From positions 1 through 64,000 of IMG/VR virus record IMGVR_UViG_3300027996_000009: DNA of 64,000 nt; one strand, given 5' to 3'. Below the pieces are notes generated by a model. The model did not search any database. It had not been told where the DNA came from and worked only from the letters and a program-made list of their open reading frames with translations. Numbering within the stretch: the first letter of the stretch is position 1; each line of letters begins with the position of its first letter. Source of the DNA: a virus. This document shows positions 1 to 64,000 of the stretch, in pieces. The position numbers and the translations under genes are program-made.

Positions 1-1
1 G

Positions 2-142
2 CATTGGCAGGCGCCCGAAGAGAGGCCAAATCTCGGAAGTTGGGCCTGCGGGAACGAGAAGTCTCCGCTCCACCAAAATCTGACGCAGTCGGGTGGTCAG
101 TGCGAGGAGTGGGAATCGTTTGACGGGGAGGACCTGGGATGA
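2..142 (+). CDS. 3' end of an unknown protein (partial)
   Basis: An open frame enters from the left edge and stops at 140-142. The visible 46 residues contain two cysteines in a C-x17-C spacing followed by acidic residues and two tryptophans, which suits a small metal-binding phage protein. The other forward frames across this stretch look less protein-like. No start is visible and no family is recognised, so the call rests on an open frame and composition only. Confidence 0.45.
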   Translation, partial: HWQAPEERPNLGSWACGNEKSPLHQNLTQSGGQCEEWESFDGEDLG

Positions 143-150
143 GCTACACT
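120..150 (+). promoter_or_regulatory. possible promoter for the first small-gene operon
   Basis: TTGACG at 120-125 is followed 19 bases later by TACACT at 145-150, ahead of the run of small genes that begins at 187. The spacer is longer than the usual 17 bases, so this is a weak call. Confidence 0.3.
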
Positions 151-186
151 AAGTGCTTATAGCGCAGAGACATACAGGAGTTTGAG

Positions 187-408
187 ATGAAACAAGAGTT
201 CTACAGGCAATGCAAGTTCAAGTCGGGCGACTCGGAGACCGTAGCCTGGGTCGACGAAAAGGGAGTTGAGGTCGGCGGCAAGGTGGCCTTCAAGGCCCAA
301 CCTGATAAGTGGTGGGAGGTCTTGTCGATGGGAGAGCACCGGATCACCAAGCAGCAGGCCAAGAACCTGGAACGAAGGAACGTGCAGTTCCAAGTGTCCA
401 TCAAGTAG
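187..408 (+). CDS. small conserved-type phage protein (73 aa)
   Basis: A 73-residue protein with GGAG about 7 bases before its ATG. Its layout (basic N-terminus, an AWV segment near residue 20, a lysine/tryptophan stretch KWWEV near 50) resembles short single-domain proteins common in phages of actinobacteria and other hosts, whose role is unknown. No signal peptide or membrane segment is seen. It is followed after 4 bases by the next gene, so the two are probably co-transcribed. Confidence 0.7.
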   Translation: MKQEFYRQCKFKSGDSETVAWVDEKGVEVGGKVAFKAQPDKWWEVLSMGEHRITKQQAKNLERRNVQFQVSIK

Positions 409-412
409 TCCG

Positions 413-589
413 ATGCGTCTTAAGTTCAAGGAAGTCCGAGTTATTGTCGATGGGTGCGATCACTACAAGCACGGCATCGAGCCCATTCCGGGGAAGATTG
501 AGTTGGACGGGATCTATCGCTGTAAGCGATGCAAAGCCGTCTGTCTGAACTACTGGGCACTACACGACGACATCATGAAACGAGGATAG
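413..589 (+). CDS. small CxxC protein (58 aa)
   Basis: The start at 413 follows the preceding stop by 4 bases. An in-frame ATG at 266 would overlap the upstream gene and add low-complexity sequence, so it is rejected. The protein has C17, H19 and H22 and then a C-x2-C pair (CKRC) with another cysteine four residues on, which suggests a small zinc-binding fold. It ends one base before the next gene. Function unknown. Confidence 0.65.
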   Translation: MRLKFKEVRVIVDGCDHYKHGIEPIPGKIELDGIYRCKRCKAVCLNYWALHDDIMKRG

Positions 590-590
590 C

Positions 591-797
591 GTGACGATCG
601 ATGAGGGGCTGGACGATCCGCATATTATGCGTTTAGTCTATGCCGCCCACGCTGCGTGGTGCAAAGAGCTCAGGCAGCAGGGTAGAAAGGTGTCCTCTCA
701 TTACGAGAGTATTCCTGCCCATCCAAGAGAGTGCTTGCGACTAAACGTCGCATCCGTTCTCGCGGTCCTAAACTTGGAGACGAGCCCTGATGCGTAA
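591..797 (+). CDS. small hypothetical protein with weak RyR-like pattern (68 aa)
   Basis: Begins at GTG 591, one base after the preceding stop, with GAGGA about 7 bases upstream. The central pattern (AAHAAWCKEL, later RECLRLNV) loosely recalls the RyR domain found in some phage genes. The match is weak and not relied on. Its 3' end overlaps the start of the next gene by 8 bases, indicating translational coupling. Confidence 0.6.
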   Translation: MTIDEGLDDPHIMRLVYAAHAAWCKELRQQGRKVSSHYESIPAHPRECLRLNVASVLAVLNLETSPDA

Positions 798-975
798 AAA
801 ACCACTCTTTGTCCTCCTGTCGTGTCAGCTGTTGATACTAGTCACGGTCCTGGCGGCAAACTCCTCGGCCAAACGGATCGAACCTGTCTACACTCCATCC
901 AAAGAGCACTGCCCTTTGGATCCGTTTGATACCGATGAAAATTGGAAGAATGATGGCCAACCTGAACATCGCTGA
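790..975 (+). CDS. small secreted or membrane-anchored protein (61 aa)
   Basis: The N-terminus has two lysines and an arginine followed by about 18 hydrophobic residues (LFVLLSCQLLILVTVLAA), which forms a signal peptide or anchor. An AANSSA region could be a cleavage site. The rest is short, acidic and contains one cysteine. There is no lipobox at a proper spacing. A role at the envelope is inferred from the signal alone. Confidence 0.6.
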   Translation: MRKKPLFVLLSCQLLILVTVLAANSSAKRIEPVYTPSKEHCPLDPFDTDENWKNDGQPEHR

Positions 976-1159
976 TATGCGGACCAAGAACGTCCAGAAC
1001 AGGTTCCGCGCTCTCAAGCGCAAGCGGACCAACTGCACAAGCTGTGGTCGGAGGACCATGGTCTCTGTGCGGCTGAAGATATGTCAGACCTGCTTCCACG
1101 GTGAGGTCTTGAGCGCCAAAGAGGACATACACGCTTTGTGGGGATATGACCTCGATTAA
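950..1159 (+). CDS. small zinc-finger-like protein (69-70 aa)
   Basis: The likely start is one of two adjacent ATGs at 950 or 953, inside the end of the preceding gene. An in-frame ATG at 926 adds eight residues and deeper overlap. Two C-x2-C pairs (CTSC near residue 30 and CQTC near 47) separated by about 14 residues make a classic treble-clef or ribbon spacing. The N-terminal half is very basic, which suggests nucleic acid binding. No specific family is recognised. Confidence 0.65.
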   Translation: MMANLNIADMRTKNVQNRFRALKRKRTNCTSCGRRTMVSVRLKICQTCFHGEVLSAKEDIHALWGYDLD

Positions 1160-1304
1160 CCCCATTGCAAAAGCTGACACCTTCGTTCTCTGGATGAAGA
1201 CACTAGACCAGGAAACCAGGACTCGCGTGCTGAACACGATCAACAGCACTTTTTGCGCCTACTGTGCGAGAGTCAGGGACAACTGTTGCTGTGGGAGGGC
1301 ATAG
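1146..1304 (+). CDS. short cysteine-rich protein (52 aa)
   Basis: A 52-codon frame opens with ATG at 1146 inside the end of the previous gene and stops at 1302-1304. The next gene starts 3 bases later. The C-terminal third reads CAYC followed by a CCC run, giving five cysteines in the last 16 residues, which suggests a metal-binding knuckle. The tight overlap and spacing match its neighbours, which supports it as real despite its size. Confidence 0.55.
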   Translation: MTSINPIAKADTFVLWMKTLDQETRTRVLNTINSTFCAYCARVRDNCCCGRA

Positions 1305-1306
1305 CC

Positions 1307-1480
1307 ATGGTCGAAAAGGCCATCGCCGACTACATCAAAGCGCGACACGGTATTGATGTCAGCATTCACCGCTCATCAGGTAACGGAGTCATTGAGTTTG
1401 TGGCTCAGGCTTTCAAGGCTGGGATCGAGTGGCAACGGGGCCAAAACCAGGTAAAAGAGAGTATAGAGGAACCTAAATGA
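1307..1480 (+). CDS. small hypothetical protein (57 aa)
   Basis: The ATG at 1307 is preceded by GGGAGGG. An in-frame upstream ATG at 1253 would overlap the preceding cysteine-rich gene and is less likely. The protein is mixed helix and strand, hydrophilic, with a helical C-terminus. Its stop overlaps the start of the HU-like gene (ATGA), so the two are translationally coupled. No family recognised. Confidence 0.6.
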   Translation: MVEKAIADYIKARHGIDVSIHRSSGNGVIEFVAQAFKAGIEWQRGQNQVKESIEEPK

Positions 1481-1785
1481 AGACTATGACGAAGCGTGAT
1501 CTGATTGACCGTATCTGCGAGAGGCGCCCTGAGCTTCGCAAGACAGATGTGACCAACACTATCACCACATTCTTGGACACCATCGGGACTAGCCTCACGC
1601 AGGACATGCGTGTTGAGCTACGAGATTTCGGCGTGTTCACCCCTAAGGATCGCAAGGCTCGTGTGGCCCGCAATCCCAAGACTGGAGCCCCAGTCGAGGT
1701 CAAGGCCACCAAGGTCTGCGGCTTCAAGGTGGGCAAGGCCCTCAAGACCCGCCTGGCAGAGTCCTACAAGCCATCAGCCGAGTGA
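1477..1785 (+). CDS. HU/IHF family DNA-bending protein
   Basis: At 102 residues it is close to the usual size of HU/IHF. The fold order is clear: an N-terminal helix pair (TKRDLIDRICER), a strand with VELRDFGVF near residue 48, the RNPKTGAPV arm near residue 67 that carries the DNA-intercalating proline, and the closing helix FKVGKALKTRL. Family members bend and compact DNA as dimers. In a phage it may organise the incoming genome or assist replication or packaging. It overlaps both neighbours by 4 bases, so it belongs to the small-gene operon. Confidence 0.93.
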   Translation: MKTMTKRDLIDRICERRPELRKTDVTNTITTFLDTIGTSLTQDMRVELRDFGVFTPKDRKARVARNPKTGAPVEVKATKVCGFKVGKALKTRLAESYKPSAE

Positions 1786-2021
1786 GTCACACCTTCGCCT
1801 GTGGGCATGAGATGAAGTCCGGTGACTTTGGAATGACCGGACACTTCGGCTGCGTCATCGACACGAGACGGGAGTGCCCTGACTGCCTCGGCTGGGAACG
1901 CGGTGACCGCGTAGCCATGCTGAAGGAGCGGATCAAACGCCTGGAGGATCACAAGTCTGGTGGCGAAGAGGACGAGACTGAGGCAGTAGAGGACTGGGAA
2001 GAGGAGCAGGAGGAGGACTAG
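1782..2021 (+). CDS. small zinc-binding protein with acidic tail (79 aa)
   Basis: Starts at GTG 1782, overlapping the HU stop. The N-terminal half has CGH near residue 7, a lone cysteine near 24 and CPDC near 34, a plausible zinc site. A helical stretch follows, and then a tail of about 25 residues that is mostly glutamate and aspartate. Acidic tails of this kind are typical of DNA mimics or chaperones, but that is inference. Its stop interlocks with the stop of the convergent lipoprotein gene through the shared CTAG at 2018-2021. Confidence 0.65.
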   Translation: MSHTFACGHEMKSGDFGMTGHFGCVIDTRRECPDCLGWERGDRVAMLKERIKRLEDHKSGGEEDETEAVEDWEEEQEED

Positions 2022-2560
2022 ACTGCGACTCCGCCGATGTCTCCATCTCCATCCAGGTCCTTGCCGAGCAGTTTCTCCATCATGTCCAGGCGGGCCGCGC
2101 CCTTTGCGATCTCAGTGTCTCGCTTACCATCGCTCTTAGCTGAGAACACCTGCTTGGTCAGGTAGCCACCGATCGTGGTGATGAGCAGGCCGATCGTCGC
2201 CTTCAGCCACGTCCAGAAGTCCTGAACGTCCCCCTTGAGGCCAGCCTCTTCGTCTCGGGTGACCAAGTCCTCGGTGGCTTTCTCCCACTCCTTCCGCTGC
2301 TTCTCCGCCCAAGCGTTGGCTAGGTCACCGGCCGCGAGCTTCGCAGTCTCCCGGACCTCGGCCATGTCGACCTTGCCATCGTTGTTGAGGTCGGCGACCT
2401 TTACGAGCTTCTCGCGAGACAGTCCTCGGCGCTCCAGCTTCAGGTCAACCGCCTCGGCGATGTGGTCTACGACCGCTTCGGTGACGAACTCTCCAGTGCT
2501 TTCCTTGAAAGCACCGCAGCCGGTTGTAAGAAGCACGATTGTCAGAAGGATATGTCGCAT
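2018..2560 (-). CDS. lipoprotein with EF-hand-like calcium loops
   Basis: The N-terminus MRHILLTIVLLTTGC is a short signal peptide ending in a lipobox, so the mature protein should be anchored at Cys15. Near residue 58 DLNNDGKVDMAEV is a near-perfect 12-residue calcium-binding loop, and a second loop, DLDGDGDIG, lies at the extreme C-terminus. A hydrophobic segment near 117-137 (ATIGLLITTIGGYL) may span a membrane. Helical, charged sequence lies between. Phage lipoproteins often act in lysis or superinfection exclusion. Here the role is unknown, and the calcium-loop pair is unusual. Confidence 0.8.
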   Translation of the reverse strand: MRHILLTIVLLTTGCGAFKESTGEFVTEAVVDHIAEAVDLKLERRGLSREKLVKVADLNNDGKVDMAEVRETAKLAAGDLANAWAEKQRKEWEKATEDLVTRDEEAGLKGDVQDFWTWLKATIGLLITTIGGYLTKQVFSAKSDGKRDTEIAKGAARLDMMEKLLGKDLDGDGDIGGVAV

Positions 2561-2614
2561 GATGGCACTACCGCATCACTAGGTTAACTAGTTAAGATAC
2601 CTACAAGGACATCA
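2561..2614. promoter_or_regulatory. divergent control region with 12-bp palindrome
   Basis: The gap between the divergent lipoprotein gene and the forward gene at 2615 contains the perfect palindrome TTAACTAGTTAA at 2584-2595 and a GCATCA element at 2573-2578. AAGATAC next to the palindrome may be part of a forward -10. A dimeric repressor site is a reasonable inference. Confidence 0.4.
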
Positions 2615-2962
2615 ATGACTGGTTACTGTGTCGTCGAACATTGCGAGCGTTTGGGTTATGCACGCGGGTATTGTAAACGCCACTACATGCAGATTTTGAG
2701 GCACGGACACCTGACGCTGGAATCAGAGCGGGGTGGACCTAAGGAATGCGATGCCACTGGCTGCACTTCAGGGCAGGCCAGCGGAGGTCACTGCAGAAAG
2801 CACGCCCGACAGATCAAACTCTACGGGGAACTGCGGCCAGATCGTGAATACATGACCGGTAAGAAGCTGTGCGCAGAGCTAGATTGCGATACGAAGGTTA
2901 GAGCTCGTGGTCTGTGCGCGAAGCACTACACGAAGCACCGTAGGGCCGGGACTCTCCCTTAG
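2615..2962 (+). CDS. protein with three CxxxxC...GxCxxHY zinc repeats
   Basis: Three consecutive copies of one motif span the 115 residues: C-x4-C, about nine residues, then G-x-C-x2-H (GYCKRHY near 20, GHCRKHA near 57, GLCAKHY near 100). Each copy supplies three cysteines and a histidine, enough for one zinc ion. This motif is widespread in phages, often next to HNH modules, but no HNH core is present here. The arrangement suggests a DNA- or RNA-binding protein. The gene ends interlocked (TTAG) with the convergent gene. Confidence 0.75.
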   Translation: MTGYCVVEHCERLGYARGYCKRHYMQILRHGHLTLESERGGPKECDATGCTSGQASGGHCRKHARQIKLYGELRPDREYMTGKKLCAELDCDTKVRARGLCAKHYTKHRRAGTLP

Positions 2963-3816
2963 AGGAAGAGATAGCAGGCGATGCCGATCGCCGACCCGAT
3001 GACTGACGAGGCGACCATCATGAGGCCCACTCGGAGCTTCTTGGGCTCGACTACTGGCCGTTCTGCCCAGTGCAGGGCAAGGTCTGCCAGAGGAATGCTG
3101 ATGTGCTTACCTTTGTCGGTCCGCACGATCCCACAGAACACATCGTGCTCCGAGCCATCATCCAGCTTGATCTTCTTCCTGGCGTAGTCCACGAGGGTGT
3201 ATGGGCCCTCGTTGGTGGCCAGTGAGTAGACTAGGTCGCTAATGGCCGGGGGCTGGCGGTCGGAGAGCTTCACGTCCTCCATTTGTTCTGGGTTCTCAGC
3301 GTGGTCCGCATCGATTTCATCATCTGTAAGGCCGAACACGGCCTTTTTGATGTATCTGTCGGAGACGAATGGCCGGATCTTTTCTGCGAAGTCCTGTCTC
3401 ATCTTCTCGGCAATATCGCCCTCGATGGCGGTGTGGCCTCCGGTCGTCACCGTCACAGCGCCGGTCGAAGCATCGTAGAGCACGTTGTTGGTTCCGGCGG
3501 CGAGCGCCTGGATGGCTGGAAAGGTGGACTGGCCGACCTTGAAGGCAGCCTTGATGTCACGGCCGAATCCACTGAACACTGCGGTGCAGCCACAGCGGCA
3601 CCCGTATTTGTATCGTTCGTCGTCATCTAGCGAATCAAGGCAGTTCTTTGTCGAACCGTCTGCAGCCTTGTAGTTCACTTGACCGTTTGCGAATGTCTCC
3701 GTTCCCATATCCTTGTATACCCGAAACGACGGAGTTCCGCTTGAGGTCGTAGAAGTTACGGGAGAGATAAGGTGCCCTGAAGCGCCATTCTCTGTAGAAT
3801 GATCCTGATGCTCCAT
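2959..3816 (-). CDS. C-terminally membrane-anchored protein of unknown function (285 aa)
   Basis: The protein has a low-complexity Ser/Thr-rich N-terminus, a CRCGC cluster near residue 73, a mixed central domain and a single hydrophobic C-terminal segment (VGLMMVASSVIGSAIGIACYLFL) that would anchor it with the bulk on one side of the membrane. No enzyme motif is seen. A TGATGC element lies at the second and third codons (3806-3811). It shares a divergent gap with the gene at 3840. Confidence 0.65.
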   Translation of the reverse strand: MEHQDHSTENGASGHLISPVTSTTSSGTPSFRVYKDMGTETFANGQVNYKAADGSTKNCLDSLDDDERYKYGCRCGCTAVFSGFGRDIKAAFKVGQSTFPAIQALAAGTNNVLYDASTGAVTVTTGGHTAIEGDIAEKMRQDFAEKIRPFVSDRYIKKAVFGLTDDEIDADHAENPEQMEDVKLSDRQPPAISDLVYSLATNEGPYTLVDYARKKIKLDDGSEHDVFCGIVRTDKGKHISIPLADLALHWAERPVVEPKKLRVGLMMVASSVIGSAIGIACYLFL

Positions 3817-3839
3817 CTGACACCCCTCTGGAGGACATA

Positions 3840-4040
3840 ATGAATCGCGTCGTGAGTGTAGACAAGTCTCTTTCTTCTGGAGGCAAGGTTACTTGGTTCG
3901 TAACGCTTGAAGGCGGCGGCGGTTCCAGGACCAGAATCGAGGTTGGCGAGGCTGAAGCTCAGCGGTTTGAGCAGGCACTAAACGCCCAAACCTCTGATGG
4001 CGGAAGTCGTCTGCTGACCGAAACCATGCCTCTCTCTTAA
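3840..4040 (+). CDS. small hypothetical protein (66 aa)
   Basis: The start at 3840 has GGAGGA at about 7 bases, a strong ribosome site. The sequence is basic and strand-rich in the first half (KVTWFVTLEGG) with a helical second half. No motif recognised. It is followed after 9 bases by a GTG-started gene, so they are likely co-expressed. Confidence 0.6.
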   Translation: MNRVVSVDKSLSSGGKVTWFVTLEGGGGSRTRIEVGEAEAQRFEQALNAQTSDGGSRLLTETMPLS

Positions 4041-4049
4041 GGGGTTAAT

Positions 4050-4331
4050 GTGACTAGGAAGAACCCTGAAGAAGACTTGGACCTTAATACGACTAACGAG
4101 GAGTCCGGTTCAGGACCCTCGTGGGGCGTCGAGGTAGAGCCAACGGGACCTGGGAACAGTGTGTTCTACTCGGCCCGCAGAGTTGTCCTAGGAGATGATT
4201 ACGTCGAAATTCAGCTCCTAGATGGCAAATACATGACGTTGGCTACCGGGCAGGTGCGCAAGGTCTTATCGATGCGTGCGAATGGGGCATCGGGCTATAC
4301 TGGCAAGACTCCTTCGGACGAGATTTATTAG
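4050..4331 (+). CDS. hypothetical protein (93 aa)
   Basis: Starts at GTG 4050 and ends directly against the next GTG (TAG-GTG). An acidic, disordered N-terminal 25 residues precede a compact strand-rich part. No family is recognised. The zero spacing to the next gene places it in one operon with the metallopeptidase/2H fusion and the portal. Confidence 0.65.
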   Translation: MTRKNPEEDLDLNTTNEESGSGPSWGVEVEPTGPGNSVFYSARRVVLGDDYVEIQLLDGKYMTLATGQVRKVLSMRANGASGYTGKTPSDEIY

Positions 4332-5624
4332 GTGGACCGTCTTATCTCCGGTTTTCGACTGCTCCCCTCAGGGACAAGAACAGCAAATGGGCCCCTAAAG
4401 CCTAGCGCTGATGATGATGTATGCCCTGAGGCTGTTGCTGAGTTTTTTGATTCAGTTTATATAGCAACCGAGAAGCTGAGATCGTTCGGGCTCTCTGATA
4501 AGGACTTTGGCGGTCCAATCAAACTTGTCGCCAGAAAAGGCGATGAGAAGGCGAATGGTCGCTACACGCCGGGCACCGACTCAACAGTCATCTTCCACCC
4601 ACCGGTCAGAAGCGCCCCAGATGTGCTGTGGGTAATTATCCACGAGACGTTGCACCGCATCTGGGCGAAGCAGCTCACCAAAGAGTCACATAAAATTTGG
4701 GGCTTAATCTGCAATTCGATTGGTAAGCCGATCGATGGAGATATGGCCGATGCTCTGACCAGGACCGTCAAATCCAATCCTGAGCGTTCTAGTCTCTGGT
4801 TCTTCTTTCAGAAGCACTTTGGGGATGACTTAGGGGTGTTTCGCAACTGGCTCACGACCAAAAAGATGAGCGATTCGTTCCCTAGTGACTACTCCAACGC
4901 AAACCCGTCTGAGGCGTTCGCTGAAGTAGGAGCGGACATAATCCTTGGGCGAGGTCGAGCTGGCCGAGAGATTCGCCGGTCTGGGTCTATGGTCAAGAAA
5001 GTGTTCTTGTCCCTGGTTCAGAACCTTCGCCATGAAGAGATGTCCGAGGACATAGCACTGGTTCGACACGTTCCCGGCCCCGGAGAAGCTCGATCAGATC
5101 CGAATTTTCTCCAGCTGCAGGTGGACTTCTACTACTTGCGTTGGAAATTAGGCGATTGGGTCCGCAAGCGCCTGTCTAGTAGTGATGTAATCAAGTTAGA
5201 GGAGCGACCTCACGCGACACTTTATTACGGGGCCGATAGGCGAGACCTAGCTCAGATCCAAAAGATCATCGGAGGGCATGGTCGGTCATTAAGGATGATG
5301 CTTGGGTCGCTCAACGTATTCGAGCACGAGGATAAGGACATCCTCTATTTTGAGCTGATCGGCGATCCTCTGCCAACTCTACACGCGCAGATCAAAAAAC
5401 TCCCAAATACTAGACCGCCGACGCACCCAGATTACGTGCCGCATTTGACTGTGGCCTATATGAAAAAGGGTTCAGCTAGGAAATTCATCGGATCAAATCC
5501 TTTGCGGATGATCATTAGTGCACGTCGAGTAACGGTAATAGATTCGGTTGGAATCGAATCAATGATCCGCACCACCCAAGCTGAAGAACTTGTCCGGGAG
5601 CCACTACTGCTTGCTGGACGGTAG
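4332..5624 (+). CDS. metallopeptidase-like / 2H phosphoesterase fusion protein
   Basis: Two enzyme-like halves are joined in 430 residues. The N-terminal half has the zinc motif HETLH at 104-108, with a later PSEAFAE segment near 192-198 that could give the third ligand. This pattern occurs in phage head-associated metallopeptidases. The C-terminal half has both H-x-T signatures of the 2H phosphoesterase fold (2'-5' RNA ligase/cyclic phosphodiesterase family): HAT at 294-296 and HLT at 371-373, about 75 residues apart as expected. Acb1-type anti-CBASS nucleases belong to this superfamily, so cleavage of a cyclic signalling nucleotide is one possibility. tRNA or RNA end processing is another. 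It sits upstream of the portal and may be packaged. Confidence 0.78.
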   Translation: MDRLISGFRLLPSGTRTANGPLKPSADDDVCPEAVAEFFDSVYIATEKLRSFGLSDKDFGGPIKLVARKGDEKANGRYTPGTDSTVIFHPPVRSAPDVLWVIIHETLHRIWAKQLTKESHKIWGLICNSIGKPIDGDMADALTRTVKSNPERSSLWFFFQKHFGDDLGVFRNWLTTKKMSDSFPSDYSNANPSEAFAEVGADIILGRGRAGREIRRSGSMVKKVFLSLVQNLRHEEMSEDIALVRHVPGPGEARSDPNFLQLQVDFYYLRWKLGDWVRKRLSSSDVIKLEERPHATLYYGADRRDLAQIQKIIGGHGRSLRMMLGSLNVFEHEDKDILYFELIGDPLPTLHAQIKKLPNTRPPTHPDYVPHLTVAYMKKGSARKFIGSNPLRMIISARRVTVIDSVGIESMIRTTQAEELVREPLLLAGR

Positions 5625-5632
5625 GTAGGAAC

Positions 5633-6361
5633 ATGGGCCTTCTCTCTGAGATGCAGATCGAAACAGCCTCTGGACCGGTCCAAATCGGCGTTTTAGCCAA
5701 TAAGACTGTCCTAAACCCAGATTTTTCTGTGGTGGTGCTGACGTGGACTGGTTCACGCCTCTTCGTAACTGAGGCGTTTGACTTCCGGTCAATCGGCGAA
5801 CAACAGATTTTCGATGTTGAACTTGATGATGGCTCACTCGTTAAAGTGTCCCCCTCCTCACAGTTCATTCTCAAAAATGGCTCCACGAAGATGCCCCCGG
5901 AGCTGAGTCCTGGGGATTCGCTTCTGCCGCTTTACTTAGCCAAAAACGCGAACGGCTATCCGACCTATCAGATCCCAGGACACGCTGTAAAAAAGAAAAT
6001 ATCTAGACTTATGGCGGAATGGGTGCTTGGCCATGCCCTAGAAAAGGGCACCTACGTTGAGCACATCGATGGGAACAGAGAAAACTATCACCCAGATAAT
6101 CTCCGGATATACTTCGACGCACAGAAGGCCAAGAGGTCCCACAAGAACATCGCTGTCAAGACGGTAGGCGCAGCGGACGCGCTCTTCAACGAGTGTGCTG
6201 CTGCCAGCCCATTGATGGCTGAAATCGTCAAACCAAAGAAGAAGACCAACCACAAGGTGGTGCGATCTACGCCTGGTCGGCTAGACGAAGTTTTTACCGC
6301 ATCTGTCCGAACTATGGGCTCGTTGTCCATATCCGGTGTGTTCCTGGACCTCCCGGCCTGA
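5633..6361 (+). CDS. free-standing degenerate intein (Hint) with HNH endonuclease
   Basis: The ends of this 242-residue protein follow intein blocks although no extein is attached. Residues 3-21 (LLSEMQIETASGPVQIGVL) match a block A with the catalytic Cys gone. FDVELDDGSLVKVSPSSQF near 60-78 matches block B with the T-x-x-H replaced by S-x-x-S. The C-terminal 22 residues (VFTASV then ISGVFLDL) mirror blocks F and G without the terminal His-Asn. In the middle, VEHIDGNRENYHPDNL at 142-157 is an intact-looking HNH core. I infer an intein that lost splicing and survives as a homing endonuclease. The portal 40 bases downstream carries an endonuclease-free mini-intein, so it may act for that element in trans. 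Confidence 0.72.
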   Translation: MGLLSEMQIETASGPVQIGVLANKTVLNPDFSVVVLTWTGSRLFVTEAFDFRSIGEQQIFDVELDDGSLVKVSPSSQFILKNGSTKMPPELSPGDSLLPLYLAKNANGYPTYQIPGHAVKKKISRLMAEWVLGHALEKGTYVEHIDGNRENYHPDNLRIYFDAQKAKRSHKNIAVKTVGAADALFNECAAASPLMAEIVKPKKKTNHKVVRSTPGRLDEVFTASVRTMGSLSISGVFLDLPA

Positions 6362-6402
6362 TAGAGTAGGATCGAGCTAACTGTTGAAACCATGGGACTA
6401 AG

Positions 6403-8682
6403 ATGGCACTTCGCGACGATGCGCTAAACTACCTGCGCCAGGTATTCGGCCGTGAACGCGCCGAGCGTGATCGGGCTGAATCTCCCTCGGCCGAGGCCGA
6501 GAAGCACATCCCGTCATCCATCTTCTCGGTATGGGGCCGAGAAGACGTCGGCGGACTACTCAGCGTCTCGCAGAACCTGATGGACAGGTATGCAGATTAT
6601 GAGCAGATGGATGATTATCCGGACATCAACTGTCTCACTGCAGATACTACGATTTACGTGGTTGAAGACTCCATTATCAAGCCCACTAGGATCCACGACC
6701 TAGCTGCTCACGGCGGTGGCCCCAAGATCCTGGCCTACGACACAGAGAAGGACAAGCTCGTCGTAGTGGCGTCTGAGAATCCTCGCATTTCTGGCGATAA
6801 GCAGGAGGTGGTTGAGGTCGGGTTTAGCAATGGTGAGAAAATCAAGTGCACCCCTGGGCACAAGTTCCTCACGGTCGAGCACGATTACATCAATGCCTCT
6901 GATCTAGTCGAGGGAACGGTTGTGGTCTCTTGTTGGTCTGGGTTTGACCCAACAGGAATGACCGCCTTTCTGCACTCAACATCAGGCCGATTGAAGGTGA
7001 CCCAGGCCGCGATTCCGGCTGGGGTCGAAGACGTCTACGACGTCACAACTAAGACCCACAACTTCATCGCTAATGGGATTGTTGTCCATAACAGCGCCCA
7101 CCACTACTTCACAAACGATGCGACCCAGCCGGATATTGACACCGGAAAAACCGTTTGGGTCCATTCTAGCGACGAAGCTATCAAGAGCATGTCGGACGTG
7201 CTGCTCAACAAGCGGCTACGAATTGAAGACGATATCTGGTCCATGGTCTACACGACCGTGAAGATGGGCAATAACTACGAGGAGGTGCTGATCACTGATA
7301 ACGGCGTTGTCGGCCTCAACTCTCTTCCCTGCCCCACCATGCGCCGTGTCGAGCAGTCCAATGGCTCGATCATTGGTTACGTCCAGGACATCACTGGGAA
7401 GTTCACGCAGGACGCCTCGGACCTTCGCGGGATGCTGGCCGGTCAGGCTAAGGTCCCGGACCACGTCGCCCTGTTCGAGGAGTGGCAAGTCCTACATACG
7501 CGCCTTCGTGGCACGGCCCGCAGAACTCCATACGGGTTCGGTGTGGCTGATGGAGCTCGCTGGATCTGGAAGAGACTGGTTCTTCTCGAAGACTCGATGC
7601 TCATCTACAAGCTGACCCGAGCTCCAGCCCGGTTCGCCTTCTACATCGACGTCACCGATATTCCATCTGACAAGGTGGAGTCCTTCCTACGCAAAGCCAA
7701 GCAAGACCTGCGGAAGCAGAAACTTGTTAACCCGAGGACCCAGCGCCTCGACATGCGTATGAATCCGATGGACAACCTTCAGGACTTCTTCATCGCGGTC
7801 CGCGAAAATCGCGAGCTAGCCCGTGTAGAGGTTCTCCAAGGCCCTGACTATCAGGCGACCGAGGATGTGGAGTACTTCCAGCGGAAGCTACACGGCGTCC
7901 TGAAGATCCCCAGGAACTATCTAGGGCAAGACGACGGCATCCCAGCCCGATCGATCCTCTCTTACGAGGATGTGCGGTCCGCACGCGTCACGATGGGAAT
8001 CCAGCGCGAGGTCAGGAACAGCATTCGTCGTCTGATTCAGATCGATCTTGCGGCCCGAGGGATCAACCCCTTCAGGCAAGACCTTCAGGTGATGATGACG
8101 GTCCCGTCCGGGATCTATGAGCTGGCGCACAACGAGATCAAGAACGCGAGAGCTGACTTCGCAACGCGAGTCCAGCCGTTTGTCTCAATGCGCTATATCC
8201 AGGAGAAGATTCTCAAACTGACCGGCGATCAGATAGAGCGGATCGAGAAGGAGCGGGAAGAGGATCAAAAGAAGGAAGCTGCTCAGCAACAGGCTATGGG
8301 CGGAGGTGATGATGGCGGTGGTGGCGGCGCTCCTGCTGCTGATGGTTCTCCGCCAGATGACGCTCCAATGCACCCAGGAAACGCTGAGATCGGCCCACCA
8401 CCGGGCTCTGGGGGTCGACCAGACAGTAAGTCGGAGTGGAAGTCTTACGATAGGGCGCGGCGCATTGAGGAAAAACGTGATCGCATGTCCCGGCAGCGTG
8501 ATCAAGAGATTCAAGACACAATGCACAAGGTCATTGTCGGTAATAAGCAGATGGCCGCACAGCTCGCCCATCAACAGCAATTCTTCCGCGAGTTCAAGCA
8601 CGCCGCATTCTCCCGGAACGGGAACGGCGGTCTGATCTCAGCCCCTCAGGGCGGCGGTCATCGACGACGTCGCATTAAGTGA
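6403..8682 (+). CDS. portal protein, interrupted by a mini-intein
   Basis: Outside the intein the protein resembles T4 gp20-type portals: an N-terminal DYEQMDDYPDI segment, the central WKRLVLLEDSMLIYKLTRAP and FYIDV stretch, the NPMDNLQDFFIAV segment, and RKLHGVLKIPRNYLG followed by a helical stem region. Twelve copies would form the head vertex and the packaging channel. The C-terminal 140 residues contain a Gly/Pro-rich linker and a basic coiled coil. The intein occupies residues 77-230, so the mature portal is about 605 residues. The stop overlaps the GTG start of the next gene. Confidence 0.9.
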   Translation: MALRDDALNYLRQVFGRERAERDRAESPSAEAEKHIPSSIFSVWGREDVGGLLSVSQNLMDRYADYEQMDDYPDINCLTADTTIYVVEDSIIKPTRIHDLAAHGGGPKILAYDTEKDKLVVVASENPRISGDKQEVVEVGFSNGEKIKCTPGHKFLTVEHDYINASDLVEGTVVVSCWSGFDPTGMTAFLHSTSGRLKVTQAAIPAGVEDVYDVTTKTHNFIANGIVVHNSAHHYFTNDATQPDIDTGKTVWVHSSDEAIKSMSDVLLNKRLRIEDDIWSMVYTTVKMGNNYEEVLITDNGVVGLNSLPCPTMRRVEQSNGSIIGYVQDITGKFTQDASDLRGMLAGQAKVPDHVALFEEWQVLHTRLRGTARRTPYGFGVADGARWIWKRLVLLEDSMLIYKLTRAPARFAFYIDVTDIPSDKVESFLRKAKQDLRKQKLVNPRTQRLDMRMNPMDNLQDFFIAVRENRELARVEVLQGPDYQATEDVEYFQRKLHGVLKIPRNYLGQDDGIPARSILSYEDVRSARVTMGIQREVRNSIRRLIQIDLAARGINPFRQDLQVMMTVPSGIYELAHNEIKNARADFATRVQPFVSMRYIQEKILKLTGDQIERIEKEREEDQKKEAAQQQAMGGGDDGGGGGAPAADGSPPDDAPMHPGNAEIGPPPGSGGRPDSKSEWKSYDRARRIEEKRDRMSRQRDQEIQDTMHKVIVGNKQMAAQLAHQQQFFREFKHAAFSRNGNGGLISAPQGGGHRRRRIK
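6631..7092 (+). mobile_element. mini-intein in the portal gene (154 aa)
   Basis: The element begins with Cys (CLTADTTIYVV), carries block B (CTPGHKF, with the conserved T-x-x-H) and ends with THNFIANGIVVHN before extein Ser+1. All splicing residues are present: Cys1, block-B His, penultimate His and terminal Asn. Only about 60 residues separate blocks B and F, so there is no room for an endonuclease domain. The insertion lies in the conserved YPDIN/S segment near the N-terminus of the portal. Confidence 0.9.
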
Positions 8683-9371
8683 AATTCTTCGTCGATGACG
8701 AAGAGCTTCGCAAGAGCATCGAAAACTTGAAGACGAGCATTCCTGCGGCTGCTAAAGAGGCAGGGCGGAACTCTCTTAGAGAGCTGGCTGAAAAAACGGC
8801 ACAACGTGTTAGGGATATGATCCCTAATGATGGCGGTTGGTACGACATCTACCGAGACAGCATCCAGTTGGATGAGATTAGCCCAGATGAGTATGATGTA
8901 GTAGCGAAGATCATCGAACTGAACTACGGCGATCTCGAAGCCGACACTACTTTATTGTGGCTCACCGGTGGTGATGATGTGGCGCTGCTAATGGCCACAG
9001 AGAACCCGTGGACCGTTGACACGCTCCCGTCAGTAAAAGATGGAATCACTACAGAGTTGATCGTTAGACCAGCTTCTGAGTCCGAGACTGATTTCCACCG
9101 AAGACGACATCGATCGAATGCGACCGAGCTAAAGACGGCGTTGAGCAGGCTTAGGAGGCCTATCCAGCCGAATGAACTAGCCGTCATAAACGGCCGCACA
9201 TTGGCGGATGTCCCGTTTTTAGCCCTCCGAATGGAGTATGGCCTCGGAGGGTTCCCACGTCTGCCAATCTGGAACCGACTCGAAACAGAGGGAGACAGAA
9301 TTATGAACTCCTCTGGATTCGGTAAAGAGGCGCTTGAACTGTTTGCCAAGAACTTTGACAAGCAGCAATAG
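8679..9371 (+). CDS. unknown virion-operon protein (230 aa)
   Basis: Starts at GTG 8679, overlapping the portal stop (AAGTGA). A helical N-terminal 60 residues is followed by a mixed domain, and aromatic-rich GWYDIYRDSIQLDE near residue 52 stands out. No family is recognised with confidence. Its position directly after the portal suggests a head-completion or virion-associated role, but sequence alone does not show this. Confidence 0.65.
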   Translation: MKFFVDDEELRKSIENLKTSIPAAAKEAGRNSLRELAEKTAQRVRDMIPNDGGWYDIYRDSIQLDEISPDEYDVVAKIIELNYGDLEADTTLLWLTGGDDVALLMATENPWTVDTLPSVKDGITTELIVRPASESETDFHRRRHRSNATELKTALSRLRRPIQPNELAVINGRTLADVPFLALRMEYGLGGFPRLPIWNRLETEGDRIMNSSGFGKEALELFAKNFDKQQ

Positions 9372-9460
9372 GGAAAAATAGCTTTTAGTCAACTGCGGCC
9401 AAAACCGCTTGCCCGATGACGAGCTTCAAGGCCGGTTAACAGCAGCCCACGGCCTGGTGA
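9372..9460 (-). ncRNA. candidate guide-RNA (omega/reRNA) region of the TnpB-like gene
   Basis: TnpB and TldR proteins use a guide RNA that overlaps the 3' end of their gene and runs past the stop. Here, just beyond the stop, a small hairpin (GCGG, loop TTTTGG, CCGC) at about 9391-9411 is followed by GTTGAC and a short A/T-rich stretch that could be the guide. The location is right, but the boundaries are unknown and no transposon end is recognised. Confidence 0.3.
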
Positions 9461-10541
9461 CCGTAAATTTGTTCCTGACATTGAGCGCGGCATTCTTGCT
9501 CATCGGACTTTCGTTGCCACACGAATCGCAGAGGAAGGTGTGTTTTGTGATGCTCCCAGAAGCTCCACAAAGCGAGCACCTCTTCTCGTTACCGGATACG
9601 TTCACGTAATAAACCGGTATCGCCGCAGCCGCAGCCTTCTCTTCAATCCTACGACGAAGCACTTCATAGAAGTGCGGCCTCATCGATGGCTTGCTTCTTT
9701 TCCTCTTCGAAGGTGGAGGGATGCGAAGGTCCTCGATGACGAGGATTGATCCGCTTCCAACCCACTCAACGAGTCGGTTAGCTGCTGCGTGGCAAAAAGT
9801 CCTAGTTCGCATGTGACGCCGTCTGCTTAGCCGTTTGAGGACTCGACGCACAGAACGCGTCTCAAGTCCATCTGCCTTACGCACAGCCAGTCGCCGCTCA
9901 AGTCTTCTCTTTGTTTTTCGGCTTGTCTCCTCCATTACATTCTGAGCAACGGTGACGATTCGGAGAGATTTCCCCTCGGCGCTTACCGCTGCTACTTCAT
10001 TCTTACTCCCTACTGCAACGCCAGCAGGAAGGGTTCCTTCTCGTTTTGATTCTTTAAGAGTCACGGACACGGTCGCTACGAGTCGTCCCCTTTTAAGGGA
10101 GACCGCGAGTGTGTCGAAGGACTTCACGTTTTTATAGTCAGCCTCGAACCGGGCTGGAATGCTGCAAGGTATGTCCTTACGGCCCGCAATTGTCCAAATT
10201 CTGATCGTCTCTTTACGGGGTGGGCAGGCATCGCGCTTTGCCTTGCCGATCAAGAATAGGGCGCGTGGCTTACTGAAGTGAATCGGCCCATATATCCTCC
10301 GGTTTCTCCTCCGAGCGCGTGAGTATTCAGATGCCACCGATCGAATAGCAGTGCATGTGAGCTGAGATTTCAGAGAGCCTTTCACTTTTGCGTAGCTGAG
10401 CTGATGCATATCTACTGCGGAAAGCGCGGTTCCGTCTTCAAACGCAATCTCAGACACGCGCTCTTGGATGAGTCTGAATGACTCAATTGTTGCCATAAGA
10501 TCAGCGTCGTTGGCAATCCTAAGTGGAAGCACTTTCTGCAT
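9426..10541 (-). CDS. TnpB-like protein lacking RuvC catalytic residues (TldR-like)
   Basis: The 371-residue protein has the TnpB/IS605 OrfB layout: a helical N-terminal REC-like part, three RuvC segments and a C-terminal zinc ribbon (CSLC at 322-325, CDSC at 338-341). RuvC-I reads GVAVGSKNEVAAVS, with Ala176 where active family members have Asp. RuvC-II keeps the acid (VIEDL, Glu270). RuvC-III reads SPMSKNAALN where DRDxNAA is expected, so this Asp is replaced as well. RNA-guided binding without cutting is the natural reading, as in TnpB-derived repressors. No TnpA, inverted ends or target duplication is seen. It lies on the opposite strand to the structural genes around it and has its own promoter. 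Confidence 0.88.
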   Translation of the reverse strand: MQKVLPLRIANDADLMATIESFRLIQERVSEIAFEDGTALSAVDMHQLSYAKVKGSLKSQLTCTAIRSVASEYSRARRRNRRIYGPIHFSKPRALFLIGKAKRDACPPRKETIRIWTIAGRKDIPCSIPARFEADYKNVKSFDTLAVSLKRGRLVATVSVTLKESKREGTLPAGVAVGSKNEVAAVSAEGKSLRIVTVAQNVMEETSRKTKRRLERRLAVRKADGLETRSVRRVLKRLSRRRHMRTRTFCHAAANRLVEWVGSGSILVIEDLRIPPPSKRKRSKPSMRPHFYEVLRRRIEEKAAAAAIPVYYVNVSGNEKRCSLCGASGSITKHTFLCDSCGNESPMSKNAALNVRNKFTVTRPWAAVNRP

Positions 10542-10547
10542 CAGACC

Positions 10548-10577
10548 AGTCTACGCACTCGTTGCTGACAGGGTCAA
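10548..10577 (-). promoter_or_regulatory. promoter of the TnpB-like gene (leaderless transcript likely)
   Basis: On the reverse strand TTGACC (72-77 of this block) is followed after 18 bases by TAGACT at 10548-10553. Only six bases separate the -10 from the ATG, so transcription should begin at or next to the start codon and no ribosome site is present. The start codon itself lies within a TGATGC element. Confidence 0.6.
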
Positions 10578-10652
10578 CCTCTAGTGCGCATCAATTGCTT
10601 TGTTAGCACCTAATAGTGCTGTGGACCCTCGACTAGCTCTAAGGTCAACAGT

Positions 10653-10671
10653 TATCATTACGACCTGATGC
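10653..10671 (+). promoter_or_regulatory. candidate promoter element for the tail operon
   Basis: TATCAT at 10653-10658 followed by TGATGC at 10666-10671 lies 14 bases before the GTG start at 10685. The pairing of a -10-like hexamer with a downstream TGATGC recurs at other operon starts in the window. Confidence 0.4.
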
Positions 10672-10684
10672 GATAGGGGAGTTT

Positions 10685-11548
10685 GTGGCTGGGTTAGAGT
10701 TTGGTGAGCGTACTGGAAACGTAGACTTCTACGATTTCGATGAGGCCCTGGTCAGGGGACTCGGGGCGCTACCGGACACTGCAAAGAACCAATACTACCT
10801 ACCGCTTGAAGGTATCTTCGTTCGCATCGATGGGCGCCAGGAGCCTATTGACCGGGCTTTGGTCGTCTACAAGAGGCCTGAACCGACGCAGATCAGTGCG
10901 ACAGTCCCAATGATCGCAATCATTCGTGACTCTACGACACCGTCCGAAGAGCGACTTCTCACTCCTGTAGTCTCTTACCGCCTCCCCTGCGAGGGCGCAC
11001 AGCAGGTCTCTGCTGGCGGTTGTCTAGGGTGGACCTCCTACGAGCAGAAGGACAAAGAGCAGCCATACGACTTTTTCTACACCATTGAATGCTGGGCCCG
11101 GTTTCGCACCGTTGCACAAATCCTGCTGCAAATGATGATGAAGCGATTTCCCCACCGGGGGACTGTGACCGTCGTCGACGGCATCAATAATCCTCGCGTC
11201 TATGCCACATTCCAACAGGGCGTTGACGACCTTACTGATGTAAGCTCTCTGGTGGAGCGTATCCCAGGGTACTCTCTATCTGTAAAGGTCGAAGCGGAGC
11301 TGACGTTGGACAAAGAGCCTATCTGTATACCAGCCTTCACCGGCACGGTTACTGATCAACCCCTTCCTGGGGTTGGTGGACCGGGCTACCAGCTCGTTCC
11401 AGGGCCTGGCGGCTACGGCCTTGTTCCTGCTGATGCTAATGGGATCCCGCTTTGCCCTGGTGGTGAACGTGATCCTGATCCTGGTGTTGGCGGAAGCTAC
11501 GGCACAGGCAAACCAATCGTCCGATCGGGCGTTTACGGGAGTCAATAA
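10685..11548 (+). CDS. tail completion / neck-type structural protein
   Basis: Starts at GTG 10685 with GGGGAG eight bases upstream. The 287 residues comprise a mixed N-terminal domain, a central segment rich in aromatics (YDFFYTIECWARFRTVAQILLQMMMKRFP) and a Gly/Pro-rich C-terminal 70 residues (GVGGPGYQLVPGPGGYG). It sits just before the sheath gene, where T4-type phages keep tail terminator or neck proteins. That assignment rests on context and size, not on a recognised motif. The stop overlaps the next ATG by one base (TAATG). Confidence 0.55.
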   Translation: MAGLEFGERTGNVDFYDFDEALVRGLGALPDTAKNQYYLPLEGIFVRIDGRQEPIDRALVVYKRPEPTQISATVPMIAIIRDSTTPSEERLLTPVVSYRLPCEGAQQVSAGGCLGWTSYEQKDKEQPYDFFYTIECWARFRTVAQILLQMMMKRFPHRGTVTVVDGINNPRVYATFQQGVDDLTDVSSLVERIPGYSLSVKVEAELTLDKEPICIPAFTGTVTDQPLPGVGGPGYQLVPGPGGYGLVPADANGIPLCPGGERDPDPGVGGSYGTGKPIVRSGVYGSQ

Positions 11549-11850
11549 TGAAACGCGATCAGACTTATCAAGTGGTGTCACGAAACGCTGTCACGGTGGA
11601 ATTCGCGAACGGTAACGTCGTGAGCTACCCAGCAGGGTTCATGTTCACCTCGCACCCAACCAACGCATCAGTTGCCCGCCTCTTGCGAAACAACTCGATC
11701 CGCAAGGTCACTGATCGAGAGATCCCGACCTTTGCCAAGAAGATCGACGTAGCGTCATCGTCTCAGCCAGCTAAGGCAGCTCCAACTCCTGCCGTGGCCA
11801 AGAAGTCCAAGAAGTCAACCAAAAAGCAGCCTTCGGGCGGCGGGGAGTAA
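11548..11850 (+). CDS. small protein sharing the N-terminal module of the downstream fibres
   Basis: The first ~55 residues (TYQVVS..., SYPAGFMFTSHPTNASVARLL) align by eye with the N-termini of the two fibre proteins at 15696 and 17186. All three share TYxVVS, SYxxG and NxSVxRLL at matching spacings. The last 40 residues are an Ala/Pro/Lys-rich, probably disordered tail. As a free copy of the module it could be an adaptor that plugs into the same tail or head site. It is three bases upstream of the sheath gene. Confidence 0.65.
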   Translation: MKRDQTYQVVSRNAVTVEFANGNVVSYPAGFMFTSHPTNASVARLLRNNSIRKVTDREIPTFAKKIDVASSSQPAKAAPTPAVAKKSKKSTKKQPSGGGE

Positions 11851-11853
11851 GTC

Positions 11854-14787
11854 ATGCCGATTATTCAATATCGGTCAGCAGGTGTTTACGGCCAGGAGAA
11901 GGCTCCAGCACGTGCCCCTGATCAGTTCTCGCCCGCAAAAATGGGCATCGTCGGTTGGACCCAGAAGGGCCCCACCAACTTCCCAATCGAGATCCGCTCG
12001 GTTGAGGACTTTACTCGTGTGTTCGGTCCGTCCAACACACGCGGTGTAGTTCCTCAGGAGATTCGTGGGTTCTTCGGAACTGGTGGAGAGCGAGCATGGG
12101 TTAACCGCATCGCACCCGCCGACTCGACCTTCGCGTCGGTGGCCATCGATGACACTCCCGGACCGGAGAAGTGGACCTTTACGGCCAACGGCCAGGGTCT
12201 CTGGGGCAACGACCTGAAAATCCGTGTAAGCGGAAACAGGAACTTCCTCAACTTCACCACGAATTCGTGGGACAAGTACGATCTCCAGATCCTCGCCCCC
12301 GCCGACTTCAACCCGGCGTTCGATGATGCTGTGGAAACCTACGAGGCAATTCAGTTCGATGATCCGGCTGCTCCGGACTATCTTCTGAACGTGATTGCGG
12401 ACCCCCGCCGTCCGAGTCTCCTGGTCACCACGACCATTGGCGTAGGTGGCGTACCTTCAGGGATGCTCCCTGTCACCGTACTAGCCGAGTCAGTGGGCAC
12501 TGGTGGTGGGGCTCCTCTTGCCTCCCAATTCACAACGACTATCCAGAACGTACCTGTTCTGGAGAACACGTTGAAGTTGATTGCGGTGTCCGGGACGACT
12601 AAGTTCCTGGCCCACACTCCTACGACCGGAACGATTAACGGCACGGATACAGCTTTCACGCTCCAGCTTACTAACCTTCCAGTGGTTGAGGGCTCAGCCC
12701 GCGTCTTCTACCAGAAGCAGCTTCTCACCAACGAGGTGCTTCCTGCTAGCGCTGGTCTCGTAGACGGCGTCAACAAGGTCTTCACCTTCAACGCTGGTGT
12801 TGTGGACAACCCGGTCCACCAGGAAATTACCAGCTTCAGCCTGAAGTATGCTGGCTCTGCGGCCGTGACTCAGACGCTGTCGACCACTGGTGGTGTGGCC
12901 GCAGTCTATGACTTGTCAGGCGTGGCCTTGTCGTCCACAGAAGTTCACCCAGGAACGCTCGCCATTTCGGTGAATGTTGATGGCGTTGGCCTGGCGACTA
13001 TCACCGATGACGGTGCTGGTAATCTGACCGGCGGCAGTGGCTCCCTCCCACTCGGTGGGACCGTTGATTACGCTTCTGGTTTGATGACCGGTATCACGGC
13101 GCCGCTCGTAGCGCTTTCCGATGTCGACGCTAACCACGCCGTCTCCAACCTCATCACTAAGGACGCCGTCGAGACCCTTGAGGTCAGTGGCCTTGGTGGC
13201 ACCAACATCGTTGGTAACGTCGTCTCTCAGGGTGGTGTAACAGGAACGATCCTGTCCATTTTGGGAAGTGTATGGAAGGTGGGCGGTGTCACAGGTGGCC
13301 CGTTCATCGCAGGCGCTTTCACGACCGATGGGCCTGGAACTGGAACGGTCGATCTGGCTTACGCCAGTGAAGTGGAACAGGATGTCCCTCTCCTCGGATC
13401 TATCGATGGCGCTGGAATTAACCTGATCGACCTGACCGACAGCGCAACCAACCTTTCAGTTGGCTCTGGGCTGATCGAGGTCACGACTCTCGTGGCTCCT
13501 CTGGCGGGGACGTTCTTCTTCCTCGACTACGTCTGCCTCGGTAACGTCTGGTCGAACACGACTGGAAACCTGCTCGGCGACGTGACGGCTACGTCCACGA
13601 TCAACGCTGATACTGGTGCCGTCTCGATGACGACAGTGTTCGCGCCCCTCACGGGCTCGACTATCAATTCCTGGTATCAGACTGGTCAGTATGCCGAGGA
13701 CAACGGCCTGGGCGCGATTGTTGGTGATGTTGATGCCACTGGCACGAACACAATCAACTACGCTACTGGAGCCTTGGACTTCACCTGGGTTTCGCCGCCA
13801 CCGGCTGCGACACCGATCACGGCGTCATACACCAAGCTGTCGTCCGCAATTCAGTTCCAGATGACTGGTGGAACTGATGGAACGGTTATCTCGCGGAACG
13901 AGATATCGAACCCGACGCTGGATGGGACCAAGACGGGTATTTACGCCCTGGATCTCGTTGAGGAACCTCTTAACGTGGTGGTGCCAGACTTCGAGGGCTC
14001 AGCGTTCGTACAGGCAGACATCGTAGACTTCTGCGATGCCCGTCAAGATAGGTTCGCGCTCTTCGCGCTAGCTAACGGCACTACGGTGCCCGAGGCGATC
14101 CAGTATGTGCTGGTGACCCAGGCCTTCAACACGAAGAACGCGGCTATCTACTACCCGAACGTCTACTTCATCAACGACTCGACCGACCTGCCCGAGCTCA
14201 TTCCCGCCAGTGGCTTTGCCGCAGGCGTGATCGCGAAGACGGCTCGGAACAAGAACATCGGCAAGTCACCTGCCGGTGTCGTCGATGGAGCGCTGGACGC
14301 TGCTGGAACGGTCGGACCTGAGTTCAAGCTCACTCGCTTGGACCAGGACAACCTCTACCAGTCTAGGGTCAACCCGCTGCCGTCTACTGCGGCTACGGGG
14401 TTCATCATCAACGGTGCTCGTTCTCTGTCGAAGGAGCCGCGCTGGCGCTACGTCAATGCTCGCCTCCTCAACAACTTCCTGATGTACACCACGTCGTTGC
14501 AGCTTCAGTGGACCGTGTTCGAGAACAACGGACCGGCACTCTGGCAGAAGATCGAAACGGCTCTCCGGGGCTACTACAGCTCGCTCTTCCGTTTGGGCTA
14601 CTTCTTCGGGAACACTCAGGAAGAAGCGTTCTTCATCAAGTGCAACGCGAACAACAACAGCTCGGTGACGATCGACCAGGGCAAGGTCCTGATCGACATT
14701 GGCTTCTCGCCGAACAAGCCAGCTGAGTTCGTGATCTTCACGCTGTCTCAGCCAGCTGGCACTGCTAGTTCGCAGGCGTCGGTCTAA
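11854..14787 (+). CDS. tail sheath protein (977 aa)
   Basis: The N-terminus (IQYRSAGVYGQEKAPARAPDQFSPAKMGIVGWTQKGP) and the ~300 C-terminal residues (FVQADIVDFCDARQDRFALFALANG, then TGFIINGARSLSKEPRWRYVNARLLNNFLMY and FVIFTLSQPAG) are those of contractile-tail sheath proteins. Sheath subunits stack around the tube and contract to drive injection. At 977 residues it is much longer than common sheaths. The extra material is a Gly/Thr/Val-rich strand-forming insertion of roughly 500 residues (about 180-680), probably surface-exposed domains. A strong terminator follows directly. Confidence 0.92.
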   Translation: MPIIQYRSAGVYGQEKAPARAPDQFSPAKMGIVGWTQKGPTNFPIEIRSVEDFTRVFGPSNTRGVVPQEIRGFFGTGGERAWVNRIAPADSTFASVAIDDTPGPEKWTFTANGQGLWGNDLKIRVSGNRNFLNFTTNSWDKYDLQILAPADFNPAFDDAVETYEAIQFDDPAAPDYLLNVIADPRRPSLLVTTTIGVGGVPSGMLPVTVLAESVGTGGGAPLASQFTTTIQNVPVLENTLKLIAVSGTTKFLAHTPTTGTINGTDTAFTLQLTNLPVVEGSARVFYQKQLLTNEVLPASAGLVDGVNKVFTFNAGVVDNPVHQEITSFSLKYAGSAAVTQTLSTTGGVAAVYDLSGVALSSTEVHPGTLAISVNVDGVGLATITDDGAGNLTGGSGSLPLGGTVDYASGLMTGITAPLVALSDVDANHAVSNLITKDAVETLEVSGLGGTNIVGNVVSQGGVTGTILSILGSVWKVGGVTGGPFIAGAFTTDGPGTGTVDLAYASEVEQDVPLLGSIDGAGINLIDLTDSATNLSVGSGLIEVTTLVAPLAGTFFFLDYVCLGNVWSNTTGNLLGDVTATSTINADTGAVSMTTVFAPLTGSTINSWYQTGQYAEDNGLGAIVGDVDATGTNTINYATGALDFTWVSPPPAATPITASYTKLSSAIQFQMTGGTDGTVISRNEISNPTLDGTKTGIYALDLVEEPLNVVVPDFEGSAFVQADIVDFCDARQDRFALFALANGTTVPEAIQYVLVTQAFNTKNAAIYYPNVYFINDSTDLPELIPASGFAAGVIAKTARNKNIGKSPAGVVDGALDAAGTVGPEFKLTRLDQDNLYQSRVNPLPSTAATGFIINGARSLSKEPRWRYVNARLLNNFLMYTTSLQLQWTVFENNGPALWQKIETALRGYYSSLFRLGYFFGNTQEEAFFIKCNANNNSSVTIDQGKVLIDIGFSPNKPAEFVIFTLSQPAGTASSQASV

Positions 14788-14811
14788 GGCCCGGTCACTC
14801 GGCCTCTGTCG

Positions 14812-14841
14812 AAACCCCCCGTCTTAGACGGGGGTTTCTTC
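14812..14841 (+). terminator. Rho-independent terminator after the sheath gene
   Basis: An eleven-pair GC-rich stem (AAACCCCC.GTC with GACGGGGGTTT) closes a three-base loop and ends in TTTCTT. It is 25 bases downstream of the sheath stop. Confidence 0.85.
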
Positions 14842-14950
14842 ATGTACGGATACCTAACCAATCTGTTCCAGTCTCTTCCTTAGCCGCACTGAGATGGTAG
14901 CTTTCTAATTCGACAAGCCTGTGCGGGGGCCTAGTATCCGCAACTAAGTC

Positions 14951-15019
14951 ATGCGAATTCCACGAACTGCAATCCGAATCGACGCCGGGCGTCACAGGAG
15001 CTTTCACCAGCCCTCCTAG
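14951..15019 (+). CDS. possible 22-codon leader peptide
   Basis: ATG 14951 opens a 22-residue Arg/His-rich frame whose stop TAG is the last part of the CCTCCTAG arm that can pair with the ribosome site of the next gene. Translation of this frame would place a ribosome on the arm and open the stem. There is no good ribosome site before the ATG, so the coding status is uncertain. Confidence 0.3.
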   Translation: MRIPRTAIRIDAGRHRSFHQPS

Positions 15020-15078
15020 TTGAATTACGGGCCCAGGGTACGTACCAACGGACCCCTAAATCCCGTAATCCTAGGAGG
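15012..15078 (+). promoter_or_regulatory. two-part stem that buries the ribosome-binding site of the gene at 15084
   Basis: CCTCCTAG at 15012-15019 is exactly complementary to CTAGGAGG at 15071-15078, which is the ribosome site of the next gene. Immediately inside, ATTACGGG at 15024-15031 pairs exactly with CCCGTAAT at 15062-15069. The 30-base apical part contains the palindrome GGTACGTACC and can form a further hairpin. Sixteen perfect pairs arranged around a ribosome site are very unlikely by chance and indicate translational control. Confidence 0.75.
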
Positions 15079-15083
15079 ATGCA

Positions 15084-15314
15084 ATGTTTGTGGTACCAAA
15101 ACACGACCGAGAATGGGTCGCGTGGATCAAGGAGGAGGTCGCCCACAGGCGTCTCCCCTGTATGGCCGGGTGTGGAACCAAGGCCACCAAGATCAAGCTA
15201 GTAGGGAAGAGATCAGGCGCCTTCTGCGGCTCTTGCTACGGCGAAATCTACTATGGGAACATTCCCAAGCTCGACCGACCGAAGGGTCTTAAGCGGGCCC
15301 GCAGGCGTCACTAG
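15084..15314 (+). CDS. small zinc-binding protein under structured-leader control (76 aa)
   Basis: Has a strong GGAGG site six bases before ATG, but that site is locked in the stem upstream. The protein shows cysteines at CMAGC near residue 26 and CGSC near 48, a likely zinc site, with a basic C-terminus (KGLKRARRRH). It lies alone between the sheath terminator and a convergent gene, so it forms its own unit. Its stop interlocks (CTAG) with the convergent gene's stop. Function unknown. Confidence 0.7.
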   Translation: MFVVPKHDREWVAWIKEEVAHRRLPCMAGCGTKATKIKLVGKRSGAFCGSCYGEIYYGNIPKLDRPKGLKRARRRH

Positions 15315-15556
15315 ACACTAGCCAGCAAGTCCAACACGGTTGCCGTCGTGATTAACCGTCGAGGCGCCCAGATAATGCAGTCTGGGTCTGTCTGTCGGTA
15401 TACCTTCACGTTTGATGCGCCCCAGTCGTCGCGATCCCTGTTCTCGAACTCCACGACCCAGAGGCACTGTCGCTGACTTGGCGTCCAGCCGTCACCTATG
15501 AACCTTACAGTTTCGCCGTGCTTGAACATTTTGAGCTCTGAATTCTGCTGATCCAT
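15311..15556 (-). CDS. small hypothetical protein (81 aa)
   Basis: ATG at 15556 is preceded by GGAGGTGTAGGG on the reverse strand, a good ribosome site, which supports this start over an internal Met. The protein is compact and strand-rich (GETVRFIGDGW, LWVVEFENRDRD) and resembles small SH3-like or KOW-like folds in composition only. Convergent with the gene at 15084. Confidence 0.65.
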   Translation of the reverse strand: MDQQNSELKMFKHGETVRFIGDGWTPSQRQCLWVVEFENRDRDDWGASNVKVYRQTDPDCIIWAPRRLITTATVLDLLASV

Positions 15557-15649
15557 CCCTACACCTCCAGTCGTTGATTACTTCTACCCTTCTCGGCCTC
15601 TGCGGACGAGCAGGATACTCGACCTGCCTGGGACTTATCGCTAGTCGCC

Positions 15650-15665
15650 GGTGTATACTGATGCT
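15650..15665 (+). promoter_or_regulatory. late promoter, copy 1
   Basis: The 16 bases GGTGTATACTGATGCT occur here and again exactly at 17141-17156, each about 30 bases before a fibre gene. TATACT is a good -10 hexamer and is directly fused to the recurrent TGATGC element. No clear -35 is seen. Confidence 0.65.
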
Positions 15666-15695
15666 TCAGTCCCTTATCTGGGGAGGGCATCACCT

Positions 15696-17135
15696 ATGGC
15701 ATGGATTGTCAAGACTTACGTCGTCATCTCTCAGACCCCAATCGTGGTCGAGGACTTGGCGCTTGGGACTACTACAAGCTACGAGGCGGGAGAGTTTTTC
15801 ACTGCTAGTGAGAACAACCCATCTGTAGTTCGGCTGCTCGCAGCGCAGCATATTGTTGAGTCGTTCGGCCCCTCCCCTTCTGGGTTCGTAATTGACAACA
15901 CCACCGGCATTAACAGCCTCCAGGCTGTACTGGGTGTAGGAAATATCACCGGTGGTAACCCGATCATCATGTCCAATGGGGACAACCTCATTGGTGCCAC
16001 TGACGGTGGATGGAGTATTGGCCAACCTGGAGCTAGACGGCCCGCAAATATCTACGTTGGAACGCAGATCGTGGTTGGGAACACGATCACCATCGATACC
16101 AACTCCATTGTGGGAAGCGGCGCTTTGGCGCTGTCCTCGACTGGTGCGACCTCTGATCTGACCCTCACCGGGCGAGGGACCGCAATCGCCTTAAATGAGG
16201 CTACGGAGCTGACGCTCGACACGACAAACCAGACAATCGTCGGATCTATCAACGAGCTTGATGCGGCCATTGCAGCGATCTCAATTGATTTGCCTGCGGT
16301 TCTCGTTGCGGGAAACACCACAGGGCCGACTAGCATCGTCATCACTAGTGGCCAGCAAATCGGCGGCGGACGCGCAAACTTCGGGAGCGCAACTTCTGCG
16401 GCTGCAGATGGCGATCTATCCGCAGGTGATGGCACCAATGAGATGTCCTGGGACGCGAGCGCAAAACTGCTTCGTGTTGGTGATGCGCTTTATGGCGCAG
16501 CGACACCGCTTTCTGTAACGGCTACTGGTGCTGGCGGGTTTGACCACTACCGCATATCAGCGAACACTGCTGGCGGCACCTTCAGGGGGTTGAAGGCTCG
16601 CGGCACACCAGGCTCTCCTACGGTCTACCTTAATGGCGATACCGCTCTCTCCGTGTCCGGCTTTGGCTACCACCCAAGCGCTGGTGGTGACGGCATGATG
16701 CAGCTTGGTGCCATCCGAGTTATCGCGGACGGTGTCCCTGGTGCTACTTCGGCACCAGGAAAGCTCCAGTTTGGGACTACGCCTACGGGCGCCCAATTCA
16801 GCACCAGCCGCTGGGAGATGTTGAGCGCGGGACACTTCGTTGCGGTTGCCGACAACGCCTACGACATTGGTGCCTCTGGTACTACTCGTCCTCGCACAGG
16901 CTACTTCGGAACGAGCGTCGTCACGCCTACGCTCTCGGTCAGTAGCGGTATCACGAACTCGACCGGTATTGCTTACGCCGGAGCTTCTCCTGTGTTCACG
17001 GCAGAATTGGCTCTTTTGACCGCAGTGGGCGATAGCGCCTATTTCACCAAGGCTGCGGCCAATACCTACCTGGCCTTCCGCCACTCCACAGGTGGGGGTG
17101 ACATTACCGATTTTCACATGGTGATGCTCAGCTAG
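15696..17135 (+). CDS. tail fibre-like structural protein A (479 aa)
   Basis: The start at 15696 is chosen over an ATG at 15651, which lies in the promoter. The new start gives an N-terminus (TYVVISQTPIVVED...SVVRLL) aligned with the paralogues at 11548 and 17186. The remainder is Gly/Thr/Ala-rich strand repeats, with segments such as IVVGNTITIDTNSIVGSGAL and AYDIGASGTTRPRTGYFGTS that recur in the next gene. This composition is typical of trimeric fibres. It has its own promoter. Confidence 0.8.
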   Translation: MAWIVKTYVVISQTPIVVEDLALGTTTSYEAGEFFTASENNPSVVRLLAAQHIVESFGPSPSGFVIDNTTGINSLQAVLGVGNITGGNPIIMSNGDNLIGATDGGWSIGQPGARRPANIYVGTQIVVGNTITIDTNSIVGSGALALSSTGATSDLTLTGRGTAIALNEATELTLDTTNQTIVGSINELDAAIAAISIDLPAVLVAGNTTGPTSIVITSGQQIGGGRANFGSATSAAADGDLSAGDGTNEMSWDASAKLLRVGDALYGAATPLSVTATGAGGFDHYRISANTAGGTFRGLKARGTPGSPTVYLNGDTALSVSGFGYHPSAGGDGMMQLGAIRVIADGVPGATSAPGKLQFGTTPTGAQFSTSRWEMLSAGHFVAVADNAYDIGASGTTRPRTGYFGTSVVTPTLSVSSGITNSTGIAYAGASPVFTAELALLTAVGDSAYFTKAAANTYLAFRHSTGGGDITDFHMVMLS

Positions 17136-17140
17136 CAGCT

Positions 17141-17156
17141 GGTGTATACTGATGCT
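17141..17156 (+). promoter_or_regulatory. late promoter, copy 2
   Basis: An exact 16-base repeat of the promoter at 15650-15665, placed six bases after the stop of fibre A and 30 bases before fibre B. Promoter and gene head appear to have been duplicated together. Confidence 0.65.
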
Positions 17157-17185
17157 GTAACTGCAGCTTCCCCGGCGGAGTAGCC

Positions 17186-19078
17186 ATGTCAGCGTCCACC
17201 AAGACTTATCTTGTAGTCTCTGCTCTACCAGTAGTGGTAGAGGACGGGGGCATCTCGATCAGCTACCAGCCGGGGGCTGTTTTCGAGGCTCTAACCTCGA
17301 ACCCTTCTGTTGTAAGACTGCTCGGGATTGAGCAAATCATCGAGACGACAGGGCCTTCATCGACCGGAACAACGGTAATTCAAGGGCCCATTGGCCCTAT
17401 CGGGCCTGTTGGTCCCATCGGCCCCATTGGTCCGAATGGGGGGCTCCTAGTCGCGCTCGTGATCGATCCCACAACCGGCGGGAACGACATCGAGATGACC
17501 GATGCTGACAACATCATCGGCCAGTCTGATGGTGGTTGGGGAATCGGGACACCGGACGCGGGGGCGACTCTGCTCCGACCCGATACGATTTATGTAAAGA
17601 CCAGCATCATCATCGGGGACACGGTCACAGTCAACACTGGAGCGGTCACCGGCAGCGCCGCTCTATTAGTGATCTCCGGAGCGGCAACTGACCTGAGCCT
17701 CTCTGGGGGCGATGCTGTAGCGCTCTCCAACGATAATGGTGGAGCTGTCGTCCTTACCGCTGGAGCAAAGAACGGTATAGGAACAGACGGCAAGATCGAG
17801 TTCCGTGGAAACTACGCGAACCCCCTTGTCATGGACGTTGATGGAGCCGTCAACCTCTACGATACGTCTGCAAATAAGGTCATTGAGCTCCTTGCAGACC
17901 CAGGGGCTCTTAGGGTGGGCCGCAATACCGCACTGACCGCAGCCGAGGGTGACTTCATCTTTGGCAACGACGCTACGCTGACCGGAGTTCAGACAGGGAT
18001 CCTATTCTGGGATGCGAGCACCTCGGAGCTGGTGCTCAGGGACAATACCGCCAACCGGATGATGCTTATTGGAGGGGCCTCAAATGAGCTCGCCATCTAC
18101 GGCTCTACCGGCATTCGAGGGCTAAAGGCCACTGTAAACGGCGGAACGGCCGAGTTTAGAGCTGAAGACGCTGCGGACCGAACTGGAGTGGACGCGGTCC
18201 TATCTGTTCTCCTCCGTGGTGGAAATGCCGATGGGGTTGAGAACGGCGGTGTCCTCACACTGGAGGCGGGTCGCGCCCTTGGCTCAGGAACTGATGGCGA
18301 GCTACGCCTCCGAACCGGAAACACCGATAGGTGGATCGTCGGTCCGACCGGCCACCTCGTGGCCGGAGTCGATAACACCTATGACATCGGCGCATCGGCG
18401 GCGACTCGCCCAAGAACCGTCTTCATCGGAACTAGCGGTGTAGTCGCGGAGGGAGGAACGAGCGCTGTCACGATCGGTGATGGCGCGATCACAGCCACCG
18501 TCGGGCTGGGACTCACGGCCGGGGCGGCAGGCGACCTAGACCTAGCTGCGCGTGGCAGCACCGCTATCCCATTTAACGAAGTCGGCCACCTGGCCTTTAC
18601 CGGCACAGTGGCCGGGTTCTCGGTGGTTCGCGCCGTCAACACGATTGAGACGGCTGGCACACCAGACCTGGCCACCGTTCTTGGACTTGGAAACACCACC
18701 GGCGCCAACGATATCCTGATTGCAGCAGGCCAGGAACTGACGGCCGCGCCGGGCGATTCGCTCTCAATCTCCTGCACCGACCCCGCAGGAGACACGGTTC
18801 CTGGAACCGGGACCATTTCCGCTGGTAACGCCAACGGTCCGACGAACAACGACGGTGGGGACGTCACGCTTCTGCCTGGTAATGAGAATGGTGCAGGGAA
18901 TCCTGGCCGTATTCTCCTCACGTCTAGTGGCACATCCTATCCGCTTACGGACGCAACGACCTCTGGGCCCGCGCTGACCACGACGGCACAGACCCTTGTC
19001 GAGGCCATCAATGAACTTGATGTGGCCACTGCTACTGACTCGGACAACCACATTATCGCCAACCAGGTCTTTAGGTAG
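17186..19078 (+). CDS. tail fibre-like structural protein B with collagen-like segment (630 aa)
   Basis: A paralogue of fibre A. It shares the N-terminal ~60-residue module, the TITVNTGAVTGSAAL-type strand repeats and the NTYDIGASAATRPRT segment. Between module and shaft, near residues 65-85, is a run of G-P-I/V triplets typical of short collagen-like triple helices in phage fibres. The C-terminal part is also repetitive. A trimeric adhesin on the tail is the best reading. It is followed within 9 bases by another small gene. Confidence 0.8.
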   Translation: MSASTKTYLVVSALPVVVEDGGISISYQPGAVFEALTSNPSVVRLLGIEQIIETTGPSSTGTTVIQGPIGPIGPVGPIGPIGPNGGLLVALVIDPTTGGNDIEMTDADNIIGQSDGGWGIGTPDAGATLLRPDTIYVKTSIIIGDTVTVNTGAVTGSAALLVISGAATDLSLSGGDAVALSNDNGGAVVLTAGAKNGIGTDGKIEFRGNYANPLVMDVDGAVNLYDTSANKVIELLADPGALRVGRNTALTAAEGDFIFGNDATLTGVQTGILFWDASTSELVLRDNTANRMMLIGGASNELAIYGSTGIRGLKATVNGGTAEFRAEDAADRTGVDAVLSVLLRGGNADGVENGGVLTLEAGRALGSGTDGELRLRTGNTDRWIVGPTGHLVAGVDNTYDIGASAATRPRTVFIGTSGVVAEGGTSAVTIGDGAITATVGLGLTAGAAGDLDLAARGSTAIPFNEVGHLAFTGTVAGFSVVRAVNTIETAGTPDLATVLGLGNTTGANDILIAAGQELTAAPGDSLSISCTDPAGDTVPGTGTISAGNANGPTNNDGGDVTLLPGNENGAGNPGRILLTSSGTSYPLTDATTSGPALTTTAQTLVEAINELDVATATDSDNHIIANQVFR

Positions 19079-19086
19079 GGACGCCA

Positions 19087-19428
19087 ATGGCTACATTTTC
19101 AAAGGTAATTCTCTCAGGCAGTACTGATGGACGCCCCGTTTCTGTGGTGCAAACAGCCACCGCTGGTGATCTCTTACACACCGCTGATGCCTCGGCGATC
19201 GATGAGGTATGGCTCTACGCGCTAAACCGGCATACGGGCGATGTCGTACTCACTATCGAGCTTGGCGGCGTAACCGCTGGTGATCTGATCACCGTTACCC
19301 TCACCGCTGATGGTGGGCCGGTGCTGATTGTTCCTGGCACGCCCATGACCAACAGCCTCGTAGTCCGAGCTTTTGCTGATACGACCGCTGTCGTATCAGT
19401 GTTCGGTTGGGTGAACAGGATCTCCTAA
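19087..19428 (+). CDS. small structural-operon protein (113 aa)
   Basis: A strand-rich, Thr/Val/Gly-rich protein in the fibre operon. Its ATG at 19087 follows the fibre B stop by 8 bases, and its stop overlaps the next ATG by one base (TAATG). No cysteine, signal or membrane segment. It could be a fibre connector or cap, which is inferred from context alone. Confidence 0.65.
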   Translation: MATFSKVILSGSTDGRPVSVVQTATAGDLLHTADASAIDEVWLYALNRHTGDVVLTIELGGVTAGDLITVTLTADGGPVLIVPGTPMTNSLVVRAFADTTAVVSVFGWVNRIS

Positions 19429-19607
19429 TGGCTGTAACATTTGATTTAGGTAACGGCACTAGTGCCCATGTTGAGGATAACGCACACCTAATCGATGTGC
19501 TTGGTAAGGGTATGGTCGAGGCGCAAAACGTCGTGCAGGGTGACAAAATCTGCAATGTTGCAGGCCAGCCTCATAACGAAGTCCTGTCTGCTCCGGTGGT
19601 CGTCTAA
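19428..19607 (+). CDS. small structural-operon protein (59 aa)
   Basis: The start at 19428 overlaps the upstream stop by one base and the stop overlaps the next ATG at 19607 in the same way, so the whole cluster is translationally coupled. An in-frame ATG at 19407 is rejected as it lies in the previous gene. A short, mixed fold; function unknown. Confidence 0.6.
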   Translation: MAVTFDLGNGTSAHVEDNAHLIDVLGKGMVEAQNVVQGDKICNVAGQPHNEVLSAPVVV

Positions 19608-21817
19608 TGGCTAACACGCCAGCAGCACAGATAGTCGTACTTATCGAAGGCGCGGCTCCGATTGTGTCCGTTCTCTTGGGCGGCGCTAGTCTTGGCGCTC
19701 AGGACGGGGCTGATTTGGGCACGGGCGGCGCTGCCGTGGCACAGGCAGAGGCCGCAGCACACGCGGGAACTATCGCCTTCAACCGCGCCGTGGAATTCAG
19801 GGACGACCGCTACGCGCTCACCGCCTCAACAGCCGGGGGCTTGAATCAGTCTGGCTGCTACCGGAGAGGTCAAGGTGGGGTTGAACAGTGGGGCCTAGTT
19901 TCTGAGGCTGGTGACGAGGCTCTACAGGTTGGCGCGACCAGTGGACTGTTTGTTCTTCACCCGAATGGCGTCCCAACGCTCTGCTATCTCAAGAACACTA
20001 CCGGCAACAGGATCATGGCGTTTAGTACGACAGACGGCGTCAGCGGATCGAACTGGATCTCGACGGGCGTGATTGCTGCAACGGGGGCGACCGTTCTCCA
20101 GGCGGGTCAGGCTATTGCCTTCAAGAGTTCAATCGTTTGGTCGCATATCCGTCATTCTGATTCTGCGGGCAACGGCTGTATCACCCAGTTCGATTTCAGT
20201 ACGGGGCTGCTCACGCGCTACGACCCTGTAGCTCTCTTCGACGCGGTCAACCCAGGCTGCTCTTACGGGCTGCACGTTCACGACAGCGTCTTGTTCGTGT
20301 TCGGCTGGACACCAGGGACGGCAGGCTACAGCGTGGCTAAACTCGCTGGTTCGTTCGCAGCCGTCCAGACCGCTACGAATCAGTTTGGCGAAGCTGCCGC
20401 TGGTAACACGGGAGCCTACGGTCACTCGGCCATGTTCACTGACCCGGCCACTGGAGACCTGATCGTCTTCATGTCTGGCGACACGAACGGTGGTGGCGGT
20501 ATCCCCGGTGTCCGTGTCGGACGCATTCAAAACGCAACCGGCGGTTCCCCTTCGTTCTCGGAGATCCAAGCGACAGTCTTGGGTGCTGTCGAAGGGGCAG
20601 ATAAATACGCAGCCGGTGGCGGGGCCGCGAGCGAGATTCGCCGCTTCTCTGTTTTCGTAGACATCGTCACTGCCCCTGGCACTGTTCGCACGTTCATTTA
20701 CACCTGGCTCCCTGGCGGCACTACCGAGTGCTGGGAGTGGAAGGGTATCGGAGCAGAGATCGAGTCGGTCGGTGCGGGTGCTGGGATTTCCGACAACTAC
20801 GCGATCCCCTACGTGACGGCGGGTGGGGGACACCGTACACCCAGCACGGCGCGAATCTCAATCGGCGACATCGCGAATCCACCCGCTGAAGTCTCGGGTG
20901 GCACTCAGATATTCTTCCGCGCAGCAGGAGCAGATACAGCCAAGACTCTCCAGTTCAGAGGCTCCGACAACCAAGGCGCACCGACCACTATCGTTCCTAT
21001 CGTTGCTGCGTCTCTCACGTTAACCAAGCCATTGCTCGACCTTGACCTGGAGGTCTACTACAAATTCAACGACAACGGTGACGACTCCTCCCCCAACCTT
21101 CGGCACCTCACCTACTCAGGCGCTGAAGCCTACGCGACCGGGAGGTTTGGGAACGGTTACTCGCTAGCGGGCGTGGACGGCGTCCACGCCGAAACGAGCC
21201 CTACTGATCTCACCGCTCTTGAGTTGGTCGGCCACTACACGATCTCCGCGTGGATCAATCTCACGTCGCTGGCCACGCGCTCCGTGATCTGCGAGAAATA
21301 TAGCAACCCTGGAGGCTGGACTCTCTACGTCGAACCCACAGGAGAAGTTGAGTTCGTCTACAACGGCACAGGCATAGTCCTCACACCTACGGGGGACATT
21401 ACCGCTGCGACCCTCCAGCACGTCATGGTGGTCGCAGACGGAGATACGATCAAGATTTTCGTAGACGGGGTCGAGCGTGCGTCCACTGCATTCGTAGCCA
21501 ATGCAGCCACCGCTACTCCGTTCTGGATCGGAGACTCGGTGAGTCAAGTCGCGCCATTCAACGGAGTGATTGACGAGCTTGCAATTTGGACACGAGCCTT
21601 GGGCGCAACTGAGCGCGGGTACGTCTACAATTCAGGCGCAGGCTTTGAGCTAGAGGGGCTCACTCCCTACGCGGCGGGTCAGCCGTCGATCAGTGCGAAC
21701 ACTGTTATCAATCTGACCCCAGACGGCGGTAGGACGCTCTACAGCGTGATCCTCGACACGGCGAGCGCGGGCATTGACGAGGGCGACACGGGCCTCTTGA
21801 TCGCAGAACTGGCATAG
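19607..21817 (+). CDS. large adhesin with C-terminal LamG/concanavalin-like domain (736 aa)
   Basis: The last ~230 residues contain a laminin-G/concanavalin-like jelly roll: LEVYYKFNDNGDD, a GNGYSLAG turn, HYTISAWINLTS, GGWTLYVEPTGEVEFVYN, and IKIFVDGV followed by GVIDELAIWTRAL. Such domains bind glycans. The first ~480 residues look like a repetitive strand-rich body that may be a propeller-like fold (several repeats of aromatic-Gly strands). Coming last in the fibre operon, it is a good receptor-binding candidate. Confidence 0.8.
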   Translation: MANTPAAQIVVLIEGAAPIVSVLLGGASLGAQDGADLGTGGAAVAQAEAAAHAGTIAFNRAVEFRDDRYALTASTAGGLNQSGCYRRGQGGVEQWGLVSEAGDEALQVGATSGLFVLHPNGVPTLCYLKNTTGNRIMAFSTTDGVSGSNWISTGVIAATGATVLQAGQAIAFKSSIVWSHIRHSDSAGNGCITQFDFSTGLLTRYDPVALFDAVNPGCSYGLHVHDSVLFVFGWTPGTAGYSVAKLAGSFAAVQTATNQFGEAAAGNTGAYGHSAMFTDPATGDLIVFMSGDTNGGGGIPGVRVGRIQNATGGSPSFSEIQATVLGAVEGADKYAAGGGAASEIRRFSVFVDIVTAPGTVRTFIYTWLPGGTTECWEWKGIGAEIESVGAGAGISDNYAIPYVTAGGGHRTPSTARISIGDIANPPAEVSGGTQIFFRAAGADTAKTLQFRGSDNQGAPTTIVPIVAASLTLTKPLLDLDLEVYYKFNDNGDDSSPNLRHLTYSGAEAYATGRFGNGYSLAGVDGVHAETSPTDLTALELVGHYTISAWINLTSLATRSVICEKYSNPGGWTLYVEPTGEVEFVYNGTGIVLTPTGDITAATLQHVMVVADGDTIKIFVDGVERASTAFVANAATATPFWIGDSVSQVAPFNGVIDELAIWTRALGATERGYVYNSGAGFELEGLTPYAAGQPSISANTVINLTPDGGRTLYSVILDTASAGIDEGDTGLLIAELA

Positions 21818-21821
21818 TTCT

Positions 21822-22049
21822 GTGGCCGAATTAAGCGCACCATTCCTCTGGACGAAAGGGGCAGCACAAACACCACGCCCTAGTGCTCCATTCCTCTGGA
21901 CGAAGGGGGCGGCTCAGACTCCGCGCCCCAGTGCGCCTTTCCGATGGCTGAAGGGCGCCCCAGTGCTTCCCTCCCTGGTGACTACAGGGCTGAAGCCTAG
22001 ATTCTTCCCTAGAAATAGAAGATTCGATCTTCCGGGGCCGATTTCGTAG
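21822..22049 (+). CDS. short repeat protein (75 aa)
   Basis: Starts at GTG 21822, four bases after the adhesin stop. It contains nearly three copies of a 16-residue unit (SAPFLWTKGAAQTPRP). The remaining C-terminal third is basic and Pro-rich. The aromatic W/F spacing suggests a peptide that docks on a repetitive surface. No known family. Confidence 0.55.
   Translation: MAELSAPFLWTKGAAQTPRPSAPFLWTKGAAQTPRPSAPFRWLKGAPVLPSLVTTGLKPRFFPRNRRFDLPGPIS
21834..21962 (+). repeat. 48-bp tandem repeat inside the short repeat protein
   Basis: Units start at 21834, 21882 and 21930, the third being partial and diverged. Units 1 and 2 encode identical amino acids with several synonymous differences, so the repeat is kept at the protein level. 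Confidence 0.75.
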
Positions 22050-22054
22050 TCATC

Positions 22055-22067
22055 GCATCAGCTGATG
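22055..22067. promoter_or_regulatory. 12-bp palindrome with GCATCA element
   Basis: CATCAGCTGATG at 22056-22067 is a perfect palindrome formed by a GCATCA and an overlapping inverted copy of its core. It lies 60 bases before the gene at 22127 and is a plausible operator. Confidence 0.4.
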
Positions 22068-22126
22068 ACATTTAGGTCATTCTCTGGTACGCTCCATCAA
22101 TCCCCGGTAAGTGCAGGAGAATACAC

Positions 22127-22453
22127 ATGACAGACCCCATTACGTCACTCCCACAAGAGATCGTGCCGCAAACCGAGAAACCAGCTGTCGCGCCGCCTCC
22201 TGTCCCAGTGCAGGTCGAACGGGTCGTATTCCTGGCGGCTCGGCTTCGCGAGCTCCTCGCCACAGAGGCAAACCTTAGGACTCTAGTGGCCGAGCTACAA
22301 TCCGAGAATGCCCTTTTCCGGGCTAAGCAGTCGCAGTCTGAGATTGATGGACTTGAGGCGGAGTTCGATGTAGGAGAGGGCACGGTCCTCCAGAAGCGAC
22401 CTGATGGGAGTGTTTGGCGAATCCCACCAGAGCTTCTGCAGAAGCAGGGCTAG
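22127..22453 (+). CDS. coiled-coil protein (108 aa)
   Basis: A Pro-rich N-terminus (PQTEKPAVAPPPVPVQVE) leads into a predicted coiled coil from about residue 32 to 80 (heptad-like LAARLRELLATEANLRTLVAELQSENALF), then a compact end with VGEGTVLQKRPDGSVWRIP. It could be an oligomeric scaffold or structural adaptor. The stop interlocks (CTAG at 22450-22453) with the convergent YkgJ-type gene. Confidence 0.65.
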   Translation: MTDPITSLPQEIVPQTEKPAVAPPPVPVQVERVVFLAARLRELLATEANLRTLVAELQSENALFRAKQSQSEIDGLEAEFDVGEGTVLQKRPDGSVWRIPPELLQKQG

Positions 22454-22797
22454 TCGATCTCAGCTGATTTACGGGCCGCAAGGCAGGCGAACTCGCTCGG
22501 AATGAACTCCCTACAAGCATCAGGACGTGCATCGTAGATTGAACAAGAGCACTGCTTTCCTACAGACCCACGAAGCGATATGCAGGTCACGAGCCCCTGA
22601 ACGTTCGTCTTGGTTCGCACCCCTATCTCGAAGGGGTCGTTTATCTTGCTGACGAGGCGTCTGACCGTCTTCTCGGTATACGCCAGTCGGAGACGACGAA
22701 CATCGCCATCCCCGACATAGACGTAGGTATCAGCCTTGTTGGAGGAGATACAGCATGCCCCGCAGGACTTGCAGTCAATGCCCTCCGGGTCGACCAA
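22450..22797 (-). CDS. YkgJ-family cysteine-cluster protein (115 aa)
   Basis: Carries the family signature: CKSCGACC near residue 9, then C near 71, CSC near 83, and YDARPDACREF near 88-98. YkgJ-type proteins are thought to bind zinc or an iron-sulfur cluster, and some act in protein modification. The start is TTG at 22797, immediately after the stop of the upstream gene, since no ATG precedes the CxxCGACC motif in frame. A larger paralogue is encoded at 40570-41175. Confidence 0.82.
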   Translation of the reverse strand: MVDPEGIDCKSCGACCISSNKADTYVYVGDGDVRRLRLAYTEKTVRRLVSKINDPFEIGVRTKTNVQGLVTCISLRGSVGKQCSCSIYDARPDACREFIPSEFACLAARKSAEID

Positions 22798-23124
22798 CTA
22801 CATGTCCCCGATTAGGGTTAGCGCGTTCCGCAAATTAGCGCGAGCCTCGTCTATCTCACCGTTACCAAGAGCCTCTTCTGCGGTATGAATACAGCCGAGG
22901 GCGGTTAGACGATCGAGGGGTCCTGGGTCAGTGAAGACCCTAGCTCCGCATTCACGCAACTTCATGGCGAGTGCTTGGGTCATGGCCGGGTTCAAGTCCG
23001 GAAGAACGACCGGAGCCATGTCCATCCATTGTTTGGAGGTCTTGAGGTCGAACCCGTAGGCGGACCTGATCTCCTTAATCACTGCGATCTTCTTCTGCCC
23101 TGCGTTCTCCAGTTTAATGGCCAT
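22798..23124 (-). CDS. ribosomal protein L7/L12 C-terminal domain-like protein
   Basis: Residues 1-65 follow the L7/L12 C-terminal domain: KKIAVIKEIRSAYGFDLKTSK matches the conserved KxxVIKxVRxxTGLGLKEAK helix-turn, and ALAMKLRECGARVF matches the LKKxLExAGAxVE helix and strand. The L12 N-terminal dimerisation domain and hinge are absent. A further helical tail (AEEALGNGEIDEARANLRNAL) takes their place at the other end. L12 tips recruit EF-Tu and EF-G. Large phages are known to carry L7/L12-like genes, so modulation of host translation is plausible. Confidence 0.75.
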   Translation of the reverse strand: MAIKLENAGQKKIAVIKEIRSAYGFDLKTSKQWMDMAPVVLPDLNPAMTQALAMKLRECGARVFTDPGPLDRLTALGCIHTAEEALGNGEIDEARANLRNALTLIGDM

Positions 23125-23151
23125 TAGGACCTCCCTTCTCTCTGATACTTT

Positions 23152-23670
23152 CTACCCGATCTGCTCGGGCTTCTTGGAGAGCCTACCACCGCCGCATGCT
23201 GGGCATTTAGCTTCACTGGTTTGGTAGGAGTCGTTGCTTGTAGTGAATGGCAGGGTGCATGTGAGGCATAGAACGCCAATGTTCGCTGGTCCGTCGGTGA
23301 TGGTTGCCGGGCCCCCATCACCGCGCTTGAACATCTGAGTAGGAGCACGTCTGTGCGCTGCCCTATCGGCAGCAACTGCAGCTTCCGCGCAGGGGTCGCA
23401 GTATTCCGCGTGATTGTCGACCCCGTGCTCGCAGAGGTCCACACCAGCCGGTAAGAGCTTCGTAGTGTCTGGGTGAGATCGTATGTGGATATCAAGTAGG
23501 TCCTCAATCGATGCCCAGACGGCGAAGGAGTCCTTTCCGGTCATCCACCTTGTGACGGCAGAGCCGTCCTCGAAAACGGCTACCTGTGCAACGCGACCTG
23601 TTCCGGAAACACCGGTCTGATCTGTAATGCGGATCATGTTGTAGAGGCCAGGAGGGTATGAAGTAGTCAT
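23152..23670 (-). CDS. hypothetical protein with two cysteine-pair sites (172 aa)
   Basis: A strand-rich N-terminal domain of about 70 residues is followed by CEHG/CDPC near residue 79-93 and a C-terminal zinc-ribbon pattern (CLTC near 135, CPACGGG near 157). No enzyme motif is seen. Its ATG shares the four bases CATG with the divergent gene at 23669, so the two start codons overlap and any promoter for each must lie in the other gene. Confidence 0.65.
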   Translation of the reverse strand: MTTSYPPGLYNMIRITDQTGVSGTGRVAQVAVFEDGSAVTRWMTGKDSFAVWASIEDLLDIHIRSHPDTTKLLPAGVDLCEHGVDNHAEYCDPCAEAAVAADRAAHRRAPTQMFKRGDGGPATITDGPANIGVLCLTCTLPFTTSNDSYQTSEAKCPACGGGRLSKKPEQIG

Positions 23671-23950
23671 GCCCTCTCATACTAGAACCAAGGTCTATTT
23701 CATAGAAAATACTGAGACGGGCCGCATCAAAGTGGGGTTCACGACAAGCTCGGTTAACGCTCGCGTAGTTGCGCTTCAGACGGGATCTGATTGCCAGTTA
23801 CGACTTCTTGGTTCCGTTATCGCGGATCAAGCGGCGGGGACAACAGAGCTCCAGCTTCACAGGCTGTTCAGTAGGTGGCACCACCGTGGCGAGTGGTTTA
23901 CTAGAGAGATCCTCCCGATGGTCGTGGAACTGCTTTCGGAACCAACTTAA
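23669..23950 (+). CDS. T5orf172/GIY-YIG-like small protein (93 aa)
   Basis: VYFIENTETGRIKVGFTTSSVNARVVALQTGSD near residue 9, with a late ELQLHRLF...GEWFTRE, follows the T5orf172/Mug113 branch of the GIY-YIG superfamily. These are short proteins that keep the first two strands, the Arg region and a Glu. Members are poorly characterised. Some are fused to DNA-binding domains, so a nuclease-like role is possible. The 3' end overlaps the convergent gene by 50 bases. Confidence 0.72.
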   Translation: MPSHTRTKVYFIENTETGRIKVGFTTSSVNARVVALQTGSDCQLRLLGSVIADQAAGTTELQLHRLFSRWHHRGEWFTREILPMVVELLSEPT

Positions 23951-24452
23951 CGTATACGCTCCGCTTCGACCGGCGAATGGTGACTATCTTTGCGTCCACC
24001 AATCTGTATACGAGCCACTCCACTACATCATGTGGAACGCGTAGATCCCTAGAGAGCGCCGGGATTGATGACTGATTAAGTTGGATCGCACCGAGTAGGT
24101 CTTGGGCTACATAACCGTCGATAGGAGGTGTCGTAGTTATGATCTCCTCCTCGCGTGCTTCCTCCCGACGTTGTATCTTGGCTGCATAGGGCATCATTAC
24201 TACATGATCGAGACAGTAAGGTTTGTTTCCGACGGTGCGGCCCGTGCAATCTGGAATCTCACATGGGGGACCATAGCAACGAGCAGACCCGCGACGACGC
24301 CTCGCCGGTTTGTTAGACGATCTGCGAAGAGCTTCGATGAACAAAAGTCGCCTGTCTGTTGCCAACGCCCTTGGCCCCCTGCTCGCGGTACTTACCTCTG
24401 ATGCGCCCTTTAATACCTTACAGCCATAGTCCATAAACCGCATGAATCTCAT
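23901..24452 (-). CDS. putative winged-helix/zinc DNA-binding protein (183 aa)
   Basis: A basic N-terminus (ARRRRGSARCYGPP) and a zinc-like site CEIPDCTG...YCLDH near 64-82 precede a C-terminal helical domain (SIPALSRDLRVPHDVVEWLVYRLVDAKIVTIRRS) that reads as a winged helix-turn-helix. A transcription regulator is the likely role. Start uncertain: Met codons at 24452, 24443 and 24434 are all possible, and the first lies inside the divergent gene. Confidence 0.6.
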   Translation of the reverse strand: MRFMRFMDYGCKVLKGASEVSTASRGPRALATDRRLLFIEALRRSSNKPARRRRGSARCYGPPCEIPDCTGRTVGNKPYCLDHVVMMPYAAKIQRREEAREEEIITTTPPIDGYVAQDLLGAIQLNQSSIPALSRDLRVPHDVVEWLVYRLVDAKIVTIRRSKRSVYVKLVPKAVPRPSGGSL

Positions 24453-24966
24453 TTACACGCATAGGTCTGGTGGTCGTATTTGGCAGGGGGATAAGAACGA
24501 CGTTAAAGCCCTCCTTCAGCGCCCTAATAAAGAAGTTGATCTAATCGGTCTATTTGCGCAGGAGTTTCAGCCGACTGATCCAAATAATCATTACGAACTA
24601 CTTAGGGGCGGGTACGACGATAATGACGCTGCAAATGATGATGAGTTGAAAAAAGTTGGAGAATTAGCCAGTCATTTCTCGGATAGATTCGCGGTTGCTC
24701 TACGCGAGGGGAAAGGGTGCGTGTCGTCGTGCAACATGGGCCTCAATCGCTCTGGGTTGGTGACGGCTCTTACGTTGATGAAAGCGACCCACATGGGACC
24801 TGAAGAGGCGATCAGTCTTGTGAGGCGGAATAGGACTCCCCAACAAGGGTTGAGCGCCCTCTGCAACAGAAAATTCGTGGAAATGATCCGCAAACTTGGC
24901 GCTACAAGCGGGTCTAAGTCGACCTGGACCAAGTGGAACAGGGAATCTCCGAAAGCGCGGCGGTAA
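24442..24966 (+). CDS. dual-specificity/tyrosine phosphatase-like protein
   Basis: The signature C-x5-R loop is present as SCNMGLNRSG (Cys97, Arg103, Ser104), followed by the helix LVTALTLMKATHMGPEEAISLVRRNR, as in cysteine-based protein phosphatases. The His that normally precedes the catalytic Cys is Ser. A preceding Asp-rich loop (GGYDDNDAANDDE) may hold the general acid. At 174 residues the length suits a single-domain DSP. Its substrate, a host phosphoprotein or nucleotide, is unknown. The start codon region overlaps the divergent gene and lacks a clear ribosome site. Confidence 0.75.
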   Translation: MNLIYTHRSGGRIWQGDKNDVKALLQRPNKEVDLIGLFAQEFQPTDPNNHYELLRGGYDDNDAANDDELKKVGELASHFSDRFAVALREGKGCVSSCNMGLNRSGLVTALTLMKATHMGPEEAISLVRRNRTPQQGLSALCNRKFVEMIRKLGATSGSKSTWTKWNRESPKARR

Positions 24967-24986
24967 TATGGACCGACGCATCCGAT

Positions 24987-25012
24987 TCTGTTAGACTCAG
25001 TTGTGGTGATGC
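24987..25012 (+). promoter_or_regulatory. extended -10 promoter ahead of the first homing endonuclease
   Basis: TGT-TAGACT (-10 at 24992-24997) is followed by TGATGC at 25007-25012. The stretch resembles the promoter of the tube paralogue at 28338-28362 (shared TAGACTCA, then GTGATGCACA at similar spacing), suggesting that it was the original tube-gene promoter. Confidence 0.65.
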
Positions 25013-25042
25013 ACAACACGAGCATCTGTCACAGGAGACGAC

Positions 25043-25876
25043 ATGGCCAGAGCAGTTGAGAAGCAGCGCAAGCGGCGCCGCAGCTTGGATTCCAAGCAGC
25101 GGACCGAAGCGGTGCGTCTCTATGAGCTCGGCCTATCTGGTCCTAAAATCGCTCTGCAGTTTGATGTAGGAGTTGACCAGGTCTACAAGGTACTCCATAC
25201 CGCAGGCGTGTGCCGCGATGTGACTGGCTGTCGAAACCGGCGATGGACGGACGATCAAGAAGACCAGATCATTGATGCTTACCTGGAGGGCGAGACTCAG
25301 GTCGGATTAGCCCGAACCTGGAATACAAGCCAGTCAGCGATCTCCTCGATCCTGAAAAGGACGGGAACCCAAACGCGCTACAAAAAGCGAGAGCTTTCTG
25401 CGACTGAGCTGCAGAGCGTTAAGAATCGGTATGAGGCCGGAGAGACGGCAGGCGCTATTGCTGAAGACTTTGACGTCTTCCACAAGCGCATTCTCGTCGA
25501 GCTCAGGCGTATGGGAGCGAAGATTAGGAAACGCCCTGGCTTCCACACGTGGACTGATGACTGCGGTCGCGCCTTCACATTCAAGTCTCTCTGGGAGCTA
25601 CGAGTTGCCCAGCATTTGGACCTGCTTGGGAAGTCTTGGGACTACGAAAAAGCTAAATACACAGTCATCGTAGATGATGGTGTCGCCACCTACACGCCAG
25701 ACTTTTGGATCTACGCAACGTGCGGAGAGCTGGAGGCTGTTGTGGACGTCAAGGGCCGATGGTGGCCCACTGGGCAGCAGGAGAAAATCGAACTCTTCTG
25801 CCAACAGTATCCCCACATTCCGTTCGAGATTTGGGACGCTCGCGTCCTAAAGGGATCAGGCGTTCGCCTTTTTTAA
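25043..25876 (+). CDS. free-standing homing endonuclease, PD-(D/E)xK type, with captured tube-gene start
   Basis: The N-terminal 150 residues hold two or three helix-turn-helix units (LYELGLSGPKIALQF, EGETQVGLARTWNTSQSAI, YEAGETAGAIAEDFDV). The C-terminal domain has the nuclease core FKSLWELRVAQHL (Glu185), YTPDF (Asp220) and VVDVKGR (Asp235, Lys237), as in phage homing endonucleases of the EDxHD/Vsr-related group. Its first six codons (MARAVE) match the first six of the tube gene that follows (MARAVD) at 16 of 18 bases. I infer insertion at the tube start, with the original start and promoter now driving the endonuclease. Confidence 0.82.
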   Translation: MARAVEKQRKRRRSLDSKQRTEAVRLYELGLSGPKIALQFDVGVDQVYKVLHTAGVCRDVTGCRNRRWTDDQEDQIIDAYLEGETQVGLARTWNTSQSAISSILKRTGTQTRYKKRELSATELQSVKNRYEAGETAGAIAEDFDVFHKRILVELRRMGAKIRKRPGFHTWTDDCGRAFTFKSLWELRVAQHLDLLGKSWDYEKAKYTVIVDDGVATYTPDFWIYATCGELEAVVDVKGRWWPTGQQEKIELFCQQYPHIPFEIWDARVLKGSGVRLF

Positions 25877-25901
25877 GGTATGAACAGGAGCATAAACCCT
25901 T

Positions 25902-26384
25902 ATGGCTAGAGCAGTTGACACAGACCTCTATCACAACTTCCGGTTTCACGTTGTCGACCCGGCGGGTCAGAACCTGGACCCAGTTGCAGGCTTCCGGACC
26001 GCCAGCATCCCCGACCTCACCGTCGACATGGCGGAGTACCGTGAGGGCGTGTTCAAGTACACCCGAAAGTATCCTGGCATTCCGAAGGTCGGTGATTGCT
26101 CCCTGAGCAAGGGCGTGGTCAAGAAGGACTCCGACTTCCTCCTCTGGATCTTCAAGTGCATCAACGGCGGTGAGACCTACCGTTCTGACATCACGATCCA
26201 GGAATACCACATTGCCGACGAATGGGGCATTGACGGTAGTCCCTCGAAGGTCATTCAGCTCAAGGAGGTCTTCCCGACCTCTGTCAAGCCGACCGGTGAC
26301 AAGGACGCTTCGAGCTCCGACGTCGCCATCCAGGAGATCACCCTCGCTGTCGAGGAGATAGTCGTGGAACTCGTTGTCAACTAG
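25902..26384 (+). CDS. tail tube protein (gp19-like, 160 aa)
   Basis: The layout is that of T4 gp19-family tube proteins: an N-terminal YHNFRFHV strand, a FRTASIPDLTVDMAEYREG loop, KYPGIPKVGDCSLSKGVVKKDSDFLLWI, and a late DVAIQEITLAVEEI strand. Hexamers stack to form the tube inside the sheath. The gene is bracketed by homing endonucleases. Its first codons are echoed at the start of the upstream one and its last ten codons at the end of the downstream one. AGGAG lies 11 bases before the ATG. It has no promoter of its own. Confidence 0.85.
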   Translation: MARAVDTDLYHNFRFHVVDPAGQNLDPVAGFRTASIPDLTVDMAEYREGVFKYTRKYPGIPKVGDCSLSKGVVKKDSDFLLWIFKCINGGETYRSDITIQEYHIADEWGIDGSPSKVIQLKEVFPTSVKPTGDKDASSSDVAIQEITLAVEEIVVELVVN

Positions 26385-26416
26385 AGACTTAGGTTTCTAC
26401 CTTGATTCGGGCATAG

Positions 26417-26455
26417 TTGCGGGCTAGTCTGGGATACAAACCCAGGAGCCCGCAA
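26417..26455 (+). promoter_or_regulatory. hairpin that buries the ribosome site of the GIY-YIG endonuclease gene
   Basis: TTGCGGGCT (26417-26425) pairs with AGCCCGCAA (26447-26455), and inside it CTGGG pairs with CCCAG around a seven-base loop. The gene's AGGAG (26444-26448) lies within the right arm, 11 bases before ATG 26460. Phage T4 keeps several homing endonucleases translationally silent in the same way. There is no T-run, so it is not an ordinary terminator. Confidence 0.75.
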
Positions 26456-26459
26456 TTCC

Positions 26460-27587
26460 ATGTACAGAGTCGTAGTTATCAAGAATCCAATTGATGGCGC
26501 AGTAATTTACGTTGGCCGAGAGAAGCAGTCTGGAAACGGCCGATACGCGCTCAACAGGCTTTTGTCGGATACAAGGCGTGGCGGTAACAGCAAACGTCAT
26601 TTAGTGGTCAGACGCTTGGTCGAACAAGGCCTTAGTTTGTGCTACCTAGCTATCGCCGAGAATCTGCACGTAAATGCAGCTAAGAAGCTGGTGAACGAGC
26701 TACGGGAACAGCACGGAGTTCAGCTCTCCCGTTACGGGTCCACTCGGCCTCGTGTCCACCAGAAAACCGATCCCAACTCGCCATATTTGGACAAAGCAGA
26801 GGTCTACTACGTCTACGAACTGATCCGGCCAGACACCGACAATGTGTTCTACGTGGGCAAGGGGTCAGATCGTCAGCAACCACGAGTTGACGCTCACATC
26901 CGGAAGGCTAAGTCCGGGAAGAAGGGGCACAAGTTCGCGATCATCCGCAAGCTACTTGCGGCCGGTCTCAAGCCCGTTGAGCATAGGATCGCCGAGAACC
27001 TCACCGAGTCCAAAGCGCTCAAGCTCGAAGTCGAGCACATTAGTTCAATAGGATTGAACCTTCTTGCAAACGATGCCTCTGGTGGTCAGACGGCGCCCAC
27101 TGGCGATGACCACTGGACGCGTAGGCATCCGGAGAAGGTTCTACGAGGTGAGAGCCATCCCATGCGGAGGGATCCTAGTCGAGCCGCACGCGGGCCGCAA
27201 AACGGCGCATACACTAAGCCTGAGTGCCGGGTTCGCGGCGCCAAGCACGGGATGTCGAAGCTGGATTACCAGCAGGTCACGAGGATCCGTGCGCGGTATC
27301 AAGAGGGATTGGACTCAGGGAAGCGAGTAACCGGGAAGCGCCTGGCCGCAGATTATGGCGTGACTCCTACCCAGATATCTCGTGTACTTCGTGGTGAGAG
27401 TTGGGACCTGCCGAATCTCATCAAGAAGCACGGCAACGCGAAGCTCACTAAAGAGCAGATCGCGTCTATTCCAGCGAAGCTCGCTGCAGGGTTGAATCAG
27501 AAGCAGCTGGCAGAAGAACTAGGCGTGAGTCATAGCCTCATCAACTACTACGCCAAGAAGATAGTCGTGGAACTGGTCGTCAACTAG
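26460..27587 (+). CDS. free-standing GIY-YIG homing endonuclease with captured tube-gene end
   Basis: Two GIY-YIG-like segments are visible: residues 2-34 (YRVVVIKNP...VIYVGRE) and a better one at 116-150 (VYYVYELIRP...VFYVGKGSDRQQPRVDAHI), with the Glu of LEVEHI near 190. NUMOD3-like repeats (HWTRRHPEKVLRGESHP, GPQNGAYTKPE) and two helix-turn-helix units follow, for DNA recognition. The last ten codons, ending KIVVELVVN, repeat the end of the tube gene at 28 of 31 bases including the stop. This indicates insertion at the tube 3' end. Translation is probably held back by the hairpin upstream. Confidence 0.87.
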   Translation: MYRVVVIKNPIDGAVIYVGREKQSGNGRYALNRLLSDTRRGGNSKRHLVVRRLVEQGLSLCYLAIAENLHVNAAKKLVNELREQHGVQLSRYGSTRPRVHQKTDPNSPYLDKAEVYYVYELIRPDTDNVFYVGKGSDRQQPRVDAHIRKAKSGKKGHKFAIIRKLLAAGLKPVEHRIAENLTESKALKLEVEHISSIGLNLLANDASGGQTAPTGDDHWTRRHPEKVLRGESHPMRRDPSRAARGPQNGAYTKPECRVRGAKHGMSKLDYQQVTRIRARYQEGLDSGKRVTGKRLAADYGVTPTQISRVLRGESWDLPNLIKKHGNAKLTKEQIASIPAKLAAGLNQKQLAEELGVSHSLINYYAKKIVVELVVN

Positions 27588-27617
27588 ACGCCCCGTATCT
27601 AGACCCAATTGGAAGAT

Positions 27618-27642
27618 AGCGCCCCTAGTGGGCGCTCTTTTT
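27618..27642 (+). terminator. Rho-independent terminator
   Basis: AGCGCCC and GGGCGCT form a seven-pair stem around a five-base loop, followed by CTTTTT. It closes the tube/endonuclease operon and faces the convergent small gene. Confidence 0.85.
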
Positions 27643-27644
27643 CA

Positions 27645-27851
27645 TCAGTCAGACTTGGTGTGTCGACGTCGCTTTCCGCTGCTCACACGCTCAAGACGTG
27701 AGGCCATTCCGGGAATGGCGTCAGCCAACTTCTTAGCTAGGCTCACCTCAGCCGCGTCGAGGCCTGTTCCCCCTTCCAGGCACTTGATGATGACCTTGAG
27801 CTCCCTATCGCTCAGGTCCAGAGTCCATACGAAGTTGCGCTGGAGGTGCAT
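27645..27851 (-). CDS. small helical protein (68 aa)
   Basis: WTLDLSDRELKVIIKCLEGG near residue 9 followed by a second helix (AAEVSLAKKLADAIPGM) and a basic tail is the pattern of many short phage proteins with a 'LSxxELxxLxxALxG' helix pair. Their role is unknown. It is convergent with the terminator at 27618, which may serve both strands. Confidence 0.6.
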   Translation of the reverse strand: MHLQRNFVWTLDLSDRELKVIIKCLEGGTGLDAAEVSLAKKLADAIPGMASRLERVSSGKRRRHTKSD

Positions 27852-27935
27852 CGTGGGCGCCTATCGGGTAATCTGAGATCTCACCCGGCGGTGCCGGAAT
27901 TAGCATCAGTTTACAGCAAGAGAAGACCAGACCGT
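27852..27935 (+). promoter_or_regulatory. control region before the gene at 27936
   Basis: GGGTAATCT near 27867-27875 could act as a -10 (TAATCT, as at 28979), and a GCATCA element lies at 27903-27908. AAGAGAAG near 27919 is the ribosome site. Confidence 0.35.
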
Positions 27936-28328
27936 ATGGAGAACGGACTCAAGTACCACGGATCGTGGGACAATGCCTGCCCGAGCGGCGTCTCCTACAC
28001 CGAGCACGTTCAATCTCTTCCTCTGATGTTGGTCCAGATGTACTGGCAGGCTGGAGGGACTGGAATTTTTGCGGTCCATCCGATGATCGCGTCAATGCTG
28101 AGCGTGGTAGATCCGGCCCGCTTCGGGTCGTTCAAGTTTCACGAGGCCCAAGAATGGCCGGTCGAGGTCGGGGCCATAGGTGGTATCTCGGTGTGGGCTG
28201 ACGTCTCTATTGGTGGAGCCGAGATCCTGATAGTTGATGAGCCTGGGTCCCTGCAGCCTCACGCGAGGGTAACGCTCTCTAACTTCATCGACGTTCCAGA
28301 GGTTCTGGACAGAATGGCGCGTCTCTGA
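27936..28328 (+). CDS. unknown protein between the two tube genes (130 aa)
   Basis: The start at 27936 is chosen for its ribosome site. An in-frame ATG at 27846 would run through the control region. The sequence is mixed, with GTGIFAVHPMIASMLSVVDPARF and a strand-rich VGAIGGISVWADVSIGGAEILIVDE end. Its position between two tube-like genes suggests a tail protein. No family recognised. Confidence 0.6.
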   Translation: MENGLKYHGSWDNACPSGVSYTEHVQSLPLMLVQMYWQAGGTGIFAVHPMIASMLSVVDPARFGSFKFHEAQEWPVEVGAIGGISVWADVSIGGAEILIVDEPGSLQPHARVTLSNFIDVPEVLDRMARL

Positions 28329-28337
28329 GCGGGCGAA

Positions 28338-28362
28338 TCTGATAGACTCATTGATGTGATGC
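28338..28362 (+). promoter_or_regulatory. extended -10 promoter of the second tube gene
   Basis: TGA-TAGACT (-10 at 28343-28348) with TGATGC at 28357-28362, 18 bases before the GTG start. This is the clearest example of the window's promoter type and a close match to the element at 24987. Confidence 0.7.
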
Positions 28363-28380
28363 ACACCGGAGGTTAACCCC

Positions 28381-28953
28381 GTGGCCAGAGCGCTCAGCAC
28401 CGATCCCCTACAGAACTTCTCCTATTACCTGCTAGACATTCCAGTCGCGGCAAGCCCTCCAGTAGCGTTCCCATTCAAAATCGGCCAGGGACTTTCAGAG
28501 GGACAGCTACTGAGCTTTAAGTCCATCTCAATTCCATCCGTATCAATGGGGATGAAGACGATTCAGGAGGGAAACTGGCCGTATGCACACCAAATTCCTA
28601 CAGGACAGATCACAACAGGAGATACGACTATCGAGGCTGCTGTGACCCCGCTCTCAATGGACTTCTATCTGTGGTTCTTCCAGGCAGTGTGGGGAACAGG
28701 GGCGCCCCGGCGTAACTTCACTGTGGTCCACACGAGAGCTGACAAGCTCATCCCCAGGCGGGTCGTCAATCTCTTTGGGTGCGTCCCTAAAAGCTGGCAG
28801 CCGTCTTCTAACTTTGATGCCAGTTCCAGCGAGCTATCGATCGAGAGCTTAACCGTGTCTGTGCACCAGGTAGAGGTTCTCCCAGGGATCCCAGGACCCC
28901 CCAGTGTTCCAAATGCTCCAGTGGTCCCAGGGGTCCCAGGAGCTTCTATTTGA
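28381..28953 (+). CDS. second tail tube-like protein with collagen-like tail (190 aa)
   Basis: A paralogue of the tube protein at 25902. The N-terminal MARALSTDPLQNFSYYLLD aligns with MARAVDTDLYHNFRFHVVD, and the LSFKSISIPSVSMGMKTIQEGNWPY, DFYLWFFQAV and SIESLTVSVHQVEVL segments match in order. The C-terminus adds a 25-residue Pro/Gly-rich stretch. Starts at GTG with GGAGG upstream. Myophages may carry a second gp19-like protein in the tube initiator or baseplate, which is a likely role here. Confidence 0.75.
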   Translation: MARALSTDPLQNFSYYLLDIPVAASPPVAFPFKIGQGLSEGQLLSFKSISIPSVSMGMKTIQEGNWPYAHQIPTGQITTGDTTIEAAVTPLSMDFYLWFFQAVWGTGAPRRNFTVVHTRADKLIPRRVVNLFGCVPKSWQPSSNFDASSSELSIESLTVSVHQVEVLPGIPGPPSVPNAPVVPGVPGASI

Positions 28954-28975
28954 TACGCTCTTTTTGGCCTGAAAG

Positions 28976-28989
28976 TGTTAATCTGATGC
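28976..28989 (+). promoter_or_regulatory. extended -10 promoter before the lipoprotein gene
   Basis: TGT-TAATCT at 28976-28984 is fused to GATGC in the same way as the TATACTGATGC promoters at 15650 and 17141. The lipoprotein start follows 15 bases later. Confidence 0.5.
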
Positions 28990-29003
28990 ACAGAGGAAGT
29001 CAC

Positions 29004-29273
29004 ATGAGAGCACTACGAAATTCCATCTTCGCCATCGGGCTGGCCCTGTCCACCGGCTGCTGCGCTACCGTAGACCTGATCCGGGCCGACTACACGAAGG
29101 CTGACCGAGCTACCTTCGATGCAGTCGCTCCCGCCTACGAGGCTTACCTCGACGGGGACACGACGCTCGACAAGGACGCGAAGAAGCGAGGTAAGCGGAC
29201 TATCACCACCTGGCGCCTCCGCCTGGAGCAAGCTGAAGCTCCCGTGCTTCCTGCTGATGGCGAAGGAGAGTAG
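29004..29273 (+). CDS. small lipoprotein (89 aa)
   Basis: The start at 29004 has GAGGAAG eight bases upstream. An in-frame ATG at 28950 overlaps the previous gene and is rejected. MRALRNSIFAIGLALSTGCC is a compact signal peptide with a lipobox. The mature part is a charged helical chain of about 70 residues. With the small helical gene immediately after it, an o-spanin-like or envelope-modifying role is possible but unproven. Confidence 0.7.
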   Translation: MRALRNSIFAIGLALSTGCCATVDLIRADYTKADRATFDAVAPAYEAYLDGDTTLDKDAKKRGKRTITTWRLRLEQAEAPVLPADGEGE

Positions 29274-29275
29274 CC

Positions 29276-29635
29276 GTGGCCGAACTCACAGGTAGCCTTG
29301 AAGACCTCGCGAAGGATCTCGGCGGTAAGGTCCTCGATCAGGTTAAGGACGACTTCGGTGATGCCTGGGACAGCGTCAAGGATGAGGTCAAGGACATCCT
29401 CGCTGACGTAGCCAAGGATGCGGGGCGTCTTGCAGTCAAGAAGCTCCAGGGCGAGGACGTCTCTGAGGCCGAGAAGCACATCAACGCGCAGCTCCTCAAT
29501 CTGAAGGTCGCAGGTGAGATCCTCGCGGTCCGCACCTTCTGGGAATCCTTCGGCAAGGTCATGGAAGTGATCGGAACTGGCCTCGGTGCCATCGCCAAGG
29601 CTGGGATTAAGACGCTCCTAGGCGGACTGGGATAG
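29276..29635 (+). CDS. helical protein with amphipathic segments (119 aa)
   Basis: Starts at GTG 29276, two bases after the lipoprotein stop. It is almost wholly helical with repeated DVKDDFGDAWDSVKDEVKDILADVAKDA-type amphipathic heptads. The end, MEVIGTGLGAIAKAGIKTLLGGLG, is a hydrophobic, Gly-rich helix like those of membrane-active peptides. It may work with the adjacent lipoprotein at the envelope. No family recognised. Confidence 0.65.
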   Translation: MAELTGSLEDLAKDLGGKVLDQVKDDFGDAWDSVKDEVKDILADVAKDAGRLAVKKLQGEDVSEAEKHINAQLLNLKVAGEILAVRTFWESFGKVMEVIGTGLGAIAKAGIKTLLGGLG

Positions 29636-29640
29636 ATATG

Positions 29641-29673
29641 CCACTAACCCAGGAATTTCCTGGGTTTTAGTGG
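29641..29673 (+). terminator. strong hairpin terminator-like structure
   Basis: AACCCAGGAA pairs with TTCCTGGGTT, flanked by an outer CCACTA/TAGTGG pair, six bases after the stop of the helical gene. The T-run (TTTT) lies in the right arm rather than after it. Confidence 0.6.
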
Positions 29674-29683
29674 TCCATCTCCG

Positions 29684-29722
29684 TTGACTCGCCCTAGTGA
29701 TGCATATAGGATGACCGCATCA
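29684..29722 (+). promoter_or_regulatory. promoter with inverted TGATGC pair
   Basis: TTGACT at 29684-29689 and TAGGAT at 29707-29712 are 17 bases apart. The -10 lies between TGATGC (29698-29703) and GCATCA (29717-29722), an inverted pair with a 13-base spacer. This is the best -35/-10 pair among the forward late promoters. Confidence 0.55.
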
Positions 29723-29772
29723 CCAACTTCGGTGACGAAACCAGGCCTAAACAATAGGGCAAGGAAAACAAC

Positions 29773-30237
29773 ATGACAGTTCGCACTCAATACGGTGTGC
29801 CATCGGCGTTGGCTACGGTCAACAACACCGCCCCGGTCGCCTTCACCGTCAACCGTCCGCGTACCCTTCCGGTAGAGCGGAACACCATCGACCACGTGGC
29901 TCGTCCATACCGTCGTCAGGAGTTTGAGGGTGGCCTTGCCGTCCTGCAGCTCAACGCAGCATGCGCTATCGGCGATGTCGCCGTTCGCGCGGTCGAGATC
30001 ATGGCTTGGGACGGAACGGTCGCTCGGACCGTGCTCAGCACCACTGGCAACGAGTATCTCGGTAACGCGACAATCACGACTGAGCTTCTGGCTCGGCTGA
30101 TCATCGCGGAAGACGAGGCTGGCGCCCGCGTTTCTCTCTTCAAAGTCACCGGCGGCACCATCGCTAGCTGTGGACTCACCGGTCGGTTCGACTTCGGCCT
30201 CCACAACGCCAACTACGGGAGCAACCAGGGCCTCTAA
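29773..30237 (+). CDS. small virion-type protein (154 aa)
   Basis: A compact strand-rich protein without cysteine clusters, signal or membrane segment (GGLAVLQLNAACAIGDVAVRAVEIMAWDG in the centre, FDFGLHNANYGSNQGL at the end). AAGGAAAA precedes the ATG. It and the next gene form a two-gene unit between strong terminators, typical of abundant virion proteins such as decoration proteins. The sequence does not prove this. Confidence 0.65.
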   Translation: MTVRTQYGVPSALATVNNTAPVAFTVNRPRTLPVERNTIDHVARPYRRQEFEGGLAVLQLNAACAIGDVAVRAVEIMAWDGTVARTVLSTTGNEYLGNATITTELLARLIIAEDEAGARVSLFKVTGGTIASCGLTGRFDFGLHNANYGSNQGL

Positions 30238-30250
30238 GCCTAACGGCTTA
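30235..30250 (+). repeat. small intergenic hairpin
   Basis: TAAGCC-TAAC-GGCTTA, overlapping the stop codon of the preceding gene. It lacks a T-run. It may stabilise the upstream message end or reduce read-through. Confidence 0.4.
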
Positions 30251-30296
30251 GAACACACCTGGCTGATCTTCCTAGGAAACAAGAAGGAAAACCAAC

Positions 30297-30731
30297 ATGA
30301 GTCTTTACAGTCAACTGCCTCTCGGAAATGTCACCCTCCCCTCCGGCGGAACCGCCGTCGTCACTGGCGCTCAGATGAGCGTCCGCGTCGAGGAAGACGA
30401 GATGCTTCTTCATCTCAACTTCCAAGGCAACATTCTCGGTGTTACCGCCGCCGTTCTCACGATGGGCTTCGAGGTCGATGGCGTTGCCGCGACCGCTCTG
30501 CCCCTTTTGGGTCACACGTTCCTCACTGGGCAGCTTCAGCTTCCCGTGAACTTCACGCTTCCCGTGACCCTCACCAAGGGTGAGCACGTGGTTGCGCTGA
30601 CGGCGAACACCACCACCGCTGCTGCAGCGACGGATGGCACCGCTTTCGATTGCCGCTTCTCGGCGACCCGCGTGTCCAACGCGGCTGCTCTGGCGCACGG
30701 CGTCGACAGCAAGGTCCAGGGCATCTTCTAG
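30297..30731 (+). CDS. small virion-type protein (144 aa)
   Basis: A strand-rich, Thr/Val/Leu-rich protein (LPSGGTAVVTGAQMSVRVEEDEMLLHLNFQG) with a jelly-roll-like alternation of strands. AAGGAAAA precedes the ATG, the same ribosome site as the previous gene. Probably an abundant structural or head-decoration protein. No family recognised. Confidence 0.65.
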   Translation: MSLYSQLPLGNVTLPSGGTAVVTGAQMSVRVEEDEMLLHLNFQGNILGVTAAVLTMGFEVDGVAATALPLLGHTFLTGQLQLPVNFTLPVTLTKGEHVVALTANTTTAAAATDGTAFDCRFSATRVSNAAALAHGVDSKVQGIF

Positions 30732-30748
30732 GCCTAGACCCAAGGATC

Positions 30749-30786
30749 AAAACAAGCCCAGAGGGTTTCCCTCTGGGCTTGTTCCT
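30749..30786 (+). terminator. very strong hairpin terminator
   Basis: A perfect 15-pair stem, AACAAGCCCAGAGGG with CCCTCTGGGCTTGTT, around a three-base loop at 30751-30783. The right arm ends in TTGTTCCTT. It separates the forward block from the reverse block. Confidence 0.85.
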
Positions 30787-30799
30787 TGTACTGATGTCT

Positions 30800-30940
30800 C
30801 TACGAGCCTTGAGGCGCTTCCGGGGGATTAGGCTCTGGCTCCACGTAAAGCTCGCAGAACGTGGCGTGGGGCCGTGAGGACATGTCTACACTACAGAAGT
30901 AGCCCCCACAGCCCTCTGTAGCGCAGGGGAAGAACCCCAC
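30800..30940 (-). CDS. tiny cysteine-containing protein (46 aa), easily missed
   Basis: GTG at 30940 lies two bases after the stop of the holin-like gene on the same strand, and the frame runs 46 codons to TAG at 30800-30802. The residues CATEGCGGYFC then FCELYVEPEPNPPE give four cysteines and a clearly protein-like tail. The adjacency and composition support a real gene, perhaps a small metal-binding protein. Confidence 0.6.
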   Translation of the reverse strand: MGFFPCATEGCGGYFCSVDMSSRPHATFCELYVEPEPNPPEAPQGS

Positions 30941-30942
30941 GG

Positions 30943-31284
30943 CTATTCGGTGAGGACTTCTGGCTCAGGGGCCTCATCAGCCTCTACGGCGTCCTCAGCG
31001 TCATCGTCGTCGAGCTCCGCGTTTTCTAGCCTGTGAGCTGACATGGCAAGCTCCACCACCGCTGACTCCACCTTAGCCTTCTCCTTACCGATGTCCGCAG
31101 CACCCTGGCTGAGGATGAAGACGCCAGCGAGTCCAAGGATCGCTTGGACGAGAGTAGCTGTAGCTTCTGGATCGAGTCCGAAGCCGTATTTGTTTGCGAG
31201 GAGGACAGCGGCCGATGCGGCTGCCCCGCCAATAGCTGCGAGTGCCTTCTTGGAGCCGAACAGGCCCTTGAGTGCTTCCTTCAT
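30943..31284 (-). CDS. holin-like membrane protein (113 aa)
   Basis: A short basic N-terminus is followed by two hydrophobic segments (AAIGGAAASAAVLLANKYGFG near 16-36 and LVQAILGLAGVFILSQGAA near 45-63) and a long charged tail rich in Asp and Glu. Two membrane spans with a charged C-terminus fit class II holins. The acidic tail of about 30 residues is unusual. No endolysin was recognised nearby, so lysis function is inferred. Confidence 0.6.
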   Translation of the reverse strand: MKEALKGLFGSKKALAAIGGAAASAAVLLANKYGFGLDPEATATLVQAILGLAGVFILSQGAADIGKEKAKVESAVVELAMSAHRLENAELDDDDAEDAVEADEAPEPEVLTE

Positions 31285-31298
31285 TTGGAGTCTCTCTT

Positions 31299-31757
31299 TC
31301 AGGCCCGACTATACGCTTTTTTACGCCTTTTACGACGCCCTGATGCGCGTATTTGAGTTCTCCGGAGGGCCGCAACTAATAGCGGAACTTCGGCCGAAGC
31401 TACACGCTCATCAAGGTAGAGGAGGTCGAGCTTCTTAGTGGTCTTCACGAGCTTCCCAGAGACCTCCAGAAGCCCCCAGCCGACCGGAACCTCTGATACC
31501 GGGATAATGCCCTTGGGGGCCATAAAATAGCGCTGCTGGCCGATGCCTGGCCCAGAGTTCCGATACCACTTCTTCAGATCCCGGCGGAAATCAGCTTTAG
31601 ACGTCTTACATTCGATTAGGGTCGAATGCTGCCCTCGCCAACCTATCGCGTCCGGAACTTCCCCGCTCTGAGCTTGAGTTTCCGTAAGTACAACAGAGCA
31701 GTTGCGGCCCTTGATTAGCCACTTCTTAGCGATTTTTACTAGGTCGTCGTGGGTCAT
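31299..31757 (-). CDS. PD-(D/E)xK nuclease-like protein (152 aa)
   Basis: GEVPDAIGWR followed by STLIECKTSKADF gives an Asp (EVPDA) and a Glu-x-Lys (ECK) in the spacing of the restriction-endonuclease fold, near residues 33-55, as in MmcB-like and other DNA-repair nucleases. The C-terminus is very basic (RRKRRKKAYSRA). It may process phage or host DNA. There is no ribosome site; a -10-like GATACT and a palindrome lie directly upstream. Confidence 0.68.
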   Translation of the reverse strand: MTHDDLVKIAKKWLIKGRNCSVVLTETQAQSGEVPDAIGWRGQHSTLIECKTSKADFRRDLKKWYRNSGPGIGQQRYFMAPKGIIPVSEVPVGWGLLEVSGKLVKTTKKLDLLYLDERVASAEVPLLVAALRRTQIRASGRRKRRKKAYSRA

Positions 31758-31771
31758 TACTGATATCAGTA
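31758..31771. promoter_or_regulatory. 14-bp perfect palindrome at the start codon
   Basis: TACTGATATCAGTA touches the ATG of the nuclease-like gene. On the reverse strand GATACT overlaps it and could be the -10, making a near-leaderless transcript whose promoter is covered by an operator. Confidence 0.5.
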
Positions 31772-31805
31772 TCCCGCACGACGTAACCTATAACAAGCGA
31801 GTAGT

Positions 31806-34754
31806 TTACTGCACCTGCACAAATGGCTTGCTGAAGCTCACTGATTCGCCATTCTCCATGGCAGCGGCTTCAATCACGACGAAGAATCGCTTATCGCCGG
31901 TTGGTTGGGCGGACAAGGCCGTTCCGAGAATACCGATCTCGGTTGAGGACGCTGGCGGAGTAGCAGCTCCGGTGGAAAATACTGGCACCGCCCCGGACCC
32001 CTCAGCGTAGACCTTGATGTCGTAGGTTACGGTCCCCGTATCAACGCCTTTGACGAAGATGCAAATCTGAGATATCTCGGTTTGAACCGGCGCCAGACGC
32101 CCTACAAATGCGCCATGAACTGCACCAGCAGCAGCCGTCGAGCTCATTTCAAAGAAATACTCGAAGTCTGAAGCGAACAACGGGTAAACCGGCCTCGCGT
32201 CTACAGTTCCAGCAATGTTGCCGAACACTGGATCATCGAGGTAGAAATCGGTGATCGATGCGAACCCGGCGATCGGCACCACGCCAAACGCAAGGGTGGC
32301 GTTAATGGCTGAGTAACCTGCTGCTGCGTTGCCGCCCACAGAAATGTCTCGTGTGATAGCGATCTGGATGACACTGCCAGGTGTCATTAGGCTAGCTGGG
32401 ATTGATCTGATAATGGACGTTCGGTGAGGATCGATATCGGCAGTTACGGTTACGTCGAAATCTACTGAAGAAATTGGGATTACGGCCCCACCGCCAACGT
32501 CTGCGATATTACCCGAAGTGTTCAGGCGAACTGTTCCGCCAGAGGCAGTATCAAGGCCGTATTGGAGCCTCAAGAGTGCGTCACTGTTGCCATCCCAGTT
32601 GTCTGGAACTACGAACCTGGCAGATGCGGCCTGGTCGGTCAAATCTGAGTAGGTGATGACTGGAATGTCAGTCGCGAAGAAATCGTTGCTGGGAGAGGCT
32701 GATCCTGAAACTGGCGTGAAGATATCAACGACCGGCTCCATGAGCCGCGTGCTGACTTGACCTGTATAGCGGAATTGAAACGCCGTGACGCGCCAGCTGC
32801 CTGTGTGAAGGTCAGCGCCATCTCCCCCCAGTCGCTTCACATAAAACTGAATGGTGTCTCCGGGGAGAAAGTTGATCTCTCCTGGGTTTACCAGTACTTT
32901 GATTACGCTGCGGGTTAGGTCGGTAGTAGCAGGTACGACCAGATTGGCGGTTGCAGCTGGGAAAGTTACAGTATCGACGGTGCCGGTCGACGATCTGATG
33001 ATCTTAGCTGTCGTCTCTAGCACGATGTCCTGGGCTACGGCCGTAGTCATCTGGTAGGACGCCAGGAGCTCCATGTCCCCGCCGTCGTAGTCTGCAGGGA
33101 CTACGAAGTCGAATAGTTGTCCTGTGGTGATGACGTCAACGTAGTCCTGAACCGGGACATCAGCAGAAATGAAGCCTGCTGTGGGTGCGGTGACTCCTAG
33201 GATATCTCTAGTAGTAAGCACACCGTGCGAGACAAGCCCTGTAGGGCTGATGGGCGCTCCCGTGGCTGTGAGTTCACCGCTGACATTGAAAGCGATAGAG
33301 GTAGTGTCAACTCTCACTTCTGCGATTGCATTAGTCGGACCGCCGGTGATCAACAGACCCTTGTCAGAGTCCATCGTCACCTTGCCAGCTACCGCACCCC
33401 CAGAGCCAGATGTCGAGAAGGCGATTGCTCCTCCAGCTATTGTGAGCTGTCCGCCACCGTCGAAGGTAATTGAGGAGGTATCAACGCGAACTCTAGCGAT
33501 GCCGCCACCAACGACCTCAAGTCCGAAGTCTTCATCGAACGTGGATTGCCCTACGACGAGTCCACCGGGACCAGAGGTGGCCAGGGAGACGGCTCCAGCA
33601 CTTAGCTGCCAGGTCCCGGCATCCTCATTCCACACGAAGGCGCTATCCTCAGCACGGACGAGGTGAGTATCGTTTGGCTGCAGCGCTGAGGTAATACGAC
33701 CGAGCCCGAAGTTAGCCGTTGTTGGGTCAGCGGGTACTACCTGAATGCTGGTCCCATCCCGGTAGTCTGTGTCGCCGCCGAAATCGACAAACTGAGCATC
33801 TGCTGGGGTGGCAAACACTCCGTAGAGCCTGTCGGCGGTAACGGCGGTAGGGACCTGGCGGTAAACGATTACGACATCACCGGTGCCTGAGTTGATTCCT
33901 TGAAGAGTACTGGCGTAGAAGATTGCTGCCCATGCGGTCGAATCAGTGTTGATACGGGCCGCAAGATCAGTCATCGAATCAAGCGCCGACGCACCTATCG
34001 CTGGAGCGAAGGCCCCAGAACCGCCTGCAAATGTCCAGGTTTCGGTGGTTCCTCCGTCTGAGAGAACAAACGTATCGCCGATTTGTGCTGTATTGACCAG
34101 GTAGAACGCACCACCGTTAGAGACTGCGTTGTTAACGCTGTCGAGCTGGTTCGCTGAGAGCAAAGTCTCTTTCCAGCTAGCTCCGCCAGATACGGCTACA
34201 TCGACGTAGGCTTTGGAGGCTGCCGCCGTAGGCCCACTAGGAGTCACCGGGAGACCGAGCACCTCTTTACCCGAGCCCATGAGAATGTCGTCAATGGCGA
34301 CAATCTCGCCCCTGGTGACATCAGAAGTCGATTGGAGTGATAGGTCCTCGTTGGCAGCAGAGCCACCGATTAGTACCTGTCCACCCGCACGGCCCGCAAG
34401 GATCCCATACTGAGTGTGAACATCGCCAACGGTCAGGCTGCTGAGACCGTTGTGATCAACCGCTCCGCCCTCCGCCGGGGATGAGTGGTCGTGTTGGGCG
34501 TTGGTGAAATCGGTGATCGTAGGAGTAGGCAGAGTCTTGTTCGAGAGGGTCTGCGCTAGGTTCTCGTAGACGACCGCGTCGTTAGCAGTTGGGTCCTTAA
34601 ATGTGATGTCGCGGTCAGTTACCGCTGGCTCAACCCAGATGAGATTGATGGCACGAGTAGCCGCCAGGTCCAACAGGCGGACGCGTGTGGCTATTTGCGG
34701 ATCATCTAGAGTCTGGTCACTCTGGAGACGTAGTACCTGCTTCGTGGCTGCCAT
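31806..34754 (-). CDS. large fibre/adhesin protein (982 aa)
   Basis: Repetitive and rich in Gly, Thr, Ser, Val and Ala. An N-terminal part (TVGDVHTQYGILAGRAGGQVLIGG, GLPVTPSGPTAAASKAYVDVAV) resembles phage fibre segments, where the VDVAV-type motif precedes shaft repeats. In the middle, the unit GPGGLVVGQSTFDEDFGLEVVGGGIARVRVDTSSITFDG is repeated with changes. The C-terminal half alternates strand-rich domains. It is the last large gene of the reverse fibre block. Confidence 0.72.
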   Translation of the reverse strand: MAATKQVLRLQSDQTLDDPQIATRVRLLDLAATRAINLIWVEPAVTDRDITFKDPTANDAVVYENLAQTLSNKTLPTPTITDFTNAQHDHSSPAEGGAVDHNGLSSLTVGDVHTQYGILAGRAGGQVLIGGSAANEDLSLQSTSDVTRGEIVAIDDILMGSGKEVLGLPVTPSGPTAAASKAYVDVAVSGGASWKETLLSANQLDSVNNAVSNGGAFYLVNTAQIGDTFVLSDGGTTETWTFAGGSGAFAPAIGASALDSMTDLAARINTDSTAWAAIFYASTLQGINSGTGDVVIVYRQVPTAVTADRLYGVFATPADAQFVDFGGDTDYRDGTSIQVVPADPTTANFGLGRITSALQPNDTHLVRAEDSAFVWNEDAGTWQLSAGAVSLATSGPGGLVVGQSTFDEDFGLEVVGGGIARVRVDTSSITFDGGGQLTIAGGAIAFSTSGSGGAVAGKVTMDSDKGLLITGGPTNAIAEVRVDTTSIAFNVSGELTATGAPISPTGLVSHGVLTTRDILGVTAPTAGFISADVPVQDYVDVITTGQLFDFVVPADYDGGDMELLASYQMTTAVAQDIVLETTAKIIRSSTGTVDTVTFPAATANLVVPATTDLTRSVIKVLVNPGEINFLPGDTIQFYVKRLGGDGADLHTGSWRVTAFQFRYTGQVSTRLMEPVVDIFTPVSGSASPSNDFFATDIPVITYSDLTDQAASARFVVPDNWDGNSDALLRLQYGLDTASGGTVRLNTSGNIADVGGGAVIPISSVDFDVTVTADIDPHRTSIIRSIPASLMTPGSVIQIAITRDISVGGNAAAGYSAINATLAFGVVPIAGFASITDFYLDDPVFGNIAGTVDARPVYPLFASDFEYFFEMSSTAAAGAVHGAFVGRLAPVQTEISQICIFVKGVDTGTVTYDIKVYAEGSGAVPVFSTGAATPPASSTEIGILGTALSAQPTGDKRFFVVIEAAAMENGESVSFSKPFVQVQ

Positions 34755-35032
34755 TAGATGACCTCGCTCGCTTCGATGCCGGGCATCTTGTAGGTAACGA
34801 TGCCCTCGTTGAGGTTAATCGTAACGTCCTTAGCCTCGCGCGGAACTCCCATTCTGGTCGTTACTGCATCGCCCGCTGCCTCTGAAATGGCGCTAGACTG
34901 TTCCCACTCCACCCTGGCGAGTTCGGCCTTCTTTTTCTGGACCTCAGCAGCAAGTGCTAGCCGAATCAGATGATGCTTGTCGGAAGTTGGGAGTTCAAGA
35001 GTTTTGACCCCAGGTGTAGTGTCTACTGCCAT
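34754..35032 (-). CDS. small protein with helical centre (92 aa)
   Basis: A helical segment at about 18-55 (KHHLIRLALAAEVQKKKAELARVEWEQSSAISEAAG) is followed by a short strand-rich end (VTINLNEGIVTYKMPG). Its stop overlaps the start of the large adhesin by one base. A fibre connector or chaperone is possible. No family recognised. Confidence 0.6.
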   Translation of the reverse strand: MAVDTTPGVKTLELPTSDKHHLIRLALAAEVQKKKAELARVEWEQSSAISEAAGDAVTTRMGVPREAKDVTINLNEGIVTYKMPGIEASEVI

Positions 35033-35045
35033 GTCCCATCCTTAC

Positions 35046-35064
35046 GCATCATAGGATTCTATCA
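35046..35064 (-). promoter_or_regulatory. extended -10 promoter inside the fibre block
   Basis: On the reverse strand TGA-TAGAAT (-10 at 35056-35061) is followed by TGATGC at 35046-35051, then by the gene at 35032. The upstream context TGAGTCTGATAGAAT also occurs at the 50394 promoter. Confidence 0.6.
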
Positions 35065-35089
35065 GACTCACCCACCTTCTTCGATACTT

Positions 35090-35179
35090 CTATTCGTCCA
35101 CTTCAATCCCGTAGATGACAATAGTGGCCCAAGTCCCGTCGAACTCGACAGGGCCACCGAGGTGGACCTGCATATACAT
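35090..35179 (-). CDS. possible 29-aa protein
   Basis: ATG at 35179 opens a 29-codon frame ending at TAG 35090-35092. The sequence (HLGGPVEFDGTWATIVIYG) alternates polar and hydrophobic residues like a real strand-rich peptide, and it fills an otherwise empty gap. A tiny frame just upstream ends by overlapping its start (TGATG). The short length keeps the call tentative. Confidence 0.35.
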   Translation of the reverse strand: MYMQVHLGGPVEFDGTWATIVIYGIEVDE

Positions 35180-35219
35180 CAGCTGGCTGGAAAGTAGGGG
35201 AATCGAGGACGCATAGCAT

Positions 35220-35810
35220 CTAGGTTAAATATGGTGCTGCGGCGGCTTCCGCGCTTGCTTCGTCCGGTGCCGCGGCAACGGCAGCAAGGTAGGTTTCAGC
35301 CAGATTACGTTCCGTCAGAACAGCCAGCGAGATCGTTCCAAGTGCCCCTGTGAGGTCGGCGCTGCTCACCAAGTCATACGACCCCGCGTGGTCTGCCGTG
35401 TGGGTCGTGAACGGATAGGTTATGAGCCCGCGCGAGTCGAGCATTGCCAGCTTGGACCAATTATCTTGGTCAGCAGTCGAACAGCCGAACATCAGGCCAG
35501 AGGCAGGTGGATACTCTGCCAGGATTACAGTCGCTAGCCGCTTCTCTCGTTTTCTTGTGATCGAGTCCAAGATCGGTTCGCGCCAGAGAGGGTAATGACT
35601 TGCCGGGAGCGCGAGGAAGGTCGCTTCCTCTGCGGGGCTGAGCGCGGAAACGAACCATGTGTCTATGATGTCGCCCTCGGTGGATACGCCGCCCGCCTCA
35701 TGGTCAATCGGGCTGGTGATTGAAAAGCCCACCTCAGCGACCCAGCCGTCCGAGTCGAACGATCCGCCAAAGTCGGCTGCGAGGCTCAGGGTATATTTTG
35801 TCGCGGGCAC
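35220..35810 (-). CDS. tail-fibre-associated protein (196 aa)
   Basis: Starts at GTG 35810, overlapping the stop of the upstream fibre gene (TAGTG). A strand-rich N-terminal half and a helical Ala/Glu-rich C-terminus (RNLAETYLAAVAAAPDEASAEAAAAPYL) recall small proteins encoded after phage fibres that cap or assist folding. That likeness is in layout only. Confidence 0.55.
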   Translation of the reverse strand: MPATKYTLSLAADFGGSFDSDGWVAEVGFSITSPIDHEAGGVSTEGDIIDTWFVSALSPAEEATFLALPASHYPLWREPILDSITRKREKRLATVILAEYPPASGLMFGCSTADQDNWSKLAMLDSRGLITYPFTTHTADHAGSYDLVSSADLTGALGTISLAVLTERNLAETYLAAVAAAPDEASAEAAAAPYLT

Positions 35811-37498
35811 TAGGCCACCCTCCAGATTTCCACGTGCGCGTTGCGAATACTCGCCGTGTTGCCGCCCTGCTGGCGATACTGAAGCTCGAACGTTTTTGCC
35901 GCGCCAGAAAACACGACCTCAGCAAACCCCGCCGTGGTCATTCGATCCAGTATGTCTTTCGGCTCGTTTCTCGACCCGTTCGCGCCGCTTCCCGCAGGGT
36001 CGGCCCCGAGAGTGACGCCGTCAGTGGTGTTTCGCAGCCGGCACTCGACCTGGTCTCTAGTATTGGATTGGCCTACAAGCGCACACCAGCCGACCCGGTA
36101 TGTGCCCGTCAGAGAAGGCGTAGTCATGGTGATCTTTGTCTGAAACGTCGTGCTCGTCGTGGTGGACAAGGCTACCGAAACCGCCGTCTGGTAGTCCCGA
36201 CCGAATAGCGCGGCTGGCGTGATCTCCGCTACACCTCCACCCCCGTCAGCTACCGCGCAGTCAATGAAATTAAGTGTCCCGTGCGGTCCACCGCTGACCG
36301 TTACTCCGTCGTCTTGGACGATGACATTGCTGCCGGAGCCCGTTGCACCCGTTGCGCCTGTTGCGCCTGTTGCGCCATTCGCGCCGATAGCGTGAATCAT
36401 TACGCGGACGCTGTTTGGTGCGGTGTCTAGCTGACTGGACCCCATCACGACCTGTGCCCTGATCCGTATCACCTCCGTAGCGGCAAGGGTCAGGATCGCC
36501 ATTCCGTGGCTCCCATTGTCGTCTTGATTGGAGTCATGGAAAAGCCTGGACCGGGTGCCGCCTTGCTCGACGCCATTGACCTCAATCCACATTTCTGCGG
36601 TGAGGTCGTTTGCTGACGCCTCCGCTGTAGAACAGTCGTAGTCAATGCGATAGTCGCCAGCAGTGTTACAGGTGATCTCCCCATTCACATTCTTACTGAA
36701 TGCGGCGTCGGTCTGGCGGGTCGTGTCCAGCGGCAGGGTGCTGGCGCTCGTGGTGATCCCGGCATAAGCCACCGCATGGTAGAAATCCACGTAGATAGCA
36801 GGGACGGGTGCTATGTCCGCAACGCCAGTCCCGGCGTCTGTCGCAGTCAGGCCAACGAAATTCAGCGTCGAGTGCGGCCCACCACTGACGATGCTGCCAT
36901 CCTCTTCAACGACAATAGTCGAGCCACCACCACCGCCAGGCAGACTGCCAATGGTGACTCGCTTCTTCGCATTGGCTGCCGCCGAGTCCTCGATCAGGAG
37001 AACATCGGCAGAAACCGGCGTGCCCTTCAAAGTCACAGCCGCAATCTCACCAGCTGTGTTGTCGTGAATCGCAGCTTGCACCGTGGTGTTATTGTCGACC
37101 TCTGTATCAAAGTCCGAAATGGTGCTCGCCGTCTGAGTGCCCGTATGGTTACCTCTGGCGAAAGTATCGGCAGCCACGGTTGTTGGATCGTAGACATCAG
37201 CAGTCATCGCAGTGCCGCCTGATAGCACTGCTGTATTCTCTGGGGTAGGGATGCTGCTGAAGACGTAGTCCGTGTCGATGATTACGATGTTGCCTGTCTG
37301 TGCAGTCCCAAAGGTAACGACCACCTCGTTACGAGGATCTGCCGGGTTTGGGTACGCAGACTCGATTAGGTCGTTGCGAGCTACTTCACCGATGCGGACA
37401 GAGATGGCAACCTGGAGGCGATCCAAACCATGCACCACAGTCACACTAGTTTGGGATACGAATGCCTTTTCGTGTAGCTTGTAGAAATTGCCCGCCAT
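35810..37498 (-). CDS. tail fibre with collagen-like segment and C-terminal head domain (562 aa)
   Basis: The N-terminal ~95 residues form a mixed attachment domain. The phrase VEEDGSIVSGGPHSTLNFVGL recurs near residue 390 as VQDDGVTVSGGPHGTLNFIDC, so a ~190-residue unit is partly duplicated. Between the units lies a short GATGATGATGATG collagen-like run. Each unit ends in a strand-rich C1q/TNF-like domain. The last one (GTYRVGWCALVG, TFELQYRQQ) matches the protein at 44433. Probably trimeric and receptor-facing. Confidence 0.75.
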   Translation of the reverse strand: MAGNFYKLHEKAFVSQTSVTVVHGLDRLQVAISVRIGEVARNDLIESAYPNPADPRNEVVVTFGTAQTGNIVIIDTDYVFSSIPTPENTAVLSGGTAMTADVYDPTTVAADTFARGNHTGTQTASTISDFDTEVDNNTTVQAAIHDNTAGEIAAVTLKGTPVSADVLLIEDSAAANAKKRVTIGSLPGGGGGSTIVVEEDGSIVSGGPHSTLNFVGLTATDAGTGVADIAPVPAIYVDFYHAVAYAGITTSASTLPLDTTRQTDAAFSKNVNGEITCNTAGDYRIDYDCSTAEASANDLTAEMWIEVNGVEQGGTRSRLFHDSNQDDNGSHGMAILTLAATEVIRIRAQVVMGSSQLDTAPNSVRVMIHAIGANGATGATGATGATGSGSNVIVQDDGVTVSGGPHGTLNFIDCAVADGGGGVAEITPAALFGRDYQTAVSVALSTTTSTTFQTKITMTTPSLTGTYRVGWCALVGQSNTRDQVECRLRNTTDGVTLGADPAGSGANGSRNEPKDILDRMTTAGFAEVVFSGAAKTFELQYRQQGGNTASIRNAHVEIWRVA

Positions 37499-40045
37499 TT
37501 ACAGTGTCTCTCCGTCAGTGAACATTACACCTTCAATGATCATCGCAATGATCGCAATGTTCTGGTTCGGAGTGCCGTCATTGTCTAGCTCCATCCGGAC
37601 CAGGATCACATCTTCGGCATAATAGCCTGCGATGGGGTACGGCCCGAAATCAGCTTTGTAAAGGGTGTCTGCGGGCCAGACGGTTCCTATCAGTGACGAG
37701 TCGAACGTGTAAGAGATAGCCGCTTTCGCTATAGTCGTCTCGGTGTCAGCAATAGCTCGCGGGACAGGCACTTTGCCTCCTGCTGAATCAGCCACCGTGT
37801 TGAATGCCGTTTGCACAGGTATCGCAGACACAAACCCAATGACCGGAGCAGATAGTGTTCCTCCAGGTTGCATGGCAAAAACAATCTCAACCCTTAAAGG
37901 GAATGCTGTGCAGATGCCGCCAGGTAGCGCGAACTGCGCGTATATCGCGTCGCCATTCGAATTCATCAAGCTGTTTGGGGAGTTGTGCGTCCACTCAGTA
38001 GGGATTCCACCCGTACCTACATCAAAGTTCGCGGATACCACTGTCCCAGTTTCCCCGAAGACGTTCCCGGCAGACACTAAGGTCTGCCGCCAGGAAGACA
38101 GGCCGAGCGCACGCCTACGCCCCAGGGGTGAATACATCACATGGGACGGAGTGAGCCACAGTCGCTCAAATGTCGGAGCCGTGGTTAGTGTCGTCGCTAC
38201 CCGCAGACGGACCCAGTAGGCAGTCGTACCATCGACTGCAATCACTGCCTGAGTCGTCGTGGCGTCGATACCGTACTGGATGATCTCTTCTGATGCTGCC
38301 CGCAGAAACAGCGCATCAGCATAACGATATGTCTCGACCAAGCTGGACGCCATGACGCCAACCGCAACCCATGCGGCACCATCCCAAATCTCAACAGCGT
38401 AGGAGCCGCCCACGCCTGCCGTCACCTGTGAAGTGAATAGCCCCCAATGCTTCATTTCGGTGCCCGCAGGCAGCGTCCTGGTGCTCGCGACGTAGATACA
38501 GTGATTTGCCGTCAAGCCCTGGAACGACACCGTGGACCCGCTACGGGATTGCGCCGCTGCCGTAGCGTCCGTCAGGTTGCCTCCGAGGGTCGTGCTGGTC
38601 GCGGTGCCGTCACTTGTGACGACCTTGATCCCATCCGAATACGACGACCCCTCACCGACCATCAGGCCAGACCCAAGCTCCGGGAACCCAGTCACAAGGG
38701 CCGAGCCGACCACTCTGGACTCTGCGTTCCGAACATCTGTTTCAGGCTGGTGAAACGACGCAGACAGCTTCATCTCGGCTATAGCCGCCGAAGGGAACGA
38801 GAACAGCGGCTGGATGTCGGTGCCGGTCACTGTGATGGTCGTGCCCACACCTGTCAGCGCCGGGTCCACTAGGAGCGTGGAGACTGTCGTAGCAATACGA
38901 CCGCCTTCAATAACTACGGTGATTCCATCAGCTGCGATATGCCCGCCGATTGGTGCCGCCCCCCAGTTTGGTGAGTAGATAATCGCGGTGGCTGTGCCTT
39001 CGATGTGCAAGCAATCAACGGCATTGCTGCTCTCGATGTTGACCCCTTGGCCTTGGAACTTTCCCGTTCCTTGCACCAGAACTACGTCGTCAATCGTGCC
39101 CGCAGACTGTGGAACATGCACATCATCCAAGGCAAGCACTGCCGCATCAACGCGAAGCAGAGCAGCCATGCCGCCTCCCTCGCATCGGACGTTGCCCCCA
39201 ACGATCTTCCCGGTCCCCGTCTTGTAGATGCCAGTTCCTTTGCCGGTCGCTCCATTACCTCGGAGATCCAAGTCATACAGCGTGCCGGTGCCTGCTGAGT
39301 GCTTAATCCCCGCATAGATCGGGGATGCCGAAACCGGAGCCGGGAGGGTGAGTCGGAAGCCCTGTAATAGGCTCCCACTAGACAACGTGAAGATGTCAGC
39401 CGTTGCACTTGCGTCACCGACAATGGTGGTCAGCAACCCGTCTCCGATGCAAGCTACGCCAGTCGGGACAGTGAGTCCAGATTCGACATAGGTGCCTCCT
39501 CTGACGCGCACCGTATCCCCACTCACTGCCACAGCAAATGCTGCGCTGATGGTTAGAAATGGCAAGTCTTGACGAGCGGTTGTTCCGGTGCCGTCATTGC
39601 CGTCTTTGGCTACCCAGACGGTATTGGCTGTGTCGATGTTGCCGCTGCCACCACCACCAACAGTGACCCAAGCCCCTCCAGAGCGGACCTGATACTCGCC
39701 AAGGTCTGTGTCGTAGATCGACATACCGTTGGCGGCGACAAGCTGACCCTTCTGCGCTGTGGTGACCGAGACTGCCTGAGGAGCAGACCCAGTCGTAGCG
39801 CCAGACGGCGCGTGGCCGATCACGAGCCCGGTTCCGTCGTCCGGTCCTCGGAGCGCGTCTGCAATCGTGACAGGCGTCCCAGCGGAGCCAATCGTGATCG
39901 CGGTCGTAAAGGCGTCAGTATAGAGAGCGGCGGTTCCAGCGGCCGTACGTACCAATCCAGAGATGGCGACGGTATCGTTCGCCTCATCAGCCGACGTTAG
40001 GTGTCCCTTGCCGGTTTGTCTCTTTAGGATGGTGATTGACGGCAC
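37499..40045 (-). CDS. tail spike/fibre with beta-helix segment (848 aa)
   Basis: The N-terminal ~60 residues (ITILKRQTGKGHLTSADEAN...AFTTAITIGSAG) match those of the fibre at 41242, a shared attachment module. Near residue 145 VWVAKDGNDGTGTTARQDLPFLTISAAFAVAVSGDTVRVRGGTY starts a right-handed beta-helix of the DUF1565/pectate-lyase-like type, extending to about 380. Strand-rich domains follow. Spikes of this fold often bind or cut polysaccharides, but no catalytic site could be assigned. Confidence 0.75.
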   Translation of the reverse strand: MPSITILKRQTGKGHLTSADEANDTVAISGLVRTAAGTAALYTDAFTTAITIGSAGTPVTIADALRGPDDGTGLVIGHAPSGATTGSAPQAVSVTTAQKGQLVAANGMSIYDTDLGEYQVRSGGAWVTVGGGGSGNIDTANTVWVAKDGNDGTGTTARQDLPFLTISAAFAVAVSGDTVRVRGGTYVESGLTVPTGVACIGDGLLTTIVGDASATADIFTLSSGSLLQGFRLTLPAPVSASPIYAGIKHSAGTGTLYDLDLRGNGATGKGTGIYKTGTGKIVGGNVRCEGGGMAALLRVDAAVLALDDVHVPQSAGTIDDVVLVQGTGKFQGQGVNIESSNAVDCLHIEGTATAIIYSPNWGAAPIGGHIAADGITVVIEGGRIATTVSTLLVDPALTGVGTTITVTGTDIQPLFSFPSAAIAEMKLSASFHQPETDVRNAESRVVGSALVTGFPELGSGLMVGEGSSYSDGIKVVTSDGTATSTTLGGNLTDATAAAQSRSGSTVSFQGLTANHCIYVASTRTLPAGTEMKHWGLFTSQVTAGVGGSYAVEIWDGAAWVAVGVMASSLVETYRYADALFLRAASEEIIQYGIDATTTQAVIAVDGTTAYWVRLRVATTLTTAPTFERLWLTPSHVMYSPLGRRRALGLSSWRQTLVSAGNVFGETGTVVSANFDVGTGGIPTEWTHNSPNSLMNSNGDAIYAQFALPGGICTAFPLRVEIVFAMQPGGTLSAPVIGFVSAIPVQTAFNTVADSAGGKVPVPRAIADTETTIAKAAISYTFDSSLIGTVWPADTLYKADFGPYPIAGYYAEDVILVRMELDNDGTPNQNIAIIAMIIEGVMFTDGETL

Positions 40046-40061
40046 GTAACAGCCTCAGACC

Positions 40062-40487
40062 TTACTTCTGTTCTTCGGACCTTGCGACGAGCCAGTAAAC
40101 CTCTCCCGTTTTGGGATCCTTCTTGAGCTGTCGTCCTACGACGAGGCCGTAGTCCTCGCGCAGCTTGGTGTTCGCGTCGTTGACCTCGGTCCGCTTTGTC
40201 TCCAGAGCCTTCAGGTCGTTGTCGTGGACCTTCTGACGAAGCGCGATGATCAGCTGATCCTTCTTGATGATGAGCTGTTCCTGCTCAAGGAGCTTCTGCC
40301 GGAGCTCGCAGTTGTCCGCACGAGCCTCATGTAGCTGGCCAGCCTCCCACGCAGCATCGGTAGCAGGAACCCTCTCGAATTCTGGAGTCGGCTGAGAGGG
40401 CTTACTGACCCCTCCGAGTCCCTCGTTGTTGGCTGCGCCATTGATTCGATTCTTCACTGATGTCCTCTTGCGCTTGCGCTTCGACAT
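40062..40487 (-). CDS. coiled-coil protein (141 aa)
   Basis: A very basic N-terminus (MSKRKRKRTSVKNR), then a coiled coil from about residue 45 to 110 (ELRQKLLEQEQLIIKKDQLIIALRQKVHDNDLKALETKRTEV) and a short folded end. A structural or DNA-associated role is possible. It is read from the twin promoter just upstream. Confidence 0.65.
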   Translation of the reverse strand: MSKRKRKRTSVKNRINGAANNEGLGGVSKPSQPTPEFERVPATDAAWEAGQLHEARADNCELRQKLLEQEQLIIKKDQLIIALRQKVHDNDLKALETKRTEVNDANTKLREDYGLVVGRQLKKDPKTGEVYWLVARSEEQK

Positions 40488-40527
40488 GCGTAATCCCTTG
40501 TCATGTGTATCTCCGCCTACTGCCTGA

Positions 40528-40565
40528 TGCGGGTGAGTCTACCATCTGCGGGTGAGTCTACCATC
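40528..40565 (-). promoter_or_regulatory. tandemly duplicated promoter (two 19-bp units)
   Basis: Two identical 19-base units at 40528-40546 and 40547-40565 each contain, on the reverse strand, TGG-TAGACT with CACCC after it. The outer copy is followed by a GCATCA/TGATGC element at 40525-40530. Both fit the extended -10 pattern and point to the coiled-coil gene at 40487. Confidence 0.6.
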
Positions 40566-40569
40566 CACA

Positions 40570-41175
40570 TCATACTCCAAAGCTCGCCCGTGCTGCGAGA
40601 CACTCCTCACTTCCCTTCTCGAAGATAACGCACACCATTGGGCGTTTGCTGTAGATGCCGCACTTGCACGACTTGCCAATCGACCCGCTGAGAGCGGCGC
40701 AAACTGTGTGACCATCGGCGTTTTTCTTGGTCTTGATGTATGGGTGACCACCGTCTCTGACAATCAGCGTCTTACGCATTACCGAGGGGATATTGGCCAC
40801 ATCCTCTGGCTCAAGCGCCGCGTGTGTGTCTTTCCGCTGGTCCCTGGGACCGCAGCATGCCCCGCACTTCCTGCAGTCCGCATCATCTGGCAGAGGCGGG
40901 TATTGCTTCTTCTGCCTCTTCTCCGGCTCGCGGAACACAGTCGGCTTCGCGGCTCCGATCACCGCCGACAGAGGAGGCGGAGGAGGTGCTTGTGATGCCT
41001 GTGGCAGCTTGACCGGGGTTCGCTTTACGGACCGGGTCTGCTCAGCCTTAGCGAGCATCCTGGTGGCCTGGGCCCTGAAATCAGACATGGACGAGAAGGT
41101 CAGAAGTTCAGGACTTCCCCCTTCTCGTCTCATGACCACCCAGTCGTCGCCAATTCCTTCGAGCAGAACAGCCAT
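40570..41175 (-). CDS. larger YkgJ-family cysteine-cluster protein (201 aa)
   Basis: After a 100-residue N-terminal region with basic and Pro-rich parts, CRKCGACCG near residue 100, C near 160, CKCG near 171, YSKRP and C near 182 reproduce the YkgJ signature seen in the protein at 22450. The C-terminal halves align, so the two are paralogues. The N-terminal extension is unique and may target it to a partner. Biochemical role unknown. Confidence 0.8.
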   Translation of the reverse strand: MAVLLEGIGDDWVVMRREGGSPELLTFSSMSDFRAQATRMLAKAEQTRSVKRTPVKLPQASQAPPPPPLSAVIGAAKPTVFREPEKRQKKQYPPLPDDADCRKCGACCGPRDQRKDTHAALEPEDVANIPSVMRKTLIVRDGGHPYIKTKKNADGHTVCAALSGSIGKSCKCGIYSKRPMVCVIFEKGSEECLAARASFGV

Positions 41176-41202
41176 TCACCCACCAGTGCTAGAGCAGGGA
41201 TC

Positions 41203-41236
41203 AAGTAACCCAGCCTAGCCGAGAACTGGGTTACTT
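41203..41236. terminator. 11-pair hairpin downstream of the fibre at 41242
   Basis: AAGTAACCCAG and CTGGGTTACTT pair perfectly around a 12-base loop. It lies just after the reverse fibre gene's stop and before the YkgJ-type gene. A T-run is lacking, so it may act as a transcript stabiliser or a factor-dependent terminator. Confidence 0.5.
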
Positions 41237-41241
41237 GTGGC

Positions 41242-43737
41242 TTACAACTCGATAAACGTGCCGGGACGCAGCTCAATGTTGAGCAGATCGGAGGCTCCGG
41301 TCGTGGTGGCGGTTAGGCCCGTGTCGTTCCGCACGTAGCCGATCTGGTAGATCACCTCACCTGACTGGGGGTTACCAGACGGGGCGATGGTCGTAACGCG
41401 CCCGGCCACAAGCTCAGACAGGTAAACCGGGTCACCAGCAACTGGGTAGTCGGTGGTAGTGAGCCCTGCTTCGACCAGGGCCGAGGCCGTTCCAGATGTG
41501 ACGACCTCACCGGTGCCGAGCGCCCCGATTGTCCGAACGATTCCGACGAAAGCCTCAGAGGTAGCTAGAACGTCGGCCTGGGTCGCGGCCGTAGTGTCGT
41601 CGGTCGTTGTAATGTAAACGGGGTTTCCAATGGCCAGGCCAGTAGTGATCAGATCACTGATGACGGCGTCAGCCTCTCCAGCTTCCTTCAACTCGTTCAG
41701 GACACCGACAAGTGTGGTTGCCGTGAAGCTAGAGGAGAGATCCTGGTTACCCGTGTCGCCTGATGTCGTTCCGTTGAACGGCAACGGCGTCGTCATGGTG
41801 TTGCCGTCGAAAGTGATATCCCCGGTTGCACCAGACTGGAGCAGAAGCGAGGACGTCGTGGTCAGCGAGCCAATGGTGAGGGTCTTGGCCGCAGCACCGG
41901 TTCCGAAGTTCAGCGTGCCAGCAACGGCGTCTGCCCCAATGCTGATCGTGCCCGAGGCGAGCGTGTCGACGGTGATCGTGTCGTCAGCATCAATATCAAT
42001 GACGCCCGAGCCGTTGGTGCTCGTGGCGTTGATATCCAGGGTGGAGTCGCCAGCAATGGCGCCGGTGTTGTCGACCGTGATCGTCTGGGTGATGTTGGTC
42101 GAAGCTGCCGTGTTGGTGGCCGTCAGGTTCGAGTCACCGAAGGCGTCGATGCTGACACCGGAGTCGTTTGCGGCGCTGGCGTCGATGGTGACCGCACCGG
42201 CCGACCCCAGGATCAGGGTTCCCGAGCTCACCGTCTGAAGAGACAGGTTGCCAGAAGTGGCCGAGACGTTGCTGGCGCCCGTTCCGTCGATGCTGAACGT
42301 GCTCGTGGCGAGCATGTCGTAGGTGCCAGTGACGTCAATGTCGAGGTTGGCGCCTGCGTTGATGTCGATCAGACCGGCGGCGTCCAGGTCGATCTCAGCT
42401 GCACCACTCAGAAGAATGTTGCCTGCGGTTACGGTCGAGAGAGTCAGGTCGCCAGAAGTGGTCGTGCTAAGGGTCAGCGGGCCGGTGGTGACGTTGAAGG
42501 TAGAAGCCGTGTCGGCCTCGATCGCAACGCCTGCGGCGCTGTCGACTGTCATGCCGGTCGCACCAGCATTGATGTCGACCAGAAGGGCGTCGACCTGAAC
42601 CTCAGTGGCTGAGGCGTTACCAATGGTGATTGTGCGGGCCGCCGCCGTTCCAATGTTGATCGCCTGAGCGTTGGCGTCGTCACCGACGTTGATCGCGCCG
42701 CCCGAGCTGTTGACCGAGAGAGCGCCAGCAGCGTCGAGGTCGAGGATTCCCGCACTCGTGACGTCAATCGCACCAGAGGTGGTCGTGCTCAGCGTGAGGT
42801 TACCGCTGGCCACCGTGAAGTTCGAGGCATCAGCGGCGTCGAGGCTAATCGCCGGTGTGCCAGACGTGACGGAGACGTCGAAGTCTCCCTCGGCGTCCGT
42901 CATCGAGATCGTGTTACCAGCGACGTAGGACGCCTGCAGCGTAGAACCGGCGGCCGAGGCCAGGTCCGTGAAAACCAGAGCGCCGACCGTGGAACCGGCG
43001 CCAGTCTCCCAAATGCCGTCTGTTCCGGACTGGATTGCCGAGACCGTGACCTTTGTGATCGTGGCCGTGGTGTCCGTCGCATCAACCGTGAAGGCTGTTT
43101 GCGAGAAGGAGTGGGTTGGGGTGGTGTCGATCGTGATGATGTCCGGGTCACCACCGGCGGCGACGGACAGGACCTCGTAGAGGCCGTCGTTAGCGGCGAT
43201 GGCTGCGCCGCTTACCTGGATGAAGTCACCGGCGGCAATCGCCGTTCCGTCGACCACATTGACCGTGGACGTGGTGGCAAACCCACCTGTGTCCGTCGTG
43301 GAGGCGGTCGCTGTGGGCAGGTAGTTGACTACGAGCCCGCCAGTCTGGGCCGCGACCGTGGTGTAGTCCTTGTTCAGGTAGAGGTGGTTGTCGGCGATGT
43401 TGACCACCTCGGAGTCGACCGAGACAGTGGTCCCGCTCACAACCAGGTCACCGCTGACGGTTACGGTTGAACCCGCCCCGCCTAGTGTGAGGTTGTCGCC
43501 GACACCCATGCCTGCGCCGACGGTTAGCGTGTCCATCAACACACCATCGAAGAGCGAGCCAGTGGTCTGCACCGAACCACCAATGGTGATTCCCGTGGTG
43601 AACGCCTCATTCCAGAGGGTAGTCACGCCGGTGGTGCGCCTTACGAGACTGCTCAGAACAGCATCGTCGGTGCCCTCGGCGAGAGAGGTAAGGTGGCCCT
43701 TACCGGCGGCTCTCTTGAGAAGAATTACGTCAGCCAT
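41242..43737 (-). CDS. repetitive tail fibre (831 aa)
   Basis: It begins with the same attachment module as the protein at 37499 (VILLKRAAGKGHLTSLAEGTDDAVLSSLVRRTTG, AFTTGITIGG). The shaft from about 270 to 640 consists of short strand repeats such as LTLSTTTSGDLTLSTVTAGNILLSGAAEIDLDAAG and INIGTAAARTITIGNASA, typical of triple beta-helical fibres. The C-terminal ~130 residues are less repetitive (AIGNPVYITTTDDT, GDPVYLSELVAGRVTTIAPSG) and resemble capping or receptor-binding domains. Confidence 0.78.
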   Translation of the reverse strand: MADVILLKRAAGKGHLTSLAEGTDDAVLSSLVRRTTGVTTLWNEAFTTGITIGGSVQTTGSLFDGVLMDTLTVGAGMGVGDNLTLGGAGSTVTVSGDLVVSGTTVSVDSEVVNIADNHLYLNKDYTTVAAQTGGLVVNYLPTATASTTDTGGFATTSTVNVVDGTAIAAGDFIQVSGAAIAANDGLYEVLSVAAGGDPDIITIDTTPTHSFSQTAFTVDATDTTATITKVTVSAIQSGTDGIWETGAGSTVGALVFTDLASAAGSTLQASYVAGNTISMTDAEGDFDVSVTSGTPAISLDAADASNFTVASGNLTLSTTTSGAIDVTSAGILDLDAAGALSVNSSGGAINVGDDANAQAINIGTAAARTITIGNASATEVQVDALLVDINAGATGMTVDSAAGVAIEADTASTFNVTTGPLTLSTTTSGDLTLSTVTAGNILLSGAAEIDLDAAGLIDINAGANLDIDVTGTYDMLATSTFSIDGTGASNVSATSGNLSLQTVSSGTLILGSAGAVTIDASAANDSGVSIDAFGDSNLTATNTAASTNITQTITVDNTGAIAGDSTLDINATSTNGSGVIDIDADDTITVDTLASGTISIGADAVAGTLNFGTGAAAKTLTIGSLTTTSSLLLQSGATGDITFDGNTMTTPLPFNGTTSGDTGNQDLSSSFTATTLVGVLNELKEAGEADAVISDLITTGLAIGNPVYITTTDDTTAATQADVLATSEAFVGIVRTIGALGTGEVVTSGTASALVEAGLTTTDYPVAGDPVYLSELVAGRVTTIAPSGNPQSGEVIYQIGYVRNDTGLTATTTGASDLLNIELRPGTFIEL

Positions 43738-43773
43738 CTGTGTTCCTCCACGGAAGTGGCATCATAACAGGGA

Positions 43774-44433
43774 TTAGTATTCATCGAATCCCCTACTGAT
43801 GTCCACCCATAGCTTACTAGCTGATGCGGCCAAACCCACCTTGTATCGTGTATGGCCGCTTTGTGGTGTTTCGTCTGGATAGTCTACGTCTACGGTGTCT
43901 GTTTCTTCGACAATTAACCCGGCGGTCTGGCCGAGCAGATAAATTTCACCAACGGTTAGGCCGGTAAATCCCTCTAGATCGCCCAGGTAGCGAATAACGG
44001 CGTAACCGACCATTGGAACGTCGATTTGCTCGACAAACCCAGCGAGGATCGAGGTAGCTACAGTGGCGCACGAGGCCTTCTCGACTTTCCCGTTGGCCTT
44101 CTGGTAGACCACGTCTCTAACGGCAACACCCGTCTCGTATAGACGCGAGATAACTCCAGGCCTGCCCTCGGTTGGGTCCTCTGGTGTCGGGTCAACTGGG
44201 GTGTGGGCCGCGACTACAGCGTCTAGGGCGGTGACCTGTGGACCCGTTAAAACAGCCGTAAACGTGATCTCTACATCATCAGCGTCTTCGTCAACGAAGA
44301 TGGTGTCGGCTGCAAACCCGAGCGAGTCTTCGATCTCCTGGTTGAGCTGAGAAGGGTAGACGTAGTCGGTGACCTGTGCAGGGGATCCTGGCCATCCGAA
44401 GTCCGTGCTGATTACATAATTATGGACCGACAT
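43774..44433 (-). CDS. baseplate/fibre-associated protein (219 aa)
   Basis: Two parts: an N-terminal ~95 residues (HNYVISTDFGWPGSPAQVTDYVYPSQLNQEIED) and a strand-rich C-terminal domain with VGYAVIRYLGDLEGFTGLTVGEIYLLGQTAGLIVEE, similar in feel to the end of the fibre at 41242. Its start overlaps the upstream stop by one base. Role inferred from context. Confidence 0.62.
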   Translation of the reverse strand: MSVHNYVISTDFGWPGSPAQVTDYVYPSQLNQEIEDSLGFAADTIFVDEDADDVEITFTAVLTGPQVTALDAVVAAHTPVDPTPEDPTEGRPGVISRLYETGVAVRDVVYQKANGKVEKASCATVATSILAGFVEQIDVPMVGYAVIRYLGDLEGFTGLTVGEIYLLGQTAGLIVEETDTVDVDYPDETPQSGHTRYKVGLAASASKLWVDISRGFDEY

Positions 44434-45017
44434 TAGGTCGCCACCTCAAAGAACTCAAAGCGAGTCCTGCGGATCAGTCCATTCTGTAGTGCCTGGACAG
44501 TTCGGTATTGTAATTCAAAGGTGGGTGTTTCAGCGGCGAGTACGACGTAGATGAACCCCGAAAAGGAATTCCAGTCATCGCCGTCTTGGGCTTCCTCCTC
44601 GGCGTAGCCCAGCACGGTCGAACCACCATCGGTCCGCACTACCTGACATTCGGTATCGCCGCCTGCTGGAGTGTGTGAGAATTCAGAACTCCAACCCAAT
44701 CTAAATGTGCCTGTAAATGGTGCCCCAGTGGGGGCAAAGGCTAGTTTGACCTGAAACGCTGTTGTTCCGTTGGAGATGGACGTTCCGTCTGAGGAGCCCT
44801 GGTCTGTGAGCAGGAGTCCACTAGGCACAAGGATCGGGAATATCTGGACCCAGTCCGAGTCTGTAAACCCGGTGGCCATCCAAATCGAGTCGTCGGTCGT
44901 ATTGCGATAGGTCTGACCAATCTGGTCCGGAGTGACCGAGCCTACGGGTGTACCGGCAGCGCCGACAAACGTGTTGCCGTGCCAGTGAACCGGAGGTAGA
45001 TCGCGGTGCTCAGTCAT
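44433..45017 (-). CDS. fibre head-domain protein (194 aa)
   Basis: The last ~110 residues (FQVKLAFAPTGAPFTGTFRLGWSSEF, TECQVVR, FELQYRTVQALQNGLIRRTRFEFFEV) match the C-terminal domain of the fibre at 35810, so this is a free-standing or short-shafted version of that head. The N-terminal part is a short attachment segment. It overlaps both neighbours by 1-4 bases. Confidence 0.65.
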   Translation of the reverse strand: MTEHRDLPPVHWHGNTFVGAAGTPVGSVTPDQIGQTYRNTTDDSIWMATGFTDSDWVQIFPILVPSGLLLTDQGSSDGTSISNGTTAFQVKLAFAPTGAPFTGTFRLGWSSEFSHTPAGGDTECQVVRTDGGSTVLGYAEEEAQDGDDWNSFSGFIYVVLAAETPTFELQYRTVQALQNGLIRRTRFEFFEVAT

Positions 45018-45391
45018 GGTCCGGTAGCCACTACCGCATCACCCCCGGCCGTAACCACAGTTGTCTCGTGAAGGCTGGTGAGCGGTCCAGAAGCGACAAC
45101 AATCCAATCCTCCTCAAACCTTGAAAGGGCGTCGAGACGTGCAGATACGAGAGACGGAGGAATAGGCCTTCCGCCATCGTCTAGGCTGATCGTACCAAAC
45201 CCGGATGGGAAAGCCGCATCAGTTGCTAAAGTCCGTAACGAATCGGAATTTGCCGCGTTGTCTAGGAGCACTGGATCAGTGATGCTGACAGGTGTCGCAG
45301 CTGCAGCCGGGACGTCGAATCCCAAGTCCGGGATGATGACAGGACTACCTGTAGACGGGTGAGTAGTGATTGTGAGGGTTCTGAAGGTCAT
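45014..45391 (-). CDS. small fibre-operon protein (125 aa)
   Basis: A strand-rich N-terminus (FRTLTITTHPSTGSPVIIPDLGFDVPAAA) followed by a helical stretch and a Gly/Val end. It overlaps the upstream gene by four bases (ATGA). No recognised domain. Probably part of the same adhesin complex as its neighbours. Confidence 0.6.
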   Translation of the reverse strand: MTFRTLTITTHPSTGSPVIIPDLGFDVPAAAATPVSITDPVLLDNAANSDSLRTLATDAAFPSGFGTISLDDGGRPIPPSLVSARLDALSRFEEDWIVVASGPLTSLHETTVVTAGGDAVVATGP

Positions 45392-46653
45392 GGCGTTGTG
45401 TATTCTAGCGCACCAATGATGCTCTTGATGGGATTAGAATTACCAGAACCGCCTGTCCGTCGAACTCGGGCCCCAATTTCGACACCCAGCCCAATTGCCA
45501 CGGATAGATTTCGTCGTTCGTTGTTTCGGTCAGTCGGCGAGAGCACGATTGATCCCAGCACGAGAGGTCCGGTCCCCTGGCGACCTGTAGGGTCCTCCAT
45601 AATCTCTAATGTGTAAGTATTCGTCGGATGGGCGAGGTTTACCGTAATCGAGCAGCCGATTAGCGTTGATGCAGCCATCGGCGTAAACCCGACATCGGAC
45701 GACGCGGTCGGACCCCAAACGCTGAGGTATTGGAAGGTAGTGGAAGCCGGAATGACCCCACGATAACCCAGAGTAACGGTGCTTCCGCCGCCTCCGCCGC
45801 CCCCGCCAGTGCTCTGATTCTCGGTAAAAGTGAGACCGGTAACTCCGACTGTGATCGGATCGTTAGTCGTTAGCTGCCAGAGGGTGTCCCCGTGCGCGGT
45901 TCCCTCACTGACCGAGACCATCTTGGCGCCAACAACCTCTGGGTCAGCATCAGCATCAACGGCTCGGACCCAAGCTCCTGCATCAGAAACGTAGATACCA
46001 TTCTCGCTGGCAGTGGTCTGGTTCTTAACCAGCACCCGATAGGCACTAGTCAGAACACCGTCGATGACTTGCTCACCTGAGAGGGTGATGTTGCCGGTTG
46101 TGGCTACCCGAGCAGGATCCCAGTGAGCATTGCTGCCACCAGTGGCGCTCTTGATCTCAGCGAAGGACAGGCCGGTAGCGCCAACTGTGATCGGATTGTT
46201 GGTAGTTAGGATCCAGAGCGAATCGCTGTATGCGGTGCCCTCACTGACCGAGACCAGCTTTGCTGCGAGGATCTCTGCGTCAGTGTCGGCATCTGTAGAG
46301 CGGACCCAGGCTCCTGCGTCGGACACATAAATGCCGTTGTCAGCTGGAACCGCTTGACCATTAACCAATACGCGGTCCGCACTCGTGAGAACGCCATCAA
46401 TAACCTGCTCACCTGAGAGGACGATGTTCCCGACTGAGGTGACTCGGACAGGATCCCAGTGCGAGTTAATGCTGCCGCTACCGCCCCCACCGACAGGAAT
46501 CCAGACACCAGCATCACATTGATAGAGAAGGTTGGTGTCTTTGACGACGACCACAGACCCGTCGACGCACGATACGGGAAGGTCCCCGAACGTGGGTACT
46601 GGGTAGAGCCACGTGCTCTTTCTATGTAGTCCGCCGAGGCCGAAGGTGCCCAT
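45388..46653 (-). CDS. tail fibre protein with two ~100-aa repeats (421 aa)
   Basis: After a 65-residue N-terminal part, the unit beginning HWDPVRVTSVGNIVLSGEQ and ending ITVGATGLSFAE is repeated as HWDPARVATTGNITLSGEQ...ITVGVTGLTFTE with roughly four fifths identity. The RVLVxxQxxxxxNGIYVSDAGAWVR core of the unit is a known fibre repeat in many phages and prophages. A Gly-rich linker then leads to a C-terminal domain of about 130 residues. Confidence 0.75.
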   Translation of the reverse strand: MGTFGLGGLHRKSTWLYPVPTFGDLPVSCVDGSVVVVKDTNLLYQCDAGVWIPVGGGGSGSINSHWDPVRVTSVGNIVLSGEQVIDGVLTSADRVLVNGQAVPADNGIYVSDAGAWVRSTDADTDAEILAAKLVSVSEGTAYSDSLWILTTNNPITVGATGLSFAEIKSATGGSNAHWDPARVATTGNITLSGEQVIDGVLTSAYRVLVKNQTTASENGIYVSDAGAWVRAVDADADPEVVGAKMVSVSEGTAHGDTLWQLTTNDPITVGVTGLTFTENQSTGGGGGGGGSTVTLGYRGVIPASTTFQYLSVWGPTASSDVGFTPMAASTLIGCSITVNLAHPTNTYTLEIMEDPTGRQGTGPLVLGSIVLSPTDRNNERRNLSVAIGLGVEIGARVRRTGGSGNSNPIKSIIGALEYTTP

Positions 46654-46673
46654 AATCTATCCCTGGAACCCCC

Positions 46674-46692
46674 AGTCTAACTCAGCTGATGC
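46674..46692 (-). promoter_or_regulatory. candidate promoter for the gene at 46653
   Basis: On the reverse strand TAGACT (46674-46679) lies about 21 bases before the ATG, and a GCATCA/TGATGC element (46687-46692) lies just upstream of it. Confidence 0.45.
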
Positions 46693-46725
46693 TCCTCTGA
46701 CGTGTCTTGTGCCTACGTGGACTCC

Positions 46726-48837
46726 TTAGAGAGCGGCGGGATCAACATAATGAATAGTGACGGAAACGATTCCACTTGCTGGGGCGTCTCCGGACACAAT
46801 GATTGGTGCTTTACTCTTCTGAACCATGCGACTTTGAGCCCAGTGGTCCATGCCATAGATCAACGCGCCACCAGCGAGATCGGTGCTCGGCCCTGAGAAC
46901 CTGTTCGGGTCTGCAGTGTCTCCGACCATCAGGAAGCGAACCCCGCCAACGTCGGTCACGAGCTTGACCATCACGGCCTCGACTCGAACACCGGCCGGGA
47001 TCTCGAAACTAGTGCTGTTGCCCTTGCTGAGATCGAGCTCTTCTGTGTGACTCTTGAATACGAGTCCACCTACTGCAAGATCGCACGAAAGGTGAACCCC
47101 GCTCTTCTCGAAAACGACTTTGTCATCACAGAAACTGGCGCCGCCAGCAACGCCAAGCGCCTTGGCCTTGACTTCACCGGCATCCAGTTTCGACACACCA
47201 AGCAGCTCCCAGCTCTTGCCCTCAAAGGAGAGTCCGCAGTTGGGCCCACCCATCGAGAACGTGGCAGAGCCCCCCGCTCCCTGCAGGCGCAGCGTGTTGC
47301 TGACCTCGATCTTCGGAGACTTAAGCAACTGGAGGTTGTTGGTCACCAGGACCGGTGCATCGATAGCGAAGTCGACAGGGTGAGAAATGCTGCCCGACCT
47401 GTAACCCGTATCGGCTACGGAGACGAACTTCTTAACTGTCAGCGAGCTCCACTTCTTCAGAGCCCCGCCAACCCCGACTAGATCCCCATCCGTAGAGGCA
47501 AAGCCTCCAGCCACCTCAAACGGTGTGCTGGTGTCGGACGATACGCGGACCGCACCTGAGAAGGTGTGCGACCTAGCCTTGTAGGAGGTAGCGCCATTCG
47601 AGAAGGTCATGCTCTCATCGGCGTGACCGGAGATCCCATCGATCGATATCTGGCCGAGCACGATTAGGTCGCCCTGGACTTTGGCGCCACCAAAGATGGT
47701 TGTGCCGTCATCGTTGACCCGCAGACGGGCGCTATCCCCGTCCCTCAGAACGAATTCGTCGCCGAATACAGCGCCCCATGAGCCTCCGGTAATCTCTCCG
47801 CTTGTCAGCTTGAGACGAGAGGTCCCGTCTCCGACTAGGATGTCACCGCGAACATCAAGACGTCCTTCAGGGGACTCAGTTCCAAGTCCAAGCTGGCCGG
47901 TTGGGGAGACGATAAGAGAGTTTCCGGGGGCCGATCCGAGAATCTTTAGTGGAGACTGCTTCGAGTTAGAAGCGATCTGGAACACCGCTCCGCCGCTGAT
48001 GTCGAGATCAACAAGTGCGGCCGACTTCCACCGAGATAGGGGCACGCCTAGCGTGAGACTCCTGGACGGGTTCGGGTTCAGGCTGGACCGCACGGTCCCA
48101 CCAACAGAGAGGTGGTTTTTCACATCAAGTGAGCCAGACAGATTCAGGCCACTCGAAGTGAGCTGCGCCTTGATCTGTTTGCCAACCATGAAAATGGTGC
48201 CTTTGTCCGCACCGAGAACCAGGTCGTGCCCCTTGGCGCCGTAGAGTCCCTCTGACGCGGTGATTTCGTCGTCAAAGGCGGCTGGTCCCTTGAACCCACC
48301 GGCGAATTGTGCGGCGCCTGACGACTTCAGTGAGCCGTCCCCGGATACCACGAACAAGTCCGAGCCCTTGCCGCCTACAACGCGGAGGACGGTTTGGGCG
48401 CCGTTACCGGCGTTGACCCACAGGAGGCCTTCTTTATTTCCGGCGTCTAGGCCGACCCGTAGGACGGTGTCACCAGACATGATGCGCAGTTGGTCGGCCT
48501 TATTTTTGCCCGAGAGGGCAACGCCCTTGGGGACCTTTACCGACGCGCCATCTCCAACGATGTCTTGGAGCGTTGTCTTGTGAGGGTTCCCCTCGGAGTC
48601 GACATGGTCCGCAAGTTCTTCTGGGAGCTTGCCGCCAACCTTCTTCAGAGTTCCGATGACTGACCACATGCGGGTGGTCTTGTCCAGGCCAAAGACCTCT
48701 TCCGACTCCCGCACGATGATGCGTGTTCCAGGTTCTGTATCGAGCGCAGATGGGAGATCCGCTACCGTGTTGACGATCTTCTGGAAGCGCGGCTGCCGCT
48801 TTACTCCTCCCCCGTGTGATCCGCCTTTACTGAGCAT
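46726..48837 (-). CDS. large tail fibre-type protein (703 aa)
   Basis: A Gly/Lys-rich N-terminus is followed by a segment (VADLPSALDTEPGTRIIVRESEEVFGLDKTTRMWSVIG) of the sort seen at the start of phage fibres and structural hubs, then long series of short strand repeats (LRIMSGDTVLRVGLDAGNKEGLLWVNAGNGAQTVLRV). The last ~100 residues (DLSKGNSTSFEIPAGVRVEAVMVKLVTDVGG) form a distinct cap. Its promoter lies in the 45-base gap before its ATG. Confidence 0.7.
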   Translation of the reverse strand: MLSKGGSHGGGVKRQPRFQKIVNTVADLPSALDTEPGTRIIVRESEEVFGLDKTTRMWSVIGTLKKVGGKLPEELADHVDSEGNPHKTTLQDIVGDGASVKVPKGVALSGKNKADQLRIMSGDTVLRVGLDAGNKEGLLWVNAGNGAQTVLRVVGGKGSDLFVVSGDGSLKSSGAAQFAGGFKGPAAFDDEITASEGLYGAKGHDLVLGADKGTIFMVGKQIKAQLTSSGLNLSGSLDVKNHLSVGGTVRSSLNPNPSRSLTLGVPLSRWKSAALVDLDISGGAVFQIASNSKQSPLKILGSAPGNSLIVSPTGQLGLGTESPEGRLDVRGDILVGDGTSRLKLTSGEITGGSWGAVFGDEFVLRDGDSARLRVNDDGTTIFGGAKVQGDLIVLGQISIDGISGHADESMTFSNGATSYKARSHTFSGAVRVSSDTSTPFEVAGGFASTDGDLVGVGGALKKWSSLTVKKFVSVADTGYRSGSISHPVDFAIDAPVLVTNNLQLLKSPKIEVSNTLRLQGAGGSATFSMGGPNCGLSFEGKSWELLGVSKLDAGEVKAKALGVAGGASFCDDKVVFEKSGVHLSCDLAVGGLVFKSHTEELDLSKGNSTSFEIPAGVRVEAVMVKLVTDVGGVRFLMVGDTADPNRFSGPSTDLAGGALIYGMDHWAQSRMVQKSKAPIIVSGDAPASGIVSVTIHYVDPAAL

Positions 48838-48868
48838 GATTTCGTCTCCTAGGCCTATAGCTTAACAG

Positions 48869-48888
48869 GCATCAGTCCTTTTCTACCA
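48869..48888 (-). promoter_or_regulatory. extended -10 promoter for the 703-residue fibre gene
   Basis: On the reverse strand TGG-TAGAAA (-10 at 48880-48885) is followed after five bases by TGATGC at 48869-48874, and AGGAG lies close to the start codon. Confidence 0.55.
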
Positions 48889-49215
48889 AGCCCAGACCCG
48901 ATACTCTTCGTCTCCAGTAGCGCCCCGCAAGTAGACGATTTTCCGCCTGAAGGTGAAGAAGTTCATCGATTCCTGGGCGAGGAGATCGCCTTCGACGGTG
49001 ACACCATCGAATGAGAACTGGATCTCTCTGGCGGAGTGATCATTCGCCACGATCAGTCCCTGACTGATGAAGTTGGTTTTTCCGTCACCCTTGTCGATGA
49101 ACACGAGTTTGCAGTCGGCGAAGTCGGTAGTCAGGTCTGGCCCGATGCCGCCACTGGCGAGGTCCCTCACGTAAAAGCGGTAGCTACGAACGCTCGAATC
49201 GAATGGTCCAGACAT
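48883..49215 (-). CDS. small structural protein, copy 2 of a tandem pair (110 aa)
   Basis: Strand-rich with a conserved FFTFRRKIVYLRGATGDEEYRVWAW end. It aligns over its whole length with the adjacent upstream gene at 49228 at roughly four fifths identity, so the pair arose by tandem duplication and then diverged. GGAG precedes the ATG. The function is unknown, but duplication next to the baseplate-type gene at 49568 suggests a tail component. Confidence 0.7.
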   Translation of the reverse strand: MSGPFDSSVRSYRFYVRDLASGGIGPDLTTDFADCKLVFIDKGDGKTNFISQGLIVANDHSAREIQFSFDGVTVEGDLLAQESMNFFTFRRKIVYLRGATGDEEYRVWAW

Positions 49216-49227
49216 TGATTACTCTCC

Positions 49228-49557
49228 TTACCAGGCCCAGACCCGGTATTCTTCCCCACCAGACCCGCCGCGCAGGTAGACGACTTTGCGTCTGAAGGTG
49301 AAGAAGTTCATGGATTCCCCTGCCACAAGGTCGCCCTCGATGGTGATGCCGTCAAACGAGAATTGAATCTCAGTTACGGTGTCGTCATTGGCGATGATCA
49401 TGCCCTGACTGACGAAGTTGGTCTTTCCGTCGCCTTTGTCAACGATCACGAGCTTGCAGTCCGCAAAATCAGTGGTCAACGTCGGACCGGTTCCGCCGCT
49501 GACGTTGTCTCGTACGTAGAAGCGGTAACTACGAACGCTCGAATCAAAAGGTCCCAT
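49228..49557 (-). CDS. small structural protein, copy 1 of a tandem pair (109 aa)
   Basis: The paralogue of the gene at 48883. Differences cluster in the region of residues 18-35 and 58-65 (DNVSGGTGPTL against DLASGGIGPDL; NDDTVTE against NDHSARE), while both termini are nearly identical. Clustered change in two short stretches suggests exposed loops with different partners. Ten bases separate it from the gene at 49568. Confidence 0.7.
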   Translation of the reverse strand: MGPFDSSVRSYRFYVRDNVSGGTGPTLTTDFADCKLVIVDKGDGKTNFVSQGMIIANDDTVTEIQFSFDGITIEGDLVAGESMNFFTFRRKVVYLRGGSGGEEYRVWAW

Positions 49558-49567
49558 GTTCTATACC

Positions 49568-50359
49568 TTACAATGAAAGATCAGTTGGGCTGTGGGCGGA
49601 GATTTGGTAATCCCTGGCCAACGCCGAGTAAGCCTCTGCGCCAATGTAGCGAACGTTTGTGCCCTGGGAGGACGTAAGTTGGACGATTTCGGCAAATTGC
49701 AATGATACTGATGCGGACCGCAATTCGCCAGAAGGGAACCATGATTCCATCGTGACGTTCGCAGCCTTCATAATGCACAGGATGCCGTCCTGATCTTTGG
49801 CGCGACCGAGTTTGGTCCCAGGAAGCACCAATACCAGCTTTTTGGGCGGTCTCGTGACGCCCTTTCCAGCTGTCTGATCTCCGTATGTTGGGTAGAGGTA
49901 TTGTTGGAGCGCCGCCAACGCGGCTGACACGTTTACCCTGTAACGAGAGGATGGAAGCATCCCAGCCCCGAGCCGAGCCGTTGTTATCTCAACATTGGTG
50001 GGAGAGCCAGCAGACGCGTCCTGGATTCGTTGGTTAAACGGGACGTTGTTCCCAACCTCCTGCTCGCGAATTTCAGCAACAAAGTTTGCGGTGAAGGAGA
50101 TGTTACGACCTGAACCGCCGATGTATTGAAAGAGGGGGTGGCTCGCACCGGGAATTTGCTTTGTTGAATAGTTAGGCGTGTAGCTGTCTGTTACTTGACT
50201 GGGCCAGAACTGGAATACGAAAACATCGTTAGTGTTAGCCCCAGCTGTAAATCCGCCGCTACCGTTTCCTTTGCCAGCCTGGTTGGTCGTTCCGCTAAAC
50301 TCTGGGAATAGATAAGCCACACTCTGCCGAGGCGCTGCAATCGCATCTAGAAGGGCCAT
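49568..50359 (-). CDS. baseplate / tube-initiator-like protein (263 aa)
   Basis: VFQFWPSQVTDSYTPNYSTKQIPGASHPLFQYIGGSGRNISFTANF near residue 47 is the sort of segment found in baseplate or LysM-type tube-initiator proteins of contractile injection systems. Later, PPKKLVLVLPGTKLGRAKDQDGILCIMKAANVTMESWFPSGELRSASVSLQFAEI continues the same fold. It would link tube and baseplate. It is the first gene of the reverse structural block. Confidence 0.6.
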   Translation of the reverse strand: MALLDAIAAPRQSVAYLFPEFSGTTNQAGKGNGSGGFTAGANTNDVFVFQFWPSQVTDSYTPNYSTKQIPGASHPLFQYIGGSGRNISFTANFVAEIREQEVGNNVPFNQRIQDASAGSPTNVEITTARLGAGMLPSSRYRVNVSAALAALQQYLYPTYGDQTAGKGVTRPPKKLVLVLPGTKLGRAKDQDGILCIMKAANVTMESWFPSGELRSASVSLQFAEIVQLTSSQGTNVRYIGAEAYSALARDYQISAHSPTDLSL

Positions 50360-50393
50360 AACTGCTCCAGCAGGGTGGTCGTAACTTCTAGGT

Positions 50394-50402
50394 ATTCTAT
50401 CA
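50394..50402 (-). promoter_or_regulatory. extended -10 promoter for the reverse structural block
   Basis: On the reverse strand TGA-TAGAAT sits about 35 bases before the ATG at 50359. The upstream bases TGAGTC are shared with the promoter at 35056. No TGATGC follows here. Confidence 0.55.
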
Positions 50403-50833
50403 GACTCATCACTTGGTAGGCTGAGCTATCGATGCTCGTTTTTACGACGCACTAAGTCATCTCACCGAGCTGAAAGGCGTTGCCGCTGATCTCATAATGA
50501 ACTCTTGACGCGGACCGCGAGGGGGTGATATTCCTTGAGGGCGGCAGCGGGACTAAGAGATCAAGCGTGAGTAGAGATTCAGAAAATTGTGAAAAACACC
50601 TCACTTCTGATATCAAAAACTTCTCGAAAATCTTTCATTTCGCTACTGCCATTCGTCGGTATAAGACCGATCTAGCGACTGGGATTTCTCCTTAGCAACT
50701 TCACCGCGTTCGGTGTCGTCGGGGAGTATCATGTCTGAGTCGTGAGGGGCGCTGTGAAGTCTGATAGCTTAAGCATCAACTGCCTGAACCCCCTCTCTAA
50801 CCAAGCATCAATAGCTACTACGGGGAGATCCTT
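50403..50833 (+). promoter_or_regulatory. 431-bp control region before the ribonucleotide reductase
   Basis: The longest gap in the window. It holds TTGACG-18-TATTCC at 50505-50534, a hairpin TCGGT-ATAAG-ACCGA at 50656-50670, an A/T-rich stretch around 50590-50640, the extended -10 TGA-TAGCTT near 50761-50769 and two GCATCA elements at 50772-50777 and 50804-50809. The ribosome site GGGGAG lies at about 50821. Multiple promoters with an operator pair are likely. Confidence 0.45.
50567..50695 (+). CDS. possible small protein (42 aa) in the reductase leader
   Basis: GTG 50567 opens a 42-codon frame with a polar N-terminus and a basic, aromatic middle (FSKIFHFATAIRRYKTDL). A GTG at 50525 would extend it to 56 residues. 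It is more A/T-rich than its neighbours. It may be a small regulator or not coding at all. Confidence 0.28.
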   Translation: MSRDSENCEKHLTSDIKNFSKIFHFATAIRRYKTDLATGISP

Positions 50834-53800
50834 ATGGATTTCGGGACCAAATCCTACTATTCAAACGCCGTTCAACGCCCCGTGCTCAACATCCGAGACA
50901 GTGACCGCTTCAAGCTAGCCCCGGAGTTCCTGGCTAAGTTTGAGGGACAAGAGCCTGAGTGGGGTCCAGTCGGAAAGTTCACGTTCAAAAGGACTTACGC
51001 ACGTCCCCTCAGCGAGGACAACCTGGAGACGGAAGAGTTCTGGCAGTGCCTAGAGCGAATCGTCAACGGCGTTTACACGGTCCAGAAGGCGCATTGCCTC
51101 CGCCTCAACCTGCCGTGGCTCGATTCCAAGGCCCAGCGCAGCGCCCAGATAATGTTCGAGCTCATGTGGGACTTCAAGTTCCTCCCTGGCGGTCGTGGGC
51201 TGTGGATGATGGGCACCGACTACGTGGAAAAGCACGGGTCAGCTGCGCTCAACAACTGCCTCGGATACAACACGGAGATCATCACCGCTGACGGGATCAA
51301 GAAGATCGGTGACTGTGCAGGGACAGTCCAGACGCTGCTGACGCGGGGCGGCAAGTGGGTCGACGCTCCAGTTCGGTCATTTGGACACCAGAAACTGATG
51401 AGGGTAACGCTGAGGCGTCAAGGCGCGGAGAAGGAGATCTACGCCACTCCCGACCATCGCTGGTTTGCCAAGGATCGACGACAGGCGCACCGGGACAAGG
51501 GACACTCGGAGTTCACGACCGAGAACCTCCGGCCCGAGGTTCATCGCCTCCAGTATGTCTTTGGGCAGGGGATCAAGAACGTCAAGCCATCGGCGTTCGG
51601 CATCGCGCACGGAATCGCTTTCGGAGATGGCACCACCATTCCCGGTGAACGAAATGCTAACTGCTTGTACCTCTGCGGTGAGAAGGATGAACAGTTGGCT
51701 AAGTTCTTCTCACATTGTGCAGTTACCGACGCCCCCGAGGTGTCCGATGGCGGGGCGATCAGAGTAGCTGGGATCCCCAATAGTTTCCGGGAATTGCCAT
51801 CGATTCGGGAGAACAAGGCCTTCCTCTTCGGCTGGTTGGCCGGTTATCTCGCGGCTGATGGGAATGTAAGCAAGCAGGGTCAGGTATCGCTGTCGAGCAG
51901 CATCCGCGAAAACATCCTCTTCGTGAAAGATGTGTGCGCCGTCCTCGGCGTGGGGAGCTACTCCATCTCTGAGCAGACTAGAGAGTCAAACCTGACGGGC
52001 AGAGAATCAACCATGTATCGCCTGACACTCATGCGAGATACGTTGAGCGAGAAATTCTTCCTAGTCGATGAACACCGGCGCAACTTCGCCGCCAATTCCG
52101 ATGCCTCATCTAGGTATTGGACCGTGTCTGATGTGCAGAAGACCAACGCTGTCGAAGAGGTCTTCTGTGCTACCGTAGATGGTTACGGGGCCTTTGCGCT
52201 GGCGGATAACATCCTGACTGGTAACTGCGCGTTCGTCAGCACCAACGAGATCGACCTCGCCTTCGCAGAGCCCTTCTGCTACCTCATGGACTTTTCTATG
52301 CTCGGCGTCGGCGTCGGGAGTGATTGCCGTGGCGCTGGCAAGGTTGTCATTCAGCGACCAGTCCAAGGTGATGACGTCCACGTCGTCGCGGATACCCGCG
52401 AAGGGTGGGTCGATCTACTCTTCCGCATCCTGGAGGCATACGTCGGCAACGGCTCACTTCCCAAGTCCATCGACTACAGCAAGGTCCGCCCTTACGGGGC
52501 TCTCATCAAAGGCTTCGGCGGGACAGCGTCCGGGCCGGATCCGCTGATTCGCCTCATTGAGGAGGTGCAGCGCATCTTGAATGCCCTGATTGACCAACCG
52601 ATCACTTCTGAGGCGATCGTTGATCTGTGCGACCTTGTGGGCGTCTGTGTGGTCGCTGGTAACGTCCGTCGGACCGCAATTATCATGTTCGGCGAGAAGG
52701 ACGACACCGAGTTCCTCAACCTTAAGAACCCAAAGGTCAACTCAGAGGCCATGAAGAGCCACCGGTGGGCGTCCAACAACTCAATCTTCGCTGATGTCGG
52801 CATGGACTACACCGAGACGGCCGCAATCGCAGCTAAGGCCGGTGAGCCGGGCTACATGTGGATGGATAACGCCCGGAAGTATGGTCGTATGGGCGAGCTT
52901 CGCGAGGACAGCCGCGTCCTCGGGTTCAACCCATGCGCCGAGATCAGTTTGGAGAGTAACGAACTCTGCAACCTGGTTGAGACCTTCCCATCACGTCACG
53001 CCTCCTACGAGGAATTCGAGCGAACCCTCAAGTTCGCTTACCTCTACGCGAAGACGGTGTCCCTTATCCCGACGCATAACCCCAAGACCAACATGGTCAC
53101 GCTCCGCAACCGGCGGATAGGTGTGAGCCAGTCTGGGATCGTCCAGAGCTTCAAGCGCCACGGGCGCCGTCGGCACTTCGAGTGGTGCGATCGGGGCTAC
53201 AACTACATCCAAAAGACGGATCGGCTCTACTCGGAATGGCTTTGCATTCGCAAATCCATCAAGACCACCACGGTCAAGCCCGCAGGGACTACATCGCTGC
53301 TACCTGGAGTCACGCCTGGTATCCATTACGAACACGCGGAATACTACTTCCGTACGGTGCGGATTGCGGCTCACAGCCCTCTAGTGGAGGAATACCGCAA
53401 TGCTGGGTATCGCGTGGAGCAAGACGTCTACGACAAGTCGGGCCGCACTTCGGTCATCTACTTCCCCATCAAAGCCGAGCTCTTTGAGCGCGGCAAGTCC
53501 GATGTTTCCATCTGGGAGCAAATGGAAAACGCGGCCAAGCTACAGAAGTATTGGTCTGACAACAGTGTCTCCATCACTGTCTCGTTTAAGCCCGAAGAGG
53601 GCGACGACGTTCAGCGCTGCCTGGAGCTCTATGAGAGTCGACTCAAGACGGTGTCCTTCCTCCCATTGAACGATCATGGGTATGAGCAGGCGCCATACAT
53701 CACGATCGATGTGGACACCTACAAAGAAGCTGCGGCTAAACTCAGTTCAACCAGCTTCACTGGAATCGGACACGACATCGACGCGACACCGAAGTACTGT

Positions 53801-53854
53801 GACGGCGATCAGTGCACCGTCTCGTTCGGATCCACGGAGCAAGCTCTCCCGTAG
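50834..53854 (+). CDS. nrdJ: class II (adenosylcobalamin) ribonucleotide reductase with intein
   Basis: Outside the intein it matches the monomeric B12-dependent ribonucleoside-triphosphate reductase family: FKRTYARPL, FLPGGRGLW, SAALNN/CAFVST (first redox Cys), the thiyl-radical motif NPCAEISLES with Cys and Glu, VKPAGTTSLLPGVTPGIH in the substrate site, and the C-terminal redox pair Cys989 and Cys994. It reduces ribonucleotides to deoxyribonucleotides with no need for a second subunit or oxygen, using host cobalamin. The intein spans residues 142-464, so the spliced enzyme is about 683 residues. It is followed by a terminator. Confidence 0.93.
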   Translation: MDFGTKSYYSNAVQRPVLNIRDSDRFKLAPEFLAKFEGQEPEWGPVGKFTFKRTYARPLSEDNLETEEFWQCLERIVNGVYTVQKAHCLRLNLPWLDSKAQRSAQIMFELMWDFKFLPGGRGLWMMGTDYVEKHGSAALNNCLGYNTEIITADGIKKIGDCAGTVQTLLTRGGKWVDAPVRSFGHQKLMRVTLRRQGAEKEIYATPDHRWFAKDRRQAHRDKGHSEFTTENLRPEVHRLQYVFGQGIKNVKPSAFGIAHGIAFGDGTTIPGERNANCLYLCGEKDEQLAKFFSHCAVTDAPEVSDGGAIRVAGIPNSFRELPSIRENKAFLFGWLAGYLAADGNVSKQGQVSLSSSIRENILFVKDVCAVLGVGSYSISEQTRESNLTGRESTMYRLTLMRDTLSEKFFLVDEHRRNFAANSDASSRYWTVSDVQKTNAVEEVFCATVDGYGAFALADNILTGNCAFVSTNEIDLAFAEPFCYLMDFSMLGVGVGSDCRGAGKVVIQRPVQGDDVHVVADTREGWVDLLFRILEAYVGNGSLPKSIDYSKVRPYGALIKGFGGTASGPDPLIRLIEEVQRILNALIDQPITSEAIVDLCDLVGVCVVAGNVRRTAIIMFGEKDDTEFLNLKNPKVNSEAMKSHRWASNNSIFADVGMDYTETAAIAAKAGEPGYMWMDNARKYGRMGELREDSRVLGFNPCAEISLESNELCNLVETFPSRHASYEEFERTLKFAYLYAKTVSLIPTHNPKTNMVTLRNRRIGVSQSGIVQSFKRHGRRRHFEWCDRGYNYIQKTDRLYSEWLCIRKSIKTTTVKPAGTTSLLPGVTPGIHYEHAEYYFRTVRIAAHSPLVEEYRNAGYRVEQDVYDKSGRTSVIYFPIKAELFERGKSDVSIWEQMENAAKLQKYWSDNSVSITVSFKPEEGDDVQRCLELYESRLKTVSFLPLNDHGYEQAPYITIDVDTYKEAAAKLSSTSFTGIGHDIDATPKYCDGDQCTVSFGSTEQALP
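51257..52225 (+). mobile_element. intein with LAGLIDADG endonuclease in the reductase (323 aa)
   Basis: Begins at Cys142 (CLGYNTEIITADGIKKIGDC) and ends ...GAFALADNILTGN before extein Cys+1. Block B is ATPDHRW with the usual T-x-x-H. A LAGLIDADG helix, LFGWLAGYLAADGNV, near residue 330 marks a homing endonuclease domain; a second motif is not obvious. The penultimate His of most inteins is Gly here, as in some other reductase inteins. The +1 Cys is the family's active-site redox cysteine, so the enzyme is dead until splicing. Confidence 0.9.
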
Positions 53855-53884
53855 CTTGGTCCCAACCGGAGGTGAGCAGGGAAG

Positions 53885-53917
53885 GAAAGAGGGCCTAATG
53901 GGTCCTCTTTCTTTCGT
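53885..53917 (+). terminator. Rho-independent terminator after the reductase
   Basis: GAAAGAGG and CCTCTTTC form an eight-pair stem that can extend through GCC/GGT, followed by TTTC. It separates the reductase from the clamp-loader gene. Confidence 0.7.
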
Positions 53918-53943
53918 TACCGCTCATTCGGGTAGAACCTTAT

Positions 53944-54984
53944 ATGGCATTCAAGATCAAAGCTCGCGGCGAAGGTGACCTTAAGACTCGGTATAGGCCG
54001 CAGAGACTCAGTGAAATCTGCCCGACCTTCCCGGTCAAAGAGGCCAAGAACATCCTCACAGACCCAAATGCCTCACAGGTTTACCTGTTTGAGGGGTTGA
54101 CGGGGTGCGGAAAAACTACGCTGGCTAGGATCATCGCCAGGGCCACGGTCTGCAGTTCGACAGAGGCCGAGAAGCCGTGCCTCCAATGCACTCCGTGCAA
54201 GGCAATGGAGTCCAGTAACGACTACATGGAGATCAACGGAGCAGACGTTCGTGGCATCGAAGCTATGCGAGCGATCACGCCTGGGTTCCGACAGTACGGT
54301 GGACAGCTTCAGCCTGGTAAGGGCACGAAGATTTACATCTTCGATGAAGCGCAGCAGATTACGCCCGCAGCACAAGAGCTTCTCAATAAGGTTCTAGAGG
54401 AGCCGCCCGAGCACATCAAAATCTTCCTCTGCACGACTAACAAAAAAGGACTTAAACGAACCTTATTGGGCCGGTGCAACAAGATCAACTTTAGGAGAGT
54501 GACGAGGTCTCAGGCCAACTCTCTGATCGAGCAGGTGATGGCTGACGTAGGCAAGGAACTCCCCGAAGAGTCCGTGCTGGACGACCTGTTCATGCGTGCC
54601 GAGGGGTCAGTCCGCGACCTTCTGAACCTCTTGGACAAGGTAGTCCTCGGCACCTACAACGTCGGATCAGATGACTCTGGTGAGGCTCTGAGCACTGGTT
54701 CACCGGACATCCGCAAACTTGTTGCGGGATACATCAACAAAGACTGGGATGCGGTCCGCAAAATCCTGCAGACCGAGAACGTCAAAGGTGACCCGGACGG
54801 CTACCGAGAGACGGTCTGTACTTTCCTCTCACGGGACGCCCTCAAGTTCAAAGACTTGAAGATGAAGATCGCCGCTGCCCTAGGACACCTAGGCGGTTCG
54901 ATGTGGAATGAGCCCAAGCGTGAGCAGTACAACCTTCTCGTGCTACGAAGCATGCGGTGCTGCTATGAGAAGTTATCGAGGTGA
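53944..54984 (+). CDS. DnaX-like clamp-loader ATPase (346 aa)
   Basis: An AAA+ protein of the DNA polymerase III gamma/tau type. Walker A is GLTGCGKTT at 51-59, and the DnaX zinc module has its exact C-x8-C-x2-C-x2-C spacing at Cys70, Cys79, Cys82 and Cys85. Walker B is IYIFDEAQ at 131-137. LLGRC near 174-178 corresponds to the SRC arginine finger. Walker B ends in Gln where bacterial DnaX usually has His. A helical collar follows. It would load a sliding clamp during phage DNA replication. Confidence 0.88.
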   Translation: MAFKIKARGEGDLKTRYRPQRLSEICPTFPVKEAKNILTDPNASQVYLFEGLTGCGKTTLARIIARATVCSSTEAEKPCLQCTPCKAMESSNDYMEINGADVRGIEAMRAITPGFRQYGGQLQPGKGTKIYIFDEAQQITPAAQELLNKVLEEPPEHIKIFLCTTNKKGLKRTLLGRCNKINFRRVTRSQANSLIEQVMADVGKELPEESVLDDLFMRAEGSVRDLLNLLDKVVLGTYNVGSDDSGEALSTGSPDIRKLVAGYINKDWDAVRKILQTENVKGDPDGYRETVCTFLSRDALKFKDLKMKIAAALGHLGGSMWNEPKREQYNLLVLRSMRCCYEKLSR

Positions 54985-55293
54985 CTAGGTGCGGGAGCCC
55001 ATGCTTCCGGAACTACCACCAGCGCCCCTAGAGCCGCTCACAGGCGCCACGCCGCCCACCATCTTGAAATCCATGCGGGCGAGCTTACGGAGACGCTTCA
55101 GGCGCCTCTCACGAGCCGTGGTCTCTTCGTGCGCCTTCTTGATCATGTAGACGCGGAGCTTCTCGTCCTCGGCTGGATCACCAGACGGTGGAACAGGATT
55201 TACCCCATCACTTGTGAAGGCAGCCCCGTAGCCGAAGTCCATTTCATGGACCAGTCCGATCTTCTCTAGGCACATTAGCCTTGAGCGGCGCAC
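54985..55293 (-). CDS. small unknown protein (102 aa)
   Basis: A basic helical centre (MIKKAHEETTARERRLKRLRKLARMDF) follows a short strand-rich start, and the last 20 residues are Gly/Ser-rich. Its stop is directly adjacent to the stop of the convergent clamp-loader gene. No family recognised. It is the last gene of the reverse block that runs from the right edge. Confidence 0.6.
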   Translation of the reverse strand: MRRSRLMCLEKIGLVHEMDFGYGAAFTSDGVNPVPPSGDPAEDEKLRVYMIKKAHEETTARERRLKRLRKLARMDFKMVGGVAPVSGSRGAGGSSGSMGSRT

Positions 55294-55296
55294 GAG

Positions 55297-55668
55297 CTAT
55301 CCCGTCGTCAACGTGGCGCGTACTGTTGCGCAGAGTTCGGTTAGAAATGAGTTGACCGCTTTGGAAACGGACTCATCGTTAAGTTTGAGCTGATCGACGG
55401 CTGCTTCGACGCCGACGCCGATAGCCTCGCCGATACTGCGAGGGGTCGCCGCGCCCGGCGCCCTTGTGATGGCGTATTCAACGATCGAGCGAACCAGCTC
55501 TGGGAGCAGCTCCTCCCGCTCATCGATAGCCTTTTGCTCTGGGCTCGTAGTTGGCTCGGCTGCGAGGAAGAATGACTCATCGATCTGAGGGGCGTCGTGG
55601 GTACGCGGAGCCGCTGTCAGGAGCTTAGCAAGATCCTCAGCCATCAACTTTAGGTCGTGATTGCCCAC
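55297..55668 (-). CDS. small helical protein (123 aa)
   Basis: Helical throughout, with an acidic middle (DEREELLPELVRSIVEYAI) and hydrophobic periodicity suggesting a helical bundle. No cysteine cluster, signal or membrane segment. Part of the reverse unknown block. Confidence 0.6.
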   Translation of the reverse strand: MGNHDLKLMAEDLAKLLTAAPRTHDAPQIDESFFLAAEPTTSPEQKAIDEREELLPELVRSIVEYAITRAPGAATPRSIGEAIGVGVEAAVDQLKLNDESVSKAVNSFLTELCATVRATLTTG

Positions 55669-55688
55669 GTCGTCTCCTCTTCTGGTGA

Positions 55689-57332
55689 TTAGCTACGCGT
55701 CCGGGCCTTGCTGCGAATGGCGGCAAGGTTACCCAAACGAGGCGTCCGACCAGAGGCGCGGACCAGAGTTAGACGGCTACGGCTCGTGGTGTTCTCGGAC
55801 ATGGAGGACGCGCCAGGCTTTTTGCCCAAGATGAGGCTGAACATGAACCCCTCGTTACCTTTTTTAGGCGACTTGCTCTTGCCGAACTTCTTCTTCAGCG
55901 CATCAGGAAGGTCTAGACCCTCGTGGCGGACTTCGATGTCAGGACGTGCTCCACATTCTGGGCACTTGCCGTGTTGACCGGCGTAGTCGGTATAGCTCGT
56001 ACCGCTCGCGCCGCAGCCCTTACAGCCGCAGGATTTGTCCTCGTTGCGAACATCGATCTGCTCACGATCACTGAGCTGAGGATCGGTCTTGTTGCCACCA
56101 GGCGTAGCTGAACCGCCGCCGCCTTTGCCCTCTTTGTTCATGGCGACTTGCTGGCGCAAGGTCAACTGGGGGTCAGTTGACGCTGCGAGCGAATACTGAG
56201 TGTCTGGATTGCGCTGGAAGTGTTCGGCATCACCCGCTTGACGCGCTGCCTGATTACCAGAACGACGCGCTCTCCTGGTAATACCCCTCCGCTCGGCGTT
56301 TCCGCTACGACCATCACCGGTACGGTCGTAGGCCTTCCCTTGAGGCTTGGAGTAGGGAGTCTGTCCAGTCTTCTGCCCCGTGTGACTCGTCGTTGCGCGG
56401 TTTAGGTGGTCGGCGAAATTGTAAGCTGGTGATTTGATCGGGTAGCTGTTCTGGTGAGGAGCGCCGCCAAGTCCGGACTGCTTTCCAGGGCCGGTGTCCC
56501 TGCGGACTGATTCACTGAACGCGCCAGTGTCCTTGTTCATGCGGACCAGCTGGCGCAGCTTCATCTGCGGGTCGCACTTGTTTCCACCAGAAGTAGCGCC
56601 ACCGCTGCCACCGCCAGTCTCGCTGTTGACGTCGACCAGTTCGCGCTTGTCGAGCTGGGCATCTCCATCTTCGACGTGCATCATCGAGTGTCGTAGAGGG
56701 CGACGATGAACAAAGCCGTTCTCGTCTTCCATATCCCAAGACTCACTCTTGGAGCCCGCACCTTCAGGGGCCTTAGGAACGCGATCGTCCTTTTCCTTGA
56801 CCTCTTCGAACTCCGTCTCGCTCTCAGGGCCTGGGCCCTTCTTGCACTCGTTCTCGGTAAAGAACTTCTCCATGTTCCGGAGACGGCTCTTGCGACGGCC
56901 CTTTGAGCTCTTGGTCAGAGTCTTCTTGATACGGTCGAGCAGCATGTCGACGTCGGTGCGCTCCATCGTCTCTCGGAGAAGAGGCTGGCGCACCTCGATC
57001 AGGCGAGTGGTGGTGTCCCAGTCAGCGTCCTGGGTCATCTTTGTGAGCTTGTGGTAGTTGGCGTAGGTCAGGCCGGACTCGGTCATGCAGACGAATGTTT
57101 CTCTGCCATCCCAACCAGTAACGTAGTGAGGATTTGACCCATCAGCCTCAGTGAGGCGCATCACAATGCTTGCATTGTCGCGGCCCGCACTGTTCCACTG
57201 TTCTTTGAGCGTGACGCTCGCCTCAGGGGATAGGATGGCCCGCTTTGCAGCAACGAGGTATTCCCTTCCACTGGCCCGATTACCGGTAGCCTTGAAGAGG
57301 ATATCGCTGACAGTGTTTTGTTCTGCGCTCAT
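55689..57332 (-). CDS. disordered repeat protein with zinc site (547 aa)
   Basis: A folded N-terminal ~150 residues is followed by a long low-complexity region. It contains four copies of a 13-residue motif D-x-Q-[LM]-x3-R-[EQ]-x-[VI]: DAQLDKRELVDV at 224, DPQMKLRQLVRM at 254, DPQLTLRQQVAM at 387 and DPQLSDREQIDV at 417. Gly/Ser linkers lie between them. CGCKGC near 435-440 and CPEC near 457-460 form a likely zinc ribbon. The repeats look like short linear binding motifs that contact a repeated partner. Possibly a scaffold or internal virion protein. Confidence 0.62.
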   Translation of the reverse strand: MSAEQNTVSDILFKATGNRASGREYLVAAKRAILSPEASVTLKEQWNSAGRDNASIVMRLTEADGSNPHYVTGWDGRETFVCMTESGLTYANYHKLTKMTQDADWDTTTRLIEVRQPLLRETMERTDVDMLLDRIKKTLTKSSKGRRKSRLRNMEKFFTENECKKGPGPESETEFEEVKEKDDRVPKAPEGAGSKSESWDMEDENGFVHRRPLRHSMMHVEDGDAQLDKRELVDVNSETGGGSGGATSGGNKCDPQMKLRQLVRMNKDTGAFSESVRRDTGPGKQSGLGGAPHQNSYPIKSPAYNFADHLNRATTSHTGQKTGQTPYSKPQGKAYDRTGDGRSGNAERRGITRRARRSGNQAARQAGDAEHFQRNPDTQYSLAASTDPQLTLRQQVAMNKEGKGGGGSATPGGNKTDPQLSDREQIDVRNEDKSCGCKGCGASGTSYTDYAGQHGKCPECGARPDIEVRHEGLDLPDALKKKFGKSKSPKKGNEGFMFSLILGKKPGASSMSENTTSRSRLTLVRASGRTPRLGNLAAIRSKARTRS

Positions 57333-57357
57333 GGTCAGATTCCTTCGACGGTATTCT

Positions 57358-57375
57358 GCATCAATGTACAGTCTA
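57358..57375 (-). promoter_or_regulatory. promoter for the repeat protein gene
   Basis: On the reverse strand TAGACT (57370-57375) overlaps the stop of the upstream gene and is followed by TGATGC at 57358-57363, with GAAGGAA before the ATG at 57332. Confidence 0.55.
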
Positions 57376-58269
57376 CTTCAACAACAGGCTCAGACGGGGC
57401 AAGTTGTTGGAAGTGAGTCTATACGACTCATGGTGAGGTTGAGATTGTTTGATCTGCCGCAGCAGTCCTTCTAGCTCGTCATTCAGGCTATCGATCTGCT
57501 TCTGCTTTTGATCAATTTGCTGATGAACCCCGATAAGCTGTGCCGACTGTGGTGGCGGCTGGGCGTGGTGGCGTCTCCCTTGATCGTGCTGGCGCTGTAC
57601 CTGCAGACGCTCGCTATCGGACTTTCTAATCTGACGATAGTCTCTAGATGTCTTTTTGCGCAGTCCCAGAGGCTGTTCTCGGGGTTTCTCCAGGTTATTA
57701 ACCCAGGTCATTCCGCCCGCACTGTCAGCGGGTCCGGGAGTATGTGGGTAGTCCCCGAGCGCCTCTCCAATCCGGACCGCAGATTGAGGATCATAGGCTG
57801 GTCTTTGGGACAAGGAGTCCTTCCCGGCCTGTGTTAATTGTTGCGACTGGTGGTTCAGCTCGGCGACCTTTTTCCGAAGCTCGGCGATTTCTTTGTGGAT
57901 AGCATCAACCCTATCGTGTCGATGGTCTCGGGCCCCAGGGGAGGGGTGGGCGGTCGATGAAGTGAACGATGGATGAGTAGGAGGGCTACTCTTGAATTCG
58001 CCTTCAGCCATATGCTTGGGCTTCGGAAGATCATACTTCCAGTCTTCTCGCTCTATCGCATCCCACGCATAGGGCGGCGCCATCTCGCCCCTCTGACGAC
58101 CTGGTGGGACGATCTTTAGTCGCTTGATCGGTCGCTTACCCATCGTCTTCTTGAGAAGGCGCAATGGGACCCTATTGATGTTGTCTACGTCAATTCCAGG
58201 AGGAGGCGGGTCGCTGGAATATCCACGCCCGACCGAGTTACCTGAAGTTGGAGCGAGGAATAAGCTCAT
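57373..58269 (-). CDS. unknown coiled-coil protein (298 aa)
   Basis: A Pro-rich N-terminus, a helical middle (HKEIAELRKKVAELNHQSQQLTQ) and a C-terminal coiled coil (QKQKQIDSLNDELEGLLRQIKQSQ), with His/Gln-rich disordered linkers. No enzyme motif. The spacing to the upstream gene is 6 bases. It may be part of an internal or assembly complex. Confidence 0.6.
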   Translation of the reverse strand: MSLFLAPTSGNSVGRGYSSDPPPPGIDVDNINRVPLRLLKKTMGKRPIKRLKIVPPGRQRGEMAPPYAWDAIEREDWKYDLPKPKHMAEGEFKSSPPTHPSFTSSTAHPSPGARDHRHDRVDAIHKEIAELRKKVAELNHQSQQLTQAGKDSLSQRPAYDPQSAVRIGEALGDYPHTPGPADSAGGMTWVNNLEKPREQPLGLRKKTSRDYRQIRKSDSERLQVQRQHDQGRRHHAQPPPQSAQLIGVHQQIDQKQKQIDSLNDELEGLLRQIKQSQPHHESYRLTSNNLPRLSLLLK

Positions 58270-58275
58270 ACTTGA

Positions 58276-59745
58276 TTAGTAGATCGACCCGCGACCCTGC
58301 GCCATATCGATCATGCGATTGATGGTAAACACCAATGGCTCAGGAGTAGTGGACGACGCTCTAGACGCGTTTTGCTCAGTCTCGGCCGACATCATCGTCT
58401 GCCAGAGCTGGGTCAGGTTGGCGCCCTCAGCGACAAAGCCTTGATCTCTGATCCAAGGCTCTGCGAGAGAAGAGCTGACAATCTCGTGGTAAGCGTCCGG
58501 TGCGCCCTTACTGAGGCACTTCTTGTGGAGCTTCTTGGCCCACGTATCGGTGACCTTCTTGTCCTTCACGGCGGCGCAAGCATGGTCCATTTTGTGACCG
58601 AGCTGCTGGAACAGGGACGCAACTTTGACGTTGGCGATGGTTTTGTCCATCTTGTCCGGGTCGGCCTTGATGCCCAGAGCCTTCTTATCTGGGGTCTTCT
58701 TACCACCCTTTTTGCTCTTGGTCTTGCTCTTGCTCTTCTTGGCCTCCGCGATCATGCTCTCCATCATGGTCGTCTTCTGGAAGAACCCGTTTGAGGACTT
58801 GGAGCGCGTGCGCGTGCGGCGCTTCTCGTCCCGAATCGCCTCGCTGCGGATCTCGATCTCAGCGGCTTGATCTTTTGGATCCTTCCGCTTACCGCCACCT
58901 AGCGCGTTGAGTGGCTCCCTTTGAAGAAAGGCCCCTTGGCGCATTTTGCCGATGTCGCTGAGGTCGCCGAGAGGCTTCAGAAATGGGCCGACAGATGGGG
59001 CACTAGTCGCCTCATGGCGCTGGTTTGTAGGCACCTCTTGTCGTTGGGCCGCAGTTGCGCCCTGTGCCGGATGTGCGGTGCGCTGGGGCTGACCGGTGGG
59101 TTGATCAACATTGGTGGGACCAGCGCCCTCTGGGACGGCTGATCTCTTAGCAGCTTCCTGGGCGCAGCGCTCTGACTCACAGCCGTGATAGTCCGCCAGC
59201 GCAGCATGCGACGAGCGCAGCTGCTTGAGCATCCCCATCTTCGCCTGGTGCTTCGCTGCAGTGAACGGCAGACCAGCTTTGCTAGCTTCTCCCGCTAGTC
59301 TGGTTAGCTCTTCTTCTTCCCTGCCGCTCTGGTCGGCCAGCGTTGCGTAGTGCTTCTTGAATGCAAGATGCTTGGCCGCTTCGTTCTCGGAGATAACGGG
59401 GAGTCCCTTGCGAAGCTCCTGCTCAAGGCCGAGCATCGCTGTTGCGACGAAGTCCTTGACAGCAAGCGCTTCATCACCAGCCAGGCCATAAAGACCAAGG
59501 TCTGGAATGCGGCCCATGCGCATCGATGCCTCAACAGCACCGGCGACTACAGCCGGGTCAATCCGGCGATCTTCAGCGAATGCCATAATCTCAGGCATAC
59601 GGGCTCGAAGAACCAGTTCTCTGGTGTCCGGGCTCATATCACGGGCGTAACGGCTAAAGCCGCGAACTGGCGCCTCAAGGGGCGAGTTCTCAGAAAGACG
59701 ACGGCGGAAAGTCGCAGCCGCTGCGTTGAACTTGTTCTTGCTCAT
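58276..59745 (-). CDS. unknown large protein with basic low-complexity linker (489 aa)
   Basis: The N-terminal ~210 residues are helical and ordered (MPEIMAFAEDRRIDPAVVAGAVEASMRMG). A Lys/Ser-rich linker near 330-360 (KSKSKTKSKKGGKK) joins a C-terminal helical domain (VASLFQQLGHKMDHACAAVKDKKVTDTWAKKLHKKCL). The linker could bind DNA. No known family. Its promoter is in the gap after 59745. Confidence 0.62.
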   Translation of the reverse strand: MSKNKFNAAAATFRRRLSENSPLEAPVRGFSRYARDMSPDTRELVLRARMPEIMAFAEDRRIDPAVVAGAVEASMRMGRIPDLGLYGLAGDEALAVKDFVATAMLGLEQELRKGLPVISENEAAKHLAFKKHYATLADQSGREEEELTRLAGEASKAGLPFTAAKHQAKMGMLKQLRSSHAALADYHGCESERCAQEAAKRSAVPEGAGPTNVDQPTGQPQRTAHPAQGATAAQRQEVPTNQRHEATSAPSVGPFLKPLGDLSDIGKMRQGAFLQREPLNALGGGKRKDPKDQAAEIEIRSEAIRDEKRRTRTRSKSSNGFFQKTTMMESMIAEAKKSKSKTKSKKGGKKTPDKKALGIKADPDKMDKTIANVKVASLFQQLGHKMDHACAAVKDKKVTDTWAKKLHKKCLSKGAPDAYHEIVSSSLAEPWIRDQGFVAEGANLTQLWQTMMSAETEQNASRASSTTPEPLVFTINRMIDMAQGRGSIY

Positions 59746-59767
59746 TCGTTTGCCTCAAACTCGCTAA

Positions 59768-59806
59768 AGTCTATACCAGGCTTCATGGTAACGCGGTAAG
59801 TGATGC
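59768..59806 (-). promoter_or_regulatory. candidate promoter for the 489-residue gene
   Basis: On the reverse strand TGG-TATAGA (59770-59778, reading into TATAGACT) lies about 24 bases before the ATG. A TGATGC/GCATCA element lies at 59801-59806 inside a short inverted repeat (GTGA...TCAC). Confidence 0.5.
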
Positions 59807-59812
59807 AAGTCA

Positions 59813-60115
59813 CTACTCGTTCACCAGCTCGGTGTAATAGCCCTTGAAAAGTAGTTCCTGACGCGCCCGCTCTCGCTGGTTGGTCAGGTGGAACCGGAAT
59901 TCGGCGAAATCGGTGCCGAAGCTACCGCCAAACTGCCAGTCCTCGGGATCTGGAACCACCCCTCGGATGATCTTACCGATGCTATCCTCGGTCTCTCCGG
60001 CAATCATTGCGTGGAACGGACTCCGACGACGAACCCTGAGCACGAGAGTGTAGAGCTTTGGGCACTCTACAATCTGCTCTTTCCGCTGAGGGAGGTTGTC
60101 GGAGAGGTATCCCAT
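59813..60115 (-). CDS. small unknown protein (100 aa)
   Basis: Mixed fold with a strand-rich middle (YTLVLRVRRRSPFHAMIAG) and a basic helical end. The start directly abuts the stop of the 862-residue gene. No family recognised. Confidence 0.6.
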   Translation of the reverse strand: MGYLSDNLPQRKEQIVECPKLYTLVLRVRRRSPFHAMIAGETEDSIGKIIRGVVPDPEDWQFGGSFGTDFAEFRFHLTNQRERARQELLFKGYYTELVNE

Positions 60116-62704
60116 TTAGGTGGAAAGCCTCAGTGAAACTGACTCGTAGAACACCTGCTCGTCGTGAAGAGCACGCAGCTCAGTGATGATGATGTCGAGA
60201 CGACCGGGGTGGAGATTGACGTGCTCACCGAGCCACCCACGGAACAGGGCCAACATGTCGTCTTCAACGAGACGCTGATCTTGATTAGGATCATGCTCGC
60301 GCGTATGAGCACCCTGTTGTCTAGAAAACCCTTTTAGGGCTGGGTGCAAAACGTGCCATTCTTCATTATGATTTATCGCGTTTTCTGCCCGCTTAGCGAC
60401 ACTGCCTGTTTGTTTCCCCAACTTATGGTCGCGCCCAACAATGGAATGCCAAAATGGGTAGTATTCGTGGGACGTGAGCTCTTCACCTTTCAAACCCTTA
60501 AGGGAACTGGTGATGCGATCCCACTGAGGAATCTGCTTTCTAACAGCGTCCGCCATACTCTTTGAAGTCTTAACCGCCCCCCTCTCTATTTTACTCCTAC
60601 CAGGCTTTTTAGAACCGGCCTGCCAATCAGCCATTAGCTTGACCGGATCGAGCTGATTGTTGTTGATCGCAATTCCGGGTGGTGGTTGAACCTCCAACTT
60701 ATCAACTGAAATTGGTTGGAGCGCCGGGTGCCCAAGCGTCCGAAGCATGTCACCCCTAGCGGCTACACGCTGGGCATGAGCCTGAGGCTCTTCACCTATG
60801 TGTCGCTTAATTTCTGCGTGGGTATGCCACGCCTGTGTCGCCCGGTCCCGAAGACCATTGAGGATACCTGTCCACGGCCCACTGTGGGTGTAGTTAGGGA
60901 TCACAGTCCTGAAATAATCAGCTCCAGAACCTCTCTTGAACATCCCCGCCTCTAACTGACCAGTCTTTGGGTTCTCTACCGCCGGAGCTCCGAGGGTGCT
61001 GCGCAACCAGTCCCCCATGTTGACGGTGTAGGGCACAACCGCCCCGGTATTTGGATCTTTGTAGGATCGTTCAAAAACCCCAAGCCGCCCTTTGTTTCCA
61101 CCTAGTCGTGGATCAGTAAGCAGTCTCTCCGCTCTCGCTAGAGCCCTCCCCTGGTAGGCCTTGATAGCATCTCTCGGCGACATATCTCCGTGTTGGGCCG
61201 CATCGAACTCCGAACCCATTGCGAGTCTACCGAGTGCATCGCCAGCAGCTCGCTGTTTCACAGGGTCGAGAGGTGCGGCCTGCACATCGCGTGCTCTTTC
61301 CAGGGCACCTTCTGCATGTTTATCAATCGTCTGGTCGCGGGCAACCTGTGCCCGCTCCTTGGGCGTCATAGCTTTAAGTTCTTCAGGAGTGTAACTAGGA
61401 CGGGCTGCGCCAGTCCCCTGCCGCCTATCGTTAATTGCGGACCGCAGACCCGCTTCGCCCTGCTGTCTTCCTCGTGCCCCTAAGCCTTCGACCCCCGCTT
61501 GACCTTCTATATATCTTCCCATGTTCGTCAATTGCTTAACAAAGGTTGAAGCGTGGTCTTGGTGCGAGTCGTGGTCAACTTCGGGGTTTATTGACCCTGC
61601 CTCCCACGCCGCCTGCGCTTCCGCCCTCTTTGCACGGTGTGCATCCATTGCATCAGAAAAACCTGCCGGATCACCTCTAAAATCCTTTTTAACGGGCTCT
61701 CGCCCTAGCCCGAGGATAGCGTCATCGTGGTGCCTGAACTTCGTGGCGATGGCATTCGCCATAGCGGATCGACCGCCAATCGCATTACCCTTACCGGCGG
61801 ACGGAGTCGCCCATGTGGCAAGAATCTCTGAAGCCCTAGCATCACTCTGAGGATTACTCTGCCCATCATTTAGTGCAGCAGAGATGTGTGGGTGAAGACG
61901 GGTCACCATGTCATTTATATGAGGCCTTACATTGTCCTCGACGTACTTCGCCGCAGCGCGTTTAGCCTCCGTACGCTGGGCGCGGGTCATGCCTGCTCCA
62001 TGACCTTTAGCGTGTACCTCCTTAGCCCCAGCAAGCCCTTTATTGATGGCATGTCCGCTTTGGCGGGCGTCATAGCCCTCTTTGTAGCCCGCAGCGTATT
62101 CTCCACCCTCGGCCGGGTCCTCGTAAGCCTTTCCACGCTTGGATGCCACCCAACCGGCCTGATAGCCCTTACGGTGCTCAGGGGTTCCACTTGCTCCAGA
62201 TTTTGATGAAGCGGGCTTAGGCTCCGGCTCCGGCTTTGATTGCGGCGCCTGACCTCCAGATCCCCGCATGAACCTGGCAGCAGCGTCATCATCAGGAAGG
62301 GAGCCAGCATCGTCTGGATTATCATCGCTACCATCATCGATGAACAATGGCTCTGGTTCTGGTTCTGACTTTGGCTCTGACTTTGGCTCTGGCTCCTCAG
62401 AATCTTTGTGAATTTTGCGATAACCTGGATCGTTTTTCATTCTCCAATCGTGGATAGCATCGTCGTCTTCATCTTCATCTCCAGCAGCTCTGTCGCGCTC
62501 TTCTGCGCCGTCACTCCCATCATCAAAGTCATCGTCGTCGTAGTTATCCCAGTCGGGGCCCTCACTAAGGAGCTTCGCCTTGATACCTGGGGATAGGCTC
62601 TCCAGAACATCAAGGGTCTTCTGATACATTCGCTCAAGAACGGCGTTGCAAGAGTAGAACCCGTCAATGCTCTCGGCAATCAATTTGCCTACATCTACTG
62701 CCAT
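60116..62704 (-). CDS. large unknown polar protein (862 aa)
   Basis: A structured ~45-residue start (VGKLIAESIDGFYSCNAVLERMYQKTLDVLESL) is followed by an acidic region (50-140) with alternating EPKSEPKSEPEPEP repeats, then a basic central region and a large C-terminal part with mixed segments (NPKTGQLEAGMFKRGSGADYFRTVIPNYTHSGPWTGI). No catalytic motif could be named. Its ATG lies inside the 3' end of the homing endonuclease gene upstream (overlap 10 bases), just as it would once have overlapped the gene at 63558. Confidence 0.65.
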   Translation of the reverse strand: MAVDVGKLIAESIDGFYSCNAVLERMYQKTLDVLESLSPGIKAKLLSEGPDWDNYDDDDFDDGSDGAEERDRAAGDEDEDDDAIHDWRMKNDPGYRKIHKDSEEPEPKSEPKSEPEPEPLFIDDGSDDNPDDAGSLPDDDAAARFMRGSGGQAPQSKPEPEPKPASSKSGASGTPEHRKGYQAGWVASKRGKAYEDPAEGGEYAAGYKEGYDARQSGHAINKGLAGAKEVHAKGHGAGMTRAQRTEAKRAAAKYVEDNVRPHINDMVTRLHPHISAALNDGQSNPQSDARASEILATWATPSAGKGNAIGGRSAMANAIATKFRHHDDAILGLGREPVKKDFRGDPAGFSDAMDAHRAKRAEAQAAWEAGSINPEVDHDSHQDHASTFVKQLTNMGRYIEGQAGVEGLGARGRQQGEAGLRSAINDRRQGTGAARPSYTPEELKAMTPKERAQVARDQTIDKHAEGALERARDVQAAPLDPVKQRAAGDALGRLAMGSEFDAAQHGDMSPRDAIKAYQGRALARAERLLTDPRLGGNKGRLGVFERSYKDPNTGAVVPYTVNMGDWLRSTLGAPAVENPKTGQLEAGMFKRGSGADYFRTVIPNYTHSGPWTGILNGLRDRATQAWHTHAEIKRHIGEEPQAHAQRVAARGDMLRTLGHPALQPISVDKLEVQPPPGIAINNNQLDPVKLMADWQAGSKKPGRSKIERGAVKTSKSMADAVRKQIPQWDRITSSLKGLKGEELTSHEYYPFWHSIVGRDHKLGKQTGSVAKRAENAINHNEEWHVLHPALKGFSRQQGAHTREHDPNQDQRLVEDDMLALFRGWLGEHVNLHPGRLDIIITELRALHDEQVFYESVSLRLST

Positions 62705-63555
62705 GCGGGTAGCTCCTTCTTGATCGCTGAGATCAAGCCCGTTCTGTGACTACGATCCCCCCACGCTTGGCGTGCGTCGATCAGCCGTCTGTAGGTCTCA
62801 TATTTTCGCGGCAGGTGGGGGACCTGATCGCGAATCTCAAACATCCATTCTAGGATGGTAACCGAATCGTGATGCGGCCAGATCACCTGATTGGTTACTA
62901 CTGATCCCCTGGTGTTGAGTTCAGCGCTGAGGCGAGACTTTACTGATTCCAGAAACTTAGGACTAGCTCCTGCGATAGATAGACCGACCATCGGCTTACG
63001 CCCAGGTCGTGATCCGTTGCTGTGGTAAACAGATCCATCACCGTCGAATAGTCCGAGCATGAAGTGCTGCATCAGACTTTCAGGAACTAGAGGAAGGTCA
63101 ACCATCTTTAGGGACTTAGCCGGAACGACTCCTACCTGGGTGAGCCAGGTGGCCATTCGTGGGCTGCACACATTTAACGTGTAAACGTCGTCTTTGTAGG
63201 GACCACGGACACTACCCCCGACCAGGGGAAGAACGGATCGCAAGTGGTCACGCCCGCTCTCATGGCTCTGACTAACGGAGAATCCGGTGCCGTTTTTCCT
63301 CACGTTCCCATCAGCGGTCAAAAACCCCACAACGTAGGACAACGACGCCGACCACGACTCGACGAATGCTTCGTTAGGAACGAGATTTGAGCCCCCGGTA
63401 TGTGGGACTCGGATCTTCCAATAACGATTGTTCCGGAGACGTACGGAGGTCCTAGACCGACCAAGTTGGTCGGCCACAGCTCCAAGATCACGGCTCTCCT
63501 CAAGGAGGAGACGGCCCAGAGAATTATCGTCTGACGTCCAACGCTTACCGGGCAT
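62695..63555 (-). CDS. LAGLIDADG homing endonuclease with captured 3' end of the neighbouring gene
   Basis: A helix-turn-helix-like start (WTSDDNSLGRLLLEESRDLGAVADQLGRSRTSV) precedes two LAGLIDADG motifs, YVVGFLTADGNV near residue 74 and FMLGLFDGDGSV near 165, each with its acidic residue, so this is a single-chain two-motif enzyme. The last 13 residues, LISAIKKELPAWQ, repeat the end of the upstream gene (LISAIKKELPNWQ) although the DNA differs at 13 of 42 bases, mostly at third codon positions. The copy here carries the native overlap with the downstream gene's ATG. Insertion at the gene junction with a recoded end is inferred. Confidence 0.88.
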   Translation of the reverse strand: MPGKRWTSDDNSLGRLLLEESRDLGAVADQLGRSRTSVRLRNNRYWKIRVPHTGGSNLVPNEAFVESWSASLSYVVGFLTADGNVRKNGTGFSVSQSHESGRDHLRSVLPLVGGSVRGPYKDDVYTLNVCSPRMATWLTQVGVVPAKSLKMVDLPLVPESLMQHFMLGLFDGDGSVYHSNGSRPGRKPMVGLSIAGASPKFLESVKSRLSAELNTRGSVVTNQVIWPHHDSVTILEWMFEIRDQVPHLPRKYETYRRLIDARQAWGDRSHRTGLISAIKKELPAWQ

Positions 63556-63557
63556 CG

Positions 63558-63983
63558 CTATTGCCAGTTAGGCAACTCCTTCTTTATGGCAGAAATAAGG
63601 AACTCATTGATCTGATCTGAATTTGCCTGGCAAGTCTCGACCAACTCGCCAATTAGTTTATTGAGATGCGCCGTCTCGTTGACGACCAAGTGGGTGTGAC
63701 CGGCAACGCCAAAGTAGAGATATCCCTGGGTGCACGTATCTGCGCTCTGTTGCAGGACGTCCATCTGGAACGCCTTCAGTGATGTCAGCAGGGCCCTTTG
63801 ATCGGCGAAGGCCTTCTTCTTACCCTTGCCCGGCTGGGTCGTGACTTCGTTACCTTCGTCATCCTTTGGGGGACGGCGCTTATCTGGAGAGGCTCCAGTG
63901 TTGGCCTGCTCTGATGGTGTCTTGGAGTTCGAGGATCCGCCGCCGACCTTCGCCTTCTCCACTTCGACCATCGTGTCAATCAC
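63558..63983 (-). CDS. unknown protein at the homing site (141 aa)
   Basis: Starts at GTG 63983, overlapping the stop of a gene that lies off the right edge. A disordered Gly/Ser/Lys-rich N-terminal 60 residues leads into helices (LLTSLKAFQMDVLQQSADTC, LNKLIGELVETCQANSDQINEFLISAIKKEL). Its last 13 codons are the apparently recoded copy of the ending now fused to the homing endonuclease. The product may act with the 862-residue protein, its original neighbour. Confidence 0.68.
   Translation of the reverse strand: MIDTMVEVEKAKVGGGSSNSKTPSEQANTGASPDKRRPPKDDEGNEVTTQPGKGKKKAFADQRALLTSLKAFQMDVLQQSADTCTQGYLYFGVAGHTHLVVNETAHLNKLIGELVETCQANSDQINEFLISAIKKELPNWQ
63561..63581 (-). promoter_or_regulatory. 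hairpin between ribosome site and start of the LAGLIDADG gene
   Basis: On the reverse strand AAGGAG (63576-63581) is 20 bases from the ATG at 63555, too far for normal use. TTGCC-TAACT-GGCAA at 63561-63575 forms a five-pair hairpin between them, which would bring the ribosome site to about five bases from the ATG when folded. Confidence 0.5.
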
Positions 63984-64000
63984 TTCTTGGCTGTAACGCT
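63980..64000 (-). CDS. 3' end of an unknown gene (partial)
   Basis: Six codons and a TGA that overlaps the GTG start of the next gene (GTGA). Only the final residues are visible. It is included because the overlap matches the coupling pattern of this operon. Confidence 0.3.
   Translation of the reverse strand, partial: SVTAKK

Follow-up and report, generated by a model that had tools for sequence, protein, structure and literature searches.

A diverged gene end that came with a LAGLIDADG homing endonuclease gene probably rescues the gene it entered, and the original end now lies beyond the insertion. This reading comes from the window, the whole 64,000-nucleotide stretch of viral DNA analysed here, in which the endonuclease gene lies between a ParB-like gene, X, and the downstream gene, Y (Table 1). 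Sequence comparison supports that the positional original of the 3' end of X is carried by the endonuclease gene, and that X itself closes on a mainly synonymous second end.

Table 1. Positions of the features discussed, numbered as in the window
Feature	Coordinates	Strand	Basis or remark
Gene Y, 862 aa	60116..62704	-	open reading frame
10-base overlap of endonuclease end and Y start, ATGGCAGTAG	62695..62704	-	GTGGCTGTAG in L001
Putative positional original 3' end of X, endonuclease C-terminus, LISAIKKELPAWQ and stop	62695..62736	-	position from L001
AAGGAG, likely ribosome-binding site of Y	62713..62718	-	within captured tail, KKE codons
LAGLIDADG homing endonuclease gene, 286 aa	62695..63555	-	Pfam and PHROG matches, fold model
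Putative second (replacement) 3' end of X, LISAIKKELPNWQ and stop	63558..63599	-	comparison of ORF ends
Gene X, ParB-like, 301 aa	63558..64463 (record G000; window shows 63558..64000)	-	runs past window edge
HTH and Endonuclease-I-like gene, upstream of tail tube gene	25043..25876	+	starts with copy of tube start, 25043-25057
Tail tube gene	25902..26384	+	own start 25902-25916, own end 26358-26384; Pfam Phage_T4_gp19 E 2.9e-17
GIY-YIG endonuclease gene	26460..27587	+	Pfam LEM-3_GIY-YIG E 3.6e-9; tube-tail copy 27561-27587

The junction of X, the endonuclease gene and Y

The tails of X and of the endonuclease agree at 12 of 13 residues and at 29 of 42 bases. All 13 differing bases fall within the 39 that precede the stop codon, which is equal, and 10 of them lie in synonymous codons; comparison of the ORFs and their bases thus confirmed the preliminary description, which had claimed this degree of match and mostly synonymous differences. 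The match is far above chance. Among 53,628 pairs formed from 328 ORF tails of the record, it ranked second by score (60), after the tandem paralogues 48883/49228 (64) and before the GIY-YIG pair of the window (34), the next pair, a chance one, scoring 30. By identity it ranked first, and chance pairs reached at most 6 of 13 residues among the 2,000 best-scoring pairs. In addition, the copied tail extends beyond the point where the enzyme usually stops: of 47 homologues, 41 end at most 27 residues past an invariant RK and six are longer, and the window enzyme continues for 35 residues, the last 13 being the copied tail.

Motifs (YVVGFLTADG and FMLGLFDGDG), acidic residues and modelled fold indicate that the product is a LAGLIDADG homing endonuclease. 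It matches Pfam LAGLIDADG_3 (E 5.5e-8) and PHROG 4645 endonuclease (E 2.6e-23), its N-terminal region is helical, D82 is invariant and D173 is present in at least 90% of 48 sequences. The AlphaFold2 model (pLDDT 89.3) has 2dch as its best PDB match (E 1.1e-8). The structure alignment took 47 of 62 suitable LAGLIDADG loci, leaving out L220, which has a stop in the range, L192 with it, and 13 more. The product of X, queried as the 301-aa protein of L002, matches PHROG 26387 ParB-like at E 3e-15, and Pfam ParB_N only at E 0.033, under the cut-off; the product of Y has no Pfam match at E <= 1.

In L001, a related phage with an empty site, X ends in LISAIKKELPLWL and overlaps Y by 10 bases, the same length by which the endonuclease gene overlaps Y in the window. 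Since X overlaps Y there as the endonuclease does here, the endonuclease appears to carry the positional end of X. It had been claimed that the element broke an X/Y overlap junction and that the endonuclease copy holds the overlap with the downstream gene, and a search for phages with the empty junction had been proposed. The last 10 bases of the endonuclease gene are indeed the start of Y, and the search found one empty relative of X, L001; the occupied arrangement is shared by the window and L002, which is nearly identical to it. X of L001, the nearest empty relative, is 76% identical to X of the window, and its tail has 13 differences to the endonuclease copy and 15 to the X copy, counted by hand. 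Because this tail is about equidistant from both copies, the native end is known by position, not by letters. The likely ribosome-binding site of Y is likewise present in L001. Among the loci found, none was a donor of the inserted end. Searches with whole X gave 15 phage records, all below 60% identity and mostly annotated as ParB-like; searching phages with a 146-aa piece of X, and genome contigs with X and the tail tube, gave no match.

We propose that the endonuclease gene entered the junction between the last codons of X and the start of Y, and that it brought a diverged, protein-equivalent copy of the last 13 codons of X. The imported copy would close X at once, and therefore X would stay functional, while its different bases probably protect X from re-cutting. 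The original end would be displaced to the far side and read in frame as the endonuclease C-terminus, where it would prolong the last helix and keep the ribosome-binding site and the start codon of Y intact. The predicted target spans the insertion point (between ...NEF and LIS...), so that each half of the occupied allele would hold only a broken version of it. What we infer from this arrangement is cleavage, homing, resistance and the origin of the imported end in a related phage.

Similar arrangements at other gene ends

Comparison with relatives supports an arrangement common to four kinds of nuclease gene (LAGLIDADG, GIY-YIG, Endonuclease-I-like and HNH), which occurs at 3' as well as 5' gene ends. 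GIY-YIG genes with a tail copy follow the tube gene in G000, G001 and L071 and another gene in L146/L136, Endonuclease-I-like genes with a start copy precede the tube gene in G000, G001, L026 and L032/L035, and an HNH gene follows a ClpS gene in G001, where the stop of the stranded tail overlaps an ATG of the next ORF. The stranded tail lies outside the endonuclease ORF for the GIY-YIG gene of L071 and the HNH gene of G001, and the GIY-YIG gene of L026 has no tail copy and a different end. In G001 and L026 the tube gene is also interrupted after codon 11 by a group I intron, two and four codons, respectively, past the end of the start-stub match.

At the tube locus of the window, the upstream gene matches Pfam HTH_7 (E 1.7e-12); Phage_endo_I matches it at E 2.1e-4 and its G001 relative at E 1.4e-6, both under the curated cut-off. 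The tube and Endonuclease-I-like starts differ in one of four codons, and the tube and GIY-YIG tails in two of eight. Because these tails are equal at 22 of 24 bases, the GIY-YIG case of the window is not recoded, and both tube pairs, being hardly recoded, argue against a strict recoding rule. Hence, of the parallel with a GIY-YIG case drawn in the preliminary description, the sharing of the arrangement by several nuclease families stands, and recoding is seen in G001 and L071, not in the window.

The survey input comprised 38 loci, the best 80 of 252 and the best 80 of 486. Of these 198 loci, 197 matched, 156 were non-redundant and 151 had a complete ORF, with LAGLIDADG as best query for 72, GIY-YIG for 60 and Endonuclease-I-like for 19. 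Three runs with shuffled pairings had maxima of 44, 40 and 57. The window case, L151 (60), is above all three, and L146 (42) and L046 (41) are each above one. L200 (55) exceeds two maxima and was rejected as an end copy, being two endonucleases in tandem instead. The G000 tube (38), L071 (35) and L136 (34) pairs score within the shuffled range and were accepted on exact position and reading by eye; other scores were 37 for L213 and 36 for L090 and L171. The start copies (L032, G001, L026 and G000) were found by eye outside the survey scan. Few of the survey loci without a match were read by eye, and no match does not mean absence. In a scan of G001, 17 places scored at least 36 in 3,654 comparisons, with ClpS at the top (65); these 17 do not include the tube/GIY-YIG pair already known from G001. 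The LAGLIDADG loci L147-L150 and L016 have no end copy (best score 24). The tail tube, ClpS and a 489-aa gene, searched in phages, gave no match, nor did ClpS in six related records, a search without positive control, whose empty answer is uninformative.

Divergence of the copies and alternative explanations

In eight of 11 end-copy pairs most conserved codons are spelled differently; in the L136 pair three of seven differ. Across 10 pairs (without ClpS) 45 of 69 codons differ, where random synonym choice expects 41.3 (P 0.21), and after post hoc exclusion of the two G000 tube pairs 42 of 57 differ, with 33.4 expected (P 0.01). Four stubs apparently outside working genes, namely the tails at L071 GIY-YIG and G001 HNH and the starts in G001 and L026, have 32.5 synonymous and 12.5 non-synonymous differences. 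About 12 of 45 are thus non-synonymous, against 59% under free drift (P 1.1e-5), a value subject to ascertainment bias, as the compared stretches were found by protein similarity and are biased to few amino-acid differences. Judged on these counts, the divergence is not that of a freely drifting stub, and suggests that an already diverged end was imported, instead of duplication followed by drift. Import is favoured because most codons are respelled in eight of 11 pairs, even with the stranded copy outside the endonuclease ORF. For the original recoded-rescue reading, the native end on the endonuclease and the mainly synonymous end on X are retained; import of a naturally diverged end seems to fit better than recoding in place.

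Two further signs were discarded. Codon usage gave P 0.046 for the X tail and P 0.36 for the endonuclease tail, which was unconvincing as a hint that the X tail is foreign, the final window along X being 55th lowest of 289, and a palindrome in the tail, tried as cut site, had at most 6 of 11 matches in five stretches, odd centres being doubtful in the script.

It is rather unlikely, although still credible, that the enzyme cuts elsewhere and that the changed end of X is a co-conversion scar with no role in resistance. Free-standing endonucleases of T4 cut hundreds to thousands of bases away from their gene, according to PMC2988022, and the divergence of the copies here does not reliably exceed that of randomly chosen synonyms. 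However, the native and the replacement end border the endonuclease exactly on its two sides, a layout that several families show and that occurs at 3' as well as 5' gene ends, and the tube introns of G001 and L026 lie past the stub match as expected for a cut site there.

We regard it as unlikely that the own end of X was copied at insertion and later diverged synonymously, with neither import nor protection. The copies encode a nearly equal peptide, the two G000 tube pairs resemble recent copies, and both tails at the LAGLIDADG site are translated, hence both possibly constrained. Against such drift, 8 of 12 conserved codons are spelled differently between the tails of X and the endonuclease, an apparent excess (on small numbers) over the 98 of 217 that differ between the X bodies of G000 and G001, although the insertion should be younger than that split, and stubs in L071, G001 and L026 still differ mostly synonymously.

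A functional role of the tail within the endonuclease, as a DNA-binding helix that arose by convergence on X or was taken from it, is quite improbable. The last helix of the model does run on through residue 281, the last 23 residues of the GIY-YIG proteins of G000 and G001 are identical despite 62% protein identity, and longer C-termini, different from this one, occur in six of 47 homologues. However, the other 41 are without such an extension, L071 and the HNH case carry a like tail outside the endonuclease ORF, and the GIY-YIG gene of L026 ends differently; a tail past the usual end of homologues is unlikely to belong to the endonuclease domain.

A degenerate intron or intein with alternative ends, whose splicing would give X either tail, is hardly tenable: both tails share a frame and relatives have group I introns at the tube gene, but the window has no Rfam match at gathering thresholds and the X site no intron at E up to 5 (two snoRNA matches were far under gathering scores), the 2 bases between X stop and endonuclease start together with the overlap with Y leave no room for an intron core, and a stop codon parts X from the endonuclease, which excludes an intein. 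An intron- or intein-encoded endonuclease was likewise rejected, with no self-splicing element around the ORF and a stop codon ahead of it.

Relation to known mobile elements

Literature searches found no phage report of such a gene-end arrangement. By analogy, the closest known kind is the mobile-ORF gene hybrids of fungal mitochondria, represented in PMC3630166 by atp6 of Allomyces and atp6, atp9, cox2 and nad3 of Glomus. As here, a LAGLIDADG or GIY-YIG ORF lies near the gene 3' end, a foreign diverged C-terminal part closes the gene, and the native C-terminus is downstream of the ORF (PMC3630166). In the window the endonuclease ORF sits between the inserted and the native gene ends, the native position being taken from L001. 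Unlike these hybrids, the present cases concern phage genes, much shorter captured ends (about 5-23 codons), also 5' ends and Endonuclease-I-like and HNH nucleases, and at two sites a native end that holds the start of the next gene. In Glomus, the identity of native ends to those of a close relative is 91-98% (PMC3630166), whereas the nearest empty relative of X reaches only the 76% given above. Because the record is viral, with portal and tail tube genes, and not fungal mtDNA, the element can be said to work like a mobile-ORF hybrid, not to be a member.

Other phage systems share single features. In intronless homing, replacement of the cleavage sequence by the donor version is assumed to make the recipient resistant (PMC12724721, PMC2988022), and the replaced sequence would do so here too; the endonuclease gene there is away from the cut, whereas here it is embedded in the gene end and the old end lies behind it. 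T4 mobA with the gene 60 bypass also combines a free-standing endonuclease in a phage gene with a possibly protective sequence, but in that case the gene is split and a translational bypass of 50 nt is credited with the protection (PMC5009743, PMC2988022), whereas here a second end would make the gene whole. The tube gene of G001 and L026, where a free-standing endonuclease adjoins a group I intron, resembles collaborative homing (PMC6083498, PMC10448857), the origin of which is called unclear, with endonuclease turnover offered as a hypothesis (PMC10448857). Unlike in collaborative homing, a start stub and a recoded start also flank the endonuclease, and the window is without intron, none having been found beside the endonuclease at the X site.

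Engineered home-and-rescue and cleave-and-rescue drives combine a nuclease with a recoded copy of target-gene sequence. The present arrangement may be seen as a natural look-alike of the home-and-rescue gene drive, sharing a predicted nuclease and recoded target-gene sequence, but it is natural and small, and its divergence is probably inherited, not designed.

More broadly, and only tentatively, gene-end swapping could be a third general entry route into essential genes for phage endonucleases, beside introns and inteins, one that leaves those genes alive and is open to at least four nuclease families at 3' as well as 5' ends. The diverged end would be selected for a double effect, rescue of the gene and a block to renewed cutting. 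Collaborative homing may grow from it, because start stub, recoded start and intron co-occur at the tube gene. The finding makes the settling of free-standing endonucleases in genes and the origin of the collaborative intron arrangement testable. If true, it would show how a selfish nuclease enters an overlapping gene junction with both genes still working, and would provide natural examples of the logic of engineered home-and-rescue drives.

The X/Y junction in the window

An overlapping gene pair is broken here by an endonuclease gene, with a second gene end present and the original end kept beside the downstream gene. On the minus strand, X, a ParB-like gene (PHROG 26387, E 3e-15), is followed after 2 bases between its stop and the next ATG by a LAGLIDADG gene (286 aa), and then by gene Y. 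The preliminary description had reported a shared gene end on X (LISAIKKELPNWQ) and on the endonuclease (LISAIKKELPAWQ), with mostly synonymous differences, and this anatomy proved correct: 13 of 42 bases are unlike, and 10 of these 13 lie in synonymous codons. Its further statement that the endonuclease copy holds the overlap with the downstream gene also agrees with the sequence, in which the last 10 bases of the endonuclease are the first 10 of Y.

When the tails of 328 ORFs in the record were compared (53,628 pairs), this pair ranked second with a score of 60, behind tandem paralogues (64), and the first clear chance pair scored 30. Within the 2,000 pairs of highest score it ranked first by identity, and no chance pair there exceeded 6/13. 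Two tandem paralogues in the window (109 and 110 aa) have nearly the same C-termini and no PHROG match at E 0.001. Adjacent genes with like ends and a repeated start, NLIEGSLYRS, are probably paralogues (L008). When the related phage G001 was scanned, the tail pair SWVARVGHCFLADV / NWMHRVNHCLVAGV came second.

Viral contigs yielded two relatives of X. One (L002) has the occupied arrangement of the window, and it is not independent because it comes from nearly the same phage. In the other (L001; X 76% identical), the junction is without an endonuclease, and the last 10 bases of the X terminus, LISAIKKELPLWL, are the start of Y. Hence, the ancestral layout is X overlapping Y, as expected if a junction of two once-overlapping genes was broken, and the endonuclease-side end, which carries the AAGGAG and start codon of Y, is the one in native position. 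The L001 end differs at 13 bases from the endonuclease copy and at 15 from the X copy; the native copy is told by position, and base letters do not decide.

The endonuclease matches Pfam LAGLIDADG_3 (E 5.5e-8), and its confident AlphaFold2 model (pLDDT 89.3) matches numerous LAGLIDADG enzymes, among them archaeal I-Tsp061I (2dch, E 1.1e-8). The motif aspartates are kept in 48 sequences (D82 invariant, D173 in at least 90%). After an invariant RK, 41/47 homologues end within 27 residues and 6/47 are longer; the window endonuclease continues for 35, and its copied tail extends past the end of most homologues. Two LAGLIDADG genes stand in tandem in L200, and the window also holds a TnpB/IS605 OrfB-like gene.

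Gene-end copies at other loci

Positions of the loci and of neighbouring features
Record	Positions	Feature
G000 (whole record)	63558-64463, minus	X
Window	62695-63555, minus	LAGLIDADG gene
Window	60116-62704, minus	Y
Window	25043-27587	tail tube gene between two endonuclease genes, each with a copy of the tube's near end; copies hardly recoded
L071	2732-3975	tube tail LEIELVTA, repeated directly past the GIY-YIG stop, same frame, outside the ORF
L023, L026	2260-3500 in each	at the tail tube gene, in this order: start stub, Endonuclease-I-like gene, recoded start, group I intron
L239 (G001)	18202-19290	ClpS gene, HNH endonuclease, then a further ClpS end beyond the endonuclease ORF
L046	2346-4096	64-aa stub resembling the beginning of the gene that follows a NUMOD3/Endonuclease-I-like gene
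Window	48883-49557	tandem paralogues
Window	9426-10541	TnpB-like gene; Cas12f1-like TNB domain, E 1.3e-8
G000 (L008)	102602-106508	adjacent genes with like ends
G001 (L237)	121685-123587	second best tail match
L200	about 3118-4484	tandem LAGLIDADG genes

At the 3′ end of the tube gene, the tails of tube and GIY-YIG genes are identical at 22/24 bases in the window, read VSIELVVT on the tube vs IVVELVVN on the endonuclease in G001, and differ at 6/8 codons in L071; the L026 GIY-YIG gene is without a tail copy. At the 5′ end, an HTH + Endonuclease-I-like gene (Pfam match below cut-off; the Endonuclease-I type has a PD-(D/E)XK fold) precedes the tube gene. In G001 a stub, MARAVDTDL, is followed by the endonuclease and a second start, MARAVDTDLYH (6/8 codons different), and L026 has the same arrangement (5/6). 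Moreover, a group I intron follows codon 11 of the second start in both (Rfam, 75 and 88 bits). In L032/L035, one base apart in this stretch, the endonuclease itself begins MARAAS in the TAGGAG context of the tube genes of L027, L028, L041 and L071, relatives in which no endonuclease immediately precedes the tube gene, and the second start on the tube gene differs at 5/5 codons. The window resembles L032/L035 in layout, but only 1/4 codons differ. L024 and L025 have a G001-like layout by ORF tables and were left out of counts.

The G001 ClpS gene (Pfam E 1.1e-14) lies beside an HNH endonuclease (PHROG 374, E 4.6e-63; no Pfam match). The stranded ClpS end matches at 18/23 residues, with 13/17 conserved codons different, and its stop overlaps by four bases the ATG of the next ORF, which has an alternative GTG start 36 bases further up. 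In L146 (PHROG 314 homing endonuclease, E 1.3e-15) and L136, GIY-YIG genes end in the upstream gene's tail, DLAPLQAA, with 6/8 and 3/7 codons different, respectively. L046 is a possible further case, a start copy with a longer, more diverged stub.

A scan of 151 complete endonuclease loci gave few matches above the shuffled range. Within that sample, end copies were recognised at no loci other than the window case, L146, L136, L071 and the tube loci of G000, G001, L026 and L032. By a scan that misses short copies, and with few no-match loci read by eye, this architecture seems to be in the minority.

Origin of the two endings

Four stubs stand apart from any working gene: those of L071 and ClpS, and the two start stubs in G001 and L026, from which short peptides might still be made. 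These stubs hold 32.5 synonymous vs 12.5 non-synonymous differences, where free drift predicts 59% non-synonymous (P 1.1e-5, biased because the cases were found by protein similarity). Mostly synonymous differences suggest that the copies diverged in different phages, both coding, before meeting.

Over 10 pairs, 45/69 codons differ vs 41.3 expected from random synonymous spelling (P 0.21), and without the two window tube pairs, an exclusion chosen post hoc, 42/57 vs 33.4 (P 0.01). Since the pairs resemble random synonyms and the lower P is post hoc, selection for codon difference between copies is suggested, no more. The window tube tail equals that of L026 at all 5 conserved codons, so later recombination may have replaced the window tube gene.

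Known systems and the proposed mechanism

The Allomyces atp6 case is reportedly due to Paquin. Allomyces atp6 is named as the first reported mobile-ORF hybrid, and the fungal mitochondrial hybrids have the same architecture as the phage X/endonuclease/Y site (PMC3630166). Other sources describe cob and atp6 C-termini duplicated in part near mobile ORFs (PMC6279837), phage intronless homing with resistance assumed from the replaced cleavage sequence (PMC12724721), split genes in phages (PMC2988022 section 17) and collaborative homing in phages (PMC10448857, PMC6083498). No copied gene ends in phages were among the matches listed by a literature search that covered few of the subscription journals.

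The endonuclease would cleave the X/Y junction, and repair would draw on a donor bearing the endonuclease and the donor's own gene end. The occupied allele would then resist cutting, because the insertion splits the site and the second end is spelled differently. The evolutionary logic proposed in the preliminary description, that of a naturally arisen recoded-rescue homing drive, is plausible, and more general than that description knew.
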